NCBI RefSeq assembly: GCF_003096415.1 | Contig: NZ_QEKH01000029.1 | Location: forward strand, 1-64,000 | Reading direction: 5' to 3' | Origin: Victivallis vadensis | GTDB taxonomy: Bacteria > Verrucomicrobiota > Lentisphaeria > Victivallales > Victivallaceae | Length of the DNA stretch: 64,000 nucleotides | Part shown: positions 1 through 64,000 of the stretch, one piece after another | Layout of the letters: each line of letters begins with the position of its first letter | Numbering within the stretch: position 1 is the stretch's first letter | Notes under the pieces: generated by a model | Told to the model about the DNA's origin: nothing | The model's input: the letters and a program-made list of their open reading frames with translations, nothing else | Databases searched by the model: none | Made by a program: the position numbers and the translations under genes

Positions 1-71
1 GACAAAAATCAGAACAGAAAACGCCGGAAAATCTGGCAAAAAACAACGTTTGAATCCGCATGAAAAACACA

Positions 72-100
72 TGGACAAAATTTCACGGATTCAGGATATA
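72..100 (+). promoter_or_regulatory. possible sigma-70-like promoter
   Basis: TGGACA (72-77) and GATATA (95-100) are separated by 17 bp and lie about 40 bp before the first pilin-like gene. The -35 hexamer overlaps an ATGGACAAA sequence resembling the GGACA repeats between the divergent regulators near 12.6 kb, so this could also be an operator. Weak -10 match. Confidence 0.3.
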
Positions 101-138
101 GGATAAATCAACTTGCACACAAGAGAAAGGGAACGGCA

Positions 139-906
139 ATGAAGATAGATTTCAAATCATCCGGCGGCAGAACTTGCAACTTTACATTAATCGAACTTTT
201 AATAGTTATTGCAATCATCGCCATTCTTGCGTCAATGCTGTTGCCCGCTCTGAACCGGGCACGTGAGAGCGCCCGCGGCACTACCTGCCTCAACAACAAG
301 AAGCAGGCAATCACGGCGCAGTTGCAATATGCGGGAGATTTTAACGACTATCTTGTCGGCTTTCTCCCCAGCAACGGAACTTCCGGCCTCTGGTGTTCGG
401 TACTCGCCAACGGTCAGGGGACGGACGGCGTATTCAATGTCAAAGGCAAGGGATACCTGAATGAAACGTGCATCCAGTGCCCATCCGTCAGCAACCGCTC
501 CAAACCGGGAGACGATCCCTTCGATTTCTGGCGCAGCTCCTATGGAGTCGACTGGAGTTACAGCAACGGCAGCGAGATGGAGAACAGCCGCCGGGAAACG
601 TTGGGGCGTTACATTCTCAGCGTTGCAAGCCCGGAATCCTATGTCTTTTTTCTGGCGAGAATGAAACGGCCGACAGATACGCTGATTTTCGCCGATACTT
701 ACTGGAAAAAGAACAACTCCGGCATTCCGCGCTTTATTTTCGATAAAAGTCTGGACAGCGGCGCCGTCGTTCAAGCTCACGGCGGCCGGGTCGCAACCGC
801 CTTTGCCGACGGACACGCGGCAATGCATACCGGCGTCGAGCTTAAAAACATGCCGTTCAATCTGCAATACTGGTTTAAAAGCACTGCCGGAGACATCGGC
901 AACTGA
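139..906 (+). CDS. pilin-like (type II pseudopilin/DUF1559-type) protein
   Basis: A 255-residue protein with a short basic leader, then [20 protein letters not shown] from about residue 18, the class III signal and hydrophobic helix of type IV pilins and type II pseudopilins. The large extracytoplasmic domain ends in an H-x9-DG-like motif ([14 protein letters not shown]), as in the DUF1559-type pilin-like family. The usual -1 glycine before the cleavage-site Phe is replaced by Asn. GGGAAC precedes the ATG. It lies 40 bp upstream of a secreted glycoside hydrolase gene, likely co-transcribed. Its role in a pilus, secretion machine or surface glycan capture is not known and is not shown by the sequence. 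Confidence 0.85.
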
Positions 907-946
907 AACTCCGGCATCCCTTTTATTCTGAAAACAAGGAGAATTT

Positions 947-3900
947 ATGTTCAAGCGATTTCTGCTTTCCGCCGCCCTTCTTCCGGTTGTCTGCACCGGA
1001 GCCGTTCCGCTGGGGAATTTCAGCACGGCCGCTCCCTGGGTGGTCAACGATTCCGAAAAACGAAACCAGAGTCTGACGCCGCACTCGCTCCCCGGGACCG
1101 GCGAAAAGGGGCTGAAGCTGGCCTGGGACGGCTATGCGTTCCCCTATGCCGAACTGCATTTACGCAAGCCCCTGCCGCTGCCGGCGGATTTCAGGCAGGG
1201 GAGCGTTTCTCTGCGGCTCCGGCTTCCGGCCCGGGCTCCGGTCCGCAGCGTCAGCTTGCGGCTGGTCGATGCCACCGGGGAGATTTTCCAGTACCAGTTG
1301 CGCACCCTGCCGCCGGCCGAGGCGAAAACCCTCACCGTGGATTATCCCGTTAATCTGGCGGAGAGCAAAAACTCCTCCTGGGGCGGAAACAACGATAAAA
1401 AATTTGACCTGCCCGTTGCATTGAAGGGGTTCTCGATCGATTTCGAGCGGGAGTCCGGTGCGGGCGAGGCGCTGTTTCTCGGCGTTGAAGCCGCGGCGAA
1501 AACCCCGGCGGCTTCCGCCGCCGACAGCATACGCCTGGAGATCGAGACCGGCAATCCGGTTCATGTGCTTACGCCCGAAAAGGCAGATCAGCTCCGCCTC
1601 TCTCTCCGTAATACCGGCAGCGTCCGGTTCCGTGGGGAAGCCGAAGCTGTTTTCGAGGATTTCTTCGGGCGTACCTTCTCCGAAAAACTGCCGTCTATCG
1701 ATCTGGCCGCGGGGGAAGTGATGACCTGCCCGATCAGGAAGCAGCTCCCGGCCTCCGGCCACTGGGATGTCCGGCTCCGGCTGCGGACGGGTGACGGAGA
1801 AGTGACGAAAAAACGCTCCTTCGCCAGCTTCAAACCGGCAGGACCGACGCCGGGAAGGGCCGAAGGCTTCCTCTGGGGCATCTCCTCCCATCCTCAGCTT
1901 CATCCGGCTCAGGTCCAGAAGCTTGAAGCGCTGGCGGCCGCGCTGGTCGGCGCCAAAGTCGTGCGCGAGGATGTTTACTGGCACCGGGTGCAGCCCGCCC
2001 GTGGTCAGTGGGATTTCCGCTCCTTCGACCAGACTGCCGCCATCTTCGCGGAACAGGGCATCGAGCTTCAGGCGATCCTCTGCTACTGCGCGCCCTGGGC
2101 CGCCCGCGATCCCGGCGCGAAACGTCCGGACAAGGCGGAACCGGAACCGGAGGCGTGGAAGACGTTCTGCCGGGAAATGGCGAAACGTTATCGCGGCAAG
2201 GTCCGCTTCTGGGAGGTCTGGAACGAGCCGGACGTCACCCCGTTTTCCGGCATCAGCTCGGCTTCCTATGCGAAGATGATGCTGAATGCGTACAACGCGG
2301 TCAAGGCGGGCAATCCCGACGCCCGGGTCCTGACCGGCGGTTTCGCCACGCTCGCCAACCATCCGATGCTGCGGGAGCCGGGGTATCAGGAGAATGCGCT
2401 CAAGCTCGGCAAAGGCGGTTACGACATCCACGCCTATCACGAACACGGGGATTATCCGCATTTCGTGCGGATGGTCGAGGAACGCTTTCTGCCGATGCGG
2501 AAGCGCGCCGGCGTCACCGAACCGTGGTGGGCCAACGAAACCGCGCTGACCTCCTCCGGCGGCAACGAGAAGCCGCAGGCGCTGGCCCTCTGCAAGAAAC
2601 TGATCTACGCCTGGAGCCGGGGCGCGATCGGCTACAATTGGTATGACCTGCGCAACGACGGCGACGACCCCAACCACGGCGAGCACAACTACGGCATGTT
2701 GACCCGCGATTTCTATCCGAAGCCGGTTTATACGGTCTACAACACGCTGACCACGCTGTTCGGAGGCAAGGAATTCGTCCGCCAGTTCGATGGGGGAGAA
2801 GGGGAATGGCTCTTCCTTTTCCGTGACGGCGGGGAAATGGCGCTGGCCGCCTGGAGTGAAAACGGCGGGCTTCTCCCCGTAATCGTCCGCACCGACGCCG
2901 TTTCGGCGGAGGCGGTCGACCTGATGAACAACTCCCGCCCGGTCGAAATCCACGACGGCCGGATTCTGCTGGAGATCGGCTCCGTCCCTGTCACGCTCAG
3001 GCTCAAGGGGGCGACGCGGGCGGAATTCGCCGGGAATCCGGTTCGTCTGGAGAGTGCCGATATCGCGCTACCGGGGAAAACGTACCGGTTCGCGGCCAAA
3101 CTGACCAACCCTCTTGACGAACCTGCGGAGTTCGCATTGGAATTCCGCGCTCCGGCGGGGTTCCGGCCGGAAAAGACGCAGCGGCGCATCACCGTTCCGG
3201 CCGGAAAGACAGTGGAACTGGCGTGCGAACTTCGCGCAGATGAAACGCTCCGCCCCGCCTTCGGCGTTCCGGTCAGCCTTACGGCTGACTACCGGCTCTC
3301 CGGCGATACCGTCAAAGGGAGCATCGCCATGCCGGTGCGCGTCGCACAGGTCGTGCCGCAGGGAGCGACGGCAGGCAGGGCGCCCGATTTCACGCTGGCG
3401 CACCGCCGGCAGGTGCGTGAACTTTTCACCGGCGATCCGTCCCGCGGCCATCTGCTCTGGAAGGGACCGCGCGATCTCTCCGGCCGGGTCAGCCTCGGAA
3501 CGGAGGGGGCGAACCTGCTGCTGCTGGTTCACGTGACCGACAACATCCACTGCCAGCCGGAACGCGGCGCGAACACCTGGATGGGCGACAACGTTCAATT
3601 TGCACTGGAACTGCCCGGCCGGAAAGACGCCTGGGAATTCGGGCTGACCCGGCTGGCGGACGGCTCCCCCGAAGTCTGGTGCTGGAACGCGCCGGAAGGG
3701 TTCGCCCCGGCCTCCGCCGCCCGCGGCATTGCCCTCGCCACAAGCCGCAAAGGGACCGAAACCGTCTATCGTGCGAAGATTCCGTTTGAAACGCTCGGCC
3801 TGACACCGGAACTCCTGAAAAAAGGCTTCCGCTTCAATCTGCTCATCAACGACAATGACGGCGGCGGCAGGCAGGGGTGGATCAGCATCGCCCCCGGCAT

Positions 3901-3949
3901 CGGGGAGCGCAAAGATCCGTCGCAATTCCCGTTTGTGATTTTCGACTGA
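947..3949 (+). CDS. secreted glycoside hydrolase, GH-A-like barrel with C-terminal CBM9/DOMON-like domain
   Basis: A 1000-residue protein with an N-terminal signal peptide (about 1-20). Beta-rich modules fill about 25-300, followed by a TIM-barrel region about 305-600. The barrel shows WEVWNEP with Glu427 as likely acid/base and WWANET with Glu531 as likely nucleophile, the arrangement of clan GH-A retaining enzymes. The last 190 residues resemble a CBM9/DOMON-like sugar-binding fold, with paired motifs such as TDNIHCQPE and WMGDNVQF. The start follows an AAGGAG site. It is preceded by the pilin-like gene and followed 19 bp later by a second GH, suggesting one operon. Family (GH39-like or unclassified) and substrate cannot be fixed here. 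Confidence 0.8.
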   Translation: MFKRFLLSAALLPVVCTGAVPLGNFSTAAPWVVNDSEKRNQSLTPHSLPGTGEKGLKLAWDGYAFPYAELHLRKPLPLPADFRQGSVSLRLRLPARAPVRSVSLRLVDATGEIFQYQLRTLPPAEAKTLTVDYPVNLAESKNSSWGGNNDKKFDLPVALKGFSIDFERESGAGEALFLGVEAAAKTPAASAADSIRLEIETGNPVHVLTPEKADQLRLSLRNTGSVRFRGEAEAVFEDFFGRTFSEKLPSIDLAAGEVMTCPIRKQLPASGHWDVRLRLRTGDGEVTKKRSFASFKPAGPTPGRAEGFLWGISSHPQLHPAQVQKLEALAAALVGAKVVREDVYWHRVQPARGQWDFRSFDQTAAIFAEQGIELQAILCYCAPWAARDPGAKRPDKAEPEPEAWKTFCREMAKRYRGKVRFWEVWNEPDVTPFSGISSASYAKMMLNAYNAVKAGNPDARVLTGGFATLANHPMLREPGYQENALKLGKGGYDIHAYHEHGDYPHFVRMVEERFLPMRKRAGVTEPWWANETALTSSGGNEKPQALALCKKLIYAWSRGAIGYNWYDLRNDGDDPNHGEHNYGMLTRDFYPKPVYTVYNTLTTLFGGKEFVRQFDGGEGEWLFLFRDGGEMALAAWSENGGLLPVIVRTDAVSAEAVDLMNNSRPVEIHDGRILLEIGSVPVTLRLKGATRAEFAGNPVRLESADIALPGKTYRFAAKLTNPLDEPAEFALEFRAPAGFRPEKTQRRITVPAGKTVELACELRADETLRPAFGVPVSLTADYRLSGDTVKGSIAMPVRVAQVVPQGATAGRAPDFTLAHRRQVRELFTGDPSRGHLLWKGPRDLSGRVSLGTEGANLLLLVHVTDNIHCQPERGANTWMGDNVQFALELPGRKDAWEFGLTRLADGSPEVWCWNAPEGFAPASAARGIALATSRKGTETVYRAKIPFETLGLTPELLKKGFRFNLLINDNDGGGRQGWISIAPGIGERKDPSQFPFVIFD

Positions 3950-3968
3950 ACGAAAGGCAACTGCCGTT

Positions 3969-5816
3969 ATGAAATCTCTTTTATCCTGCATCGTGCTGCT
4001 GGCGGGCTTCTGCCTTGCCGCGGATTCCCCCTATGGAACATGCGCGCACCTGCAGCGCTGGGAATACGACCGCGCTTCCGAAGAACTGAAACAGATGAAA
4101 GCGGCGGGGATCGACCATGTCCGCTTCGATTTTGACTGGGACGCGCTGGAAACGGCTCCCGGCGTCTGGAATTTCGACAAAATGGATTCCCTTGCCGTCA
4201 TGGCGCGCGGGAACGGTATTCGGATTCTGCCGATCCTGGCTTACGATGTGAAGTGGGCGACTCCCGCCTGGAAACACCTGCCGGAATTCCTGAACTATGT
4301 TGGAACCGTCGTCAGACGTTACGGCGATGTCATGCCGTGCGTGGAAATCTGGAATGAACCGAACCTGCAGGGCTTCTGGCGCGGCAAACCGAGCGGGAGG
4401 GAATACGCTTCGCTGCTGATTCCGGCCTACCGGAAAATCAAGGAGCTGAATCCCGGCATCACCGTCGCCTACGGGGGAACTTCCCTGATCCCGCTCGACT
4501 ATATCGAGGACTCTTTCAAGGCGGGGGCGGCACAGGCGATGGATGTGATGTGCATCCATCCCTACCGCTGCAATGAGATGCCGGAGGAGTATCTGGCGTC
4601 CGATCTCGCCGGGCTGCGCAGGCTGATGGCCCGATACGGAGCCGGTGAAAAGCCGGTCTGGTTTTCGGAAATGGGTTACTCCACCGTCGAGCGGATGCCG
4701 TATCTCTCCCGGGTGCTGCCGCGTCTCTTCGCGGCGCTGGGGATGACGCCGGAAACAACGACCTGCGTGATCTTCCGCGATGTCGATTTCCGGTACGACA
4801 CCGAAGGGCTGGGATTCCGTATTCAGGATGCGCTGCCGGGCCTGAAGGCAGTCAGGCCGATCGCACTGAAAGAGCTGAAACGGCTCGCCGCCGGAACGGA
4901 TACGCTTCTGGTCCTGCCCGACAACGAGTCGTTCCCGTCGGAGTTCCTGCCGGACCTGACCGGATATCTGCGCCGCGGCGGGCGCGTGCTGAGCCCCGGC
5001 GGTTTGCCGCTCTACTTCGATTTGCGGCGCGACGCATCGGGCGTCCTGCGGAAGGTGCAGGTCAATGAAAAATACATGAAGGAACTTCATCTCGGCTGGT
5101 ACACGTTCTGGACCCGCCCCGGTACTCCGAAGAAACTGGAGAAACAGGAGTTTGCCGGGCCGCACGATGATGGCCAGGAAACTTTGCCTGTCAACGGGTT
5201 CCGCTTTTTCGACCGGACGAACCTCGCGGCGGGCGACCAACTGGAACCGGTTCTGTATGGCCGGAGCGGGGAGTTCCGCGGCATTACGGCGGGCGTATAC
5301 CATTTCAACAGCGATCTCAAGGGTAAAATCGCCGTCTGCGGCAACCTGAATCCCGGCGTGCCGGAAAAAAAGCAGGCGGAATTTCTGCCGCGCACCATGC
5401 TGATCGCTTTCGCTTCCGGCGTGGAACGCATCTACTGGTACAGTTTCCGCTCCACCGAACGGAGCCGTTTTGACGGCGAGGCGCACTTCGGCATCGTCCG
5501 CAACGACCTGGCGCCGAAGGATGCGTACCGCGCTTACCGGACTTTGAGCGAGCTGCATCCGGCAGGCTCCACCCGCCCCGAACTCCGGTCGGACGGGCCG
5601 CTTTATATCGCCAACTGGAAAACGCCCGGCAATATCCCGGCAGCCGCCGTCTGGAACATTGCGGGTGAACAGACCGTCAAGCTGAAGATCAGGAACGGCC
5701 GGCTCTCCGCCGTGCGCGATCATCTCGGCAGGGAAGTGAAACTGTCGCCGGAAAATTCCGTGCTCACCTTTTCCGCCTCTCCCGGCATTCTCTACTTTTC
5801 CGGAGTGGAATTATAG
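3969..5816 (+). CDS. secreted glycoside hydrolase, GH-A-like
   Basis: A 615-residue protein with a signal peptide (MKSLLSCIVLLAGFCLA) and an N-terminal TIM barrel. Residues FDFDWDALE and VEIWNEPNLQGFW carry the likely acid/base Glu130, and VWFSEMGYS carries the likely nucleophile Glu234. The C-terminal half is less conserved and may hold a beta-sandwich domain. It lies 19 bp after the preceding glycoside hydrolase, so the pair was probably transcribed together and acts on the same glycan. GH39/GH5-like by motif only; substrate unknown. Confidence 0.78.
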   Translation: MKSLLSCIVLLAGFCLAADSPYGTCAHLQRWEYDRASEELKQMKAAGIDHVRFDFDWDALETAPGVWNFDKMDSLAVMARGNGIRILPILAYDVKWATPAWKHLPEFLNYVGTVVRRYGDVMPCVEIWNEPNLQGFWRGKPSGREYASLLIPAYRKIKELNPGITVAYGGTSLIPLDYIEDSFKAGAAQAMDVMCIHPYRCNEMPEEYLASDLAGLRRLMARYGAGEKPVWFSEMGYSTVERMPYLSRVLPRLFAALGMTPETTTCVIFRDVDFRYDTEGLGFRIQDALPGLKAVRPIALKELKRLAAGTDTLLVLPDNESFPSEFLPDLTGYLRRGGRVLSPGGLPLYFDLRRDASGVLRKVQVNEKYMKELHLGWYTFWTRPGTPKKLEKQEFAGPHDDGQETLPVNGFRFFDRTNLAAGDQLEPVLYGRSGEFRGITAGVYHFNSDLKGKIAVCGNLNPGVPEKKQAEFLPRTMLIAFASGVERIYWYSFRSTERSRFDGEAHFGIVRNDLAPKDAYRAYRTLSELHPAGSTRPELRSDGPLYIANWKTPGNIPAAAVWNIAGEQTVKLKIRNGRLSAVRDHLGREVKLSPENSVLTFSASPGILYFSGVEL

Positions 5817-5845
5817 AGCTTGCCGGCTCCCCGATACGCAGCGGT

Positions 5846-5874
5846 TTGACTTATTGCGGAACCGCGTGTATCAT
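5846..5874 (+). promoter_or_regulatory. sigma-70-like promoter of the araC-type gene
   Basis: TTGACT (5846-5851) and TATCAT (5869-5874) with a 17-bp spacer, about 30 bp upstream of the GTG start of the AraC-type regulator. This suggests the regulator is not only expressed by readthrough from the GH operon. Confidence 0.6.
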
Positions 5875-5904
5875 AAGCATTGAAAAACAGAAAAGAGGAT
5901 ATCC

Positions 5905-6915
5905 GTGCTGCGCCCTTACGTTGCCAATGAAAACAATCCGCACATGCACCCGGCGGGGGAAAAGTGGAGAGGGGAGAAACTTTACGACTTCCGATTCTAT
6001 GAGTTGGAAATCGTCTCCTATTCCCTGCCGCTTGCGGTATTCCGCTGGGATACCTATGTGCGGAGCGACGACTATCACCGCCACTGCGACTTTTACGAGC
6101 TGGTTCTCGTTTACAAAGGCTCCGCCCGGAACGACAGCGGGACCGGCACGCTTGAGACGGTTACGGTAGGTAATGTTTTCCTGCTTCCGCCCGGAAGCAT
6201 CCACCGTTACCAGGCGATTCACGAATTTGCGCACTTCAACATCCTCTTCCGGCCGGAACTGCTGAACCAGATCCGGTTCGACCTTGAAACGCTGCCGGGC
6301 TTCCAGGCGCTGTTCCGGAACTTCGGAGCGGCCGGGAATCCGACGGCGATTTCCCCCTTTCTCTTCCTGCCGGAAGCGGAAATCACCGATGTGATGATGT
6401 TGCTTGAAAATTGCCGGCGGGAGCTTGAACGGCAGGAACCGGGATTTCAGAGCGCCGCAGTGGCCTCCTTTCTGCATGCCCTGACCGGGATCTGCCGCAA
6501 AGCGAGGCTGCAGGGAGGGAGGGGAGAAGAGAATTCCTTCCGGATCAGCCGGGTGGTCGAACAGCTCAACAGCCGGTATTCGGAGGAGTTCAGCGTTCCG
6601 CGGATGGCGAAGCTGGCCGGAATGTCCGTCTCCAATTTCCGCCACCGCTTCTCGGAAGTGATGGGCGTCTCTCCGGTCGAATACCTGACCCGGCTGCGGC
6701 TGAAAATGGCGGCTCCGCTGTTTATGATGCCGGAGAACATCACCAGTATCGCATTCCGGGTGGGATTTGAAGACAGCAACTATTTTGCACGCCAGTTCCG
6801 GAAATATGCCGGGCTGACTCCGACGGAATTTCGCAACCGGCTCAACAACGGTGAAATCACGCTGCAGGAGCTGGACAGCCGCCTCTTCAACCACCTGGGG
6901 CGGCAGAATGTCTGA
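5905..6915 (+). CDS. AraC/XylS-family transcriptional regulator
   Basis: A 336-residue regulator with an N-terminal cupin-like ligand domain (HRHCDFYELVLVYKG and LLPPGSIHRYQ motifs) and a C-terminal pair of helix-turn-helices (about 225-320) with the AraC signature VGFEDSNYFARQFRKYAGLTP. The start is GTG at 5905, chosen because AGAGGA sits just upstream and no ATG fits. It probably senses a sugar and controls the adjoining glycoside hydrolase genes or the convergent MFS unit; the ligand is unknown. Confidence 0.88.
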   Translation: MLRPYVANENNPHMHPAGEKWRGEKLYDFRFYELEIVSYSLPLAVFRWDTYVRSDDYHRHCDFYELVLVYKGSARNDSGTGTLETVTVGNVFLLPPGSIHRYQAIHEFAHFNILFRPELLNQIRFDLETLPGFQALFRNFGAAGNPTAISPFLFLPEAEITDVMMLLENCRRELERQEPGFQSAAVASFLHALTGICRKARLQGGRGEENSFRISRVVEQLNSRYSEEFSVPRMAKLAGMSVSNFRHRFSEVMGVSPVEYLTRLRLKMAAPLFMMPENITSIAFRVGFEDSNYFARQFRKYAGLTPTEFRNRLNNGEITLQELDSRLFNHLGRQNV

Positions 6916-6990
6916 AAACGCTGGAGAACACGGCGCTGCGCCGCTCCCGCGGGGCGCCTCCGGCGAAGCGAAACGCCCCATTGAATCTGT

Positions 6991-8400
6991 TCAGTCGGTC
7001 GGCGGGGGCGTGTAGCGTTCGGCTCCGCCGAGCTGTTTCCAGCGGACGTAGACGAAGAGCAGCGCCGCCGTCGCCCCGACCGTGAAAATCGTGTCCCACA
7101 CGAAAATGAACCGGTAGCCGAAACGGTCGATCGCGACGCCGCCGAAGTAGTTCGCGAAGATCAGCAGCACGCTGTTCATCATCGCGTTCGCGCTGCTGAA
7201 CTGGCCGAATTTGTCCGGCGGAAAAAGCTCGATGAACACCGGCCCGTTGCTGACGAACTGCACCGCGTACACCACCGAAATCGCGATCCCGACCACGAAG
7301 AACGACGCATAATCCGTCACGTAGAAGTATCCCCACACGTTCGCGGCGATCACGATCACGCCGCTCGCGACGAAAACCCGCAGCGGATGGAGCCTGTCCA
7401 TCAGATAACCGGTCAGCACCACCACTCCCGCCGAAACCACCGCGCCGACCGCCATCACCTTGCCGAACTGTCCCGCCGTCATCTGCAGCTCCTTGGTCGC
7501 GAACAACAGATTGAAGGTTCCCCGGCATACCGTCGACGCGTTGTTCAGCGCCGTCCCCAGAAACAGAAACGTGAAGAACCAGTGGCGGTAGCACTGCCGG
7601 AAGTAGATGCCGATCCACTCCGCCAGCCGTTTCGCAACCGGCAGCCCCTGCCGCTGCACCGCCTTCGGCGGCGGGTATTCCCCCTCTTTCACAAAGAAAC
7701 ACATCAGCATGAAGCAGACCAGATAGAGCAGCCCGATTCCGGTAAAGACCTCCGGCGCGTAGTCCACGATGTACGGCATCACGAAGAAGTTGAACAGAAA
7801 GCCGCCCGCGGTTCCGGCCAGGTTCAGTCCCGCCATGAACCGCCCGATGAATTGATGCGGAATCACATCCGCGAAGATGTAGTAGTAGATCGACCCGACG
7901 ATCAGGTTGAAGAACTGGAACACCACCGAGAATACGCAGACCAGCGCGATGCCCAGCGTGCCGATCTCCATGCCCGGAAAGAAGTGCGCGTGCACATATC
8001 CGGTGATCGGCGTGATCCAGCCGATCAGGATCAGGAACAGCGTCACGAACGGCGTCGCGAACACCAAATACGGAATCCGCCTGCCCCACCGCGTCCGGGT
8101 CCGGTCGCTGGCCGTGGAGAGGATCGGATTCATCACGAAGTTCATCGCCGCCGGGATGCTGCCGACCACCAGCCCGATCAGCGCGCCGGAAGCGCCGAAG
8201 CGTTCCAGCGTCAGCGGCAGCAGCGTCGGCACCAGGCTCCCCAGCATCCCGAAGATGTTGCCGCCGAGGATCACCCACGCCGACACCACGAACACTTCAA
8301 ACAGGGAATAGCGCAACGTGCCGACCGTATACGGCCGCTTCGGATCGGCGGGCGGCCGGGTTTCGGCGGCCGCCTCCGCCGTCAGGATCGCGTCGTCCAT
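6991..8400 (-). CDS. MFS sugar transporter (GPH/MelB-like)
   Basis: A 469-residue membrane protein with about twelve predicted hydrophobic segments. The conserved region SDRTRTRWGRRIPYL after helix 2-3 resembles the loop of GPH-type sugar:cation symporters (MelB/SUC-like). It starts 4 bp after the stop of the upstream GH-like gene on the same strand, so it is last in the unit regulator - pilin-like - GH-like - transporter. Inferred to import the sugar released by that enzyme. Solute and coupling ion are not visible. Confidence 0.82.
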   Translation of the reverse strand: MDDAILTAEAAAETRPPADPKRPYTVGTLRYSLFEVFVVSAWVILGGNIFGMLGSLVPTLLPLTLERFGASGALIGLVVGSIPAAMNFVMNPILSTASDRTRTRWGRRIPYLVFATPFVTLFLILIGWITPITGYVHAHFFPGMEIGTLGIALVCVFSVVFQFFNLIVGSIYYYIFADVIPHQFIGRFMAGLNLAGTAGGFLFNFFVMPYIVDYAPEVFTGIGLLYLVCFMLMCFFVKEGEYPPPKAVQRQGLPVAKRLAEWIGIYFRQCYRHWFFTFLFLGTALNNASTVCRGTFNLLFATKELQMTAGQFGKVMAVGAVVSAGVVVLTGYLMDRLHPLRVFVASGVIVIAANVWGYFYVTDYASFFVVGIAISVVYAVQFVSNGPVFIELFPPDKFGQFSSANAMMNSVLLIFANYFGGVAIDRFGYRFIFVWDTIFTVGATAALLFVYVRWKQLGGAERYTPPPTD

Positions 8401-8404
8401 CGCG

Positions 8405-10468
8405 TCACTTCCGGTCCAGTTCGACGATGTCGCAGGCGATGTCGTTCCCCTCGAACCGGAATTCGCCCGGAGCGGCCTGCTCCGTATTGCCGAAACGGCT
8501 CCGGAACGTCAGGTTCTCCGGCAGCTTCACCCGCACCGTGCCGGAGGTCCGGCCGGGACCGACTCCGGCCAGCAGCAGCCGGTAGTTTCCGGCGCCGTCG
8601 GCGAAGCAGCGCACCCGGAATTTGCCCTCGGACTTCACGGTTTCGGCCACAGGGCCGTCCTGCTCCGCCATCAGGAAGGGTTCGAGCTTTTTCAGCTCTC
8701 CGGCGGCCATGCAGGCGTTCCGCCACCGTTTTTCCGCCAGTTCCGGCGAAGCCTCGCTCCCGGCCGGGCCGCGCGGAAAGTCGAAGTAGCTGTAGAATAT
8801 GAATCCCTTGCCGCCGTGGATCGCCTGCACCAGCGCCAGCGCCAGCATCTCCTTGCCGGTCGGATCGCGGTAGTCCGCCGCCTTGTCCGCCGGGGCGTAA
8901 ATATTCAGGTTGTGCGCCTGCGGCACGTTCCAGGTCGGCACCCCGGTCGCCTCGGCCAGCCCCATCAGCCGGTCGATCGAGGTCATGTGGTGGTCGTACC
9001 CCTCCGAAATCCGCGAGATCGGGTACTGGTCGCCTCCAAAGATGTCCAGCATCGGCAGATAGTCCTCCACATTGGGCTGGTAGAAGACCGCCCAGGTCGG
9101 ATGGTCGGGGTCGAGCCGGTTCACCAGCTCGCGCCGCCTTGTCATGATCTCCACCCAGTCCACCATCTTCTCGTCGCAGGTGTACCACGCCAGCAGCGCG
9201 GGATGGCGGCGGAAGGCTTCGACATATCGCTTCGCGGTTTCGTCCGCGCCCTTCAGGCCGCGGTAGGAGTAGTCGTCCGGCCCGAGCGGGTTGGAGCGGT
9301 AGACGTCCTTGATCGAAAAGAGGATCTTAAGGCCGTTCGCATGCAGCTCGTCCAGCGCCAGCTTCACCTGTTCGAGCGGCAGCCCGTCGCCGGAGGCCTC
9401 GCCGTCCGGCGCGAGGTGCATGCTGCCGTAGGGCATCACGCAGTTGAAGGGGCTTGCCGCGATGCGCTCCACATCCTTCCGCTTCAGCACGCCGGTGTAG
9501 AGGCCGAGCGGCATATAGGGTTTGCCGTCCACGATCGCCCTGCCCCGCGCGTCGATCACGCAGTTGCCGGGCAGCGTTTTGCCGAACCGTTTGCGGATCT
9601 TCACCGGGCTTTTCTTCTCCGCCAGAATCAGGCGGTTGGCCGGGTCGAGCAGCCGCGCGGTCAGCATCCCCTCCCCTTCCGGCAGGGCGGGCAGCTCCGT
9701 TTCGGCGACCTGCCCTTTCACCGGCACGGTGCGCTCCACAGTGCGTCCGGCGGTTTCAAGTTTGAACTCCACCGCCTGTTCCGGCGACAGCTTCACTCTC
9801 TCCGGCAGCCGGAAATTTCCCTTGAGGCGCGAGAAGAAGCGCAGCACGCCGCCGTCCGCGTCGATCAGGTTGTGGGTCGGGTAGACCTGCTGAAACTTCC
9901 ACTGCGGCCCCAGCTCCTCCACGAACACGTGGTCGAACCACACTTTGCCGGTCGCGCCGCGCGGCATCAGCAGATGGATCACGAAAGAGCAATCCTTTTC
10001 CGCCGGAGCGACGGCGATGTTGTACTCCATCGGCGTCCAGCCGCACTCCTTGTCGGCGCTGGTCGGGCACTCCACGTTGCGCAGCCATTTGCCCTGCGCG
10101 TCGTAAAGTTCGACGATGATCGAAGCGCCGCCGCCCCTGACCCCTTCATTGCGGAACACGCCGCCGAAACGGTAGGCGCCGCCCGCCTTCAGCGGCAGCG
10201 AACGGCTGACCAGCGTGTACTTCGCCGGATCGGTGCGCTCATAGCAGAGCGCCGGACTGCCGTTGACCCCGGCGTTGGGCACCACCCGGATCGCCTTGCC
10301 GTCGATCCCCTTCCAGCCGTTCGCGCCGGAGGGAAACTCGCCGTCGGCCAGCACGAATCCGGCGCTGTGTCCGGCCTGGCCGCTCAGATCGCGCCATTCC
10401 CCGGCCGGAGCCGCTCCCGCCGCGACGGCGAGCATCATCATGATTGCAGAGCAAAAAAAGTGTTTCAT
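8405..10468 (-). CDS. secreted glycoside hydrolase-like protein
   Basis: A 687-residue protein with a signal peptide (MKHFFCSAIMMMLAVAAGA). The N-terminal ~290 residues look like beta-sandwich carbohydrate-binding modules; the C-terminal part is barrel-like, with YMPLGLYTG, LLAWYTCDEKM, IFGGDQYPI and GFIFYSYFDF. The DE in WYTCDEK is a candidate acid/base. I cannot assign a GH family; it resembles GH2/GH42-type barrels in arrangement only. It follows a pilin-like gene and precedes an MFS transporter on the same strand with short gaps, consistent with a polysaccharide-utilisation unit. Confidence 0.65.
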   Translation of the reverse strand: MKHFFCSAIMMMLAVAAGAAPAGEWRDLSGQAGHSAGFVLADGEFPSGANGWKGIDGKAIRVVPNAGVNGSPALCYERTDPAKYTLVSRSLPLKAGGAYRFGGVFRNEGVRGGGASIIVELYDAQGKWLRNVECPTSADKECGWTPMEYNIAVAPAEKDCSFVIHLLMPRGATGKVWFDHVFVEELGPQWKFQQVYPTHNLIDADGGVLRFFSRLKGNFRLPERVKLSPEQAVEFKLETAGRTVERTVPVKGQVAETELPALPEGEGMLTARLLDPANRLILAEKKSPVKIRKRFGKTLPGNCVIDARGRAIVDGKPYMPLGLYTGVLKRKDVERIAASPFNCVMPYGSMHLAPDGEASGDGLPLEQVKLALDELHANGLKILFSIKDVYRSNPLGPDDYSYRGLKGADETAKRYVEAFRRHPALLAWYTCDEKMVDWVEIMTRRRELVNRLDPDHPTWAVFYQPNVEDYLPMLDIFGGDQYPISRISEGYDHHMTSIDRLMGLAEATGVPTWNVPQAHNLNIYAPADKAADYRDPTGKEMLALALVQAIHGGKGFIFYSYFDFPRGPAGSEASPELAEKRWRNACMAAGELKKLEPFLMAEQDGPVAETVKSEGKFRVRCFADGAGNYRLLLAGVGPGRTSGTVRVKLPENLTFRSRFGNTEQAAPGEFRFEGNDIACDIVELDRK

Positions 10469-10493
10469 CAGATCAGAATTCCTTAGACCGGGT

Positions 10494-11333
10494 TTATTTG
10501 TAGTAGAAGTTGCCGTCCCACTGCTGCGGGCCGCGGAGGTATTGATCCTTGTTGGCCATCAGCTCCGTGCGCGACATGTTTCTGGCGCTGCCGTCGAGCA
10601 GCCCGACGTTCACCGAAACCCCGCCGTGGCGGGCCGCCATCGGATACCAGCCGCTGACCGGGAAGCCGGGGATGTAGAACTCACCTTCGCTGGAAGCGCC
10701 CGGCACGAAAAATTCCCCGTTGCAATGGTTGTTGGCCGCTGCCGGCGCGGTGTCCGCGAAGTAAAGCGGCAGCCCCTTTCCCTCCTTGCGCACGAAGTTC
10801 ATGATCCGCGACAGTTTCTGCGGGCAGCCGTTGTCGCCGCCTGCCTTCCACTGCAAGCCGAAAGTGGACATATTCAGGCCGATCGCGATGCTGTTCTGAT
10901 CCGGGTACATCGGGTCGGAATCCCACCACGCCGCCTTCGGTTCCGACGGACACAGAAAGGATTTGAAGCCGAAACCGTAGGCGACGTTCAGATAGATCGA
11001 CCAGCTCACGGTCTCCCCGGCCTTCAGCCCATTCCGGTCCCCCGGCATCGACGTCACCTTGCCGAGGCAGTAGTCGTCGTTGTCCGCCTGGTACATCGTC
11101 GCGGGCATGAAAATCTGCTTGATGTTGCTCAGGCATGAAATCGCCTGCGCCTTCTCCCGCGCCTTGTTCAGCGCTGGCAGCAGCATCGACGCCAGGATCG
11201 CGATGATCGCTATCACCACGAGCAGCTCAATCAACGTGAACTGCCTTATGCACCTGTCCGCGGGAAACGGCGGACACAGGGGACGGGATTTGCGGCCGGC
11301 GGGAAGAAGGCAGGATGTAACGTTTCTTTTCAT
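10494..11333 (-). CDS. pilin-like (DUF1559-type) protein
   Basis: A 279-residue protein. The start at 11333 ([10 protein letters not shown]) is preferred over an upstream in-frame ATG because AGAAGGA lies about 10 nt before it. After a leader of about 37 residues comes [20 protein letters not shown]; the -1 residue is Gln, not Gly. The distal part has the [15 protein letters not shown] version of the H-x9-DG motif. It lies 25 bp upstream of the secreted GH-like gene, matching the pilin-then-CAZyme order seen elsewhere in the window. Confidence 0.85.
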
Positions 11334-11398
11334 GTGTACGGATTCCTTCTGTTTAGGGTGATATTGTATTATTTCATCCGGATTCAATTTCATTTTTT

Positions 11399-12535
11399 TC
11401 AGCGGGCGCGGGGCCCGTCGGTCCTGACGATGAACTCCTGTGCCGGAACCACGATCGAGCGGTAGAAATCCGGGTTCGGCGCGAGGTGGATCTCCGACAT
11501 CAGCTTCACGATCGCCCGGAATTCACAACTGAGCGGATGTGTGACCGCGTTGCAGAAAAACCGCTCCTTGAATTCAGGCACGTTGCTCAGGAAATTGTCG
11601 TAACTGATCAGCTGCACGTCGCGTCCCGGCTTCAGCCCGTGTTCGTACAACACATCCAGCACTCCGACCGTCAGGTGATCGGAGAGTGAAAAGATCGCGG
11701 TGTCGCACTTGAACTCCTTCAGGAACAGCTTGCCGTACTCCCGGCCGCACAGCACCGGCAAATGGAAGAAATACTCCTCCGGCACCGGGAACGCCAGATT
11801 GGCGCTGCCGAATCCGCACTGGTCCGCCATTTCGCACAGCGCCGTATAGCGGTGCTGCGACGTGGAGAGCGTCGGCACCCCGACCACCAGCGCCTTGCGG
11901 AAGCCCATCTTCATCAGATGCTCGAGCGCCTTCCTCATTCCGGGGCGGTAATCGAAAAACACCTGATGCCACGGCCCGAATACGAATTCGTCGTCGCCGA
12001 ACAGGATCACCTCGCCGGGGAAGTTGCGCAGCACCTGCTCCGCCACCAGCCGGTAGCCGGCTTCGGCGATGATGTAGTCGAAGCGGCTCAGCTCCATTCC
12101 GAGCAATGGACAGTTTTCGACATTCGGCATCTGTTCGCTGTGGAACTCCACCGCCAGTCCCGCGTCCTCTAGAATCTGCTTGAGCAGCAGCCGCGAATTC
12201 TGGCACAGGATATTGTTGAAGGACGGGATTTCGACGTTCAGCGATTCAAAATAGAAAAAACCGATCCGGCTGTGCGGCGGCAATCCCATGTTGCCGCGCA
12301 CGAAACTGCCGGAGCCGCGCACCCGGCGGATCAGCTTCCGGTCGGCCAGATGCTGCAGCGCCCGGTGGACGGTTTTCTCCGAAACCCGGTAGCGGGAGGC
12401 GAGTTCCGCCGTACAGGGCAACTCCACGCCCGCCGCCAGCTGGCTGCCGACGATATTGGCTTCCAGCGCCTTCACGATATCCTGGCATTTATACTTGCGC
12501 CCGGTTTCCCCGGTGATTTTCTCGATGGTTTCCAT
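11399..12535 (-). CDS. GntR-type HTH / LacI-type sensor hybrid regulator
   Basis: A 378-residue regulator. Residues 1-80 form a GntR winged helix ([20 protein letters not shown]), and the rest is a periplasmic-binding-protein-like sugar sensor as in LacI/AraR proteins. The start at 12535 (METIEK) has GGAAG upstream; a longer in-frame reading is less likely. It is divergent from another regulator of the same architecture and heads the minus-strand pilin/GH/MFS unit, which it probably controls in response to a sugar. Confidence 0.85.
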
Positions 12536-12575
12536 TTGCCGCTTCCGTTTTGTCTGTGATCTGTGGCACGCTATA

Positions 12576-12604
12576 AGTATGGGCCATTTTTGTCCGAAAG
12601 TCAA
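12576..12604 (-). promoter_or_regulatory. promoter of the minus-strand GntR/LacI regulator
   Basis: Read on the minus strand: TTGACT (12604-12599), 17-bp spacer, CATACT (12581-12576). One TGTCC operator-like pentamer falls inside the spacer, fitting autoregulation. Confidence 0.5.
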
Positions 12605-12682
12605 GTGCAAAGGACACCGTATTCTTCAGGCAATGGACAATCTCGGAAAACTTATGGACATTTTTCCTGCCACGATCGGACA
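12591..12682. promoter_or_regulatory. phased GGACA operator-like array
   Basis: GGACA occurs at 12612, 12635, 12656 and 12678, i.e. at 21-23 bp steps (two helical turns), with an inverted copy TGTCC at 12591-12595. Two copies share ATGGACA. The array sits between two divergent GntR/LacI-type regulator genes, so cooperative binding by one or both is a natural reading. The motif identity is read from sequence; binding is inference. Confidence 0.45.
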
Positions 12683-12766
12683 CATCCGAAACGCCGGCCG
12701 CCATGCCGCATTGTTCAAAATCCGGTTCAAATTTTCCGATTCCGTGAAAATCGCTCCGCCCTTCCC

Positions 12767-12795
12767 TTGCCATAACCCGAAATCTGAACCATAAT
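12767..12795 (+). promoter_or_regulatory. sigma-70-like promoter of the plus-strand regulator unit
   Basis: TTGCCA (12767-12772), 17-bp spacer, CATAAT (12790-12795), 33 bp before the ATG of the plus-strand regulator. It would drive the regulator, pilin-like and GH42-like genes. Confidence 0.55.
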
Positions 12796-12827
12796 ATAAA
12801 CGTAAATCGGAACAACACAGGTAAAAT

Positions 12828-13937
12828 ATGAACTATCACAGCAAAACCAACCGCCTGACCGAGGTTTTCATCTGCGACCTCGCCGCCGACCGCTTCAACG
12901 GCGAGGAGTACCTGCCGTCGGAACAGCGGCTGGCGGAACAGTACCGGGCCAGCCGCAACACCATCCGCCGGATGCTCGACGCCCTGATCTCCGACGGCAC
13001 GCTGCTGCGCGACGAAAACCGCCGCGTGCGGATCAATCCGCTTCAGGTACTGCACACAACAGCCCCGGATTACCGGAAGCTGACTTTCGCGTGGGCTTAC
13101 GCCGCTTATCCGGACCCGATGATCTCCAACGTCACCGCAGGCATTCAGGATTATACCACCGAACAGCGCCTGAACCTGCAATTCGTCACCAGTCAGGAAA
13201 GCCATGAATCGGTTCTTGACGCCCTCGCCCATGCGTCCGGGCTCGGTCTTGACGGAGTGCTGCTTCTCAGCTATCCGCAGGAGCGTTACGACACCGTTGC
13301 AGACCGGCTGCTGGATTCCGGCATTCCGGTAGTGACGGTGGGGCCGGCCGGGCAATCGCGCGCAAGTTCGCTCACCGGAGACGATTTCGGCGGCGTATTC
13401 ACCGCACTCAGCCAACTGATCGAAAAATATGACCGTCCGGTGTACTTTATCGCCGCACCGGCCTCCCCCGGCGACCTTGAACATAATGACCGTTATCTGG
13501 CTTATATACAGGCGATGAAAAACGCCGGTTTCGAAGAGTTTATTTCAGACCATACCTGCCTGATCTGCAACGGCGATGCCCCGAAATACTGGCCGATGGA
13601 CCAGAAACTTTTCCGCGCCGCTTATCAGTTCACTCCCCACCTGAACCGGATGAAGCTGCCGGCCTCAGTTTTCTGCGCCGGCGATTATATCGCCCATCGC
13701 CTTTATCTGGCTGCCCGTGAAGCCGGCCTGCAGATCGGCCGCGACCTCGCGGTGATCGGCTTCGACGACCTGCCATTCGCGCGGCGGCTTTCGCCGCCCC
13801 TTTCCACGATCCGGGTCGATACCCGGCGGCTCGGTTACCTGGCGGCGCAGCTGCTGCACCGCTCGGCTACCGAAGGCTTCACTTCACCCGTCCACCTGAA
13901 AGTTCCCGCGGAGTTCATTGAACGAGAATCCCTGTAA
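12828..13937 (+). CDS. GntR-type HTH / LacI-type sensor hybrid regulator
   Basis: A 369-residue regulator with a winged helix at about 5-70 ([20 protein letters not shown]) and a LacI-like sensor domain, including the typical C-terminal [20 protein letters not shown] segment. It is divergent from a second regulator of the same type and 17 bp upstream of a pilin-like gene that precedes a large glycoside hydrolase. It probably represses or activates this unit in response to a sugar and may bind the GGACA array in its own upstream region. Confidence 0.85.
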
Positions 13938-13954
13938 ACACGAAGGAGAATTCC

Positions 13955-14653
13955 ATGAAAAGTAAATTCACATTAATCGAACTTTTAGTAGTAATAGCAA
14001 TCATTGCGATTCTTGCCGCAATGCTGCTGCCGGCCCTGAACCAGGCTCGGGGCAAAGCGCATGAGATCAAATGCATCGGCAATGAAAAACAGATATTTAC
14101 CGCATTGTCGCTGTATGTCAATGATTTCAATGACCGGCTGCCTCCTCATTTCACGTCAGTGATCGGCAGCGGCGGAGAGATCCGTTCCCTTTCGGAGGGA
14201 GGCGGTCTCGCCTATCCGAATATCGGCCTCGGTCTTCTCGCCGCAGGCGGCTACTGCGGAGGAGGAGCGGACTATACCAGACGCGTCATGGATGGAATGA
14301 CTCCCAGGCCCAAGATTTTCAAGTGCCCGTCCAATCCTCAGGAGGGATGGCTGCAAAACATCAACTTTGCCGATTATCCCTACGCCCGCGATTCATCCGA
14401 CATCACCTGCCAGATTCCCAGCTTCAACAAACCTTTCAGCCGCCTGAAAGGAGAAGTGCTTTCTTATTGCGTGACGGGAGAGGTCCTGCTGCGCAACGGG
14501 GTTGAAGGCAAATACCTCGGGACGCTTCCCCTGCACAACCGCGGCATCACAGTTGCACGCGCCAACGGTTCCTGCGGCCGCGTGGCGCTTGATGTATATC
14601 GCAGCGGCAGCAATCTCGAAGCACGCCTGAAACTGATTGATCAGATGAACTGA
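13955..14653 (+). CDS. pilin-like (DUF1559-type) protein
   Basis: A 232-residue protein with a very short leader (MKSK) directly followed by [20 protein letters not shown]; -1 is Lys. AAGGAG precedes the ATG. The C-terminal motif is degenerate ([13 protein letters not shown] instead of H-x9-DGH). It lies between a regulator gene and a 1348-residue glycoside hydrolase, both within 18 bp, so these three genes form an operon. Confidence 0.84.
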
Positions 14654-14670
14654 ATAACAGAAGGTCAGAT

Positions 14671-17600
14671 ATGAAGATGAAAAGAGTGCTGGCGGCAATG
14701 GCTTTTTTCTGCCTTTCCGCAGGATTGGCGGCCGATATCGTGCGCAACGGATCGTTTGAAACATTCGGCGGCAACGGTGTGCCCGCCGAGTGGAATTTCC
14801 GGCTCAACAACAATGCTCCCGTAACCGTTTCTCCGGCGACTCCCGGAATTGAAGGCGAGAAAAGCCTGCGTATCGTCAGCCGCCTGACGGAAAAGCGGCC
14901 GAACGTCTTCGGCGTCCTGACCCAGATAGTCAAGCTCAAGCCGGACACCGATTATACCTTGACCTTCATGGCCCGCGGGCAGGAGGTGAACCATGTATCC
15001 TGGGCCATCGGAAAAGGCTGGACGATCCGTCACACGGTAACCGGAGTGACGAATGAATGGGCAGAGCACACGTTCTCATTCCGGGTTCCCGCCGATCGGA
15101 TGGAAGGAGCGGATAACTGCGGACTCCGATTGATCGTCGAAGGGCGCTGTACGGAATTGGACCTCGATGATGTCCGTATCGTTCCCAAAAGCAAAGATGC
15201 GGTCGGCAACGGTTCGTTTGAAGGGAAACCGGGTGAAATCCCGAAAGGCTGGTCGTTCCGGGTTTCCGGCAACGCACAGGCAACCGCGACGGTCGACAAT
15301 TCCGCGGCTTCCGCCGGAAGAAGTTCGCTTCGGCTCGTCAACCGGACACCGCGCAACGCGAACGTCTATGGCGCCCTCTCACAGACCGTCCGACTTTTCC
15401 CCGGTATCGATTATGTGATGCGGGTACGCGCCAAAGGCGAAGGCTCCAGAGTCAATATCGCGGTCGGAGTCAAATGGCTCCATCGGCTCGACATCACCGC
15501 TCCCGGCCCTGAATGGCGGGATTATGAGCTGCAATTCAGACTGAATGCCGATGAAGTCGACAAAAACAGCAATGCCCCGCTTGTGATCATCACGGAAAAT
15601 ATCACCCCGGGCGTCTGGCTCGACGAACTTTCCATTACTCCGCGGGAAGCCTGGAATCTTCCGCCTGCCGCCTGGCAGGAAAACCGCGTCACGCTGGTCG
15701 GTCCGTTACGGCAAAAGTTCGATACCATCCGGAAGATTCCGAAAGGCACGCCGACCCTGAAACTGCCGCTCTCCGCGGAAAATGCAGCCGGCGCCACGCC
15801 GGAGGTCAAGGTTTTTTCTGCGGAAACCGCCCTGCTGTTCGATGCCGACGGGCTGGTGTTTCTGGCGGATGTAACCGATGACATCGCACGTCCCGGCCAC
15901 GGAGCAACCATGTGGAAAAACGACAGTCTCCAACTGCGAATCGACCGTGCCGCCCTCCGGCGTCCCGCTGCCGCGGAAAGCGATCTGGAGATCGGCTTCA
16001 GCGTCGACGGCTCCGGCAAGGTACGCAACTGGTGCTGGGACGCCGGCGACGAACCCCATGCCGGAAAGGAACTGCCGCCGGAACTGGTCCGGGCTTGCGG
16101 CTTCCGGACGGCCGGCGGCTATTTTCTGGCTGCTCATTTAAGCTGGAGGCTTCTCGGGGATTTGCGTAAAACCGGTAAATTCGGCTTCAGCATCGTCGCC
16201 AATGATTCGGATGCGCCGGCGCATCGCAACGTCTGCTTTTTGACTCCCGGCGTACATGACGCCAAATACTCCGACCGGTATATGCAGGCTCTGCTGGACG
16301 CGGGGGAACCGGTTTTCTGGGCGGCAGTGCCGCCGACGCCGTCTTCGAAAGAGCTGACGGGAACGCTGCTGCTCTCCGGCACGGCCGGCGATGTGCGCTT
16401 TTCCGTGGAATTCACCGACGCCGCCGGGAAAAAGACGCTTCGCGACATCGCAACGGTGCCGGGAGTGGTTCCGGGGGAACTCGTTCGGCTTCCCTTTTCG
16501 CTTTCCATCGATGCGCTTGCCAAAGGGAACTACACCGCCGAGTTCCGGATAAACGGCGAAAGCGCCGGAAAAATCACCTGCGTCAAAGCCGATCTGTACA
16601 GCCGGCAGCTTGAAGCCGTCAATACGCTTTGCGGAGAACTGGAACGCCTCAAAGCCGCATGTGACGGCATTCAATCGGAATATCTTGATGTGCCGCTGGA
16701 CATCCTCGGCCGGCATCTTCCCCGACTGCAAAAACGGCTGGCGGAAGCCGCAACCGACGACGAAAAGAAATACTATGCCGAACAGGCGGCAATGACCCGG
16801 CAGGATATCACGGATGCGCTTGCGGATCTGAAGAAACGCCTGGAACAGCTCCGGTCCGGCGGCAAACTGCCCGAAGCCCGAAAATTTCATTCCGGCACCG
16901 TCACACTCGAAAACGGCTGGCCCGTCGCCACGGTCGCCGATGAAAGCGGCAAGGCGTTCCGGCAGCCGGTTGTCTTCACCGGTTACGGCCATTTTACCGA
17001 CATCGACCGCGATATCGCGTTTTTTCAAAAACAGGGAGCCAATGTGGTGCAAATTGAAATCGGTCCGCGCGCCCTTTTCCCCCGGGAGGGAAAAACGACT
17101 GAGTTCGAACCCGATTTCACCATTGTCGACTCCCGGCTTCTCCCGCTGTTGAAAAAGGCGCATGAAAATAATGTGAAGATTGCCTTGCTGATTTCGCCGC
17201 ACTATCATCCGGAGTGGCTGTTGAAGAAATATCCGGAACTGGTTTCCTCCGCCGGGTTTCTCAAATACGAAGTAACTCATCCCAAAGCCCGCCAGATGCT
17301 TCAGGCATATATTGCGGCACTGCTTGGCCGTTTGAAAACAAGTCCCCATGCGGATGCATTGCACAGCATCTGCCTTGCCAACGAACCCGTTTACACCGGC
17401 TGTACTCCGGGCAATCCTTATTCAGCGGCGGAATTCGGAAAATACATGGAGCGGAAGTATGGTCCGGTTGCAAAATTCAATGAGATAACCAATCTGAATT
17501 TCAACAATTATCATGAAGTTGCCGAAGCCGCTTTCCACAATGCTCCGGTTGCATGTTATGAATTCTACACCTTCGCCCGCGAAACCTTCGCCGGCTGGCA

Positions 17601-18717
17601 CCGGATGCTGGCTGAAGCCGTGAAGAAAGCATGGCCGGAGATGCCGGTTCATACCAAAATCATGGTCTTCAGTTCCCCGTTTGAATATGTGGCCGGAGTC
17701 GACCCGGAACTGATGGCGGAATTCAGCGATTACAACGGCAACGACAACTACTTCTATCGGCGCGGCCCTTATATCGCCGACTGGAATGTAACGGCAATGA
17801 CGCATGAAATGCAGATTTCCGCCAAACCGGTTTCGATCGCCAATACTGAGAATCACATCGTTCCGGACCGTGAGACCCGGCCGGTTTCAAACGACCATGT
17901 TTATACGGCGCTCTTCCAGCAGTTCGTGACCGGTGCAAGCACACTGGTCACCTGGGTATGGGTTGACTTCGACTACAGTGCCGCCAGACAGAATCCCAGA
18001 AGTGATTTCGCAGGCAATATCCGCCTGCGCCCCGGCAATCTTGTCGCGCACGCCCTGGCCGGGCTCGACGGGATGCGCCTTGCGCCGGAGTTACGCAAGT
18101 TCTTCGATTACAAGCCGGAAGCCGCCATTCTCTACTCTCCGACTTCTCTGATTTTTGCGCCGGACACATACCGGAGGGAAGTCGACGCGCTCTACACGCA
18201 GCTCTGTTTCACCGGCTACCGGGTGCGGTTTCTCTCCGAACGCCGGCTGGCGCGCGGCGAATCCGGCGGCGTAAAGCTCCTGTTCGCCGTCGGTGCGAAA
18301 AACATCACCCGGGAAGCCTTCGACGGGCTGAAACGCTTCGCCGCCTCGGGCGGACGGATCGCCCGCGATGCCGAAAGCCTGACGCACGACCAGTACAACA
18401 ATCCCCTGCCGGTTCTCCCCGACACCGAAAAAGCGGCGGCTTTCACCCCGGAGCAGCTCCTCGCCCAGCTTCACCGTCACATTGCGCCGCTGCCGGTTTC
18501 GCTCACGGGGAACCGCAAAGGCATCTTCTTCCGCGCCGTGCCGGACGGCAAGGGGAACTGGCTGGTCAACCTGGTCAACTACAATTTCGAGCCGCGCCCG
18601 GTCCGGCTCGAAGGGAACGGCTCCTGGACCGACCTGATCGGCGAACGCCCCTTCCATCCCCGCTTCACGCTCGCGCCGCTGAAGCCGCAGCTCCTGCGCT
18701 TCACCCCGGCTGAATAA
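14671..18717 (+). CDS. large secreted GH42-like glycoside hydrolase with N-terminal carbohydrate-binding modules
   Basis: A 1348-residue protein with a signal peptide (about 1-22). Two tandem CBM4/9-like modules (about 22-165 and 170-325, each starting with an NGSFE motif) are followed by a CBM9-like domain (about 370-560), a helical linker (about 635-735), and a GH42-like catalytic barrel from about 765. CLANEPVYTG carries the likely acid/base Glu905, and IANTENH the likely nucleophile Glu1060. The segment after it resembles the GH42 trimerisation domain. Twice the usual GH42 length because of the N-terminal modules. Likely a beta-galactosidase-type enzyme on a complex glycan; substrate unknown. 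Confidence 0.8.
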   Translation: MKMKRVLAAMAFFCLSAGLAADIVRNGSFETFGGNGVPAEWNFRLNNNAPVTVSPATPGIEGEKSLRIVSRLTEKRPNVFGVLTQIVKLKPDTDYTLTFMARGQEVNHVSWAIGKGWTIRHTVTGVTNEWAEHTFSFRVPADRMEGADNCGLRLIVEGRCTELDLDDVRIVPKSKDAVGNGSFEGKPGEIPKGWSFRVSGNAQATATVDNSAASAGRSSLRLVNRTPRNANVYGALSQTVRLFPGIDYVMRVRAKGEGSRVNIAVGVKWLHRLDITAPGPEWRDYELQFRLNADEVDKNSNAPLVIITENITPGVWLDELSITPREAWNLPPAAWQENRVTLVGPLRQKFDTIRKIPKGTPTLKLPLSAENAAGATPEVKVFSAETALLFDADGLVFLADVTDDIARPGHGATMWKNDSLQLRIDRAALRRPAAAESDLEIGFSVDGSGKVRNWCWDAGDEPHAGKELPPELVRACGFRTAGGYFLAAHLSWRLLGDLRKTGKFGFSIVANDSDAPAHRNVCFLTPGVHDAKYSDRYMQALLDAGEPVFWAAVPPTPSSKELTGTLLLSGTAGDVRFSVEFTDAAGKKTLRDIATVPGVVPGELVRLPFSLSIDALAKGNYTAEFRINGESAGKITCVKADLYSRQLEAVNTLCGELERLKAACDGIQSEYLDVPLDILGRHLPRLQKRLAEAATDDEKKYYAEQAAMTRQDITDALADLKKRLEQLRSGGKLPEARKFHSGTVTLENGWPVATVADESGKAFRQPVVFTGYGHFTDIDRDIAFFQKQGANVVQIEIGPRALFPREGKTTEFEPDFTIVDSRLLPLLKKAHENNVKIALLISPHYHPEWLLKKYPELVSSAGFLKYEVTHPKARQMLQAYIAALLGRLKTSPHADALHSICLANEPVYTGCTPGNPYSAAEFGKYMERKYGPVAKFNEITNLNFNNYHEVAEAAFHNAPVACYEFYTFARETFAGWHRMLAEAVKKAWPEMPVHTKIMVFSSPFEYVAGVDPELMAEFSDYNGNDNYFYRRGPYIADWNVTAMTHEMQISAKPVSIANTENHIVPDRETRPVSNDHVYTALFQQFVTGASTLVTWVWVDFDYSAARQNPRSDFAGNIRLRPGNLVAHALAGLDGMRLAPELRKFFDYKPEAAILYSPTSLIFAPDTYRREVDALYTQLCFTGYRVRFLSERRLARGESGGVKLLFAVGAKNITREAFDGLKRFAASGGRIARDAESLTHDQYNNPLPVLPDTEKAAAFTPEQLLAQLHRHIAPLPVSLTGNRKGIFFRAVPDGKGNWLVNLVNYNFEPRPVRLEGNGSWTDLIGERPFHPRFTLAPLKPQLLRFTPAE

Positions 18718-18732
18718 ACAGTCCAGAAAAAA

Positions 18733-18763
18733 CCGCCCCGGAGGAAGTTCTCCTCCGGGGCGG
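18733..18763. terminator. bidirectional terminator between convergent genes
   Basis: A perfect 13-bp GC-rich stem with a 5-nt loop (AGTTC), flanked on the left by an A-run (18727-18732) that gives a U-run for the minus strand. It serves the minus-strand aminotransferase's neighbour boundary and probably ends the GH42-like transcript as well. Confidence 0.85.
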
Positions 18764-18787
18764 CTCGATCTATGAGCAGGGAACGAA

Positions 18788-20062
18788 CTACTTCGATTCC
18801 AACAGCTTGTTCACTCCGGCCAGCTTCACGCAGACGCAGAACAGCTCCATCGCCTTCTGCAGCTCTTCGCAGGTCGGATAGGTCGGCGCAATGCGGATGT
18901 TCCGGTCGCGCGGGTCTTTCTTATACGGGAACGCCGCGCCCGCGCCAGTCAGCTTCACGCCGGCCTGCTGCGCCAGCGCAACCACCGCTTTCGCACAGCC
19001 GTCCGGGACATCGACCGACACGAAATAGCCGCCGAGCGGCTTCGTCCAGCAGGCGAGGCCGGTTCCGGCCAGCTCCCGCTCCAGCGTATTGAGCACGATG
19101 TCGAACTTCGGGCGCAGCTCGTCCGCCAGCAGCCGCATGTGCCGGCGCACCCCTTCCGCGTCCTTCAGGTAACGGACGGTGCGGAGCTGGTTCAGCTTGT
19201 CGTGGCCGATCGTCTGCACGCTCATGTGCTTGCGAATCTCCTTGAGATTCTCGGCGCTCGACGCCACCAGCGCGACGCCCGCGCCCGGGAACGTGATCTT
19301 GGAGGTCGAGAAAAAGTAGAGCACCCGGTTCGGGTTGCCCGCCGCTTCGCAGGCGCCGAAGATATCTTTAAGCTTGCACTCCCGGTAGATATGGTGCACG
19401 CCGTAGGCGTTGTCCCAGAAGATCCGGAAATCCGGCGCCGCGGTCTTCATCGCGGCCAGCCGGTCCACCGTTTCGTCGCTGTAGCAGACCCCCTGCGGGT
19501 TGGAATAGAGCGGCACGCACCAGATGCCCTTGATCGCGTCATCTTCGGCGACCAGCTTTTCGACCATGTCCATATCCGGGCCGTTCTCGGTCATCGGCAC
19601 CGGAATCATCTCGATTCCAAGGTCCTCGCAGACCAGAAAATGGCGGTCGTAACCCGGACTCGGGCACAGGAACTTCACTGCCGGCAGCTTGCGCCACGGC
19701 GTATGGCCGCCGGTTCCGAATACATAAAGGCGCATCATCGCGTCGTACATCAGGTTCAGACTGGAATTGCCGCCGACGATGATCTTGTCCACGTCGATGC
19801 CGAGCAGGTCGGAAAAGAGGCGGCGCGCTTCGGGAATCCCCTCAAGGCCGCCGTAATTGCGGGCGTCGATGCCGTCGCAGGTGATGTAATTTTCGAGTTT
19901 ATTGAGAACGGGATTGGTCAGGTCGAGCTGGGAGCCGGAGGGTTTTCCGCGCGACATGTCGAGTTTGAGATTCTCCGCGACATAACCGGCGTATCGTCGG
20001 TCAAGCTCCGCCTTGCATTCCTGCAGCTCCGCCCTGGAACATTTGCTGATATCCCGGCCCAT
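18788..20062 (-). CDS. aspartate aminotransferase-type PLP enzyme (class Ic-like)
   Basis: A 424-residue fold-type I aminotransferase. MSRGKPSGSQLDLTNPVL near the N-terminus and GGNSSLNLMYD are typical of the aspartate aminotransferase family represented by the actinobacterial Asp_aminotransf (PF12897-like) group rather than the E. coli AspC group. DNAYGVHH carries the PLP-contacting Asp/Tyr, and FFSTSKITFPG the Schiff-base Lys255. Likely transfers amino groups between aspartate and 2-oxoglutarate in the cytoplasm. It is monocistronic, with a consensus promoter about 165 bp upstream. Confidence 0.85.
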   Translation of the reverse strand: MGRDISKCSRAELQECKAELDRRYAGYVAENLKLDMSRGKPSGSQLDLTNPVLNKLENYITCDGIDARNYGGLEGIPEARRLFSDLLGIDVDKIIVGGNSSLNLMYDAMMRLYVFGTGGHTPWRKLPAVKFLCPSPGYDRHFLVCEDLGIEMIPVPMTENGPDMDMVEKLVAEDDAIKGIWCVPLYSNPQGVCYSDETVDRLAAMKTAAPDFRIFWDNAYGVHHIYRECKLKDIFGACEAAGNPNRVLYFFSTSKITFPGAGVALVASSAENLKEIRKHMSVQTIGHDKLNQLRTVRYLKDAEGVRRHMRLLADELRPKFDIVLNTLERELAGTGLACWTKPLGGYFVSVDVPDGCAKAVVALAQQAGVKLTGAGAAFPYKKDPRDRNIRIAPTYPTCEELQKAMELFCVCVKLAGVNKLLESK

Positions 20063-20231
20063 AATAACTCCTGTGATCCCCGAAAAGTTGCCTTCCTTCG
20101 CTCGCGGCGCCGCTCTCCGGCATTCCGTCTGCTCCGCAATGCCCGCACCGGCGGGTAAGGCGTTGTTAATGTTTCAATTTTAGACGATTACAAAAAAATC
20201 CGTATATGGTTCATGTATGCGACAAAATTCT

Positions 20232-20260
20232 AATATATCATAAAGAACCTTTATTTTCAA
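20232..20260 (-). promoter_or_regulatory. sigma-70-like promoter of the aminotransferase gene
   Basis: On the minus strand TTGAAA (20260-20255), 17-bp spacer, TATATT (20237-20232). This leaves a leader of about 160 nt before the ATG at 20062; no structure or ORF in it was recognised. Confidence 0.55.
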
Positions 20261-20314
20261 TTGCGGAACGGTTGTTTTTTGATATTTTCACGCGATATGC
20301 AAGTTTTCAAAAAT

Positions 20315-20349
20315 GGGATTTCGCCTTTGGCGGCCAAGAGCGAAATCCC
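20315..20349 (+). other. hairpin upstream of the hydrogenase cluster
   Basis: Arms GGGATTTCGC and GCGAAATCCC (10 bp, perfect) enclose a second small stem (TTGG/CCAA). A seven-T run starts 10 nt after the stem. The same arm sequence forms the terminator hairpin at 63207-63238. It may be a terminator or an attenuator in the aminotransferase-hydrogenase gap; the rest of this 488-bp gap is AT-rich and holds no gene I can support. Confidence 0.5.
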
Positions 20350-20462
20350 GGTTCGGTATTTTTTTCTCCAGATTGATTCTCCGTTTTTCCGGTTTTCCAA
20401 GCAAATTCCAGTGGTTGGGAACCATTTCATCGCATTTCTTCGATATTTTTTTATCGAACTAC

Positions 20463-20490
20463 TTGAAAAAAACGGATTCCGATGTAAATT
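20463..20490 (+). promoter_or_regulatory. possible promoter of the hydrogenase cluster
   Basis: TTGAAA (20463-20468) and TAAATT (20485-20490) with a 16-bp spacer, about 60 bp before the first ferredoxin gene. Moderate -35 and weak -10 match. Confidence 0.3.
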
Positions 20491-20550
20491 TCCATTGTGC
20501 TTTTTTTGCGCAAGATCCGGATCCGAACACAATTTTTCAGGAATACAACC

Positions 20551-20811
20551 ATGGCGAAACCGAAGATCGTGATCTGTCTGGGCAGCTCCTGCTTTGCCCG
20601 CGGCAACGAAGAAAATATCCGGGTGGTGGAAGCATACCTCGCGGAGAACTCCTACCGGGATGAAGTGGAGGTGGAGCTTTCCGGCACCCTGTGCCAGGCG
20701 CGCTGCGCCGACGGCCCCAATGTGATCATCGACGGCGTCACCTACAGCAAGGTCGATCCCGGCGTGATGCTCGATCTGCTGCGCAAGACCCTGCCGCCGC
20801 GCGGCAACTGA
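20551..20811 (+). CDS. thioredoxin-like [2Fe-2S] ferredoxin (NuoE/HndA C-terminal type)
   Basis: An 86-residue protein with the four-cysteine pattern C-x4-C (VICLGSSCFARG) and C-x3-C (GTLCQARCADGP) of thioredoxin-fold [2Fe-2S] proteins. The start at 20551 (MAKPKIVI) has AGGAA upstream; a longer reading lacks a site. It is the first gene of the hydrogenase cluster and probably passes electrons to or from the downstream iron-sulfur proteins. A second copy-type protein occurs at 23823. Confidence 0.82.
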   Translation: MAKPKIVICLGSSCFARGNEENIRVVEAYLAENSYRDEVEVELSGTLCQARCADGPNVIIDGVTYSKVDPGVMLDLLRKTLPPRGN

Positions 20812-20858
20812 AGCCGCAAACACTCCGGAACCTCAACCGTACCAGGGAGAAAACCATT

Positions 20859-22577
20859 ATGAATCTGCATTTTCCGGTGTTCACCACCGAAAATATATGT
20901 CATGACTGCTATAAATGCATCCGTCACTGCCCGTGCAAGGCGATCCGGATCGTCGACGGCCGCGCCGGGGTCATTCAGGACCTCTGCGTCGCCTGCGGCA
21001 TGTGCGTGAAGGTCTGCCCGGCCCACGCCAAGAAGATCCGTCCCGACCTCGCCCGCGCCCGGATGCTGCTCGGCAGCGGCAAGAGGGTCTACGCTTCGCT
21101 GGCCCCCTCTTTCGTCAGCTACTTCAAAAACCTGCCGCCCGGCGCGCTGGCCGCGGCGATCAAAAAGCTGGGCTTTGCCGGAGTCAGCGAAACCGCGCTC
21201 GGCGCGCAGGCGGTCAGCGCCGAAACCGGCGCGTTCCTCGCCAAGGCGGAGCCGGGAGTCTACATCTCCAGCGCCTGTCCGGCGGTAGTGGATTTTGTGA
21301 AGAAATACGCTCCGGCGTATGCGCCGAATGTGACTTCGGTGCTGTCGCCTCTTTTGTCCCACACCAAAATTTTGCGGCGGGAGTTCGGCGACGATATCGG
21401 CGTGGTCTTTTTCGGCCCCTGCGTCGCCAAGAAGAACGAGTCCGACCGCCACCAGGAGCTGCTCGACCTCGCGCTGACCTTTGCGGATCTCGAAGAGTGG
21501 CTCGCCTCCGAAAACATCGACCCGGCCCGCATTCCCGCTTCCGACTATCAGCCGATGGTGCCGGAATCCGCCTCCGAAGGCAAAATCTACGCGGTTGAAG
21601 GCGGCATGAACGACACGCTGCGCGATCCCGCCGGGGATGTGCGCTATCTGGCGGTTTCCGGCCTGGTCAACCTCGGTCGGATGCTGCGCGACGATCCCGA
21701 GGCCGCGAAATCCAGATCCTGCAAAATCTTCATCGAGTGCCTCGCGTGCGCCGGCGGCTGCGTGAACGGGCCGGTGATGCCCAAGCAGCAGGGCGGCACT
21801 TTGAGTTCGGTGATTCAGGTGGCGCGCGACTACGACGGCAGCACCAGTTTGAACCGGCCGACCGACCTGCCGATCCGGGAAACCGTCACCGCCGAACCGC
21901 AGCTTGAACCGGAAGTGGACGAGGCCGCGATCAAGAACGCGCTCGCCTCGGTCGGCAAATTCACCCCCGCCGACGAACTGAACTGCGGCGGATGCGGCTA
22001 CTTCAGCTGCCGCGACTTCGCGAAGGCGCTGATCGCAAACAAGGCGGAGGTCGAAATGTGCGTCTCCCACCTGCGCCAGCTTGCGCAGAAGAAGAGCAAC
22101 GCATTGATCCGCTACATTCCGGCCGGCGTGGTGATCGTCGACCGCCATTTGAAGATCGTCGAATGCAACCGCCATTTCGCGGAGCTGTTCGACGAGGACA
22201 CCGTGCTCGCCTACGACTCCTGCGGCAGCCTCGCCGGAGCCGAACTGAGCGCATTCGCCGACTTCAGCGACCTGATGGCGGCGGCGCTGCTCTCCGGCGG
22301 CGAAGTGCAGCGCCACAATCAGGTCTGCGGCGACAAGATCCTGAACATCAGCATTTTCACGATTTCGCCGCATCAGTGCGTCGGCGCGATCATCCAGGAT
22401 GTGACCAGCATCGAGCTGCACCGCGAACAGGTTTCGGAAAAGGCGCGCGCGGTGATCCGCAAGAACATCATCACCGTGCAGAAGATCGCCCGCAACCTCG
22501 GCGAACACATGGCCGAAACCGAAATCCTGCTGCGCGAAGTGGCCGGAAGCTATACTGAAATCAAGGGGAAACGCTGA
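20859..22577 (+). CDS. hydS: HydS-like sensory [FeFe]-hydrogenase with PAS domain
   Basis: A 572-residue protein. Two [4Fe-4S] motifs lie at the N-terminus (C14/C17/C20/C24 and C43/C46/C49/C53), followed by the H-cluster domain. L1 reads SSACPAV, so the proton-relay Cys of TSCCPAW is Ala139 while ligand Cys140 is kept; L2 is FFGPCVAKKNE; L3 is CLACAGGCVNGP. Then come a CGGCGYFSC iron-sulfur motif and a C-terminal PAS domain (about 435-530). This architecture matches the sensory (HydS) group, thought to sense H2 rather than turn it over fast. AGGGAGA precedes the ATG at 20859. The next gene encodes a phosphatase likely to relay the signal. Confidence 0.85.
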   Translation: MNLHFPVFTTENICHDCYKCIRHCPCKAIRIVDGRAGVIQDLCVACGMCVKVCPAHAKKIRPDLARARMLLGSGKRVYASLAPSFVSYFKNLPPGALAAAIKKLGFAGVSETALGAQAVSAETGAFLAKAEPGVYISSACPAVVDFVKKYAPAYAPNVTSVLSPLLSHTKILRREFGDDIGVVFFGPCVAKKNESDRHQELLDLALTFADLEEWLASENIDPARIPASDYQPMVPESASEGKIYAVEGGMNDTLRDPAGDVRYLAVSGLVNLGRMLRDDPEAAKSRSCKIFIECLACAGGCVNGPVMPKQQGGTLSSVIQVARDYDGSTSLNRPTDLPIRETVTAEPQLEPEVDEAAIKNALASVGKFTPADELNCGGCGYFSCRDFAKALIANKAEVEMCVSHLRQLAQKKSNALIRYIPAGVVIVDRHLKIVECNRHFAELFDEDTVLAYDSCGSLAGAELSAFADFSDLMAAALLSGGEVQRHNQVCGDKILNISIFTISPHQCVGAIIQDVTSIELHREQVSEKARAVIRKNIITVQKIARNLGEHMAETEILLREVAGSYTEIKGKR

Positions 22578-22579
22578 CC

Positions 22580-23770
22580 ATGCCGGACAACGACGTATTT
22601 GTCGAAATGGAGTGCTGCCAGCTCTGCCACGACGGCGAGGATGTCTGCGGGGACGATTACCGCTTCGAGCGGCTGGAAAACGAGAACCGCCACCTGGCGG
22701 TGCTCTCCGACGGGCTGGGCAGCGGCATCAAGGCGAACCTGCTCGCGTGCATGACCACCACGATGGCGCTGGAATTCATCCGTTCCAACATGGATGTGCT
22801 GCTGTCGGCGGAGATCATCATGGATACGCTGCCGGTCTGCGAGGTGCGCCGGATCAGCTATGCGACGTTTTCGATCTTCGACCTGCAGATCGGCGGCAAG
22901 TCCCGGATCATCGAGATGGACAACCCGCCCTTCATCCATCTTCGCAACGGCAACGACCTCAAGGTGAACCGCCAGAGCATGGTCTCCGAACGGTGGCCGG
23001 ACCGGCGGGTCCGCCTCGCCGAAATCTACGCGATTGCGGGCGACCGGCTGATCGCCTTCTCCGACGGCGTCACGCAGGCGGGACTGGGGCAGCCGGGCAA
23101 CAAGTTCGGCTGGCGGCGCGAGGGCGCGCTGGCCTTTATCCAGAAAGCGATCGAAAAGGACCCGGCCATCTCCGCGCGCGACCTGTCGCAGATGGTGGTG
23201 ATGGCCGCCCGCGGCCAGAACAAGGACAACCGCTGCATCGACGACATCAGCTGCATGGTGATTTACCTGCGCAAGCCGCGGCGGATGCGGCTGCTGACCG
23301 GGCCGCCGTTCCGGGCCGACTCCGATGCCGCTTACGCCGATCTGGTCCGGAACTTCGACGGCAAGATCGTGCTCTCCGGCGGCACCACCGCGAACATCGT
23401 GTCGCGCGAACTGGGCCGCCCGCTGGAAGTGGATATGAAGCTGGTGATGAAGGCGGGCAGCCTGCCTCCGCCGGCGAAGATGAAAGGGGTGGACCTCGTC
23501 ACCGAAGGCATCCTGACGCTGACCGATGTGGCGCAGCGGTTGGAAGCCGATCCGCCGCTGACAACACCGGTGCCGCTGGTTTCCAAAGAGCTGATCGCGC
23601 TGTTCCGCGCCAGCGACGAAATCGAATTCGTGGTCGGAACCAAGGTGAACGAGGCCCATCAGGACCCGAGCCTCCCGGTCGACCTCGAAATCCGCCGCAA
23701 CATCGTGAGGCGGCTCAAGCATATTCTGGAGACGAAATACCGCAAGCGGGTGCTGCTCCGTTATTTTTAG
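22580..23770 (+). CDS. SpoIIE-family PP2C serine phosphatase
   Basis: A 396-residue protein starting 2 bp after hydS. The PP2C/SpoIIE core occupies about 1-235, with metal-binding aspartates in VLSDGLGSGI, an RLIAFSDGVTQAG motif and DDISCMVIYL. A C-terminal extension of about 160 residues has an FDGKIVLSGGTTANIVSREL motif. Members of this family are found beside sensory hydrogenases, so it likely dephosphorylates a regulator in response to H2 or redox state. No anti-sigma factor or kinase partner is encoded nearby. Confidence 0.82.
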   Translation: MPDNDVFVEMECCQLCHDGEDVCGDDYRFERLENENRHLAVLSDGLGSGIKANLLACMTTTMALEFIRSNMDVLLSAEIIMDTLPVCEVRRISYATFSIFDLQIGGKSRIIEMDNPPFIHLRNGNDLKVNRQSMVSERWPDRRVRLAEIYAIAGDRLIAFSDGVTQAGLGQPGNKFGWRREGALAFIQKAIEKDPAISARDLSQMVVMAARGQNKDNRCIDDISCMVIYLRKPRRMRLLTGPPFRADSDAAYADLVRNFDGKIVLSGGTTANIVSRELGRPLEVDMKLVMKAGSLPPPAKMKGVDLVTEGILTLTDVAQRLEADPPLTTPVPLVSKELIALFRASDEIEFVVGTKVNEAHQDPSLPVDLEIRRNIVRRLKHILETKYRKRVLLRYF

Positions 23771-23822
23771 AAACCCAGGCCGCGGCGCAGGCCACGGTCA
23801 AAACATACAAGGAAAACATGAT

Positions 23823-24101
23823 ATGAGCGAGACGAATAAGATAAAGGTCGAGATCTGTCTGGGAACCACCTGTTACGTGCTGGGATCGTTCCGCCTCTCC
23901 GCGCTGGAAGAACAGCTTCCGCCGGAACTGAAGTCGAAAGTGGACATCGTCGGGTGCGCCTGCCTCAATGTCTGCCACGACCGGAACTACGGCAATGCGC
24001 CGTTCGTCAGGATCGGCGAACGCATCGTCGACAACGCAACGGTCGAAAAGGTGATCGGCGTGATTCAGGAAATCGTCTCCGCCGGAGGAACCAATGAATA
24101 A
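23823..24101 (+). CDS. thioredoxin-like [2Fe-2S] ferredoxin
   Basis: A 92-residue protein with C-x4-C (EICLGTTCYVLG) and C-x3-C-type (CACLNVCHDR) cysteines of the thioredoxin-fold [2Fe-2S] family. AAGGAAAA precedes its ATG. The stop overlaps the hydrogenase start by 8 nt (ATGAATAA), indicating translational coupling, so it is probably the electron partner of that hydrogenase. Confidence 0.82.
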   Translation: MSETNKIKVEICLGTTCYVLGSFRLSALEEQLPPELKSKVDIVGCACLNVCHDRNYGNAPFVRIGERIVDNATVEKVIGVIQEIVSAGGTNE

Positions 24102-25485
24102 TGCCGAACGGACTCGCAGAGAGTTAATGATCCGATTCATCCGGGAGTTTTTCGACGGGACGCTGGCCGATTCCATCGACCGCATTCCGGTTGAACTGCG
24201 CCCGCGGACGGAGGAGCCCAACCGCTGCTGCGTCTACAAAGACCGCGCCATGCTCAAATACCGGCTGATGGCCCTGATGGGCTTCGGCATGGAGGAGGAG
24301 AAGGACGAATCCCGCCAGCTCAAGGAGTATCTGGCCGACGCCGTCGAGGGGCGCAACCACACCGGCCCGGTGCTTTCGGTCTGCACCGTCGGCTGCCACG
24401 GCTGCGTCGACAGCCACGTGCAGGTCAGCAACAGCTGCGTCGGCTGCTTCGCCCGTCCCTGCGTCGGCGTCTGTCCGAAGCAGGCGATCCAGGTGATCAA
24501 CCAGCGTTCGACCATCGACCGCACCAAGTGCATCAACTGCGGCAAGTGCATGACGGTCTGCCCGTACCACGCGATCATCCGCAATCCGCTGCCGTGCGAA
24601 GACGCCTGCCCGGTCGGAGCGATCGGCAAGGGCGAGGACGGCCGCGTGCGCATCGATTTCAAGAACTGCATCTACTGCGGCAAGTGCTTCCGCGCCTGTC
24701 CGTTCAGCGCGATCATGGAGCGTTCGCAGCTCGCCAACATCCTGACCGCGATGAAAAGCGGCCGCCCGGTCGTCGCGATGGTGGCCCCCTCGGTTTCGGA
24801 CCAGTTCCCCGGCACCATCGAACAGCTCTTCACCGGCCTGCGCAAAGCCGGCTTCACCGAAATCCTCGAAGTCGCGCTCGGCGCCGAAATGACCACCGAG
24901 CACGAAGCCGAAGAGTTTTACGAACGCATGGAGCGCGGCGACCGGCTGATGACCAGCAGCTGCTGCCCGGCCTGGGTGGAAGCCGCCAAACGCCACATCC
25001 CGGACATCGTGCCGATGGTCTCCTCCACGCCGAGTCCAATGGGCTACGCCGGGCAGCTCGCCCGCGAAAAATATCCGGATGCGCTGACCGTCTTCATCGG
25101 CCCGTGCATCGCCAAGCGCCGCGAGGCCCAGAACGACCCGAATACCGACTTCGTGATGACCTTCGAAGAACTCGGCGCGCTGTTCGCCGCCCGTGAAATC
25201 GACCTGATTTCCCTTGAAGGCGAGCAGCTTGAACGCCCCGCATCCGTCTTTGCCCGGAACTTCGCGCACAGTTGCGGCGTCAGCGAAGCCATCCTCGAAC
25301 AGATGGGGCACGACAATCCCGATGCCAACTTGCCGAAAATCGACGGCAAGTTCATCAACGGCCTCGACCGCAAATCGGTGAACCTGCTCAAGATGTACGC
25401 CAAGGGCAAACTGCCCGGCAACTTCGTCGAAGTCATGGCCTGCTCCGGCGGCTGCGTCGGCGGTCCCTGCTCCCTCGCCCGCTAG
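24094..25485 (+). CDS. hydA: [FeFe]-hydrogenase, short (group B-like), possibly truncated at the C-terminus
   Basis: A 463-residue protein. Cys-rich [4Fe-4S] domains occupy about 95-210 (CVGCFARPCVGVCP, CINCGKCMTVCP, CIYCGKCFRACP). H-cluster motifs follow: L1 TSSCCPAW (Cys290/291), L2 FIGPCIAKRRE (Cys338), L3 MACSGGCVGGP (Cys450/454). The GPC form of L2 suits group B enzymes. All cluster ligands are present, but only nine residues follow Cys454; family members known to me continue for several tens of residues, and a repeat element begins 14 nt after the stop. It should reduce protons or oxidise H2 with ferredoxin-type partners. Confidence 0.85.
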   Translation: MNNAERTRRELMIRFIREFFDGTLADSIDRIPVELRPRTEEPNRCCVYKDRAMLKYRLMALMGFGMEEEKDESRQLKEYLADAVEGRNHTGPVLSVCTVGCHGCVDSHVQVSNSCVGCFARPCVGVCPKQAIQVINQRSTIDRTKCINCGKCMTVCPYHAIIRNPLPCEDACPVGAIGKGEDGRVRIDFKNCIYCGKCFRACPFSAIMERSQLANILTAMKSGRPVVAMVAPSVSDQFPGTIEQLFTGLRKAGFTEILEVALGAEMTTEHEAEEFYERMERGDRLMTSSCCPAWVEAAKRHIPDIVPMVSSTPSPMGYAGQLAREKYPDALTVFIGPCIAKRREAQNDPNTDFVMTFEELGALFAAREIDLISLEGEQLERPASVFARNFAHSCGVSEAILEQMGHDNPDANLPKIDGKFINGLDRKSVNLLKMYAKGKLPGNFVEVMACSGGCVGGPCSLAR

Positions 25486-25498
25486 CGGTGCTGAGGAA

Positions 25499-25662
25499 GC
25501 CTCCGGCGGCCGGGGGCGCTTCGCCCTTGCCCGTCGGAGACAGTTGTGCGCTATGCGCCCAGCTACCGGTGCCTGATTGAAAATCAGACCGCGTAGCACA
25601 CAAGGTCTGCCGCCCGGCAGGGCGGGCTGACCTGCCTGCCGCGAAGGCGGCATGGCTTTCCC
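25499..25662. repeat. dispersed structured intergenic element A, copy 1
   Basis: About 165 bp matching 34776-34940: a CCTCCGGCGGCCGGGGG head, an outer stem (25544-25553 with 25594-25603, one C-A mismatch that becomes G-U on the minus strand), an inner hairpin with loop TTGAAAA, and a CTGCCGCGAA-GGCGGCATGGCTT tail. It sits 14 nt after the hydrogenase stop codon. The tail and head also resemble sequence at about 29505. Confidence 0.75.
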
Positions 25663-26164
25663 CACCGCGAATCGCCGCCGTCGTGGCGGGAAGCGAAACA
25701 GCTCCTGAAGGACCAGAGCCTGCAATACCTTTGTATCGCGGTACTTCAAGTCGAGCCGAAGAAAAATCACGGCTGGCCGGAATCTTCGCCTGTTTTGAAC
25801 CCCTCTGTCGTGAAAGGGGCCTGAAACTGCGCATCATTCCGGCGGAACGCGAACTGGACTTTCCGGTATCGGAATGTGTCCGGCCTCCCACCTTCTTTAC
25901 CGAACCGTCTGAAATGCTACGAGGAAGTGATCATGCCGCTGATACGGAGCCTCGGACAGAAACTTTATCATTCTTACGCCGGAACCGGTAGAACGGTTTC
26001 TCATGCTGAAATGCTACGAGGAAGTGATCATGCCGCTGATACGGAGCCTCGGACAGAAACTTTATCATTCTTACGCCGGAACCGGTAGAACGGTTTCTCA
26101 TGAATCAAAGCGGGCCGGATTCCCCTCTTTAGATCAGCGGCAATTCGACAGTTTCCAGACTCCT
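25663..26164. other. gene-free stretch with possible coding relic
   Basis: Between element A and the 3' end of prfH. Reading frames in 25683-25910 are open but change frame without a start or recognisable domain (short peptide stretches such as FACFEPLCRERGLKLR). This may be a decayed gene; I recognise no family. It contains the tandem repeat annotated separately. Confidence 0.3.
25909..26102. repeat. two perfect tandem copies of a 97-bp unit
   Basis: Copy 1 is 25909-26005, copy 2 is 26006-26102; both begin CTGAAATGCTACG and end GGTTTCTCATG, with no difference seen. The unit length is not a multiple of three, so it would break any reading frame, arguing for recent slippage or unequal exchange in non-coding DNA. 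A weak hairpin (GGAACCG/CGGTTTC) closes each unit. Confidence 0.9.
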
Positions 26165-26779
26165 CTACAGTTCATCTTCCCGGAACACCCGGACCGGCTT
26201 GCCGCGTTCCAGCTCCCGGTGCGCCCGCCATGCCTCCAGGCCGAGCCGGGCGGAACCGGCGCTGCCGCGCGTCGCCACTTTCGCCGCCAGCCGCGCCAGC
26301 GCCAGCTCCCGGTTGCGCAACTGCGAGCGTTCCTCGCCTGCAACCGCGCACTGGCCGGTCGGACGATGGAACGCCTGAATCCGGGTGTTGCTGGTATTCA
26401 CGTGCTGTCCGCCCGGCCCGCTTGAACGCGACGCCGAAAACTCCACGTCGTTCGGATCGAACGCCAGTTCCGGCTCCGCCTCAAAGAGCCGGATTCCGGC
26501 ATACCAGTTGCGCCGTTTGTGATGGGGGCGGAACGGACTGGCGGCGATCCACTGAATCGTCCCCAGCCACGGCGCGACCGACACGGCCGCGCCCTCCCCT
26601 TCCAGCTCGAACAGCACCGATTTGACCAGCGACTTTTCCCGGTTGCCATTCAACGCCACCTCGCGGAAGCGCACCTCCCGCCGCAGCTCCGAAGTCAGGC
26701 GTACCATCAGTTTCGCGACCAGAAGCTCGCACTCCTCCGGTCCCTGCCCGGAGGAGATTTCCAGAAACAACCGCTTCAT
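26165..26779 (-). CDS. prfH: PrfH-type peptide chain release factor homologue
   Basis: A 204-residue protein with the catalytic GGQ at 123-125 within SSGPGGQHVN, and an RF-like basic C-terminus, but too short for the codon-recognition domain of RF1/RF2. It starts 1 bp after the rtcB stop, so the two are translationally linked. The rtcB2-prfH pairing is known: PrfH releases peptides from ribosomes whose 16S rRNA decoding centre was cut, and RtcB2 reseals the rRNA. The function here is inferred from this pairing. Confidence 0.9.
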   Translation of the reverse strand: MKRLFLEISSGQGPEECELLVAKLMVRLTSELRREVRFREVALNGNREKSLVKSVLFELEGEGAAVSVAPWLGTIQWIAASPFRPHHKRRNWYAGIRLFEAEPELAFDPNDVEFSASRSSGPGGQHVNTSNTRIQAFHRPTGQCAVAGEERSQLRNRELALARLAAKVATRGSAGSARLGLEAWRAHRELERGKPVRVFREDEL

Positions 26780-26780
26780 C

Positions 26781-27875
26781 TCATTCCCCCTCCTTCGGAC
26801 TCTTCCAGGTCAGCACCGGCCTCAACACGCCGATCACCCGGATCACTCCGGCGGCGGCGAGGTCGTCCACCACCGTTTCGATGTTTTTATACGCCTCGGG
26901 CGCCTCTTCATAGAGCAGCTGCCGGTCGGAGCAGACCACCACGCTGCCGAGCCGGGTGCGTTTCAGGTTCTCCGGCTTGAAGCGCGTTTCCAGCCGGGAA
27001 CGGGTTCCCTGCCGGTTCCACTTGCGTCCGGCCCCGTGCGCCGCCGACCAGAGGTTGCGGGATTGCTCCCCCGCCGGTTCAACCAGATAGCTGAATGTGC
27101 CGCGCGAGCCCGCGATCACGAAAGGAGCTCCCTCCGCCGTCGCCGCCGTCCCCTTGCGGTGAATCCAGCCGGAACCGGCGGGAGCGGGCAGGATGCTGTT
27201 ATGGCAGTTGTCCGAAACCAGTTCCCCTTCCCCTCCCGCCGCCGCCAGGAAGCCGGCGGCGATCAGGCGGCGGTTCAGCTTCGCCCACTCCAGCAGCCGA
27301 TCGTGGGCGGCGAGATATTTCCGGCCCGGTTCGCTTTCGGGAACCAGGCCTCCTTTCGGCGTCCGTTCCAGCAGCGCCTGACCGTGCCCACGGCTGCCCG
27401 AATGAACCAGCAGCCAGAGGTTCCTGCGGTCGATTCCGAGCGTTTCCGCCCGAACCGGATCACGCACCTCCTCGAAACCGGTCAGTTCGACGAAATGGTT
27501 GCCGCGCCCGGCCGTGCCGAGGTCACGCCGCAGCCACGCCGGCCACTGTGCCGGAAATTCATACTCCGGCGTTTCGGGAAGATGGGCGAGCAGCCGGCGT
27601 TCCAGTTTCGCCGCCTTGAATTTTCCGGCCGCGAGGCCGGTGCGAAAGAGGGCGATGCCGCAGCCGACGTCCCCGCCCGCCAGTTCGGGATAGATCACGC
27701 CTTCGCTGAGCAGCGCCGCCCCCACTGGAGCGGAAAGCCCCGGATGCAGGTCCGGCATTCCCGCCGCGGCGATCATGCCGGGCAGTTCCGCGGCGCGTTT
27801 GAGCTGTTCGACGGCCCGCCCCTCCATCCAGGTCGAGGCGGAATGAAAAAAGACAATCTTGTCCTGTGTATTCAA
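26781..27875 (-). CDS. rtcB: RtcB-family RNA ligase (RtcB2-like)
   Basis: A 364-residue protein when begun at TTG 27875. This start is chosen because CCGGAG lies 10 nt upstream; an earlier in-frame TTG at 27899 has no site. Conserved RtcB motifs: GGDVGCGIALF with a metal-binding Cys, GRGNHFVEL, VHSGSRGHG, IAGSRGTFSYLV, and AAHGAGRK, whose His is the expected nucleophile for GMP transfer. It joins 2',3'-cyclic phosphate and 5'-OH RNA ends using GTP and Mn. It is coupled to prfH, pointing to rRNA repair. Upstream lies a leader ORF with an RNA switch-like region. Confidence 0.9.
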   Translation of the reverse strand: MNTQDKIVFFHSASTWMEGRAVEQLKRAAELPGMIAAAGMPDLHPGLSAPVGAALLSEGVIYPELAGGDVGCGIALFRTGLAAGKFKAAKLERRLLAHLPETPEYEFPAQWPAWLRRDLGTAGRGNHFVELTGFEEVRDPVRAETLGIDRRNLWLLVHSGSRGHGQALLERTPKGGLVPESEPGRKYLAAHDRLLEWAKLNRRLIAAGFLAAAGGEGELVSDNCHNSILPAPAGSGWIHRKGTAATAEGAPFVIAGSRGTFSYLVEPAGEQSRNLWSAAHGAGRKWNRQGTRSRLETRFKPENLKRTRLGSVVVCSDRQLLYEEAPEAYKNIETVVDDLAAAGVIRVIGVLRPVLTWKSPKEGE

Positions 27876-27882
27876 AATAGAA

Positions 27883-27994
27883 ATTCTCCGGAAATACAAT
27901 TACAGTGAATAAAAAGCAGAAACCCGCCGATCACTGACCGGAGAATGCAAGAGGCAAAAGAAGCACACCGCCGCAGACCGGCTCAGTCGATCGG
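27883..27994 (-). promoter_or_regulatory. putative leader-peptide attenuator controlling rtcB translation
   Basis: Two mutually exclusive pairings are readable on the minus strand. (1) 27994-27978 (end of the leader ORF, including its stop codon) pairs with 27941-27927: 15 Watson-Crick pairs with two bulged G. (2) ATTCTCCGG (27946-27938) pairs perfectly with CCGGAGAAT (27891-27883), which contains the rtcB Shine-Dalgarno. They share 27941-27938. A ribosome on the leader end would block pairing 1 and favour hiding the rtcB site; loss of leader translation would free it. A T-rich tract (27920-27910) leaves premature termination as an alternative. Folding energies were not computed. Confidence 0.55.
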
Positions 27995-28027
27995 AAGACC
28001 CGCAAGTTTTGAAGTGAAGTTCGACAT
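27983..28027 (-). CDS. 14-residue leader peptide upstream of rtcB
   Basis: ATG at 28027 with a near-perfect GGAGGT (28038-28033) 5 nt upstream encodes MSNFTSKLAGLPID and a TGA stop at 27985-27983. A consensus promoter lies 32 bp before it. It is too short for a functional enzyme; its last codons form one arm of a 15-bp RNA helix, so a cis-acting role in rtcB-prfH control is the likely purpose. Such small ORFs are easily missed by gene callers. Confidence 0.6.
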   Translation of the reverse strand: MSNFTSKLAGLPID

Positions 28028-28058
28028 TATGCACCTCCATTGAAGTTAAAACCGCTTT

Positions 28059-28087
28059 ACTATACCATTCGGACAGCGTGGTGTCAA
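28059..28087 (-). promoter_or_regulatory. consensus promoter of the leader-rtcB-prfH unit
   Basis: Minus strand TTGACA (28087-28082), 17-bp spacer, TATAGT (28064-28059). It is divergent from the MFS promoter 33 bp away. The expected transcript starts near 28052 and includes the leader ORF. Confidence 0.75.
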
Positions 28088-28119
28088 GCCGTTTTTCCGG
28101 CGGAAACATTTTTTCCGCA

Positions 28120-28148
28120 TTGACGTACCTTTTTCCGGCTGCTATATT
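28120..28148 (+). promoter_or_regulatory. sigma-70-like promoter of the MFS gene
   Basis: TTGACG (28120-28125), 17-bp spacer, TATATT (28143-28148), 25 bp before the ATG at 28173. Confidence 0.65.
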
Positions 28149-28172
28149 AAAGGGAAAACAGGATGTCATACC

Positions 28173-29474
28173 ATGATTTTCAAGGAAGCGCTCTCCCCAG
28201 AGCGGCAGGCGTCGTCACAACACAACTACTGCATGTTCAACGTGATCAACGGCCTCTCCTATATGTGCCTCGGAGAAACCGTATTGATCCTGCTCGCGGT
28301 GCAGCTCGGCTGCCCGGACTACTTCATCTCCACCCTCGGCGCAATGCTCTACTTCGGCTTCCTGCTGCTGCCGCTCGGCAAAATCATGACCGCCCGGGTC
28401 GGCGCGGCCCGGGCGCAGGCGTACTTCTGGGTCGCCCGCAACGGAGCGGCGCTGATGGTCGCATCCGCATCGGTCTTCGGTTATTTCAGCATGATGAAAA
28501 CCGCGATGGCGCTGCTGCTGATCGGTTCATTCTTCTTTTACGGCTTCCGGGCCGCCGGAGTGGTGATGTCCCAGCCGCTGATCGGCGACTTCACCGACGA
28601 CCGCAACCGCGCCCGGGTAATCGCGGTCAGCGTCGGGCTGTTCTACGTTTCCTGCCTGATCGCGCTGCTGACCATCAGCTTCGTGCTGCATCTCAGCCCC
28701 AGTTTGTGGACCCTGACCGGTATCGTGGTGGTCGGAGCCTGCCTCGGCTTCACCTCGTCGCGCTTCCTCGCCCGGATCGACGAAACCGAAAACATCCGCC
28801 GTTCCGCCCGCCGTCCCATCCTGCCGGAATTGAAGAACATCCTCGGCACCGTCACCATCCGGCGGCAGATCATGGCCGGATTCATGGTCAACCTCGGCGT
28901 GATCATGCTCGTACCGGTTTCGATGCTTGCGCTGAAACGGGGCTACGGCGTCAGCGACACCGACGCGCTGATGTTCGCGCTGGTGCAGTTCACCGCCTGC
29001 GCCGTGATGTCGTTCCTCTCCGGAAAAGTCGCCGCCGTGATCGGCCCGCGCAAAACCATTCTGATCGGCTACATCCTGCTGCTGTCGATCGGAGTGCTCT
29101 GGCTGGTCGCCCCCTCCTCCCTCAACGGCTTCTACATGGCGCTGCCGTTCTTCTTCGCCGGCGGAACCATGGTCAGCATGAACAACTCCGTGACCCACTA
29201 CTTTCTGCAGACCGTACCGCCCGAAAACCGCGTTGCCGCCTCGATGTTCGTGTCGGTCGTCACCGGGGCCTGCTCCGGAGTCGTCGGCATGATCCTCGCC
29301 GGGTTTCTGCTGAAACTCTGCATCACCGATCCCGGCGACCTGCTCGCCGGCTACCGCGTTTATTTCCTGGTCGCCGCCCTGCTGCTCTCACCCGGCATCT
29401 GGCTGATCAGCCGCCTCACGCCCCTGCCCTCCGAAAAGCGCAGGCTCCCAAAAAGCTGGCAGGACGTCCGCTGA
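28173..29474 (+). CDS. MFS transporter
   Basis: A 433-residue protein with about twelve hydrophobic segments and the MFS-type GLSYMCLGETVLILL start, PLIGDFTDDRNRARVIAV loop and MFVSVVTGACSGVVG helices. AGGA lies 9 nt before the chosen ATG. It stands alone behind its own promoter, divergent from rtcB; no enzyme gene hints at the solute. Different from the GPH-type transporter at 6991. Confidence 0.75.
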   Translation: MIFKEALSPERQASSQHNYCMFNVINGLSYMCLGETVLILLAVQLGCPDYFISTLGAMLYFGFLLLPLGKIMTARVGAARAQAYFWVARNGAALMVASASVFGYFSMMKTAMALLLIGSFFFYGFRAAGVVMSQPLIGDFTDDRNRARVIAVSVGLFYVSCLIALLTISFVLHLSPSLWTLTGIVVVGACLGFTSSRFLARIDETENIRRSARRPILPELKNILGTVTIRRQIMAGFMVNLGVIMLVPVSMLALKRGYGVSDTDALMFALVQFTACAVMSFLSGKVAAVIGPRKTILIGYILLLSIGVLWLVAPSSLNGFYMALPFFFAGGTMVSMNNSVTHYFLQTVPPENRVAASMFVSVVTGACSGVVGMILAGFLLKLCITDPGDLLAGYRVYFLVAALLLSPGIWLISRLTPLPSEKRRLPKSWQDVR

Positions 29475-29571
29475 CGCTTTACCCGCTTTTACCGGAGCGG
29501 CCACCTGCCTCCGGCGGTCCGGAGCGCTTCGCCCCCGGAACCCCAGACCGGCAAGGTGCCGGCGCCGGGTA

Positions 29572-29610
29572 CGGTTTCGAGGTTTTTGCTGCGCAAAAAC
29601 CTCGAAACCG
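29572..29610. other. 18-bp perfect hairpin
   Basis: Arms 29572-29589 and 29593-29610 are exact complements with loop TGC; the arm contains GGTTTCGAGG and a T5 run. It lies about 100 bp downstream of the MFS stop and abuts an element C core. It may act as a transcript end, but no U-run follows the stem. Confidence 0.7.
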
Positions 29611-30300
29611 GGTTGATGGATAAGGCTGAATCACCATTGGTGCGGCGTGTAATAAGGCCAAAACGCCATTTACACAGCGCACAAATAAGGCTGCAAGGTC
29701 ACTTATGCGGTACATAAATAAGGCTGCAAGGCCATTTACGCGGCGCACAACAAGCGCGGGCGGCAAGGTGCCGCCGCCGAGTGCGCACGCCAATGCCCCT
29801 CCGGGGGGCGTGCGGCGGCTGGCACGCGCAAAGCATGGTCGGTCTGTATCACCACTTATACAGTACATAAATAAGGCTGCATCACCACTTACGCGGCGCA
29901 CAACAAGCGCGGTCAGCGCCGCGAACGGCGGCAAGGTGCCGCCGCCGGGTACGCACGCCAATGCCCCTCCGGGGGGCGGGCGGGCAACTAGTACAGGCAA
30001 GGCATCGGTCGGTCTGTATCACCACTTATACAGTACATAAATAAGGCTGCATCACCACTTACGCGGCGCACAACAAGCGCGGTCAGCGCCGCGAACGAAT
30101 GTGAGGGAATTACTTGCCTCTGGCAAGTAACGAGGAACGATAGTGACGAAGCCGAACGTAGTGAGCGAAGCCCCTCCGGCGTAGTGAGCGTAGCGAACGG
30201 TGAGGAGTTGGCCGCCGCAGGCGGACAAGTAAGCGGCGAAGCCGCGCCCGCGAGCGGAAGTGCTCCGCAAACAGACCAGCCTCCGCCATCGGCGAGGGGG

Positions 30301-30329
30301 TCCGGGGGACGTGCGCGACGTCCCCCGGA
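30301..30329. other. 12-bp GC-rich perfect hairpin
   Basis: TCCGGGGGACGT and ACGTCCCCCGGA around loop GCGCG. No U-run follows, so termination is doubtful; it is one of several strong palindromes in this repeat region. Confidence 0.7.
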
Positions 30330-30475
30330 GCCATCCGCAGGCCGAAAGCGCGGTGCTCGCTACCCTCCGGGCAGTTTCGCCTGTGCTTGCACTCAAAAGT
30401 TGTTACCCTCCGGGCAGCTCTGCCTGTTCTTGGTGCAATGCAAAGTCGAATATAAAACTCATGTACGATTTGAAA

Positions 30476-30566
30476 GCGGAGATGAATCTCCGCACTCCAA
30501 AGACGCTTCGCGTCGCGGGAGCAAGCCTTCCGGCGACGCACTCCAAAGACGCTTCGCGTCGCGGGA
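30476..30566. repeat. REP-like element B, copy 1, with duplicated half
   Basis: Hairpin GCGGAGA-TGAA-TCTCCGC (30476-30493) is followed by GACGC-TTC-GCGTC. The second part occurs twice: 30492-30520 and 30538-30566 (29 bp identical, period 46). A related copy with the same two hairpins is at 36977-37022. Confidence 0.75.
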
Positions 30567-30583
30567 ATCTGAAAATAAAAACA

Positions 30584-30605
30584 GCCGCCCTGAGATCGGG
30601 GCGGC
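30584..30605 (-). terminator. intrinsic terminator of gcvH
   Basis: Stem GCCGCCC/GGGCGGC with an 8-nt loop, 33 bp past the gcvH stop, followed on the minus strand by TGTTTTTATTTTC. A classic rho-independent shape. Confidence 0.85.
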
Positions 30606-30637
30606 GGATTCGTACATCGAAAATCAGGATGAAACAA

Positions 30638-31012
30638 TCAGCGGCGGAGCTTGCGCAGGTATTTCTGATAGGCGTCTTCGTTCATCATATCATCCAATTC
30701 GGAACTGTCGAAATTGGTCAGGCGGCAGAGCCAGCCCTTGTCTTCGGGGGATTCGTTGATCAGGCCCGGTTCGTCGGCCAGCGCCTCGTTGACCTGCGAA
30801 ACGGTCCCGCTGATCGGGGAATAGATTTCGCTGGAGGAATTCACCGATTCCACTTCGCCGAGCCGGTCGCCGATGATGAAGTCGTCCTCTTCCTCCGGCA
30901 GTTCGACGTAGGTGATGTCGCCGAGTTCATCGACTGCGTATTCGGAAATACCGACCGTCGCCTCATCACCGACGATCTCCACCCATTCATGATCCTCTGA
31001 ATAATATTTCAT
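30638..31012 (-). CDS. gcvH: GcvH-like protein lacking the lipoyl lysine
   Basis: A 124-residue protein with the full H-protein fold: MKYYSEDHEWVEI start, VGISEYAVDELGDITYVELP, and GEVESVNSSSEIYSPISG. In H-proteins the motif is ESVKA-S and the Lys carries lipoate; here the residue is Asn58 (codon AAT). The rest of the fold is well kept, so it is not a decayed gene. Start 31012 has GAGGA upstream. No gcvT, gcvP, lipoate ligase or sirtuin lies nearby; it is monocistronic with its own terminator. It is either a non-lipoylated derivative with another job or a variant paired with a normal copy elsewhere. Confidence 0.85.
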   Translation of the reverse strand: MKYYSEDHEWVEIVGDEATVGISEYAVDELGDITYVELPEEEDDFIIGDRLGEVESVNSSSEIYSPISGTVSQVNEALADEPGLINESPEDKGWLCRLTNFDSSELDDMMNEDAYQKYLRKLRR

Positions 31013-31243
31013 TCCGTAAATATCCTCATTTAGCTTTTCATGACCCTGTTGATACGGGTAAAAATCAATTAACGTGTTCCGGCAGTAATTGACCACAAAA
31101 CTAATAAATTTCAAGCTCTCATCCATAAAATATCATATTTTTTCTTGTTTTCAGCAGCCTGAAATGGAAAACTTCCATCAGCCGCCTTTCTTCCGCCTGG
31201 ACCGGTAACAGCCAAGAAAATCCGATATTTTTCCGATTTGCTC

Positions 31244-31272
31244 TTGCTTTTTGAACAAAAATGATTCATAAT
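31244..31272 (+). promoter_or_regulatory. sigma-70-like promoter of the third GntR/LacI regulator
   Basis: TTGCTT (31244-31249), 17-bp spacer, CATAAT (31267-31272), about 42 bp before the ATG at 31314. An octamer TTGAACAA falls in the spacer. Confidence 0.55.
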
Positions 31273-31300
31273 ATGGCTAGAATTGAACAAGATTGTACAA
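31251..31300. promoter_or_regulatory. TTGWACAA operator-like octamers
   Basis: TTGAACAA at 31251-31258 and 31283-31290, and TTGTACAA at 31293-31300: steps of 32 and 10 bp (three and one helical turns), overlapping the promoter and the start region of the regulator gene. A likely autoregulatory site for the regulator that follows. The rest of the 300-bp gap back to gcvH shows nothing else I can support. Confidence 0.45.
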
Positions 31301-31313
31301 ATCGGAGATTGTC

Positions 31314-32426
31314 ATGTCTACAAGTCCGCGTCGGAAAGTCATCGAAGCGATCCGCGAGCAGATCACTTCCGGCCGCTATACGGCGGGCTCCCGGCTGCCG
31401 ACGGAGCTGGAACTGGCCGATGAGCTGGCCGTGGCGCGCGGCACGGTTCGCAGCGCCCTGCGCGAACTGGCCGAAACCGGCGTGGTCGAACTGCGCCGGA
31501 AGATCGGCTGCTTCGTGGCGGAGCACAATCCGCTTCAGCCGCGGCATCCGCATCGGCTGGCGGCATTCGTGGTGCCGTCCATGCCGGGACGCCACTCCAT
31601 GTACGGGCGTCTGCTCGAAGGGCTGGAACAGGCCGCCTTCGCCGCTGACTGCGACCTGAGTTTTTTCAATCTGGCCCAGAGTTCCGAAAAAGCCCTTGCC
31701 GTGGTGGAAAAGCTGAAAACCAGACCGCTGGCGGGCGTGATCTTCAGTCCCCTGGTTGTATCGGATTACTATCGGGTCAACAGTGAAATCCTCGATCTGT
31801 TTGAAGCCGGTCGGATTCCCTATGTGACGATTGACACGCCGGTGGCGCGGGGCGGAATCATCCGCGGAAATTTCGTCGGAAGCGACGGTTACCACGGGAT
31901 GCGGCTGCTGGTCCGGACCTTGGCCGGACAGGGTTTCCGCCGCTTCGGCAGTCTCCGGGTATTCGGCGGCGTTTACACCTCCGACCAGCGTTATCAGGGC
32001 GTCACCGACGAGCTGGCCGCGCTCGGGCTGCCGTTTGAAGCGGCGTTCCATCAGGAGATCGCCGATGTGCCGCTGCCGGAACAGGGACGCGAAAAAGTGC
32101 GCCGGATGTTCCATTCCCGCTCAAACTTGCCGGAGGTGCTGTTGTGTACGCACAGCATTCTCGCGCGCAATGCCGCGGATGAGCTTGCCCGGCTCGGTTT
32201 CCGCGTTCCGGAGGAGATCACGGTGGTCGGCTTCGACGCCCCGAACGACCAGGAACCTTTCGGATTCGCCGCAATGCGCCAGCCGTTTGTGGAAATCGGC
32301 CGCCGGGCGATGGAAATCCTGCTCGAATCACCACCCGGCTCCATCCGTCAGGAATTCATCCCCTGTCAACTGGTTCTCAATCCAAACGTCAAGGAGACTG
32401 CCGCACCGTCCGTCATCACAGCTTGA
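31314..32426 (+). CDS. GntR-type HTH / LacI-type sensor hybrid regulator
   Basis: A 370-residue regulator: winged helix about 5-70 (LPTELELADELAVARGTVRS) and LacI-like sensor domain with EEITVVGFDAPNDQEP near the C-terminus. Start 31314 (MSTSPRR) is preferred over an upstream TTG because GGAG lies before it. It is the first gene of a plus-strand run with a pilin-like gene, a PL22-like protein and a GH5-like enzyme, which it probably regulates in response to a pectin- or plant-derived sugar. Confidence 0.85.
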   Translation: MSTSPRRKVIEAIREQITSGRYTAGSRLPTELELADELAVARGTVRSALRELAETGVVELRRKIGCFVAEHNPLQPRHPHRLAAFVVPSMPGRHSMYGRLLEGLEQAAFAADCDLSFFNLAQSSEKALAVVEKLKTRPLAGVIFSPLVVSDYYRVNSEILDLFEAGRIPYVTIDTPVARGGIIRGNFVGSDGYHGMRLLVRTLAGQGFRRFGSLRVFGGVYTSDQRYQGVTDELAALGLPFEAAFHQEIADVPLPEQGREKVRRMFHSRSNLPEVLLCTHSILARNAADELARLGFRVPEEITVVGFDAPNDQEPFGFAAMRQPFVEIGRRAMEILLESPPGSIRQEFIPCQLVLNPNVKETAAPSVITA

Positions 32427-32495
32427 AACTCCCGGTTCCCTGCGCATCCGAATTTCAGCCTGCCCCATATTCAACAATAACGGAGGAATGCAGAA

Positions 32496-33632
32496 ATGAG
32501 ACATAGCTTCTTTACCTTAATTGAATTGCCGGTTATTAAAACTTGTCAAATATACAATCTCTTTCCATATACCGCTCGGCGTAAAAGAGAGGGGTTCGGG
32601 GGAGAGAAAGCGGCGACTTGCGCCGCGTCTCTCCCCGTACCAACCAATCTGAACATTTCTTTTATCCTCCGCAAGCCCTCACGTCTCTGCCAATGCTCTG
32701 CAAGCGGCAAGTCGGAGCAAAAACGTGAAGTTGCCTTTCCGCAGAAAAGCGGGAAGGCAACTTCACGTTATTGCGGATCTTCTTTCTCCGCCGAGCGACC
32801 GCTGCTCCGCCTGTCGACCGTCCCGTACCCGGCACCGGCACCTTGCCGGACGCAGGGGGCGCGGGGGGCGGCGGACACGCCCCCCGTATTCCGCCGTTTA
32901 AGGCCGACCACCGCAAAATTTACGCTTATCGAGTTGCTCGTAGTGATTGCTATTATTGCGATTCTGGCCGCGATGCTGCTGCCGGCGCTGAACAAAGCCC
33001 GCGATGCCGCCCGCCAGAGCAGTTGCGTCAACAATATGAAACAGCTCGGCACCTACTCCGGCATGTACGCACATGAATCCGGCGGCTTTCCGGTGCCGGG
33101 AGCCAACGGCGCCAGCGATCCGTACGGCAGCGTGAATCCGGGTTTTGCCTGGTATTTCATGACCGCTTATCAGGGAACCGATCCCTACACCGGAGCCACC
33201 AGACCGGGAATCTTCCTCTGCCCGACCGATTCGCGCGGTTCATGGGTCGACGAGGGCTGGACCAAGCTCCCGAACAGTTCCTACGGCGCCGGATACGGCA
33301 TGTACAAGAAGGCGGTCAAGGACTCAATGATCAGGACCTCCTCGCGTTTCCTGCTCTTCGGCGAATGCAACTACATCGACGGCCCCAAGATCGAGAACAT
33401 GCGGATTCACGAGAAAAAAACCGGCTTCATCAACGGCGCCAACTCGGTTCTGGCCCCGCACTCCGCCAACACCGTCATGACCATGGGGGACGGCCACGTC
33501 GAAACCCTGCGGTACGTCAACTCCAATCTCTGCACCGAACCGGGCGGTTCGGAAGCGGTTCAAAGCATGATCGACCGGCGCTTCGACCCGACTTACGCCA
33601 ACTGGGGCCTGAAAGTCCCGCGCCTTCCGTAA
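32496..33632 (+). CDS. pilin-like protein with in-frame insertion and duplicated signal motif
   Basis: A 378-residue reading frame. GGAGGAA precedes the ATG; the first residues ([14 protein letters not shown]) are a pilin start, but the helix is interrupted. After about 136 residues of low-complexity, repeat-derived sequence a second motif, [20 protein letters not shown] (from residue 142), continues into a normal pilin-like body with [18 protein letters not shown]. The inserted DNA carries two strong hairpins and an element C core. The frame stays open throughout, so either a long N-terminal extension is made or the gene is newly rearranged and may be non-functional. Followed 20 bp later by the PL22-like gene. 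Confidence 0.7.
32599..32636 (+). other. hairpin inside the pilin insertion
   Basis: Arms GGGGAGAGA/TCTCTCCCC plus an inner GCGGCG/CGCCGC stem around ACTTG. It lies within the insertion between the two FTLIEL copies. Confidence 0.65.
32722..32769 (+). other. long hairpin inside the pilin insertion
   Basis: 21-nt arms (32722-32742 and 32749-32769) with 20 of 21 pairs and a 6-nt loop (AGAAAA); arms contain AACGTGAAGTTGCC. This is the strongest palindrome in the insertion and resembles a small palindromic mobile or repeat element. Confidence 0.75.
32824..32925 (+). repeat. element C, pilin-leader copy 1
   Basis: Starts with a CGTACCCGGC...CCTTGCCGG core (32824-32849), then GGCGGACACGCCCCCCG and CCGCCGTTT before the second FTLIEL motif. 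It aligns over about 100 bp with 40941-41045, which precedes the FTLIEL motif of another pilin-like gene. Cores in the opposite orientation occur in the 29.5-30 kb repeat region. Confidence 0.65.
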
Positions 33633-33651
33633 ACACAACTCTGGAGAATGT

Positions 33652-34764
33652 ATGAAAACCCCGGAAACCTCCCGCAACTTCACCCGCCGGCGCGATCCGG
33701 CAAGCGGCGCCGCAAGCCTGATCCTGACCGGACGGGTCGCCGCCTGCCAGCAGTCGTTCTATTTCGTCAATGACGGCTTTTCGGCGGATGGCCGTTACCT
33801 GTGGTTCTACTGCGCAAACCCGCCGTCGAAGGCCTACTGCCTCGGGCTGCTCGATTTTGAATCCGACCGGATGCACGTCTTCCCGGAAACTCAGTTTCTC
33901 GACGCCTCCCCCGCCGTAAAGCCGGAGACCGGAGAGGTCTGGTTCTTCAGCCGCACCGAACTGTGGAAACTCGCACCGCACCCGGAGGCCAGACCGGAAT
34001 ATGTGAACCGCCTCCCGGATGAGATCGTCCGGGGCCGCAATCCGGTGCGCGTCGCAACCCACATCACCTTTTCCCCCAGAGGCGACGCCATCTGCATCGA
34101 CGCCGGATTCGGCCGCGAGTGCTTTCTCGGCGAAATGCCGCTCGACGGCGGCCCCTGCAATATCTGGGAACGGATTCCGTTTTACGCGAACCATGCCCAG
34201 TTCTCCCCCGTCGATCCCGATGTGATCCTGTTCTGTCAGGACGGCTGCAACGACATCGTGACCGGCGAGTCCATCCCCTATACGCAGCGCATCTGGACCA
34301 TCCGCCGCAACGGCAAGGCCGCCGCCTTCTTCCCCGGCGAGGAAACTCCGATGCACGGCCACGAATGGTGGAGCGCCGACGGCAGATACATCTGGTTCGT
34401 CCACTACGGCCACGGCACCTTCAAGGCGGACCTGAACACTCATGAGTTGATTCGCGTCCGCCCCACCCCGCTGCCAATCTCCCACTCCCACGCCGACCGG
34501 ACCGACACGCTGCTCGCCACCGACATCTGCTGCGAAGAATGGGACCACATGAGCGTACTTTTCACCGACCTGACCAACGGGAAGGAGGTATTTCTGGTCA
34601 ATGCGATGCCGAAAATTCCGTACATCAAACGCAATTACCACTGTCATCCGCACCCGCATTTCAGCGTTTCCGACCGCTACATCACCTATACGACAACGCT
34701 CAACGAACAGGTCAACGTCGCCGTCGCCCCCGTCGCCCCGCTGCTTGACCGCACACGCGGCTGA
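33652..34764 (+). CDS. PL22-like (oligogalacturonate lyase-type) beta-propeller protein
   Basis: A 370-residue protein without a signal peptide, with repeated propeller blades (DGFSADGRYLWFYC, EWWSADGRYIWFVHYG, HFSVSDRYITYTT). His-rich motifs GHEWW, SHSHADRTD and CHPHPHF fit the metal/catalytic site of PL22 oligogalacturonate lyases. Such enzymes act in the cytoplasm on unsaturated digalacturonate. It sits between a pilin-like gene and a secreted GH5-like enzyme behind a GntR/LacI regulator. Assignment is by fold pattern; it may be a related propeller with another substrate. Confidence 0.6.
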   Translation: MKTPETSRNFTRRRDPASGAASLILTGRVAACQQSFYFVNDGFSADGRYLWFYCANPPSKAYCLGLLDFESDRMHVFPETQFLDASPAVKPETGEVWFFSRTELWKLAPHPEARPEYVNRLPDEIVRGRNPVRVATHITFSPRGDAICIDAGFGRECFLGEMPLDGGPCNIWERIPFYANHAQFSPVDPDVILFCQDGCNDIVTGESIPYTQRIWTIRRNGKAAAFFPGEETPMHGHEWWSADGRYIWFVHYGHGTFKADLNTHELIRVRPTPLPISHSHADRTDTLLATDICCEEWDHMSVLFTDLTNGKEVFLVNAMPKIPYIKRNYHCHPHPHFSVSDRYITYTTTLNEQVNVAVAPVAPLLDRTRG

Positions 34765-34775
34765 CCGCGGGACTT

Positions 34776-34940
34776 TGCCTCCGGCGGCCGGGGGGCGAAG
34801 CGCCCTTGCCACCGGAGGTAACTTGTGCGCTACTGCGCCCAGCTACCGGAGCCTGATTGCAAATCAGGCCGCGTAGCGCACAAGGTCTGGAGGCCGTAAG
34901 GCCGCAAGACCCGCCTGCCGCGAAAGCGGCATGGCTTCCC
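34776..34940. repeat. dispersed structured intergenic element A, copy 2
   Basis: Same layout as the copy at 25499: CCTCCGGCGGCCGGGGG head, outer 12-bp perfect stem CTTGTGCGCTAC (34822-34833) / GTAGCGCACAAG (34873-34884), inner hairpin CCTGATT-GCA-AATCAGG (34852-34868), tail ending GGCATGGCTTCCC. It begins 12 bp after the preceding stop codon. It lacks tRNA T-arm features. Confidence 0.8.
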
Positions 34941-34984
34941 GATGACCCGGATTTTTGACAGACAACAGCGAAAGGAACAACGAT

Positions 34985-36940
34985 ATGCGTATTTTCTCTA
35001 CCCATCTGTTAGGCGGGCTGATGCTCGCCGCGACGCTCGCCGCCGCGGCGGCGGAACCGGTTCCATTGAAGGCGCAGGGCGACAATTTCGTCGATCCCGC
35101 CGGCAAGCCCGTGAAACTCTGGGGCATCAACCTCGTCGCGTTCTACCCGGACCGCCCGACGGCGGCGGCGACCGCGAAAAACCTCGCGTCGCTCGGCATC
35201 AACTGCGCCCGCCCCCACCACATGCTGCGTCCTTCCGGCGACTGGAATCCCGGCATGGCCAGCGGCGCGCTGATGGATTACCGCAGCGATTCGATGACCC
35301 CCGCCCCCGAAGCGTGGGACCGGTTCTTTTTCCTGACGAACGAACTGCGCAAAAACGGCATTTACCTGCTGCTTTCCGTCGGCGACACCCGCCATTACCG
35401 CCCGGACGACGTGAAGGTGCTCGACGGCGGCGAAGCGGACAACCTCGCGTGGCGGAAATCCGTCGAGGAGATGAACCGACGCCACTGGAAAGAGGCGATC
35501 GACGCCCGCAAAATGATGCCGCTCTTCGACGAACGCGCCGCCCGCGTGGTCGAAAACTACGCCCGGCGGCTGCTCACCGCGGTCAATCCCTATTCCGGCC
35601 GCAAATTCGCCGACGATCCGCAACTGCTGACCGTCGAACTCCTGAATGAATTTGCGCTCGACTATGTGGTGATCTGCAACAACCGCCTGCCGGAGTACCA
35701 GCACCGTGAACTCACCGCCCAATGGGAGGCCTACCTGAAAAAACACGGCACAGCCCCCTGCGACTTCTACACCGTCAGAGCGCCGGAACAGGTCAGGCTG
35801 CGCGCCGATTTCATGCGCGAAGCCCAGACCCGCTATTTCCGGCGGCTGGAGAAAGTGATCCGCGAGTGCGGCTACCGCGGCTCCATCCTCTTTTCCAACC
35901 TGTGGGAAGGCGAACCCGCCGCCCGCCTCAACGCCGAACTCAACGGCTCCATCGAGGATCACTGTTACGCCGACCCGCGCGTCTACCTCGATCCGAAGGA
36001 TTTCGTCCATCAGAAAACCCTCACCAAAGTCGCCGGCAAGCCCTATATCCTCGGCGAATTCAACCACAGCGAGGGAGGCCGCGACCTCGACGACCAGAAG
36101 CGGAAACGCGCGATGCTGCCGCTGGCCGCCGCCGCCAACGCCGCGTTTCAGGAGTGGTCCGGCATCGTCTGGTTCGCCTGGTGTCACGGCGGCGGCGCGG
36201 TCGGCTCCGACGGCTGGGCCAGACGCGAGGGGCGCGTCTCCTCGCTCGGCAACCTCGTCGAAGACGGCATGACCCTCGACCACCTGCGCACCGCCGGGCT
36301 GCTGTTCAAAAACGGCATGGTCCGCCCCAGTGCTTCCCCCGTCCGCCGGCACCTCGACGACATCCCGCCGGTCCGCGACTATCACGGGCTGATGCGCGGC
36401 CGGACCGGCTACAAACCCGGCTGGCAGAGCATCCACGCCATCCATAAGGTATTCGGCAAACCAACTCCCGCCGCCGACGCCGCCGCGATGAACAGGATTT
36501 CAACGGAAAACCCGCCGGAGCCGCTCGTTTCCGACACCGGCGAAATCATCCGGGATTTGAAGCGGCGTCAACTGCTGGTGAAAACACCGTTCGCCAACGG
36601 TTTCGGCGGCGAATCCGGCGAATCCGGCTCCGTCGCGCTGCCGGTGCTCGGTTACCGGGGCCAGCCCGGTTTCGTGACCTTCCTGCTGGTCAGCGCCGAC
36701 GGCCGCAGCCTCACGCAAAGCGAATCGCTGCTGCTGAGCCGCACCACCCTCGACGCGCAGGGCAAGGAGGCTGACGACGGCGTTTTCACCCTGACCGGCC
36801 TCTCCGGCGACTTTTGGACAGGACGGATCACCCGTCCCCGCGAAGCCGCCGGCAAAACCGTGACGCTCCGCCGCAGCAATGGAATCTGGGAACTGCCGGC
36901 AGCCGGCTGGCATGAAATCGAACTTACCGCAACCGACTGA
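34985..36940 (+). CDS. secreted GH5-like glycoside hydrolase
   Basis: A 651-residue protein. The start at 34985 begins a clear signal peptide (MRIFSTHLLGGLMLAATLAAA) and has AAAGGA upstream; a slightly longer reading is less likely. The barrel contains VKLWGINLVAFYPD, VELLNEFALDY (likely acid/base Glu222) and YILGEFNHSE (likely nucleophile Glu358), typical of GH5-like retaining enzymes. The last 160 residues look like a beta-sandwich. Probably acts on a beta-linked plant or mucin polysaccharide; substrate not visible. Confidence 0.78.
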   Translation: MRIFSTHLLGGLMLAATLAAAAAEPVPLKAQGDNFVDPAGKPVKLWGINLVAFYPDRPTAAATAKNLASLGINCARPHHMLRPSGDWNPGMASGALMDYRSDSMTPAPEAWDRFFFLTNELRKNGIYLLLSVGDTRHYRPDDVKVLDGGEADNLAWRKSVEEMNRRHWKEAIDARKMMPLFDERAARVVENYARRLLTAVNPYSGRKFADDPQLLTVELLNEFALDYVVICNNRLPEYQHRELTAQWEAYLKKHGTAPCDFYTVRAPEQVRLRADFMREAQTRYFRRLEKVIRECGYRGSILFSNLWEGEPAARLNAELNGSIEDHCYADPRVYLDPKDFVHQKTLTKVAGKPYILGEFNHSEGGRDLDDQKRKRAMLPLAAAANAAFQEWSGIVWFAWCHGGGAVGSDGWARREGRVSSLGNLVEDGMTLDHLRTAGLLFKNGMVRPSASPVRRHLDDIPPVRDYHGLMRGRTGYKPGWQSIHAIHKVFGKPTPAADAAAMNRISTENPPEPLVSDTGEIIRDLKRRQLLVKTPFANGFGGESGESGSVALPVLGYRGQPGFVTFLLVSADGRSLTQSESLLLSRTTLDAQGKEADDGVFTLTGLSGDFWTGRITRPREAAGKTVTLRRSNGIWELPAAGWHEIELTATD

Positions 36941-36976
36941 AAGAAACCGCGGCCGTAAAAAAGCAGCGACGCAACC

Positions 36977-37022
36977 TTGGAGTGCGGAGATTCATCTCCG
37001 CTTTCTAAAGACGCTTCGCGTC
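36977..37022. repeat. REP-like element B, copy 2
   Basis: TTGGAGTGCGGAGA precedes hairpin GCGGAGA-TTCA-TCTCCGC (36984-37001), then GACGC-TTC-GCGTC (about 37010-37022). It lies between convergent genes and abuts the stop of the WecA-like gene, where it may serve as a transcript end. Confidence 0.65.
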
Positions 37023-37028
37023 AGGGAA

Positions 37029-39017
37029 TTATGCCTCCGGCTTTTTCGTGCTCAGACAGGCCGGTTCCGCAGCGCTTGCCGAAACGGCGGTCGACGGCAC
37101 GATCTGGCCCGGCACGAAATCCCGGTGTTCCGCAATCGGGCAGAACATCGAAGGATCACTGCTCTCCGCCAGACAGAACTTCGTGATTTCGATCTTATGC
37201 TCCCGGCAGAACGCGGAAAGGCGGTCCACCTTCTCCCGCGAAGCGAGGTCGGTGGCGATGATCACCTTGTCGAACGGAGTTTTCCGGTAAATTTCCTCTA
37301 AATCCTGAACGCCGCCCATCACCTTGACGCCGTAGACGTAGAAGCCCTGCAGCGCCGGATCGTCGTCGAGCATCCCGACCAGCTCCTCCGGCCGCTCTCC
37401 CCACGCGTGGCTAAACAGATAACCGATGTAGAGCCGGCAGTTCAGCCCTCCGCCGTACACCAGCGTTTTCAGCACCCGGTCCACCGGCTGGTATTGCAGA
37501 TAGAGTTTCCGGAACAGGAAGTTCTCCGCGTAATTCAGCATGAAACGCTCCAGCTCGACCAGTACGATATTGAACAACACGAACAACATCGCCCCGCTGA
37601 CGAACCGGGTGTGATTCGTGCCGTAATCATTCACCAGATAAGGGAATTTGAACACGTACAACAACAGAATCGACACCACCGATCCCATCCCCAGCATGAT
37701 CGCCAGATGCCAGTAGTTGTACAATCCGGCCCGCAGCCAGTAGACCCGGTAGGTCTTGGAGCAGCACAGTGTCACCGCCACCGGCACGAAGAAAAACAAA
37801 AACAACTGGAACGTCGGCAGCGTCCGGGTCATGAAAAAGCAACTGACCAGCGCCGAACAGGTCACGATCAGAAAGTCGATGAACGGATGCGTCATCGTCA
37901 TCAGCACCCCCCGGTGCGGCTTCGACAAACCGCGCTTGATCAGCTCCGCCGAGTCGTAAAGCTCCACCACCGCCAGGCGGCGCACGCAGATCACCACCGC
38001 CACGAGCAGGATCATATACGCGATCGCCGGAGCCGAATCCCGCAGCAGCAGGAACGCCAGCGCCACCGCGGAAAAGAGGCAGGCCAGCAGATACATCATC
38101 AGCGCCACCGTGGTCTGCTTGCGGGTCTGCCGCAGCAGCCGGTGGTGCAGGTGATCCTGGTCGCCGTCCATGATGCCGCCCGCCTCCGGATTCAGCAGCT
38201 TGCGCGTACTGCGCCGCCAGATCGCCAGACAGACGTCGAAAAGCGGCACGCCGACCGCCAGCAGCGGCAGCAAAAGCGAGGTGAACGTCACCACCCGGTC
38301 AATGGTGGAAAGCCCGATCACCGCGAAAATCAGCCCGATGAACGTGCTCCCGGTATCGCCGAGAAAAATTCTGGCCGGATGAAAATTGTACCGCAGAAAA
38401 CCGAGACAGGCCCCGGCCATGATCAACATGCAGACCGCTCCGGCCGGATTCCCGCCGCCGATCAGGAACCAGATCGCCATGCAACAGGATGAAACAATAG
38501 CCAAACCGGCGGCCAGCCCGTCCAGCCCATCGATCAGGTTGAAGGCGTTGATGATCCCGATCACCCACACCGCGCACAGAATCAATGACACGAACCACGG
38601 CAGCTCGATCCCGCAGACCACGTAACGCAATTCATCCCCGCTGAACCAGATGATTCCGGCCACCAGAATCTGCACCAGCAGCTTGACCATCGATTTCAGC
38701 TCAAACCGGTCATCCAGCATTCCCAGAATGCCCAGCACCGTTGCCGGAACCGCCAGACGCGCGAACAGCTTCATGCCGCCTTCAGCCAGTTTACTGTCCA
38801 GCGCGAAAAAGAACAAAGTGATGAAAAACGCCAGAATCACCGCAATCCCGCCGCCGCGCGGGATGGGTTTGGCATGGATATGGCGGCCGCCCGGTTTATC
38901 GATGTAGCCGAGTTTCGGCAGCAGCCGGATACAGATGCCGGTAAATACCAGCGACAGGAACAGCGCCATCACCGGAAAGATGAACAGTCCGGCATAATGT
39001 TCGAAAAAGCTCAGCAT
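37029..39017 (-). CDS. WecA/MraY-type polyprenyl-phosphate sugar-1-P transferase fused to a membrane-linked nucleotide-binding domain
   Basis: A 662-residue protein. The N-terminal ~330 residues are a WecA-like membrane transferase: GGRHIHAKPIPRGGG, NAFNLIDGLDGLAAG, FHPARIFLGDTGSTF and DQDHLHHRLLRQ motifs. It would attach a sugar phosphate to undecaprenyl phosphate to start surface polysaccharide synthesis. The C-terminal half adds about four more membrane segments and a Rossmann-like domain (LVYGGGLNCRLYIGYLF, GVKVMGGVQDLEEIY, FDKVIIATDL) like the N-terminal part of PglF/WbaP-type proteins. This fusion is not the usual WecA layout. Divergent from a Wzz-like gene. Confidence 0.8.
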   Translation of the reverse strand: MLSFFEHYAGLFIFPVMALFLSLVFTGICIRLLPKLGYIDKPGGRHIHAKPIPRGGGIAVILAFFITLFFFALDSKLAEGGMKLFARLAVPATVLGILGMLDDRFELKSMVKLLVQILVAGIIWFSGDELRYVVCGIELPWFVSLILCAVWVIGIINAFNLIDGLDGLAAGLAIVSSCCMAIWFLIGGGNPAGAVCMLIMAGACLGFLRYNFHPARIFLGDTGSTFIGLIFAVIGLSTIDRVVTFTSLLLPLLAVGVPLFDVCLAIWRRSTRKLLNPEAGGIMDGDQDHLHHRLLRQTRKQTTVALMMYLLACLFSAVALAFLLLRDSAPAIAYMILLVAVVICVRRLAVVELYDSAELIKRGLSKPHRGVLMTMTHPFIDFLIVTCSALVSCFFMTRTLPTFQLFLFFFVPVAVTLCCSKTYRVYWLRAGLYNYWHLAIMLGMGSVVSILLLYVFKFPYLVNDYGTNHTRFVSGAMLFVLFNIVLVELERFMLNYAENFLFRKLYLQYQPVDRVLKTLVYGGGLNCRLYIGYLFSHAWGERPEELVGMLDDDPALQGFYVYGVKVMGGVQDLEEIYRKTPFDKVIIATDLASREKVDRLSAFCREHKIEITKFCLAESSDPSMFCPIAEHRDFVPGQIVPSTAVSASAAEPACLSTKKPEA

Positions 39018-39228
39018 AATTTCTTATTTATTCCGGGAAACGGCGGCATTTATGAAAAACCACCTCCCGGCTGACGGCGAAACCGTCCCTTCCCCTAAAC
39101 GTTTCGTTTCAGCGTTATGATTTGCAGACGCGTTACAATATATTGCCATTCGCGGCTCAAGTCAAGTTGAATCGTTCCTCGCCCTGCCGTATTGCGCTTT
39201 TTTCTCCGCCCCCATCCCGGCCCGCCGG

Positions 39229-39256
39229 TTGCAAAAGTCCGTTCGGGTGTTATATT
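39229..39256 (+). promoter_or_regulatory. sigma-70-like promoter of the Wzz-like gene
   Basis: TTGCAA (39229-39234), 16-bp spacer, TATATT (39251-39256), about 57 bp before the TTG start at 39313. Confidence 0.55.
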
Positions 39257-39312
39257 AAATGGATATCGAATTTGTATTTCAACGGCTATTGCAAACACTT
39301 TGAGGTATCATT

Positions 39313-40809
39313 TTGGCACAGACAGAGAAGCTCATCACTCCCGCTTACATCTTCGACTTCCTCAAGCGGAAGCGGCACCGGATCCTCTTTACGGCAATCA
39401 TCAGTTTCTGCGTACTGTTCCTGATCTGTCTGCTGGCATTGTTATTGTTGCCCTCCGACCGGGTCTTTTCCCAGAAAATCCGCATTCAGCTCAACAGTAC
39501 CAACAACGGCAGCACCATCACCTATCCGAGCGGCAAGACCTTCAACCAGCTCGATATCATCAGTCCGGCAGTGCTCAAGCAGGTCTACACCGATCAGAAC
39601 CTCGCCTCGGTCATTCCGTTCGACAAGTTCCAGAATCTGTTCTCCATCGTCAGCTATTCCCGGAAACTGGCGCTGCTGGATGCCGACTTCGACCAGAAGT
39701 TGGCCAAACGCAACCTCTCCGTCGTCGATCTCAACCGGCTGGAAGCCTCTTATAATAAGAAATTGGCGGCACTGGACAAATCGACTTACCGGATCAATAT
39801 GGAGCCGAGCATCCACCTGACCAATGAGAAATCCGTCCAGATTCTCGCCGCCATCCCGCAGACCTGGATGACCCTGTACCGGAAGATGGAAGGCGACAAG
39901 CTCCCGCAGACCGACTTCGACACCAATTTTGAAAAGAAACTGCGCACCGAACTTCAGACCAGCCGCCTGATCGCGCTCGACCGCGCCACCTACTACAACG
40001 ATCAGCTGCTGAAGCTGTGCGGCACCCTGCAGCCGCTGCTGGAAAACCGCAACATCAGCCTCGCCTCCGGCGAATATCTCAGCGATCTGGTCGAATCGCT
40101 GCAGTGCATCCGCAAATATCAGCTTGACCTGCTGCGCCAGATGATACTGACCAGCAGCAATCTGCGCAGCGATCTCGACCTTTATTTCATCAAGAGCCAG
40201 ATTCAGTATCTGGAGCAGGAGCTTACTTCGCGCCGGGCGCAATACGACAGCATCGGCAAATCGCTTTCCATTGTGCAGGCGCCTTCCCGGAGCGCAGCTG
40301 CGGCCAAAGCGGACGGAGGCCCCCAGCAGATCAGCCTTGATTCGACCGTCTTCACTCAGATTGCCGATCTGGTGCGCAGCGACGCCAGCAACGAGACCCG
40401 CCGGAAGCTGGCCGACCTGAATGTAACCATCGGTCAGGATATCGCCCGCCTTCAGGCCCGGCTGCAGTATTACCAGCAGATGCTCAGCGATCTGGAACGC
40501 TCCAAGAACACCGCGGGTAATGTCGAGCTGTTCAATCAGGAGTTTGTGAAGATGGTGAACAACCTGATCGCCACCAGCGCCAAGATCAGCAGCTTCAAGC
40601 AGCTGCTCACCAGGGACTATCTCTCCAATCTTGAGTTCTACAGCCCGACCAGCCAGGTTTCGCTGCTGAAGGCCCGTCTGGTCTCCCCGCTGAAGCTGAT
40701 CGTATTCACATTCGGAATCTGGGTTCTCTTCAACCTGCTTCTGATCGCGATCGATTTCGCCCGCGATTTCTACACGGGCCGCGACGACAACTCCCCGCAG
40801 GAAGCATAA
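39313..40809 (+). CDS. Wzz/GumC-like polysaccharide chain-length protein
   Basis: A 498-residue protein with a cytoplasmic start, TM1 at about 25-47, a long periplasmic helical/coiled-coil region, and TM2 at about 455-477, the topology of Wzz-type co-polymerases. No tyrosine-kinase domain is attached. Start TTG at 39313 is chosen because GAGG lies 7 nt upstream. Beside the WecA-like fusion it likely sets the chain length of a surface polysaccharide; no other exopolysaccharide genes are in the window. Confidence 0.65.
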
Positions 40810-40850
40810 CCCTCAATCAACGGCTCCAGAGGGCGGCGAAACAAAACATC

Positions 40851-41792
40851 ATGAAACGCCAGTCAGGCTCCGTTCAACGCTCTGCGGGCGGCAGGTTGGC
40901 ATGCGAATCCTCTTTCCACCGTCGACCGACCACGCCCCCGTACCGCACCGTCCCCAACCCGGCGGCGGCGCCTTGCCGGACGCGGGGAGCGCGGCACGAG
41001 GCGGACACGCCCCCCGCATACCGCCGTTCGAGGCCGTTCACCCTCATTGAGCTGCTCGTGGTCGTGGCGATCATCGCGGTTCTGGCGGGGATGCTGCTGC
41101 CCGCGCTGAACCAGGCCCGCGAAAAGGCGAAAGGGATCAAGTGCCTCGGCAACCTGAAACAGATCGGCACCGCAAACCAACTGTACGCCGACGATCACGA
41201 CGACCTTTTCGTGCCCTACACCACCAGTACCGGGATGGCGGGCGCCGGGGACTACTGGCTGGGCGAGAAACTCGACTCCGAATACTTCGACCTGACGACC
41301 AGCCCGCTGCTCGGCCCCTACTACGGCAACGCGAAATACCTGACCGTCTGTCCGGGGGCGGTTCTCGAAGGCGATCCAACCCATGTGAAGGGGGGCGGCT
41401 ACGGCTATAACGGCAAGTGGCTCGGACGCCACGGCAGCAGTTCCTCGCCGCCGGTCACGTTCAAGCGTTCCACGATGCGGGCGGTTTCGACGACCGCCGC
41501 CTTTGCGGACTGCGCCAACCACGGCAGGACCAACACCAAGCCGCTGGCTTATTCGCCCTACCTCGACCCCAAAGTGCATCCGGACGGGGACCGCACCAGA
41601 TACGGTTCCACCCACTTCCGTCACGGCGGGATGGCCGGTATTGCGTGGCTGGACGGGCACAGTTCTTCCGAACCGGTCGGCAGCCTGAATCCGGAACCCG
41701 GCAAATCGGATAAAATCGGCTGGCTCGGCGCCGAGGACGAGGACTTCTACAACCCGATGCGGCGCAGCGACCGGATCGATCCGGCGGATTGA
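40851..41792 (+). CDS. pilin-like (DUF1559-type) protein with long leader
   Basis: A 313-residue reading frame. The [20 protein letters not shown] helix begins only at about residue 63, after an Arg/Pro-rich leader encoded by element C DNA; -1 is Pro. This leader is far longer than usual class III signals, and the RBS before the ATG at 40851 is poor, so the true start is uncertain. The body has [17 protein letters not shown] and [18 protein letters not shown]. It is a close paralogue of the gene at 42007, on the other side of the cobalamin riboswitch. Confidence 0.75.
40941..41045 (+). repeat. element C, pilin-leader copy 2
   Basis: CCCAACCCGGCGGCGG-CCTTGCCGG core (40955-40979), then GGCGGACACGCCCCCCG and CCGCCGTTCGAGGCCG directly before the FTLIEL codons. 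It aligns with 32824-32925 in the other pilin-like gene and in the same reading frame. Confidence 0.65.
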
Positions 41793-41815
41793 GCGTTTTT
41801 TCCGGCATTTTTCCT

Positions 41816-41845
41816 TTGTAAAACCGGGTTCCGGCAGTATATTAT
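41816..41845 (+). promoter_or_regulatory. promoter of the cobalamin operon
   Basis: TTGTAA (41816-41821), 18-bp spacer, TATTAT (41840-41845), placing the transcript start just before the riboswitch. Confidence 0.45.
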
Positions 41846-41849
41846 AAGT

Positions 41850-41935
41850 CCTCAAGGACCACAGCAGGTGAATCATGGTGAAATTCCGTGGCTGTCGCGC
41901 AACCGTATAGTCGGATCCCGCGCTGAGGTCGAATT
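41850..41935 (+). ncRNA. cobalamin riboswitch
   Basis: The conserved core is readable: AGGTGAAT, then GGTGAAATTCC, then GCTGTCGCGCAACCGTA (about 41866-41908), matching the B12-box order of adenosylcobalamin riboswitches. ACAGC before the core pairs with GCTGT after it. It lies between a promoter and the first gene of the operon, so adenosylcobalamin should lower expression of the whole run. 3' boundary and expression platform are not resolved; no obvious terminator precedes 42007, so translational control is likely. Confidence 0.8.
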
Positions 41936-42006
41936 TTCAACCGATTCCGGCGCAAAGCGAACGCCGGGATTCCAAATTGTGCGCGCAACACAAGAAGGAA
42001 AAGACC

Positions 42007-42825
42007 ATGCAGAAAAAAATCTCACTCCAACGCCGTCACCCCATTCACCGACGAACCGCCAAGTTCACCCTCATTGAGCTGCTCGTTGTCATAGCGATCA
42101 TCGCGATTCTGGCGGGGATGCTGCTCCCGGCGCTGAATCAGGCCCGCGCCAAGGCACAGGCGATCAAATGCCTCAGCAACCTCAAGCAGATCGGTTCATC
42201 CAACCAGATGTACGCCAACGACTTCGACGACCTGTTCGTCGCTTACAGCACTCCCGGGGAGCAATACATCATGGGCGGCGACGGAGATTTCTGGTTTGGA
42301 GTCAAGAGCGGCGACACCTATGACCTGACGACCAGTCCGCTTCTCGGCGTCTATTACGGCAATACCGAATACCTGACGGTCTGTCCGGGAGCTGTGCTTT
42401 CCAGCAACGACCTGACCAAAGTGACCGGCGGCAGCGGCTACGGTTACAACGGCAAATGGCTCGGACGCTACGGCAGCAAAAGTTCCCCGAAAATTATCCT
42501 GAAACGTTCCGCAATGCGCGTGACCTCCCGGACGGTCGCATTCGCGGACTGCGCCAACCACGGGCGGAGCGGCGCCGATTCCCTGACGATGACCCCCTAC
42601 CTCGACGCGCGGAAACAGCCGGACGGAAAAATCACCACCAAAGGCTCCACCCACTTCCGGCACAGCCGCATGGCTAATGTCGCATGGGTGGACGGCCACG
42701 CTTCCGCCGAACCCGTCGGCATTCTCAACGACGGTCTCGGGCGCGTCGACCTGGTCGGCTATGCGGGGGCGCAGGATGTCGATCTTTACAACCCGACCCG
42801 CCGGAGCGACGACCCCAATGAATAA
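42007..42825 (+). CDS. pilin-like (DUF1559-type) protein heading the cobalamin operon
   Basis: A 272-residue protein with a 20-residue basic leader, [48 protein letters not shown] and [27 protein letters not shown] precedes the ATG at 42007; -1 is Lys. It overlaps the radical SAM gene by 8 nt (ATGAATAA). It is the first gene after the riboswitch, so its expression should follow B12 status. A role in corrinoid or metal capture at the surface is possible but unproven. Close paralogue of the gene at 40851. Confidence 0.85.
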
Positions 42826-44119
42826 TCCCGCCCTGTCCAGAAAACCTTCCCGCGGCCTGATGGGCTTCCCGTCGGAACCGCAGGAGCATCCGCAGACGGT
42901 ATGGGCGGAGGCGCTCGCCGATGACGACGGCGGGCGGCGGACTCTTTATCTGCACATCCCGTTCTGCCGGAGCCGGTGCAGTTTCTGTTTGTTTTACTCC
43001 GGTTCCGCGACCGATTCCGAACGGGCCGGTTACGTGCGGCTGCTCGCCAAAGAGCTGAACGACTGGGCGGAACGGCTTCCGCCGTCACCGATCAACGCGG
43101 TCTACTTCGGCGGCGGCACGCCGAGCGATCTGGCCCCGCAGGAGATGGAGCTGCTGCTCGGCATCCTGCGGAGCCGCTATCCGCTCGCAAACGACTGCGA
43201 AATCACCCTTGAAAGCCGGTTGAACGGCCTCACCGACCGGAAAATCGACGCGGCCATCGCGAACGGCGTGAACCGTTTCTCACTCGGCGTGCAGACCTTC
43301 GACACGGAACTGCGCCGCAGGCTCGGACGGGTTTCGGACCGCGAAACGGTACTGGATACGCTCGGACGGCTGACCGCCCGGAATCAGGCTTCCGTCGCGG
43401 TCGACCTGCTCTACGGGCTGCCCGGCCAGACGCCGGAACTGCTGCTGGCCGATCTCGAAACCCTGCTCAACTCGGGTGTTTCCGGCCTCTCTTTTTACCG
43501 GCTGAACGTGCGGCCGACCTCGGAGCTGGCCGGCCAGCTCGCGGCGGGAACCATGCCGCCGGTTCCGCCGGAAGAAACGATTTACCGGCTCTACGAGCTG
43601 GCTGAAGAACGGCTGGAGGCGGCGGGAGTGAAACGGCTCAGCTTCAAACATTTCTCTTTCGATCCGCGCGAACGCAACCTCTTCAACGAGATTTCAGCGT
43701 GGAAAGTCCCCTGCCTGCCTTTCGGTTTGAAAGCGAGAGGGCGGCTCGGCGCGTACCAGTTCAGGCAGACCGTCGATATGGCCGTGTACCGCTCCTGCGT
43801 TGAAACCGGGGCAAAACCGGTGGAACGGGCGGGGAAACTGCCGCCGGACTATCCGGTCGCATTCCGGCTGACGGGGCAGTTGAACAGCCGCATGACGGCC
43901 GATCCGGCCTTCATTGCCGCCGCAGCACCGCCGGAATTGCGCGAAACAGTCCGCCGGGTGCTGTGCAAACAGCTCTCCGAACTGGAACGCGAGGGTTTGA
44001 CCGCAGCAACCACTTACGGCGGCTGGAAGCTGACCCGCATGGGCCGTTTCCGCTTTTATCCGGTTGCGACCCGCCTGCTGGAGGAAATCGCCAAATGCTG
44101 GGAGATGGAATCGAAATGA
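42818..44119 (+). CDS. HemN/HutW-like radical SAM protein
   Basis: A 433-residue protein with [17 protein letters not shown] carrying the C-x3-C-x2-C radical SAM motif, [19 protein letters not shown] and [10 protein letters not shown], all of the HemN/HemW superfamily. The C-x2-C-x-F-Y form resembles ChuW/HutW proteins, which open or modify haem anaerobically. It overlaps the pilin-like gene by 8 nt and the next gene by 4 nt. Inside a B12 operon it might act on haem or a corrinoid precursor; not coproporphyrinogen oxidase by default. Confidence 0.75.
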
Positions 44120-45054
44120 GACTCCTGTCCTTTTTCTGTTTTTTCTTCACCCTGTGTGCGGTTCAAGCCGCAGCGTCTGGCATCGTGTCGGAAACGGCGG
44201 AAAGCATCCGTTACCGCCAGCCGGACGGCCTCGAAGTCACCCTGCCGAAACATCCGAAACGGGTAGTGGTCGGCTACGGTTCGCTGGTGCCGGTCTGGTA
44301 CTGCGCCGGAGGCACGGCGGTCGCGATCCCGGAAGTCCAGTCCAAAAATGCGCTGCCGGAAGCGGCGCGCGGCCTGCCCACCGTCGGCACGTTCAGCACC
44401 CTGAACACCGAGAAGGTGCTGGAACTGCGCCCCGATCTCGTGGTGCTGATCAACAAGCTCAACAGCCACCTGCGGCTGCGTAAACTGCTCACGGCCATGA
44501 AAATTCCGGCATTTACGGTCAAATACGACAACTACCGGGATTTTGAAGCGCTGACCGACCTGTTCCGCCGGCTGAACAATACCGATCCCGCCCGGTGCGC
44601 GGCCGCCCGGCAGGTCACGGACAGCGTGAACCGGATCGTCGCGCAGGCCAGACAATATCCCGCGCCGCGTTTCACCACCGTATTCGCACAGGCCGCCGGT
44701 TTCCGGGCCGAAACCGACCTTGCCAACACCAGCTGCATGTTGTCGATGCTCGGCGGCAAAAACACCGTGCCGCCTTCCGACGGGCTGCGCACCGGTTTCA
44801 GCATCGAACAATTGCTGCTCGACAATCCCGACGTGATCTTCGTGGTGATGATGGGCAACAACAAGGCACTGGAAAAGAAGTTCCGTCACGAGATCATGAG
44901 CCAGAAAGCGTGGCGGGAGCTGGATGCCCACAGGACGGGGCGGGTGCATTTCCTGCCCTCCGACCTCTATCTCTATCTGGCGGGGCCGCGCTTCCCGGAG
45001 GCGTTCCTCCATCTCGCGCAGCTGCTCTACCCCGGCAGGGAGTTCGCCAGATGA
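44116..45054 (+). CDS. periplasmic binding protein of FecB/BtuF type (1)
   Basis: A 312-residue protein with a signal peptide ([18 protein letters not shown]), KRVVVGYGSLVPVWYCAG and LNTEKVLELRPDLVVL of FecB/BtuF-like binding proteins. Start 44116 overlaps the radical SAM stop as ATGA. Delivers a corrinoid, haem or metal chelate to the downstream permease. A paralogue follows. Confidence 0.78.
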   Translation: MRLLSFFCFFFTLCAVQAAASGIVSETAESIRYRQPDGLEVTLPKHPKRVVVGYGSLVPVWYCAGGTAVAIPEVQSKNALPEAARGLPTVGTFSTLNTEKVLELRPDLVVLINKLNSHLRLRKLLTAMKIPAFTVKYDNYRDFEALTDLFRRLNNTDPARCAAARQVTDSVNRIVAQARQYPAPRFTTVFAQAAGFRAETDLANTSCMLSMLGGKNTVPPSDGLRTGFSIEQLLLDNPDVIFVVMMGNNKALEKKFRHEIMSQKAWRELDAHRTGRVHFLPSDLYLYLAGPRFPEAFLHLAQLLYPGREFAR

Positions 45055-45992
45055 AACGATATGCCGGATTCCGCCTGGCGGCGATTCTGCTGCTGTTGAT
45101 TTCCGCGCCGTTCTGCGGCGCGGCGGAGCCCGGTATTGTTTCGGAGGATGAAAGTTCCCTGACGTTCCGCCAGAATGACGGCACAGAAGTAATATTGCCC
45201 AGGCGTCCCGGCTCTACCGTGATCTGCTACAGTTCGCTGGTGCAGGTCTGGTATGCGGCGGGGGGAACCGCCGTTGCGATTCCGGCGGTCCCGACGCGGG
45301 ACACCCTGCCCGAGGCCGCCCGCGGCCTGCCGCAGCTCGGCACGCACAACACCATGAGCGCCGAAAAAATCATGATGCACCGTCCCGATCTCGTGCTGCT
45401 GAACGACAAGCTGCCCGGCCACCGTCAGTTGCGCCGGACGCTGGCAGAGCTGAATATTCCGGCGGCCTGCATCGACTACCGCAACTACCGGGATTTCCGG
45501 GAGATTTTTGAATTGTTCCGCCGCCTGAACGGCTCCGGCGCCAGCGCCGACGCGATCACCGGCAAGGTGGATGCGCTGTGCGCGCAGGCCCGGAGGCTCC
45601 CCTCCCCGGCATTTGCGTCGATCTACATCGGCGTCGGCATCCGCGCCGAAACCGACCGCGCCAACGCGGCCTGCATGGCGGCGCTGCTCGGCGGCAGGAA
45701 CATCGTGCCGCCCGGCAGATCGTCGCGCGGGCCGTTCAGCTATGAACAACTGCTGCTGCGCGATCCCGACGTGATCTTTCTGGTGACCACCGGAAACGTC
45801 GCCGGGGCGCGCGAGGTATTCCGAAAGGAGTTCGAGGCGCGGCCGGAGTGGAAATCGCTGCGGGCGGTGAAAAACAACCGGGTCCACTTCCTGCCGCCGG
45901 ATCTGTTCCTCTATTTGCCCGGAAGCCGTTTCCCGGAGGCGTTCCGGCATCTTGCGAAACTGCTTTATCCCGATCAGGAGTTTATCGAATGA
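45051..45992 (+). CDS. periplasmic binding protein of FecB/BtuF type (2)
   Basis: A 313-residue paralogue of the preceding gene, sharing YSSLVQVWYAAGGTAVAIP and LPEAARGLPQLGTHNTM. Signal peptide MKRYAGFRLAAILLLLIS. ATGA overlap with the previous stop. Two binding proteins with one permease suggest two ligands or forms of one ligand. Confidence 0.78.
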   Translation: MKRYAGFRLAAILLLLISAPFCGAAEPGIVSEDESSLTFRQNDGTEVILPRRPGSTVICYSSLVQVWYAAGGTAVAIPAVPTRDTLPEAARGLPQLGTHNTMSAEKIMMHRPDLVLLNDKLPGHRQLRRTLAELNIPAACIDYRNYRDFREIFELFRRLNGSGASADAITGKVDALCAQARRLPSPAFASIYIGVGIRAETDRANAACMAALLGGRNIVPPGRSSRGPFSYEQLLLRDPDVIFLVTTGNVAGAREVFRKEFEARPEWKSLRAVKNNRVHFLPPDLFLYLPGSRFPEAFRHLAKLLYPDQEFIE

Positions 45993-46996
45993 GTTTCAAA
46001 ACCTTTTCCCGTTCCCACGCGGGACGGATTTCCATCAATTTCGCGCTGCTGGCGCTGCTCTGTCTTGCGGTGCTGGTCAGTCTGCGCTTCGGGTCGCTGC
46101 GGCTCGGTTTCGGGCAGATCCTCGAAACGCTGTGGTGCCGTTCGGGGGATATCCCCTATCAGATCATCTTCAACATCCGGCTGCCGCGCATCCTCCTGGG
46201 AGCGCTGGTCGGCGGCAGCCTTGCCGTTTCCGGCGCGATCCTGCAGGGGGTGATGCGCAACCCGCTGGCCGCGCCCGGCATCATCGGCGTATCGGCGGGC
46301 GGCGGGCTGGCGGGCATCCTGGTGATGCTGGCGCTGCCGCAATTCGGACATCTGCTGGTGCCGGCGGCCTTCGCCGGCGCGCTGGCCACGGCGGTGCTGG
46401 TGTATCTGCTCGCGTGGAAGCGCGGCGTGAACCCGGTCCGGCTGATCCTCTCCGGCGTCGCGGTGGCCGGGATGCTCGGCGCATTCAGCAGCACCATTCT
46501 GCTGTTGAATGCGGACAAGGCGGGCGGCGTATTGGATTTCTCAATCGGCACCTTGTCCGCCCGGAGCTGGCCGCAGATCGAACAGGTCTGGCTCTACATG
46601 GCCGCCGGATTCGCCGCCGCGATGCTGATGTCCAACAAGCTCAACATCCTCGCGCTCGGCGACGAGGTCGCGACCGGGCTGGGGATGCGGGTCGAACGCA
46701 TCCGCCTTCTGCTGCTGGCGACCGCCGCGCTGCTGGCGGCGGCTTCAGTCAGCGTCGCGGGGCTGCTCGGCTTCGTCGGGCTGATCGCGCCGCACATCGT
46801 GCGCATCCTGATCGGTTCGGACAACCGCTATCTGCTGCCCGGCGCCGCCTTGTTCGGCGCGCTGATGGTCGTCGCATGCGACACCGTCGGGCGCATGGCG
46901 ATGGACCCGTCGGAACTGCCGGTCGGAGTCATCATGTCGCTGCTGGGGCCGCCGTTTTTCCTGTGGCTGCTGAGGAGGCACAACTATGAAGCTTGA
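45989..46996 (+). CDS. FecCD/BtuC-type ABC permease
   Basis: A 335-residue protein with about ten hydrophobic segments and typical FecCD motifs: RLPRILLGALVGGSLAVSGA, MRNPLAAPGIIGVSAGGG, GLIAPHIVRILIGSDNRYLL. Overlaps the previous stop by 4 nt and the ATPase start by 11 nt. Moves a corrinoid, haem or metal complex across the inner membrane. Confidence 0.87.
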   Translation: MSFKTFSRSHAGRISINFALLALLCLAVLVSLRFGSLRLGFGQILETLWCRSGDIPYQIIFNIRLPRILLGALVGGSLAVSGAILQGVMRNPLAAPGIIGVSAGGGLAGILVMLALPQFGHLLVPAAFAGALATAVLVYLLAWKRGVNPVRLILSGVAVAGMLGAFSSTILLLNADKAGGVLDFSIGTLSARSWPQIEQVWLYMAAGFAAAMLMSNKLNILALGDEVATGLGMRVERIRLLLLATAALLAAASVSVAGLLGFVGLIAPHIVRILIGSDNRYLLPGAALFGALMVVACDTVGRMAMDPSELPVGVIMSLLGPPFFLWLLRRHNYEA

Positions 46997-47786
46997 AGTA
47001 CAGGAGCTCCGCGCCGGGTACGGCGCCAAGCTGGTGCTCGACGGCGTCGGGCTTACCGTCCCCGAAGGGAGCATCGTCACGCTGCTCGGTCCCAACGGCT
47101 GCGGCAAATCCACCCTGCTCAAGGTGATCGGGCGGCTGCTGAAGCCGAAATCCGGCAATGTGCTGCTCGACGGCAAGGCGGTCCACGCCTGCGACACCGC
47201 CGCGCTGGCGCGCCGGATGGCGATCCTGCCGCAGCTGCACCACGCCTCCGGTGAAATCACAGTCAATGAACTGGTCGGTTTCGGGCGCTTCCCGCACCGC
47301 ACCGGGCTTGGCGTGATGAATGCGCACGACCGCGAGGTAGTCGCCGAGGTGCTCCGGATGACCCGGCTGACCGAACTGCGGAACCGCCGCATCGCAACCC
47401 TCTCCGGCGGCGAGCGGCAGCGGGCGTGGATCGCGATGACCCTCGCGCAGCAGCCGCAACTGCTGCTGCTCGACGAGCCGACCACTTTTCTCGACATCCG
47501 CTGCCAGTTCGAGATCATCGAGCTGGTGCGCGACCTGAACCGGCGGCTCGGACTGACCGTGCTGATGGTGCTGCACGACCTGAACCTCGCGGCGCGCTGT
47601 TCGGACCGGCTGGTCACCCTGAAGGACCGCAAGGTCCGCCATGCCGGAACGCCGCAGGAGATCCTCCGCCCGGAGATTCTCCGCGAAATCTTTGAAATCG
47701 AAGCCGAAATCACCACCGGGAAAGACGGCGTCCCGTACTTCATCCCGACCGGAACCGCCCGCAACCCACAGGAGGACCGCCAATGA
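46986..47786 (+). CDS. FecE/BtuD-type ABC ATPase
   Basis: A 266-residue ATPase with Walker A GPNGCGKST, signature LSGGERQR, Walker B LLLLDEPT and an H-loop in MVLHDLNLAAR. Energises the permease encoded just upstream. The stop overlaps the next start (ATGA at 47783). Confidence 0.9.
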   Translation: MKLEVQELRAGYGAKLVLDGVGLTVPEGSIVTLLGPNGCGKSTLLKVIGRLLKPKSGNVLLDGKAVHACDTAALARRMAILPQLHHASGEITVNELVGFGRFPHRTGLGVMNAHDREVVAEVLRMTRLTELRNRRIATLSGGERQRAWIAMTLAQQPQLLLLDEPTTFLDIRCQFEIIELVRDLNRRLGLTVLMVLHDLNLAARCSDRLVTLKDRKVRHAGTPQEILRPEILREIFEIEAEITTGKDGVPYFIPTGTARNPQEDRQ

Positions 47787-49042
47787 AAACCCTTGTCGTC
47801 TACTCCAGCCGCACCGGCAATACCGAAAAGCTCGCCCGCGCGATCGCCGGGGCGCTCGGCCCCGACTGCACCCTGAGTTGCGCCGAAGACGCGCCGCCGC
47901 CGGAGAAATTCGACTTCATCGCCTTCGGCTTCGGTGTCTACCGGGGCTGGCCGGACGGGGAGCTGCGCAGCTACATGCTCCGCGCGAAGCCGCGGTACGC
48001 CGGGATCTTCCTGACGCTCGGCGCGTACCCGGATTCCGAACACGCGCAAGTCTGCCTCGCCCGCGCCGAGGGGATGCTTCCGGCCTCGAAGGTGCTGGCC
48101 AAACTCGCCTGCCACGGCGCCTACGCTCCCGGCATGGTCGAACGCATGAAGGCCCGCCCGGCGGGAAGCGCCCACGGCTGGGACGAGGAGCGCGCCGTCC
48201 GGGTAGCCGCCGCCGCCGGACATCCCGACGCGGATGACCTCTCCCGCGCGCAACAATTATTCAAAGCAGCGCTCGCCAAAGCGGTTCCGCCGCCGGATGA
48301 CGGCAAAAAGGCGCTGGTCGCCGCATGGTTCGGCACCGCCGTCGATGCCGCGCGCGAAGCGTATGACCTCGCCGAGTCGCAGCTTCCCGTCAAGCCGCTC
48401 CGCGCCTACACCTCGCGCTTCGTGCGCCGCAAGCTCGGCGGTGAAGTCCCGTCGCTGCCCGGTGCACTGCAGCGGCTTTACCTCGACGGCGTACGCCATG
48501 TGAAAGTGCTGGCGGGGCTGCTCGCGGCAGGCGAGGAATACGAGCTGCTGCGCTCCGACCTCGAAGCGTTCCGCAATCCGCTGACCGGCTTCGATTCGCT
48601 GTCGGTCACCGCGCCGCCGTTGTCCACGCCGGAGCGTTTGCGCCGTTTCCTCGACGCGGTCACGGCGGAGCTGCCGGACGCGCCGGTACTGTTCATGGGC
48701 CACGGCCACGCCGACGGCCGCAGCGATTTCCAGTACGATGCGGCGGCGGCGGAGCTGGCGAAGTACAATCCGGCCTGGCGTCTCGGCTGCGTCGAAGGGG
48801 GCCGTTCGCTCGACACGCTGCTGCCGGAGCTGAAAAAAGCCGGAGTGCGCCGGCTTGAATTGCGTCCCTTTCTGCTGGTCGCGGGCGACCACGCGGTGAA
48901 CGACCTCGCCGGAGCGGAACCGGGTTCATGGAAGTCGCAGCTGGAAGCGGCGGGCATCGAATGTACCGTTGAACTGCGCGGGCTCGCCGCTTATCCCGCC
49001 GTCGCCCGGTATTTCGCGGAGGAAGTGGAACGTCTTGGGTAA
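47783..49042 (+). CDS. cbiK: flavodoxin-CbiK fusion (sirohydrochlorin cobaltochelatase)
   Basis: A 419-residue protein. Residues about 1-155 form a flavodoxin domain with the FMN phosphate loop SSRTGNTEKLARA; about 170-419 are CbiK-like, with WFGTAVDAAREAYD, AYTSRFVRRKL, FMGHGHADG (catalytic His) and VAGDHAVNDLAG (second His). It should insert Co2+ into sirohydrochlorin, the first committed step of the anaerobic pathway. The flavodoxin half is not part of ordinary CbiK and may supply electrons to a later step or to the metal. ATGA overlap upstream, TTGGGTAA overlap downstream. Confidence 0.85.
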   Translation: MKTLVVYSSRTGNTEKLARAIAGALGPDCTLSCAEDAPPPEKFDFIAFGFGVYRGWPDGELRSYMLRAKPRYAGIFLTLGAYPDSEHAQVCLARAEGMLPASKVLAKLACHGAYAPGMVERMKARPAGSAHGWDEERAVRVAAAAGHPDADDLSRAQQLFKAALAKAVPPPDDGKKALVAAWFGTAVDAAREAYDLAESQLPVKPLRAYTSRFVRRKLGGEVPSLPGALQRLYLDGVRHVKVLAGLLAAGEEYELLRSDLEAFRNPLTGFDSLSVTAPPLSTPERLRRFLDAVTAELPDAPVLFMGHGHADGRSDFQYDAAAAELAKYNPAWRLGCVEGGRSLDTLLPELKKAGVRRLELRPFLLVAGDHAVNDLAGAEPGSWKSQLEAAGIECTVELRGLAAYPAVARYFAEEVERLG

Positions 49043-50069
49043 GCACCGGAAAAAACGGCCTTTACGCCTGCTCGCAGCCGCAGCGGTTTCCGCCGCGGCC
49101 ACGCTCGGTGCGGCCTCCTGCCTCAAGCCCGGCACGCTCGGAGCCAATTTGAATACGGTTCTGCACATCCTCGTCGAAGTCGGGGCGCTGACGCTGGCAG
49201 CGGCGGTGCTGGAGGCGCGGGGACTCCTGCGCCGGATCGGGATTGTTTTCGCGCCGCTGGTGCGGTTCAGCCGGCTGCCCGCCTCCGTCGCGGCGGCGAT
49301 GACCGCGGCACTGGCGTCAGGTTCGGCCGCCGCGCTGATGCTCGCCGACGCCCGCGAAGAAGGGAAGCTCGGCCGACGCGACATGATCTACGGCGCGCTG
49401 GCCTGTTCGCCGGTGTCGATTTTCATGTTCAACCTGACGGTCATGTTCCCGGTGCTGGCGATCCTGAAAACGGCGGGGATGTGGTACTATCTCGCCAGCT
49501 ATCTGTCGCTGGCGGCGATGCTGCTTTGCGTACTGTGCACCGCCCGGCTGACCGCGCCGTGCCGGGGCGTCCCGCCGGAATACGCCGCCGCCGGAGCCGA
49601 AGTTGCCCCGTGGCCGCAGGCGTTCCGGCACGGTCTCGCGCGCACCGGCAGATTCCTGCTGCGGGTCGCGCTGCTGACCATGCCGGTCCTGCTGTGGACG
49701 GCGGCGGCGGTGCAGCACGGCGTTTTCGACTTCACCGGCAAACTGCCCGCCGGAGTGCGCGACTACCTGCCGCCCGCCGCGTGGACGGTCTTCGCTGCCC
49801 GTTTCGGCGGGATGCTCAGCGCGGCGGGCGCGGCGGCGGAATTGCTCAAACAGCAGCTTTTATCGACTCCGCAGCTGGTATTGGTGCTGTTGGCGGGTAA
49901 TATTATCAATGGGGTCATCCGCACGCTGCGGCGGGGCATCCCGGTTTCGCTCGGCATCTATCCGGGTGCGGACGGGATGTTGATTGCAACGATTTCGACT
50001 GCGCTGCGCGCGGGGATGACTCTGATTGCGCTGGGTATAACCATGGTGGTGATCCATTATGAATCCTGA
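49035..50069 (+). CDS. Gate (nucleoside-recognition)-domain membrane protein
   Basis: A 344-residue membrane protein with about eight hydrophobic segments and two Gate-type regions (AAAMTAALASGSAAALMLAD and LVLVLLAGNIINGVIRTL). The start is TTG 49035 overlapping the cbiK stop by 8 nt, with GGAAGTGG upstream; no in-frame ATG fits. Proteins of this type resemble the Gate domains of FeoB-like and SpmAB proteins. Its place in the operon suggests transport of cobalt or a corrinoid precursor, but no substrate is visible. Confidence 0.6.
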   Translation: MGKHRKKRPLRLLAAAAVSAAATLGAASCLKPGTLGANLNTVLHILVEVGALTLAAAVLEARGLLRRIGIVFAPLVRFSRLPASVAAAMTAALASGSAAALMLADAREEGKLGRRDMIYGALACSPVSIFMFNLTVMFPVLAILKTAGMWYYLASYLSLAAMLLCVLCTARLTAPCRGVPPEYAAAGAEVAPWPQAFRHGLARTGRFLLRVALLTMPVLLWTAAAVQHGVFDFTGKLPAGVRDYLPPAAWTVFAARFGGMLSAAGAAAELLKQQLLSTPQLVLVLLAGNIINGVIRTLRRGIPVSLGIYPGADGMLIATISTALRAGMTLIALGITMVVIHYES

Positions 50070-52584
50070 TATTCAACACGGCGGCGACCTCGCCGAACTC
50101 GCCCGCAGGGCGAACTGCGCCCCGGCCGAACTCGCCGATTTCAGCGTGAACCTGAATCCGGCGGGTCCGCCGCCGGGAGCGTTCGAGTGCTACTTCCGCA
50201 GCTTCGACCTGCTGAACCGCTATCCCGAACCGCACGCGGAGAGTCTGGTGCGGCTGATCGCCGCGAAGCTCAACCGCCCCGACGCCGAGGTGATCGCCGG
50301 GAACGGCTCAAACGAACTGCTCGGACTTGCGCCGGAGGCGTTCGCGCCGCCGCGGGCGCTGATCGTGACGCCGGGCTATCTCGAATATGCGCGCGCCTGC
50401 GAAAAGGCGCACGTCCCGGCCGAGGAGCTGCGGCTCACCCGTGCCGACGGCTTCCGGCTTGATCCGGCGCGACTGGCGGCGGCGGTTCGGCCGGGCGACC
50501 TGGTGCTGCTCGGCAATCCCAACAATCCGACCGGGCAGCTCACGCCGCGCGCCGGACTCCTGCCGGTGATCGAGGCGAATCCGCAGGCGCTGTTCCTGAT
50601 CGACGAGGCGTTCATCGACTTCGTCCCCGAAACGGAATCGCTCGCGGCGGTGCGGCTGCCGAATCTGCTGGTCAGCCGTTCGCTGACCAAATTTTACGCA
50701 CTGCCGGGGCTGCGGATGGGATTCCTGACCGGCCCCGCGCCGCTGATCGCGAAGCTCCGCGCCCGGCAGGGGGTCTGGAGCACCGCGACACCCGCGATCG
50801 AGATGGCGAAGTTCCTGCTCGGATTGCCGCCGGAATGGGGCGAAAACTCCCGCCGCGAAACCGCGAAACTGCGCGAACGGTTCGCCGCTAAACTCGCCGC
50901 GCTTCCCGGAATTGCGGTCCATTTGTCGGACGCGAATTTCCTGCTGCTCGAAACCGATCGTCCCGGCCTTGCGGAGCGGCTGCTTTGCGAACACCGGATC
51001 GCAGTGCGCTGCTGCGCGAACTATCCGGGGCTGGGGCCGGAGTATGTGCGCGTCGCGGTCCGGCCGGAAAAGGAGCAGGACCGGCTGCTCAACGCGCTCG
51101 CCCCGAAAACCTTCGCGCTGCCCCGCCGCCGCACGCCCGCCTTGATGCTGCAGGGGACCTGCTCCAACGCGGGCAAGAGCATCCTGACCGCCGCGTTCTG
51201 CCGGATTCTGCTGCAGGACGGCCGGCGCGTCGCCCCGTTCAAGGCGCAGAATATGGCGCTCAACTCCTATGTGACGCCCGACGGCGGCGAGATCGGCCGG
51301 GCGCAGGCGGTACAGGCCGAAGCGTGCCGCCTCGATCCCGACGTGCGGATGAATCCGATCCTGCTCAAGCCAGAAAGCGACCTCGGCAGCCAGGTGATCG
51401 TGAAAGGGCGCGCGATCGGCCACATGAAAGTGCGCGAATATTACGCGAACAAGCCCCGGCTGTGGGAGACCGTCAAAAGCTGCTACGACAGCCTCGCCGC
51501 CGAATACGACGCGATCGTACTCGAAGGCGCGGGCAGTCCCGGCGAGGTGAACCTCAAGGCCAACGACATCGTGAATATGAACATGGCCGCCCACGCCCGG
51601 GCGAGGGTGCTGCTGGCCGGGGACATCGACCGGGGCGGCGTGTACGCCTCGTTTCTCGGCACCTATGCGACGCTGACGCCCGCCGAACGCGAACTGCTCG
51701 CGGGTTTCGCGGTCAACAAGTTCCGGGGCGACCCGTCGCTGCTGGCCGACGCGCACAGCTATCTGGAGCGGGCCACCGGCAAGCCGGTGCTCGGCGTGGT
51801 GGACTGGCAGCCGGACCTCGGGCTGCCGGAGGAGGATTCGGTGAATTTCTCCTTCATCCGCCCCGCGCCGAAATACGACCGGACGCTCGACCTCGCGCTG
51901 ATCCAGCTCGGCCATATCGCGAATTTCACCGATTTCGTGCCGTTCGAGCTGGAGCCGGATGTGACGGTGCGCAAAATCCGCCATGCCTCCGAGCTGGGCG
52001 AACCGGACATCCTCGTCCTGCCCGGCAGCAAGAGCGTCGCCGCCGACCTCGCGATGCTCGACCGCGAGGGCTTCCGCCCCCTGATCCGCGAACTCGTGGC
52101 GCGCGGCTGCCACTTCGTCGGCATCTGCGGCGGGCTGCAGCTGGCGGGGCGGGAGTTCCTCGACCCGGAAAAGGTCGAATCCGGCGTGACCCGTGCCGAA
52201 CCGCTCGGACTGCTCGACCTCGTGACCGTGATGCGCCCGGCCAAGCGGCTGTGCCGCACCCGCGCGGGCGAGTTCTCCGGCTACGAAATCCACCACGGCG
52301 AAACCGGATCGCGCGATCCTGCCGTCACGGTGCGGCGCGCGCCCGACGGCAGCGCGATCGGCTTTGAGAAGGGGCGGATCTTCACCAGCTATCTGCACGG
52401 CGTCTTCGACGATGACGCGTTCCGCCGCCGTTTCCTCGACCGGGTGCGGCTCGGCCGGGGCTGGCGGCCGCTCGGCGGCGTGACCGCCCGCTACGGCACC
52501 GAGGAGGCGCTGAACCGGCTCGCCGACCATGTCCGCAGCCGGTTCGATATGAAGTATATCTATCAACAGATGGGGTTGAAGTGA
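50059..52584 (+). CDS. cobD-cbiP: CobD-CbiP (CobC-CobQ) fusion
   Basis: An 841-residue fusion. Residues 1-350 are a PLP aminotransferase-fold enzyme (NLNPAGPP, LGNPNNPTG, LLVSRSLTKFYALPGLRMG with the PLP Lys) like threonine-phosphate decarboxylase CobD, which makes aminopropanol phosphate. Residues about 355-841 are adenosylcobyric acid synthase CbiP: GTCSNAGKS P-loop, FKAQNMALNSYV, LEGAGSPGEVNL and the glutaminase motif GICGGLQLAG. These are separate proteins in most bacteria. Overlaps the previous gene by 11 nt. Confidence 0.88.
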   Translation: MNPDIQHGGDLAELARRANCAPAELADFSVNLNPAGPPPGAFECYFRSFDLLNRYPEPHAESLVRLIAAKLNRPDAEVIAGNGSNELLGLAPEAFAPPRALIVTPGYLEYARACEKAHVPAEELRLTRADGFRLDPARLAAAVRPGDLVLLGNPNNPTGQLTPRAGLLPVIEANPQALFLIDEAFIDFVPETESLAAVRLPNLLVSRSLTKFYALPGLRMGFLTGPAPLIAKLRARQGVWSTATPAIEMAKFLLGLPPEWGENSRRETAKLRERFAAKLAALPGIAVHLSDANFLLLETDRPGLAERLLCEHRIAVRCCANYPGLGPEYVRVAVRPEKEQDRLLNALAPKTFALPRRRTPALMLQGTCSNAGKSILTAAFCRILLQDGRRVAPFKAQNMALNSYVTPDGGEIGRAQAVQAEACRLDPDVRMNPILLKPESDLGSQVIVKGRAIGHMKVREYYANKPRLWETVKSCYDSLAAEYDAIVLEGAGSPGEVNLKANDIVNMNMAAHARARVLLAGDIDRGGVYASFLGTYATLTPAERELLAGFAVNKFRGDPSLLADAHSYLERATGKPVLGVVDWQPDLGLPEEDSVNFSFIRPAPKYDRTLDLALIQLGHIANFTDFVPFELEPDVTVRKIRHASELGEPDILVLPGSKSVAADLAMLDREGFRPLIRELVARGCHFVGICGGLQLAGREFLDPEKVESGVTRAEPLGLLDLVTVMRPAKRLCRTRAGEFSGYEIHHGETGSRDPAVTVRRAPDGSAIGFEKGRIFTSYLHGVFDDDAFRRRFLDRVRLGRGWRPLGGVTARYGTEEALNRLADHVRSRFDMKYIYQQMGLK

Positions 52585-53114
52585 TGCTGAACGAAAAAGA
52601 CCGCGACGCCGGGCTGCTGTTCAACCTGACCGGCGACGGCAAAGGCAAGACTTCGGGGGCGCTCGGCATGACGGTGCGGGCGCTCGGCTGGGGCTGGCGC
52701 GTCGCGGTGGTGCAGTTCATGAAAGGAGACCGGGAGACCGGGGAGCGCAGCTTTTTCCGCACCCGTTTCCCGGAGATGATCTTCGAGCAGTACGGGCTGG
52801 GGCTGCTCTCCCGCCCCGGCGACCACGCCGGGATGGCGCAACGCGGCTGGGCGCGCGCCGGGGAACTACTCGCGGAATTTCCCGGCGAACTGCTGGTGCT
52901 CGACGAACTCAACAACGCGCTCGCCCACGGCTTCGTCGACCTCGACGAAGCACTCGATGCGCTGAAACACCGCCGGGAGGCGCTGAATGTGATCGTGACC
53001 GGGCGGTATGCGCCGCCGGAGCTGGTCGAACTCTCCGACCTCGTCTCCGAAATCCGCGAGATCAAGCACCCCTACCGGCGCGGCATCCCGGCGCGGAAAG
53101 GATTGGACTACTGA
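52584..53114 (+). CDS. btuR: cob(I)yrinic acid a,c-diamide adenosyltransferase
   Basis: A 176-residue BtuR/CobO-type enzyme with P-loop LTGDGKGKTSGALG and ELLVLDELNNALAHGFVD. Adds the 5'-deoxyadenosyl group to Co(I) corrinoids using ATP. Overlaps the CobD-CbiP stop as TGATG; a GTG three bases earlier is an alternative start. Confidence 0.9.
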   Translation: MLNEKDRDAGLLFNLTGDGKGKTSGALGMTVRALGWGWRVAVVQFMKGDRETGERSFFRTRFPEMIFEQYGLGLLSRPGDHAGMAQRGWARAGELLAEFPGELLVLDELNNALAHGFVDLDEALDALKHRREALNVIVTGRYAPPELVELSDLVSEIREIKHPYRRGIPARKGLDY

Positions 53115-53767
53115 TGGAACACCGACTGTTGTGGGACCTGACCGGCCCCGAAATCGAGGCGGAGAGCTTCCGCCGGATCGACGCCGAAGCCTCGCCGGAG
53201 CAACGGGCGCGCTTCACCGCCGCCGAATGGCATGTCGCGCGGCGGCTGGTGCACACCACCGCCGACTTCGGCATTCTCGACTTTCTGAAATTCACTCCGG
53301 GCGCGGTGGAATCGGGGCTGGCGGCGCTGCGGCGCGGCGCCTTGATCTACACCGACTCCAATATGATCAAGTCGGGGCTTTCGGTGCCGAAACTGCAGAA
53401 ATTCCACCCCGGCTACACCCGCGACGCGATCCTGTGCCCGGTCGCCGATCCGGCCACCGCCAGGCTCGCCGCCGAACGGTCGATCACCCGCGCGCTGGCG
53501 GCGGTCGAGCTTCACGCCGAACGGCTCGACGGCGCGATCTTCCTGTGCGGCAACGCCCCGCTGGCGCTGGCGGGCATGGTGAAGCTGGCGCTCGAACGCG
53601 GCATCCGCCCGGCGCTGGCGGTCGGCATGCCGGTCGGCTTCGTGAACGTGGTCGAATCCAAGGAGTACCTGATGGAGACCGGCCTCGAATACATCACGCT
53701 GGCCGGGCGGCGCGGCGGCAGCCCGCTCGCGGTCGCCACGTTGCACGGGATCATCGAAAATGCTTAG
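53114..53767 (+). CDS. cbiC: cobalt-precorrin-8 methylmutase
   Basis: A 217-residue CbiC/CobH-type protein with HTTADFGILDFLKFTPGAVE, YTDSNMIKSGLS and AVGMPVGFVNVVESKEYL. Moves a methyl group from C-11 to C-12 to form cobyrinic acid. TGATG overlap with btuR. Confidence 0.9.
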   Translation: MEHRLLWDLTGPEIEAESFRRIDAEASPEQRARFTAAEWHVARRLVHTTADFGILDFLKFTPGAVESGLAALRRGALIYTDSNMIKSGLSVPKLQKFHPGYTRDAILCPVADPATARLAAERSITRALAAVELHAERLDGAIFLCGNAPLALAGMVKLALERGIRPALAVGMPVGFVNVVESKEYLMETGLEYITLAGRRGGSPLAVATLHGIIENA

Positions 53768-54791
53768 AAACGGCTACACCACCGGGAGCTGCATGACCGC
53801 CGCCGCCTGCGCCGCATACCGCGCGCTGAAAACGGCGGAGCGCCCCGCGTCGATCGAACTGCGATTGCCGAATGGTGGCCTTCTGACCGTCCCGGTCGCC
53901 GAAGTGCGTCCCGGTTTCGCGGCGGTGATCAAGGACGGCGGCGACGATCCCGACGTAACCACCGGCCACCGCGTCGAAGTCGCGGTCGAACCCTTTGACG
54001 GCGTTCCCGGCCCGCGCGATTACTCTGACGGCAACCTGGTGCTGACCGCCGGGAGCGGCGTCGGCGTCGCGACCCGTCCGGGGCTGGCGGTGCCGGTCGG
54101 CAAATGGGCGATCAATCCCGGCCCGCGCCGGATGCTGCGCGACAACCTCCGCCCGGAGCGCCGGATGCGGATCACGGTGTCGGTGCCGGACGGGGAGGCG
54201 CTCGCCGCCGAAACATTGAATCCGGCGCTCGGCGTCGAGGGCGGCATTTCGATCCTCGGCACTTCGGGGATCGTGCGCCCCTACTCCAACGCCGCCTATG
54301 CGGCGACCGTCGCGCTGCAGTTCCGCAGTCTCGCCGCCAGCGGGTTCACCGTCGGAGCGACCGCGACCGGCAGCCGCACCGCCGCCGCGCTGCGCCGCGA
54401 CTACCCGGAGCTTGCGCCTCAAGGGGTGGTCGAGATCGCGGACTTCATCCATGTCGCGGTCCGCGCCGCCGCTTCCGCCGGGCTGGAGAAACTGATCGTC
54501 GGCTGCATGCCGGGCAAGCTCTTCAAGTATGCGTGCGGCGAAAAGAACACCCACGCCCACAAAAACCGGCTGCTGATGGGCCGCCTCGCCGAACTGAATG
54601 TGCCGCTGCCCGCCGGAGTCGATCCGGCCCGCTTCGAAAGCATGGGCGAACTCAAAGCCGCGCTCGCGCCCGAAGCGTACCGGGCGGCGCTGGAGGCCCT
54701 GAAGCCCCTCGCGCTCCGGGTTCTGCGCGGCTGGGGCGGCGCGCTGCCGGTCGAACTCGCGCTCTACAATGAGAAAGGAGAACGGCTGTGA
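53760..54791 (+). CDS. cbiD: cobalt-precorrin-5B C1-methyltransferase
   Basis: A 343-residue CbiD with RNGYTTGSCMTAAACAAY at the start, KDGGDDPDVTTG, LNPALGVEGGISILGTSG and IVGCMPGKLFKYA. Overlaps cbiC by 8 nt and the next start by 4 nt (GTGA). Methylates C-1 in the anaerobic pathway. Confidence 0.92.
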   Translation: MLRNGYTTGSCMTAAACAAYRALKTAERPASIELRLPNGGLLTVPVAEVRPGFAAVIKDGGDDPDVTTGHRVEVAVEPFDGVPGPRDYSDGNLVLTAGSGVGVATRPGLAVPVGKWAINPGPRRMLRDNLRPERRMRITVSVPDGEALAAETLNPALGVEGGISILGTSGIVRPYSNAAYAATVALQFRSLAASGFTVGATATGSRTAAALRRDYPELAPQGVVEIADFIHVAVRAAASAGLEKLIVGCMPGKLFKYACGEKNTHAHKNRLLMGRLAELNVPLPAGVDPARFESMGELKAALAPEAYRAALEALKPLALRVLRGWGGALPVELALYNEKGERL

Positions 54792-55999
54792 ATCCCATCC
54801 ATGTCATCGGCGTCGACGGCACGCCGTGGAACGAAATCGCGCTCGGCCTGCTGCGCGCCGCCGACACCGTCTGCGGCGGCAGGCGGCTGCTCGAACGGCT
54901 GCCCGGCGACTGCCGCGCGGAGCGGATCGTCCTCGATGCGGCGCTGCTGGCCGACTTCGACGCGGTGGCGGAACGCGCCCGGCGCGGGCATACCGTATTT
55001 CTCGCCTCCGGCGACCCGCTCTACTGCGGGATCGGCGCCACGTTGCGCCGCAGATTCGCGCCGGAGGAACTGGTGATCCACCCCGCCCCGACCGCGTTCC
55101 AGCAGCTCTTCGCCCGCCTCGGGCAGCCGTGGGAGGAGGCGCGGCTTTTCAGCGTGCACGGCAGCGGCGCTCCGCTGCCGTGGCGGCGGATTCTGGCGGC
55201 CCCGCTCGCGGCGGTCTACGGCGACCACCGCCGTCCGGCGCGCGCGCTGGCGGAGGAGCTGGCCGAACGGTTCCCGGAAGCGGCGGCGCGTCCCGCCGCG
55301 GTCGGCTGCGACCTCGGAGAAACCGGCGAATATGTGAAAATTGCGACGCTCGGCGAGCTGGCGGAGGATGCCGCCGCCGCGCGTCCGCTTTCGGTGCTGG
55401 CGCTCCTGCCCGGCCCGCAGCGGCCCGAACTGCCGCTCGGACTGCCCGACGAAGCCTACCGCCACCATAAGAATATGATCACTCACCCCGAGGTGCGCGC
55501 TGTGGTGCTGGCGAAGCTCCGCCTGGCGCCGGGCGTGCTGTGGGACATCGGCGCGGGCAGCGGTTCGGTCGGTCTTGAAGCGGCGGAACTGTGTCCGGGC
55601 CTCGAAGTCCACGCCGTCGAAAAGGACGCGGAGCGGTTCGCCGACCTCGAAGCCAACCGCGCCGCCGCCGGAGTGCCGGGACATCACCCCCACTGCGGCG
55701 GTTTCCTCGAAGTCGAACCGTCGCTCCCCTCCCCCGACCGGATTTTCGCGGGCGGCGGCGGCGCGGAGCTGCCCGTCATCCTGCGGACCGCCTTCTCCCG
55801 GCTGAAGCCGGGCGGCGTGCTGGCCGCCACCGGCGTGCTGGTCGAAACCGTCGCGGTGCTGTCGACCGAGCTGGCCGAATACCGCACCGAGCTTGTAACG
55901 TTGAATCTCAGCCGGGCGCTGCCGCTCGGTTCACAGGAATATTTCAAGGCGGAAAACCCGATCGTCATCGCGGTCTACCGCAAACCGGAGAATCCATAA
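54788..55999 (+). CDS. cbiET: cobalt-precorrin-7 methyltransferase/decarboxylase (CbiE-CbiT)
   Basis: A 403-residue fusion, start GTG. N-terminal CbiE domain (about 1-205) with VFLASGDPLYCGIG; C-terminal CbiT domain (about 220-400) with the SAM motif LWDIGAGSGSVGLEAA. The pair methylates C-5 and C-15 and decarboxylates C-12. The fusion is common (CobL-type). Confidence 0.9.
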   Translation: MNPIHVIGVDGTPWNEIALGLLRAADTVCGGRRLLERLPGDCRAERIVLDAALLADFDAVAERARRGHTVFLASGDPLYCGIGATLRRRFAPEELVIHPAPTAFQQLFARLGQPWEEARLFSVHGSGAPLPWRRILAAPLAAVYGDHRRPARALAEELAERFPEAAARPAAVGCDLGETGEYVKIATLGELAEDAAAARPLSVLALLPGPQRPELPLGLPDEAYRHHKNMITHPEVRAVVLAKLRLAPGVLWDIGAGSGSVGLEAAELCPGLEVHAVEKDAERFADLEANRAAAGVPGHHPHCGGFLEVEPSLPSPDRIFAGGGGAELPVILRTAFSRLKPGGVLAATGVLVETVAVLSTELAEYRTELVTLNLSRALPLGSQEYFKAENPIVIAVYRKPENP

Positions 56000-57805
56000 A
56001 TGGCAGGAACCATCACTTTCGTCGGAGCCGGGCCGGGCGCGCCTGACCTGATCACGCTTCGCGGCGTCGAAGCCCTGAAACGCGCCGACCTCGTGATCTA
56101 CGCGGGGTCGCTGGTCAATGAGCAATTGCTCGACTACGCCCCTCCCGCCGCGCGCCGGGTCAACAGCGCCGGACTCGACTTCACCGCCGTGATCGCCGAA
56201 ATCAAGGCCGCCTATGAAGCGGGCAAGGCCGTGGTGCGGCTCCACACCGGCGACCCGGCGATGTACGGCGCGGTCGCCGAGCAGTATCGCGAACTCGACC
56301 GCCTCGGGCTGCCTTACAGCGTCGTCCCCGGCGTCAGCAGCGTATTCGCGGCGGCGGCGGCGTTGAAAACCGAATTCACCATGCCCGGCCTGAGCCAGAG
56401 CGCGATCCTGACCCGCGACGCCGGGCGCACCCCGGTGCCGGACGGCGAGGCGCTCGAAAAACTCGCCGCCTGCGGCTGCACGCTCTGCATCTTCCTGAGC
56501 GTGGCCGGAATCCGGCAGCTGACGCAGAAACTCCTCGCGGCGGGCCGTTCGCCGCAGACCCCGGCGGCGGTGGTCTACCGCGCCAGCTGGCCCAACGAGA
56601 TCGTGGTGCGCGGCACCGTCGCCGACATCGCCGGCAAGGTCGAGGCCGCCGGAATCAAGCGCCAGTCGATCATCATCGTCGGCGAGGTGCTCGAACGGAG
56701 CGGCGAACTTTCCAGTCTGTACAACAAGCACTTCGCGCACGGCTACCGCACCGCCGATCCGCGCGACGGCTTCCACGGGCGCTGCGCGCTGTTCGCGCTG
56801 AGCGCCCAAGGGACCTGCAAGGCCGTCGAAATCGCGGCGGGGCTGGGCGACGAAGCGAAGGTGTTCGTGCCGGAAAAACACGCACACCTCGTCCCCTGCG
56901 CACGCCTCGAAACCTACCCGGAGGGGGGCTTCGCCGACACCTACACCGGCGCATGGAAGAGATTTGACGCGCTGGTGATGGTGATGGCCGCCGGGATCGT
57001 GGTGCGCCACGCGGCAAAACTCTGCCGCAGCAAGCTGCACGATCCGGCGGTGGTGGTCTGCGACGAGGCGGGCGACTATGCGGTCAGCCTGCTCTCCGGC
57101 CATCTCGGCGGCGCGAACCGCCTCGCGCGGGCGATCGCCGGGATCACCGGGGGCAAACCGGTGATCACCACCGCGACCGATGTGCGCAAGTTAATGGCGT
57201 TCGACGAACTCGCCGCCCGTTTCCGCTACCGGCTGCTGAATCCGAAAGCGCTGGTCAGGATCGCGACCGCGATGCTCGACGGCGAAGCGCTGGAGCTGAC
57301 CATGCCGCCCGCGCTGTTCCAGAACTTCTACGCGGACAACCCGGAGTTCCGTTATCAGGGCGCCTCTCCCGACGGCGCGATTCAGGTCCGCCACGCCGCG
57401 AGCGACACCGTCCTGCGCCTGGAAAAACTCCGCTACGCCGTCGGCGTCGGCTGCCGCCGCAACGCCCCGGCGGAGGAGATCGCCGCCGCCGTCGACGCCG
57501 CGCTCGAAACGGCGGGGCTGGTCTACGACGACATCGACTGTTTCGCCTCCATCGACCTCAAGCAGGATGAAGCGGGGCTGCTCGAAGCCGCGAAAAATGC
57601 CGGAAAGACGGTGCGGTTCTTCACTGCCGCCGAACTGAACCGGATCGAAGTTCCCCATCCGTCGCTCGCCGCGCGCGAGAAGCTCGGCGTCAATTCCGTT
57701 TCGGAGGCCGCCGCGCTGCTGGCCGCCGGTCCCGGCGCACAACTCGTCCTCGACAAACAAATTCACTCACAGGCAACCGTCGCCATCGCGGAGGTGAAAT
57801 CATGA
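56000..57805 (+). CDS. cbiFG: CbiF-CbiG fusion
   Basis: A 601-residue fusion. Residues 1-250: CbiF cobalt-precorrin-4 C11-methyltransferase (VGAGPGAPDLITLRG, RLHTGDPAMYGAV, PGVSSVFAAAA). Residues 255-601: CbiG cobalt-precorrin-5A hydrolase (SLLSGHLGGANRLARAIA, GVGCRRNAPAEEI, FASIDLKQDEAGL). They act in consecutive steps, so the fusion is logical. Confidence 0.9.
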   Translation: MAGTITFVGAGPGAPDLITLRGVEALKRADLVIYAGSLVNEQLLDYAPPAARRVNSAGLDFTAVIAEIKAAYEAGKAVVRLHTGDPAMYGAVAEQYRELDRLGLPYSVVPGVSSVFAAAAALKTEFTMPGLSQSAILTRDAGRTPVPDGEALEKLAACGCTLCIFLSVAGIRQLTQKLLAAGRSPQTPAAVVYRASWPNEIVVRGTVADIAGKVEAAGIKRQSIIIVGEVLERSGELSSLYNKHFAHGYRTADPRDGFHGRCALFALSAQGTCKAVEIAAGLGDEAKVFVPEKHAHLVPCARLETYPEGGFADTYTGAWKRFDALVMVMAAGIVVRHAAKLCRSKLHDPAVVVCDEAGDYAVSLLSGHLGGANRLARAIAGITGGKPVITTATDVRKLMAFDELAARFRYRLLNPKALVRIATAMLDGEALELTMPPALFQNFYADNPEFRYQGASPDGAIQVRHAASDTVLRLEKLRYAVGVGCRRNAPAEEIAAAVDAALETAGLVYDDIDCFASIDLKQDEAGLLEAAKNAGKTVRFFTAAELNRIEVPHPSLAAREKLGVNSVSEAAALLAAGPGAQLVLDKQIHSQATVAIAEVKS

Positions 57806-58557
57806 ATCCCCCGATCGTCTACGCCGTCGGCATCGGCCCCGGCAGCCCCGAACTCCTGACCCCGCAGGCGCGGCAGGTATTGGAAAGCTGCACCGTCGTC
57901 GCCGGCTACAAGCTCTATCTCGACCTGATCGCCCCGCTGGTTGCGGGCAAGAAGCTGATCGCCGGAGCGATGCGCGGCGAACTCGACCGCTGCCGCCGGG
58001 CGCTCGACGCGGCGCTCGAAGGCGAACGGGTCGCGGTGATCGGCTCCGGCGACGCGGGCATCTACGGCATGGCCGGGCTGCTCTACGAGCTGACCGAACT
58101 CGACCGTTACCGCCATATCGCAATCGAAGTGGCGCCCGGCATCACCGCGGCGGTCGCGGCGGCGGCGCTGGCGGGGGCGCCGTTGATGAACGACTTCGCG
58201 GTCCTGAGCCTCTCCGACCTGATGACGCCGCGCGAAGTGATCCTGAACCGGCTGGAAAAAGTCGCGGCGGCGGACCTCGTGACCGTGCTCTACAACCCCG
58301 CCAGCACCAGACGCCGGGAACTGCCGGAGCGGGCGGTGGAGATCTTCCGCAGCCACGGCGGCAACCTGCCGGCGGCGCTGGTCCGCGACGCCTACCGCGG
58401 CGGACAGTCGGTGAAACTGGTCACGCTCGATGAATTTCCGTTCGCCGAAGTGCAGATGACCACCGTCGTGATCGTCGGCAACTCCGAAACCATCGCCCGC
58501 GACGGCAAACTCTACGTGCGGCGCGGCTACAAGGAGAAATACGGCCTTGAAAAGTGA
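57802..58557 (+). CDS. cbiH: cobalt-precorrin-3 C17-methyltransferase
   Basis: A 251-residue CbiH with VGIGPGSPELLTPQA, VIGSGDAGIYGMAGL and VTVLYNPASTRR. Catalyses C-17 methylation and ring contraction. ATGA overlap with cbiFG; the next gene starts 11 nt inside it. Confidence 0.91.
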   Translation: MNPPIVYAVGIGPGSPELLTPQARQVLESCTVVAGYKLYLDLIAPLVAGKKLIAGAMRGELDRCRRALDAALEGERVAVIGSGDAGIYGMAGLLYELTELDRYRHIAIEVAPGITAAVAAAALAGAPLMNDFAVLSLSDLMTPREVILNRLEKVAAADLVTVLYNPASTRRRELPERAVEIFRSHGGNLPAALVRDAYRGGQSVKLVTLDEFPFAEVQMTTVVIVGNSETIARDGKLYVRRGYKEKYGLEK

Positions 58558-59899
58558 GCAGTCGGCATTCCTGATCGCGGGAGTCAATTCGGGCAGCGGC
58601 AAAACCACCGCCACGCTCGGGCTGCTGCGCGCCCTCGCCCGGCGCGGGCTGGCGGTCGCTCCCTTCAAATGCGGGCCGGACTACATCGATCCGCTGTTCC
58701 ACCGCATCGCGGCGAGGCGCGATTCGCGCAACCTCGACACCTTTCTGATGGGGTGCGACGGGGTGCGGGACTCCTTCCGGCGCAACGCGGCCGCGGCGGA
58801 CGCCGCCGTGGCCGAAGGGGTGATGGGGCTTTTCGACGGCAGCCGCCCCGGTTCGGCGGCGGGCAGCAGCGCCGAGCTTGCGGAGCTGCTGGAGCTGCCG
58901 GTGCTGCTGACCGTCAACGCGCGCGGTCTCTCCGGCTCCATCGCTCCACTGGTCAGGGGTTTTTGCGACTGGAATCCGCGCCTGCGCATCGCCGGGGTGA
59001 TCGCGAATTTCACCGGCAGCGCCCACCACTGCGAACTGCTGGCCGAAAGCCTGCGCCTCGCCGGACTTCCCCCGCTGCTCGGCGCGCTGACCTACGACGA
59101 AGCCGTGGCGCTCCCCGAACGCCATCTCGGACTTGCGACCGACGCCGAAGCGGACGGGCTGATCGAACGGACCGCCGACAAGGTCGAACGCGAACTTGAT
59201 CTCGACCGCCTCCTCGCTCTCACCCGGCGCCCCGTTCCGGCGGCTCCGGGTGCGGCCCCTCCGGTTCCGGCCCGCGCCCGGCTCGGCATCGCCCGCGACG
59301 CGGCGTTCCAGTTCTACTACGCCGACAATCTGGCGATGCTCGAAGCGCGCGGCGTGGAACTTGTCCCCTTTTCGCCGCTCGCCGACTCCGCCCTGCCGTC
59401 CGGCCTCGGCGGGCTGTACTTCGGCGGCGGCTTCCCGGAACTTTACGCGGAGCGCCTCGCCGCCAACCGCGCGATGCTCGACGCCGTGCGGGAGTTCGCC
59501 GCCTCCGGCCGCCCGGTCTGGGGCGAATGCGGGGGGCTGCTGTACCTGCTCGAAGAACTGACCGATTTCGACGGCAGGTGCCACGCGCTCGCCGGAGTGC
59601 TGCCCGGCCGCGCAAAGATGAACCGCAAACTCGCCGCCCTCGGCTACCGCGAGCTTGAAACCCGCATGCCCTCCTGTTTCGGCCCCGCCGGGACCCGGCT
59701 GCGCGGCCATGAGTTCCACTATTCGAGCGCGGAGCTGCCGTCCGGGGCCTCCCCGCTTTTCGCGGCGCGCAATCTCCGGGGCGAAGCCGTCCCCTCCGCC
59801 GCCGGCTGCGCGGCCGGGAACGTCGCGGGCAGCTATATGCACCTTCACTTTGCGTCCAACCCGGCGGTGCCGGACGCATTCGCGGAGGCGCTGAAATGA
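58547..59899 (+). CDS. cbiA: cobyrinate a,c-diamide synthase
   Basis: A 450-residue CbiA/CobB with P-loop AGVNSGSGKTTATLGLL, FKCGPDYIDPLFHR, VMGLFDGSRPGS and the glutaminase motif VWGECGGLLYL. TTG start at 58547 with AAGGAG upstream. Amidates the a and c carboxylates using glutamine and ATP. Confidence 0.91.
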   Translation: MKSEQSAFLIAGVNSGSGKTTATLGLLRALARRGLAVAPFKCGPDYIDPLFHRIAARRDSRNLDTFLMGCDGVRDSFRRNAAAADAAVAEGVMGLFDGSRPGSAAGSSAELAELLELPVLLTVNARGLSGSIAPLVRGFCDWNPRLRIAGVIANFTGSAHHCELLAESLRLAGLPPLLGALTYDEAVALPERHLGLATDAEADGLIERTADKVERELDLDRLLALTRRPVPAAPGAAPPVPARARLGIARDAAFQFYYADNLAMLEARGVELVPFSPLADSALPSGLGGLYFGGGFPELYAERLAANRAMLDAVREFAASGRPVWGECGGLLYLLEELTDFDGRCHALAGVLPGRAKMNRKLAALGYRELETRMPSCFGPAGTRLRGHEFHYSSAELPSGASPLFAARNLRGEAVPSAAGCAAGNVAGSYMHLHFASNPAVPDAFAEALK

Positions 59900-60879
59900 A
59901 CGATCTGCTGCTGCTTCTCGGCGTCGCCTTCGCGCTCGACCTGCTGATCGGCGATCCCCATTCGCCGCTGCATCCGGTGGCGCTCTTCGGCAACTATGCG
60001 GCGAAAGTCGAAGCCTTCGCCCGCCGCCGGTTCGGCTCCACGGTCAGAGCGGGGTTCCTCGGCTGGTGCCTGGCCGCGCTGCCCCCGGCGCTGTTCGCCG
60101 CGGGAAGCATCCTGCTGGTCCGGCGCGGATTCGGTCCTCACGCCGCCGCTGTCGCCGCCGGAGTCTGGCTCTATATGACCATCGCGCTGCGCAGTCTCGT
60201 GCAGCACGCCGAGGCAGTCCGCAGGCCGCTGGCCGCCGATGACCTTGTGTCCGCCCGCCGCGCGCTGTCGATGATCGTCAGCCGCGACACCGCCGGCCTC
60301 GACCGGTCCGAAATCGTGCGCGGCGGCATTGAATCCATCGCCGAAAACCTGATCGATGCGGTGACCAGCGCCCTTTTCTGGGCCGTGGCGGGCTATCTCG
60401 CCGGAGGCGCGGCGGGCGCGGCGGGCGCGGCGGTGCTGCTCCGCGCGGTGAACACCCTCGACGCCGGCTGGGGCTATAAAAATGAACGCTACCTCGCCTT
60501 CGGCCGGGCCGCCGCCCGGATCGACGACGCGGCCCACTTCATCCCGGCCCGGCTGACCGTGCCCGCGATCGCGCTGGCGGCGCTGCTGCTGCGCGGCAGC
60601 TTCGGCCGGACGTTCCTGACGGCACTCCGCCACCGCCACGACCACCCCAGCCCGAACTCCTGTTACGGGATGGCCGGTTTCGCGGGGGCGCTGCGCATCC
60701 GCCTCGGCGGCCCCACCGTCTACGACGGCGTGTTGGAGCCTTATCCGTACTGGGGCGACGGCCGTGCCGAACTGACGCCGGGCGATCTTTGCCGCGCCGA
60801 ACTGCTGGCGGTCGCCGCCACGTTGTTTTTCACGTTGATTTTGCTTGCAATCACGGAGGTTCTATGGATTCAAAGCTGA
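59896..60879 (+). CDS. cbiB: adenosylcobinamide-phosphate synthase
   Basis: A 327-residue membrane protein of the CbiB/CobD type with DLLIGDPHSPLHPVALFGNY, VRGGIESIAENLIDAVTS, and HPSPNSCYGMAGFAGAL. Attaches aminopropanol phosphate, made by the CobD half of the fusion at 50059, to adenosylcobyrate. ATGA overlap with cbiA. Confidence 0.9.
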   Translation: MNDLLLLLGVAFALDLLIGDPHSPLHPVALFGNYAAKVEAFARRRFGSTVRAGFLGWCLAALPPALFAAGSILLVRRGFGPHAAAVAAGVWLYMTIALRSLVQHAEAVRRPLAADDLVSARRALSMIVSRDTAGLDRSEIVRGGIESIAENLIDAVTSALFWAVAGYLAGGAAGAAGAAVLLRAVNTLDAGWGYKNERYLAFGRAAARIDDAAHFIPARLTVPAIALAALLLRGSFGRTFLTALRHRHDHPSPNSCYGMAGFAGALRIRLGGPTVYDGVLEPYPYWGDGRAELTPGDLCRAELLAVAATLFFTLILLAITEVLWIQS

Positions 60880-61397
60880 TTCTGGTCACGGGGGGGGCGC
60901 GCAGCGGCAAAAGCTCGTTCTCCGAGCGGCTGATCCTCGAAAACTGCCGCCGCCCCGCCTACGTCGCGACCTGTCCGGTGCTCGACGCGGAGACCGCCGA
61001 ACGCATCCGGCTCCACCGCGCCCGCCGCGAAGCGGGCAACTGGATCACCGTCGAGGAGGAGACCGATCTCGCCGCCGCTTTCGACCGCGCCGAAGCCGCG
61101 CGCGCCGACGGCGTGCTGGTCGACTGCCTGACGCTCTGGATCAACAACCTGCTGTACCGCAACCCGGAGTTCAGCGAACAGGGGATGCGCGAAACGCTCG
61201 CGGAACTCCTGCCGCGAATGCGCTGTTTTCCCGGCCCGGCGGTGCTGGTGCTGAATGAAGTCGGACTCGGCCTGGTGCCGGAAACTCCGCTCGGACGGCG
61301 TTTCCGCGACCTCTCCGGGCGGTGCGGACAACTCGTCGCGGCGGAAGCCGACGAGCTTTATTTCGTCGTATGCGGCATTCCACAAAGGATCAAATGA
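60864..61397 (+). CDS. cobU: adenosylcobinamide kinase/guanylyltransferase
   Basis: A 177-residue CobU with P-loop VTGGARSGKSSFSE, ADGVLVDCLTLWINNLL and VLVLNEVGLGLVPETPLGR. A perfect GGAGGT precedes the ATG at 60864, which lies 16 nt inside cbiB. Activates cobinamide with GTP for nucleotide-loop assembly. Confidence 0.91.
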   Translation: MDSKLILVTGGARSGKSSFSERLILENCRRPAYVATCPVLDAETAERIRLHRARREAGNWITVEEETDLAAAFDRAEAARADGVLVDCLTLWINNLLYRNPEFSEQGMRETLAELLPRMRCFPGPAVLVLNEVGLGLVPETPLGRRFRDLSGRCGQLVAAEADELYFVVCGIPQRIK

Positions 61398-62467
61398 CCA
61401 TGAAACTGCTCACCGAAACCCTCAATTCCATCGAACCGGCCAGCGCGGAACTCCGCGAACAAGCCACGCGCCGGATCGAATCGCTGACCATGCCCCACTG
61501 GGCGCTCGGACGGCTGCTCGACCTCGCGGTCGATCTCGCCGGAATGACCCGCAGCCTAGAATTTCCGGTCGCGCGCAAAACCGTGGTGCTGATGGCGGGC
61601 GACCACGGCATCGTCGCCGAAGGGGTCACCCCCCAGCCGTCAAGCGTGACCGTGCAGATGGTGCACAACTTCGTCGCGGGCGGCGCGGGCATCAACGCGG
61701 TCGCCCGCTCCACCGGAACCCGGGTGGTGGTGGCCGACCTCGGCGTCGCGGCGGACCTCTCCGACCTCGTTTCCGCCGGGAAGATTTTCGACTGCAAGGT
61801 CGCGCCCGGCACGTGCAACTTCGCGAAAGGCCCGGCGATGACCCGGCTTCAGGCGGTCGCGTCGCTGGAGGCGGGCATCGGACTGGCCCGCCGGCTCGCT
61901 CCCGAAACCGATGTGTTCGGCTCCGGCGAAATGGGGATCGGCAACACTTCGCCGAGTTCCGCGATCGTCGCGGTGCTCTCCCGGCAGGACCCGGGACCGC
62001 TGGTCGGCCCCGGCGCGGCGCTGCCCCAGTCCCGCCTCGCCCACAAGGCCGAAGTGATCCGACGCGGGATTGCGCTCAACCGGCCCGATCCCGCCGACGG
62101 CATCGACGTGCTCGCCAAAGTCGGCGGCTTTGAAATCGGCGGCATCGCGGGCCTCGCCCTCGGCGCGGCGGCGTTGCGCAAGCCGATGATGGTGGACGGC
62201 TTCATTTCAAGCGCCGGCGCCCTGATCGCCGCCGCGATCTCCCCGGCCGTCAAGGATTACCTGATCCTCGCCCACGGCAGCTCCGAGCCGGGCCACCGCA
62301 CGATGGCACGGCTGCTCGGCAAAAAGCCGCTGCTCGACCTCGGCCTGCACCTCGGCGAAGGCTCCGGCGCGGCGCTGGCGATGCCGCTTCTGGACGCCGC
62401 CCGCGAAGTACTCACCGGCATGGCCACCTTTGAATCGGCCAACGTGACCAGCGAAGGAGTCCGGTAA
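61394..62467 (+). CDS. cobT: nicotinate-nucleotide-dimethylbenzimidazole phosphoribosyltransferase
   Basis: A 357-residue CobT with VVLMAGDHGIVAEGVTPQPS, GGAGINAVAR, FGSGEMGIGNTSPSSAI and LHLGEGSGAALAMPLLDAA. Start ATG 61394 (ATGA overlap with cobU) or 61400. Activates the lower ligand base as its riboside phosphate. Confidence 0.92.
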   Translation: MTMKLLTETLNSIEPASAELREQATRRIESLTMPHWALGRLLDLAVDLAGMTRSLEFPVARKTVVLMAGDHGIVAEGVTPQPSSVTVQMVHNFVAGGAGINAVARSTGTRVVVADLGVAADLSDLVSAGKIFDCKVAPGTCNFAKGPAMTRLQAVASLEAGIGLARRLAPETDVFGSGEMGIGNTSPSSAIVAVLSRQDPGPLVGPGAALPQSRLAHKAEVIRRGIALNRPDPADGIDVLAKVGGFEIGGIAGLALGAAALRKPMMVDGFISSAGALIAAAISPAVKDYLILAHGSSEPGHRTMARLLGKKPLLDLGLHLGEGSGAALAMPLLDAAREVLTGMATFESANVTSEGVR

Positions 62468-62468
62468 G

Positions 62469-63200
62469 ATGAGGCCGCTGCTCGCCGCCATCGGCACCCT
62501 GAGCGTGATCCCGCTCGGCAAATTCAATCCGACCGAGCGCGACCTCGAACGGGCCGCGAATTTCTTTCCGGTCGCGGGGCTGCTGTTCGCTCTGATCGCG
62601 TTTCCGTTCAGCTGTCTTGCGGCGCAGTATTTCGCTCCGCTCGCCGCCGCGATGGCCCTCGCGCTGCTGCCCGAACTCTTCACCAAAGGCTTCCACCTCG
62701 ACGGCCTCGCCGACACCGCCGACGGCTTCCTGAGCAGCCGCCCCCGCGAACGCAAGCTCGAAATCATGCGCGACAGCCACATCGGCACGATGGGAGTGCT
62801 GGCGATCGTGATGCTGCTCGGCTTTAAATTCGCGCTGCTCGCGTCGATGAACCGCCCGGCGATGGCGCTCGCGCTGCCGCTGGCGCTGCTGAACGGCCGC
62901 TGCGCGGTCGTCTGGTACATCGCCGTCAGCAGTTACGCGCGCAAGGACGGCATGGGCGCAATCTGGTTCCGCCGCAAACCGGTCGCCGGATGGGTGCTCG
63001 GCTTCCTGCTCGCCTGCGGCAGCGGCTTCGGCTGCTTCGGGCTTCCCGGCGCGGCCGCCGGCGCGGCGGTGCTGATCTTCGCTCTGGCGTGGAGCCGGAT
63101 CACCCGCGCCGTAATCGGCGGAGCAACCGGCGACACCATCGGAGCCTGCGAAGAACTTGCGGAGCTCCTGACCCTCGCCGCCCTGCTCGCCCTCCCCTAA
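62469..63200 (+). CDS. cobS: adenosylcobinamide-GDP ribazoletransferase (cobalamin synthase)
   Basis: A 243-residue membrane protein, CobS, with KGFHLDGLADTADGFLS, IMRDSHIGTMGVLAIVM and GGATGDTIGACEELAEL. Last gene of the operon, 1 bp after cobT. Joins activated ring and lower-ligand parts. Confidence 0.92.
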   Translation: MRPLLAAIGTLSVIPLGKFNPTERDLERAANFFPVAGLLFALIAFPFSCLAAQYFAPLAAAMALALLPELFTKGFHLDGLADTADGFLSSRPRERKLEIMRDSHIGTMGVLAIVMLLGFKFALLASMNRPAMALALPLALLNGRCAVVWYIAVSSYARKDGMGAIWFRRKPVAGWVLGFLLACGSGFGCFGLPGAAAGAAVLIFALAWSRITRAVIGGATGDTIGACEELAELLTLAALLALP

Positions 63201-63206
63201 CCCCTT

Positions 63207-63238
63207 GGGGATTTCGCTCCTTTCGGAGCGAAATCCCC
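63207..63238. terminator. hairpin between cobS and the dGTPase-like gene
   Basis: A perfect 14-bp stem (63207-63220 with 63225-63238), loop TTTC, 6 bp after the cobS stop and between convergent genes. No U-run follows, so termination may depend on other features. The arms share GGGATTTCGC/GCGAAATCCC with the hairpin at 20315. Confidence 0.7.
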
Positions 63239-63254
63239 CGTGGATCGGGTATCG

Positions 63255-64000
63255 TCAAAGGGAAATCCCCTTGAGCTTCTGGTAGAGCGAAACCGCGTAG
63301 GAGTCGGTCATGCCGGAGACGTAATCGAGCACGTGCATCAACCGGTAATAGCCGCTCTGCCGCCACTGTTCACAACCGAGGTTCTCCTCCATATCCGGGA
63401 TCAGCGCCGAAATGCGGCGGCTGCGGAACGAGGCGGTTTTGCCGCCGACCGCTTCCAGCGCCATCTCGTTCACGCACGGGACAAAAATATCCAGCATACC
63501 CGAAACCAGCTCGAAACCGGCCCCGATCACTTCGGCCACCTTGCGGTGATTGTAGATGTCGCGGGTGCTGCGGCTTTCGATCCGCCGCAGCGGCTCCTGA
63601 CAGCCGACGTAGGAGAGCAGCGGCTTCGGCAGCGTTCCGGCCAGAAGTTCGTCGTGATGGTCGATGAACACCTGCGACACCTCCCGGACCAGCCGCCCGA
63701 TCACCTGCGCGCGCAGAAACTCCGCCCGCCGGATCGGGGAACGGATCGTCGCGACGTATTCGGCGGAACGCTCCGAATCGATGATTTCCAGAAAAAGCCG
63801 TTCCAGCTCGGAATAGTCGATCAGCCCGAGCCGCTGCCCGTCCTCGAAATCCACGATCCGGTAGGCGATATCGTCCGCCGCCTCCACCAGATAGGAGAGC
63901 GGATGGCGCTGCCACGCCCACGGCCCGGCCTGCACCAGCCCGGTGCTTTCGGCGACTTCCTTGAAAAACTCCTGTTCCAGCCGGAAGAAGTTGAATTTCT
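63255..64000 (-). CDS. dgt: dGTPase-like protein, partial at the window edge
   Basis: The frame stays open to the right edge, so the N-terminus is missing. The visible ~247 residues match the C-terminal part of bacterial dGTPases: PLSYLVEAADDIAYRIVDFE (HD-domain Asp pair), RRISALIPDMEENL and YYRLMHVLDYVSGMTDSYA. Would hydrolyse dGTP to deoxyguanosine and triphosphate. Convergent with the cobalamin operon; not part of it. Confidence 0.8.
   Translation of the reverse strand, partial: KFNFFRLEQEFFKEVAESTGLVQAGPWAWQRHPLSYLVEAADDIAYRIVDFEDGQRLGLIDYSELERLFLEIIDSERSAEYVATIRSPIRRAEFLRAQVIGRLVREVSQVFIDHHDELLAGTLPKPLLSYVGCQEPLRRIESRSTRDIYNHRKVAEVIGAGFELVSGMLDIFVPCVNEMALEAVGGKTASFRSRRISALIPDMEENLGCEQWRQSGYYRLMHVLDYVSGMTDSYAVSLYQKLKGISL

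Follow-up and report, generated by a model that had tools for sequence, protein, structure and literature searches.

In trp-type attenuators, and in the translation attenuators of erm and cat genes, a leader RNA carries overlapping arms, and the position of a ribosome on a leader ORF picks the fold. Translation stress is likewise sensed by the toiL uORF of the Escherichia coli topAI-yjhQ operon, which gates a downstream Shine-Dalgarno (SD) sequence; the uORF itself pairs with this SD, which becomes accessible when a ribosome stalls (PMC12121999). The closest described system is PA5471.1 of Pseudomonas aeruginosa, a 13-amino-acid leader upstream of armZ and prfH, whose incomplete translation switches the operon on (PMC3516279, PMC13041342, PMC12057347). 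Specifically, deletion of the leader or an early nonsense mutation in it raises ArmZ (PMC13041342), and ribosome-targeting drugs induce the operon (PMC12057347). ArmZ additionally induces the MexXY efflux pump, and a 2025 review described PA5471.1-type regulation as apparently unique to MexXY (PMC12057347). In E. coli, RtcB2-PrfH guards against cleavage of 16S rRNA by colicin E3 (PMC9223846; Tian et al., 2022, cited in PMC10502375, is a further source on the pair). The enzymes of E. coli ATCC 25922 are the same pair as those studied here, and their description makes no mention of a leader (PMC9223846). The open-access literature searched names no rtcB-prfH leader outside P. aeruginosa, earlier mention elsewhere being possible.

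We analysed a 64,000-nucleotide stretch of the Victivallis vadensis genome (contig NZ_QEKH01000029.1, positions 1 to 64,000), hereafter the window, which carries the single rtcB-prfH operon of this genome. The operon and its leader comprise the following features:

28059..28087, minus strand: sigma-70-type promoter, TTGACA-17-TATAGT with TG before the -10 (sequence and promoter scan)
28032..28038, minus strand: leader Shine-Dalgarno GGAGGTG (sequence; identical in loci L113, L114, L115 and L117)
27983..28027, minus strand: leader ORF of 14 codons, MSNFTSKLAGLPID, with ATG at 28027 and stop codon UGA (ORF and relatives)
27978..28004, minus strand: 5' arm of helix 1, formed by the leader ORF end and stop codon (helix energy test)
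27938..27946, minus strand: anti-SD ATTCTCCGG, overlapping the 3' arm of helix 1 (sequence; P = 0.008)
27914..27941, minus strand: 3' arm of helix 1, core 27941-27927 (helix energy test)
27915..27928, minus strand: weak terminator-like hairpin with T-rich tail, doubtful, a possible transcriptional output (hairpin scan; counterpart in L113)
27883..27891, minus strand: rtcB Shine-Dalgarno region CCGGAGAAT (sequence and folding models)
26781..27875, minus strand: rtcB2, RNA ligase RtcB family, TTG start at 27875 (PRK09588, TIGR03073)
26165..26779, minus strand: prfH, peptide chain release factor H, GGQ motif (TIGR03072)

A preliminary description of this DNA had named the downstream genes as rtcB and prfH, and profile searches agree: rtcB2 matched TIGR03073 and PRK09588 with 361.6 bits (cut-off 271.8) and 413.1 bits (cut-off 407), respectively, and prfH, which starts 1 nt past the rtcB2 stop codon, matched TIGR03072 with 187.2 bits (curated cut-off 166.65). 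The leader sits between rtcB and a divergent transporter-like gene (start 28173). Its promoter agrees with the consensus at 11 of 12 positions, and the leader region holds three promoter-like sites, compared with 0.2 in shuffled sequences. An Rfam scan gave no family match at gathering score at the leader; the sole match above this score, an AdoCbl-II riboswitch, lies away from it at 41849-41929. Other elements of the window are a perfect 97-nt tandem duplication directly downstream of prfH (25909-26102) and a cluster of imperfect direct repeats at 29549-30097, with units of 34-91 nt in 3-6 copies.

Two pairings can form in the leader RNA. The core of helix 1 joins CCGATCgACTGAgCCGG (27994-27978) to CCGGTCAGTGATCGG (27941-27927) by 15 pairs with two one-base bulges, and the full helix extends over about 28004-27978 and 27941-27914. 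The anti-SD (27946-27938), in turn, is the exact complement, over 9 nt, of the rtcB SD region (27891-27883). Because nucleotides 27941-27938 are common to both, the two helices can never be complete at the same time. The near-consensus promoter, the ORF with its strong SD and the two exclusive pairings had all been proposed before, and each was borne out at the coordinates given. GACCTC or (C)ACTTC just upstream of the leader SD, present in L115 and L117 and weaker in the window and L113, could pair with the leader's GGAGGTG as a possible second gate, controlling initiation on the leader.

GC-rich leaders may pair by chance, and the stability of the whole window leader is indeed ordinary compared with shuffles (z = -0.55). 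This is no argument against a switch, and the individual helices stand out: when the downstream stretch was dinucleotide-shuffled 500 times, helix 1 (-30.9 kcal/mol) reached the floor of the test (P = 0.002), and the anti-SD:SD helix (-14.6) gave P = 0.008. Over 29 leader loci the combined values were P = 4e-15 for helix 1 and P = 1.5e-7 for anti-SD:SD, figures that are optimistic in that some loci are near kin. The ORF itself is also unusual, since a short ORF of 8-20 codons with a strong SD (≥ 7 nt) in a leader-like position was found upstream of just 1 of 151 control genes, i.e. other genes within the window and the fetched loci; lowering the SD threshold to 5 nt raised this to nine. Coincidental pairing is thus a most improbable account of the locus.

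Folding calculations in which a ribosome masks part of the leader returned the two alternative folds that the preliminary description had drawn. In these equilibrium models, which assume the ribosome footprints, the predicted unpaired probability of the rtcB SD was 0.41 with the ribosome at the leader start and 0.02 with the ribosome at the leader stop; when the leader end alone was shuffled, the opening of the SD averaged 0.04 (P = 0.01). We propose, with a probability of about 0.8, that the leader ORF serves as an attenuator tying rtcB-prfH expression to translation failure. As long as ribosomes finish the leader, they would cover its end, leaving the downstream arm free and the rtcB start sealed. 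Should initiation or elongation on the leader fail, owing to cleaved 16S rRNA or to toxins or antibiotics that target the ribosome, the arm would be trapped by the leader end, and those ribosomes that remain, or that work slowly, would translate rtcB-prfH. A natural trigger could be a ribosome cut at the decoding site, which would still be able to initiate but unable to elongate. What is sensed would be the progress of a ribosome across an RNA element rather than a specific peptide. The leader anatomy, the exclusive helices, and their conservation and covariation described below can be read from the sequences themselves; that a translated leader means off is what we infer, backed by the genetics of the homologous operon in P. 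aeruginosa.

This kind of control is already known from PA5471.1, so the earlier view of a new type of control did not hold. The P. aeruginosa operon is homologous (PA5471, armZ, of the PRK09588 RtcB family, followed by PA5470, prfH) and uses alternative RNA pairings and a leader of 13 codons, against 14 in the window, the comparison being drawn from the published accounts. Like PA5471.1, the window leader is a short, well-initiated ORF upstream of rtcB-prfH with exclusive helices, the first of which overlaps the leader end. The outputs may differ: a transcription terminator is proposed for PA5471.1, whereas the window combines an exact anti-SD pairing at the rtcB SD with a weak hairpin. Start-site sealing at rtcB, breadth across phyla, and conservation of RNA rather than peptide appear to be new. 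The toiL arrangement is set apart by the additional anti-SD arm in the window, trapped by the leader end, and by the absence of a ribosome there, rather than its stalling, as the condition that would open the SD. The arm logic of trp, erm and cat leaders is the same, but MSNFTSKLAGLPID has neither a series of regulatory codons nor a conserved stalling peptide, and the signal would be general translation failure. Our genome search for a Pseudomonas copy yielded a single match in the order searched (L178 in genome G824), with a strong PrfH match and RtcB2 undetectable upstream.

Within the Lentisphaeria, prfH is present in 18 of 198 genomes. Leader anatomy was recognized upstream of rtcB in L113, L114, L115, L117, L160 and L165, with unrelated arm sequences. 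The four closest relatives (L113, L114, L115 and L117) have a leader ORF of 12-14 codons preceded by GGAGGTG; in all five loci including the window the leader ends in UGA and the rtcB start is apparently TTG. L113, from the same genus, with an RtcB that is 71% identical, is the closest relative and the only close one sharing the window's lineage; it carries MNRTTAKLVPAFAG with GGAGGTGA. Elsewhere the arms are unrelated in sequence yet complementary, e.g. in L115, where UCCGCUGAAGAG matches CUCUCCUGCGGA, and in L114, whose helix is long, and the more distant L160 and L165 have leader, helix and anti-SD. By itself, helix 1 was non-significant in L115 (P = 0.64) and L117 (P = 0.69). The predicted opening of the SD was seen in the window, L113, L115 and L165, was absent in L114 and L160, and was no better than shuffles in L117. 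The on/off logic put forward in the preliminary description is supported by the recurring anatomy, the compensatory changes in Gammaproteobacteria and the P. aeruginosa genetics, but the SD opening fails to follow it in these three loci. Its expectation that relatives would share a short ORF and covarying arms held for leaders in several phyla and for covariation in Gammaproteobacteria, but not for 8 of 15 Lentisphaeria upstream regions, in which a scan found no leader.

Leaders recur outside this class. In four Clostridia loci (L063, L067, L071 and L076), the end of the leader resembles the rtcB SD (GAGAGAATATAG), such that one anti-SD can pair with either, and the SD opening drops from 0.27-0.80 to 0.00-0.01 when the leader stop is occupied; across Lentisphaeria and Clostridia the SD-opening test gave a combined P = 7e-6. 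Alphaproteobacterial loci have leaders of 13-16 codons with weaker helix support. As a universal feature the leader was ruled out, since the scan detected none in 26 of 27 upstream regions from Desulfobacterota, Melainabacteria, Planctomycetota and similar groups. On the RtcB tree the leader label requires 13 changes, at least seven of them on well-supported branches, and must therefore have been gained or lost repeatedly.

Not every such leader need act on the SD. As proposed for PA5471.1 (PMC13041342), the same switch could work by transcription attenuation, its downstream arm feeding an intrinsic terminator instead of the rtcB SD. Clear terminator-like hairpins follow the leaders of Clostridia loci L065, L075, L078 and L080, and in L113 a GC-rich 8-bp hairpin followed by CTTATTTTCT lies within the 3' arm of helix 1, such that the output of the L113 switch may be transcriptional. 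In some relatives the competition probably feeds a terminator. For the window this is unlikely as the explanation: its hairpin comprises five pairs, of which three are GC, the T-tract falls within a larger hairpin predicted for the sealed state, and the exact 9-nt anti-SD:SD pairing would be left without a role. Given the L113 hairpin, the output in the window may nevertheless be transcriptional too, so that the attenuator we favour may act on translation, transcription or both.

The Gammaproteobacteria permitted a column-by-column count of covariation, which we confined to this group because the Lentisphaeria arms are too diverged for alignment. Each of the 15 full-length RtcB2 operons fetched from one Enterobacterales-type order carries a leader, 12-14 codons in length. 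The three Gammaproteobacterial PrfH loci L235-L237, where RtcB shares only 26-29% identity with the E. coli RtcB2 and no leader could be recognized, were not counted among them. Nearly all of these leaders contain TTTGC(A/G)G, which pairs with a CCTGCCAAT-like arm, and the CCAAT of this arm can pair with the rtcB SD GGAATTGG. The same anatomy is found in E. coli, Proteus, a Klebsiella IncC plasmid and Aquitalea; the E. coli operon (L194, L186) has a 15-codon leader ORF and both helices. In the Gammaproteobacterial helix, 6 of 10 pairs were changed on both sides in some sequence. Double-change cells numbered 17, compared with 6.4 after shuffling (0/500) and 0-2 in slid controls, in an alignment that was built from the arms and leans towards structure, as do the arms of L219, L220, L226 and L234, set by hand from their GCC(A/G)AT or CCTGCC context after automatic choice had failed. 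Depending on the leader, the motif CTTTGCAGG is translated as Leu-Cys-Arg or, in another frame, as Phe-Ala-Gly; therefore RNA rather than peptide is conserved.

These data bear on what the leader might encode. In a drug- or peptide-specific stalling leader of the erm or toiL type, nascent peptide and ligand would arrest the ribosome at one leader codon; length and position of the window leader are typical of this class, and the P. aeruginosa homologue is induced by drugs that target the ribosome (PMC12057347). We consider this very unlikely, given that the Lentisphaeria leaders share no peptide sequence, that the Gammaproteobacterial motif is read in two frames, and that deletion of the leader alone activates the P. 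aeruginosa operon (PMC13041342). No conserved stalling peptide was found in the leaders of either group, and a peptide-sensing leader was rejected for this missing conservation. Still less likely is a functional small protein as the product of the ORF, with the hairpins incidental: its SD and start codon are good, but its peptide is conserved only among near kin, and the helices are conserved and covary.

With ribosome progress across the RNA as the preferred signal, translation-failure leaders would seem, on balance, to regulate 16S rRNA repair operons in many bacterial groups, with PA5471.1 as one case and not a speciality of MexXY. The range would include Lentisphaeria, Clostridia and Alpha-, Beta- and Gammaproteobacteria, with nearly all E. 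coli, and perhaps Actinobacteria; only the RNA competition would be kept, while arms and peptides change, as does the output, be it start-site sealing or a terminator. If so, the repair system would stay silent until ribosomes are damaged, with translation failure itself as the signal, and a regulator known from one drug-efflux context would turn out to govern rRNA repair more generally.

In Actinobacteria (L079-L111), 20 of 27 loci keep ATGACGT(A/T)CTGA or ATGATGCTCTGA approximately 50-150 nt upstream of rtcB2, directly at a conserved promoter-like stretch. This element resembles a leaderless ORF of three codons (Met-Thr-Tyr/Phe or Met-Met-Leu). Several loci have GTTCT or GCTCT complementary to AGAAC or AGAGC near the rtcB start, and the topology may be reversed. 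Support for a helix is weak (combined P = 0.01), and the mini-ORF was excluded from the main argument.

A match to the leader-region DNA is present in 5,360 of 5,426 complete E. coli genomes, which makes the control directly testable in this species. In many E. coli (L238, L239, L241 and L243), an insert of ∼55-127 bp separates the anti-SD from the rtcB2 SD, and K-12 retains an intact leader with broken rtcB2 and prfH. In L184 (Thorsellia), an 18-codon ORF with GGAGG (MSQTTCISHKVNRVGQDS; positions 757-813), located ∼400 nt upstream of rtcB2 and hence farther than in its kin, may be a displaced leader. On the Klebsiella IncC conjugative plasmid (L185), rtcB2-prfH and the leader adjoin sul1. Finally, in L222 (G1089) rtcB2 is apparently mostly deleted, and the leader persists with a compensated helix (GCAAGCC:GGCTTGC).
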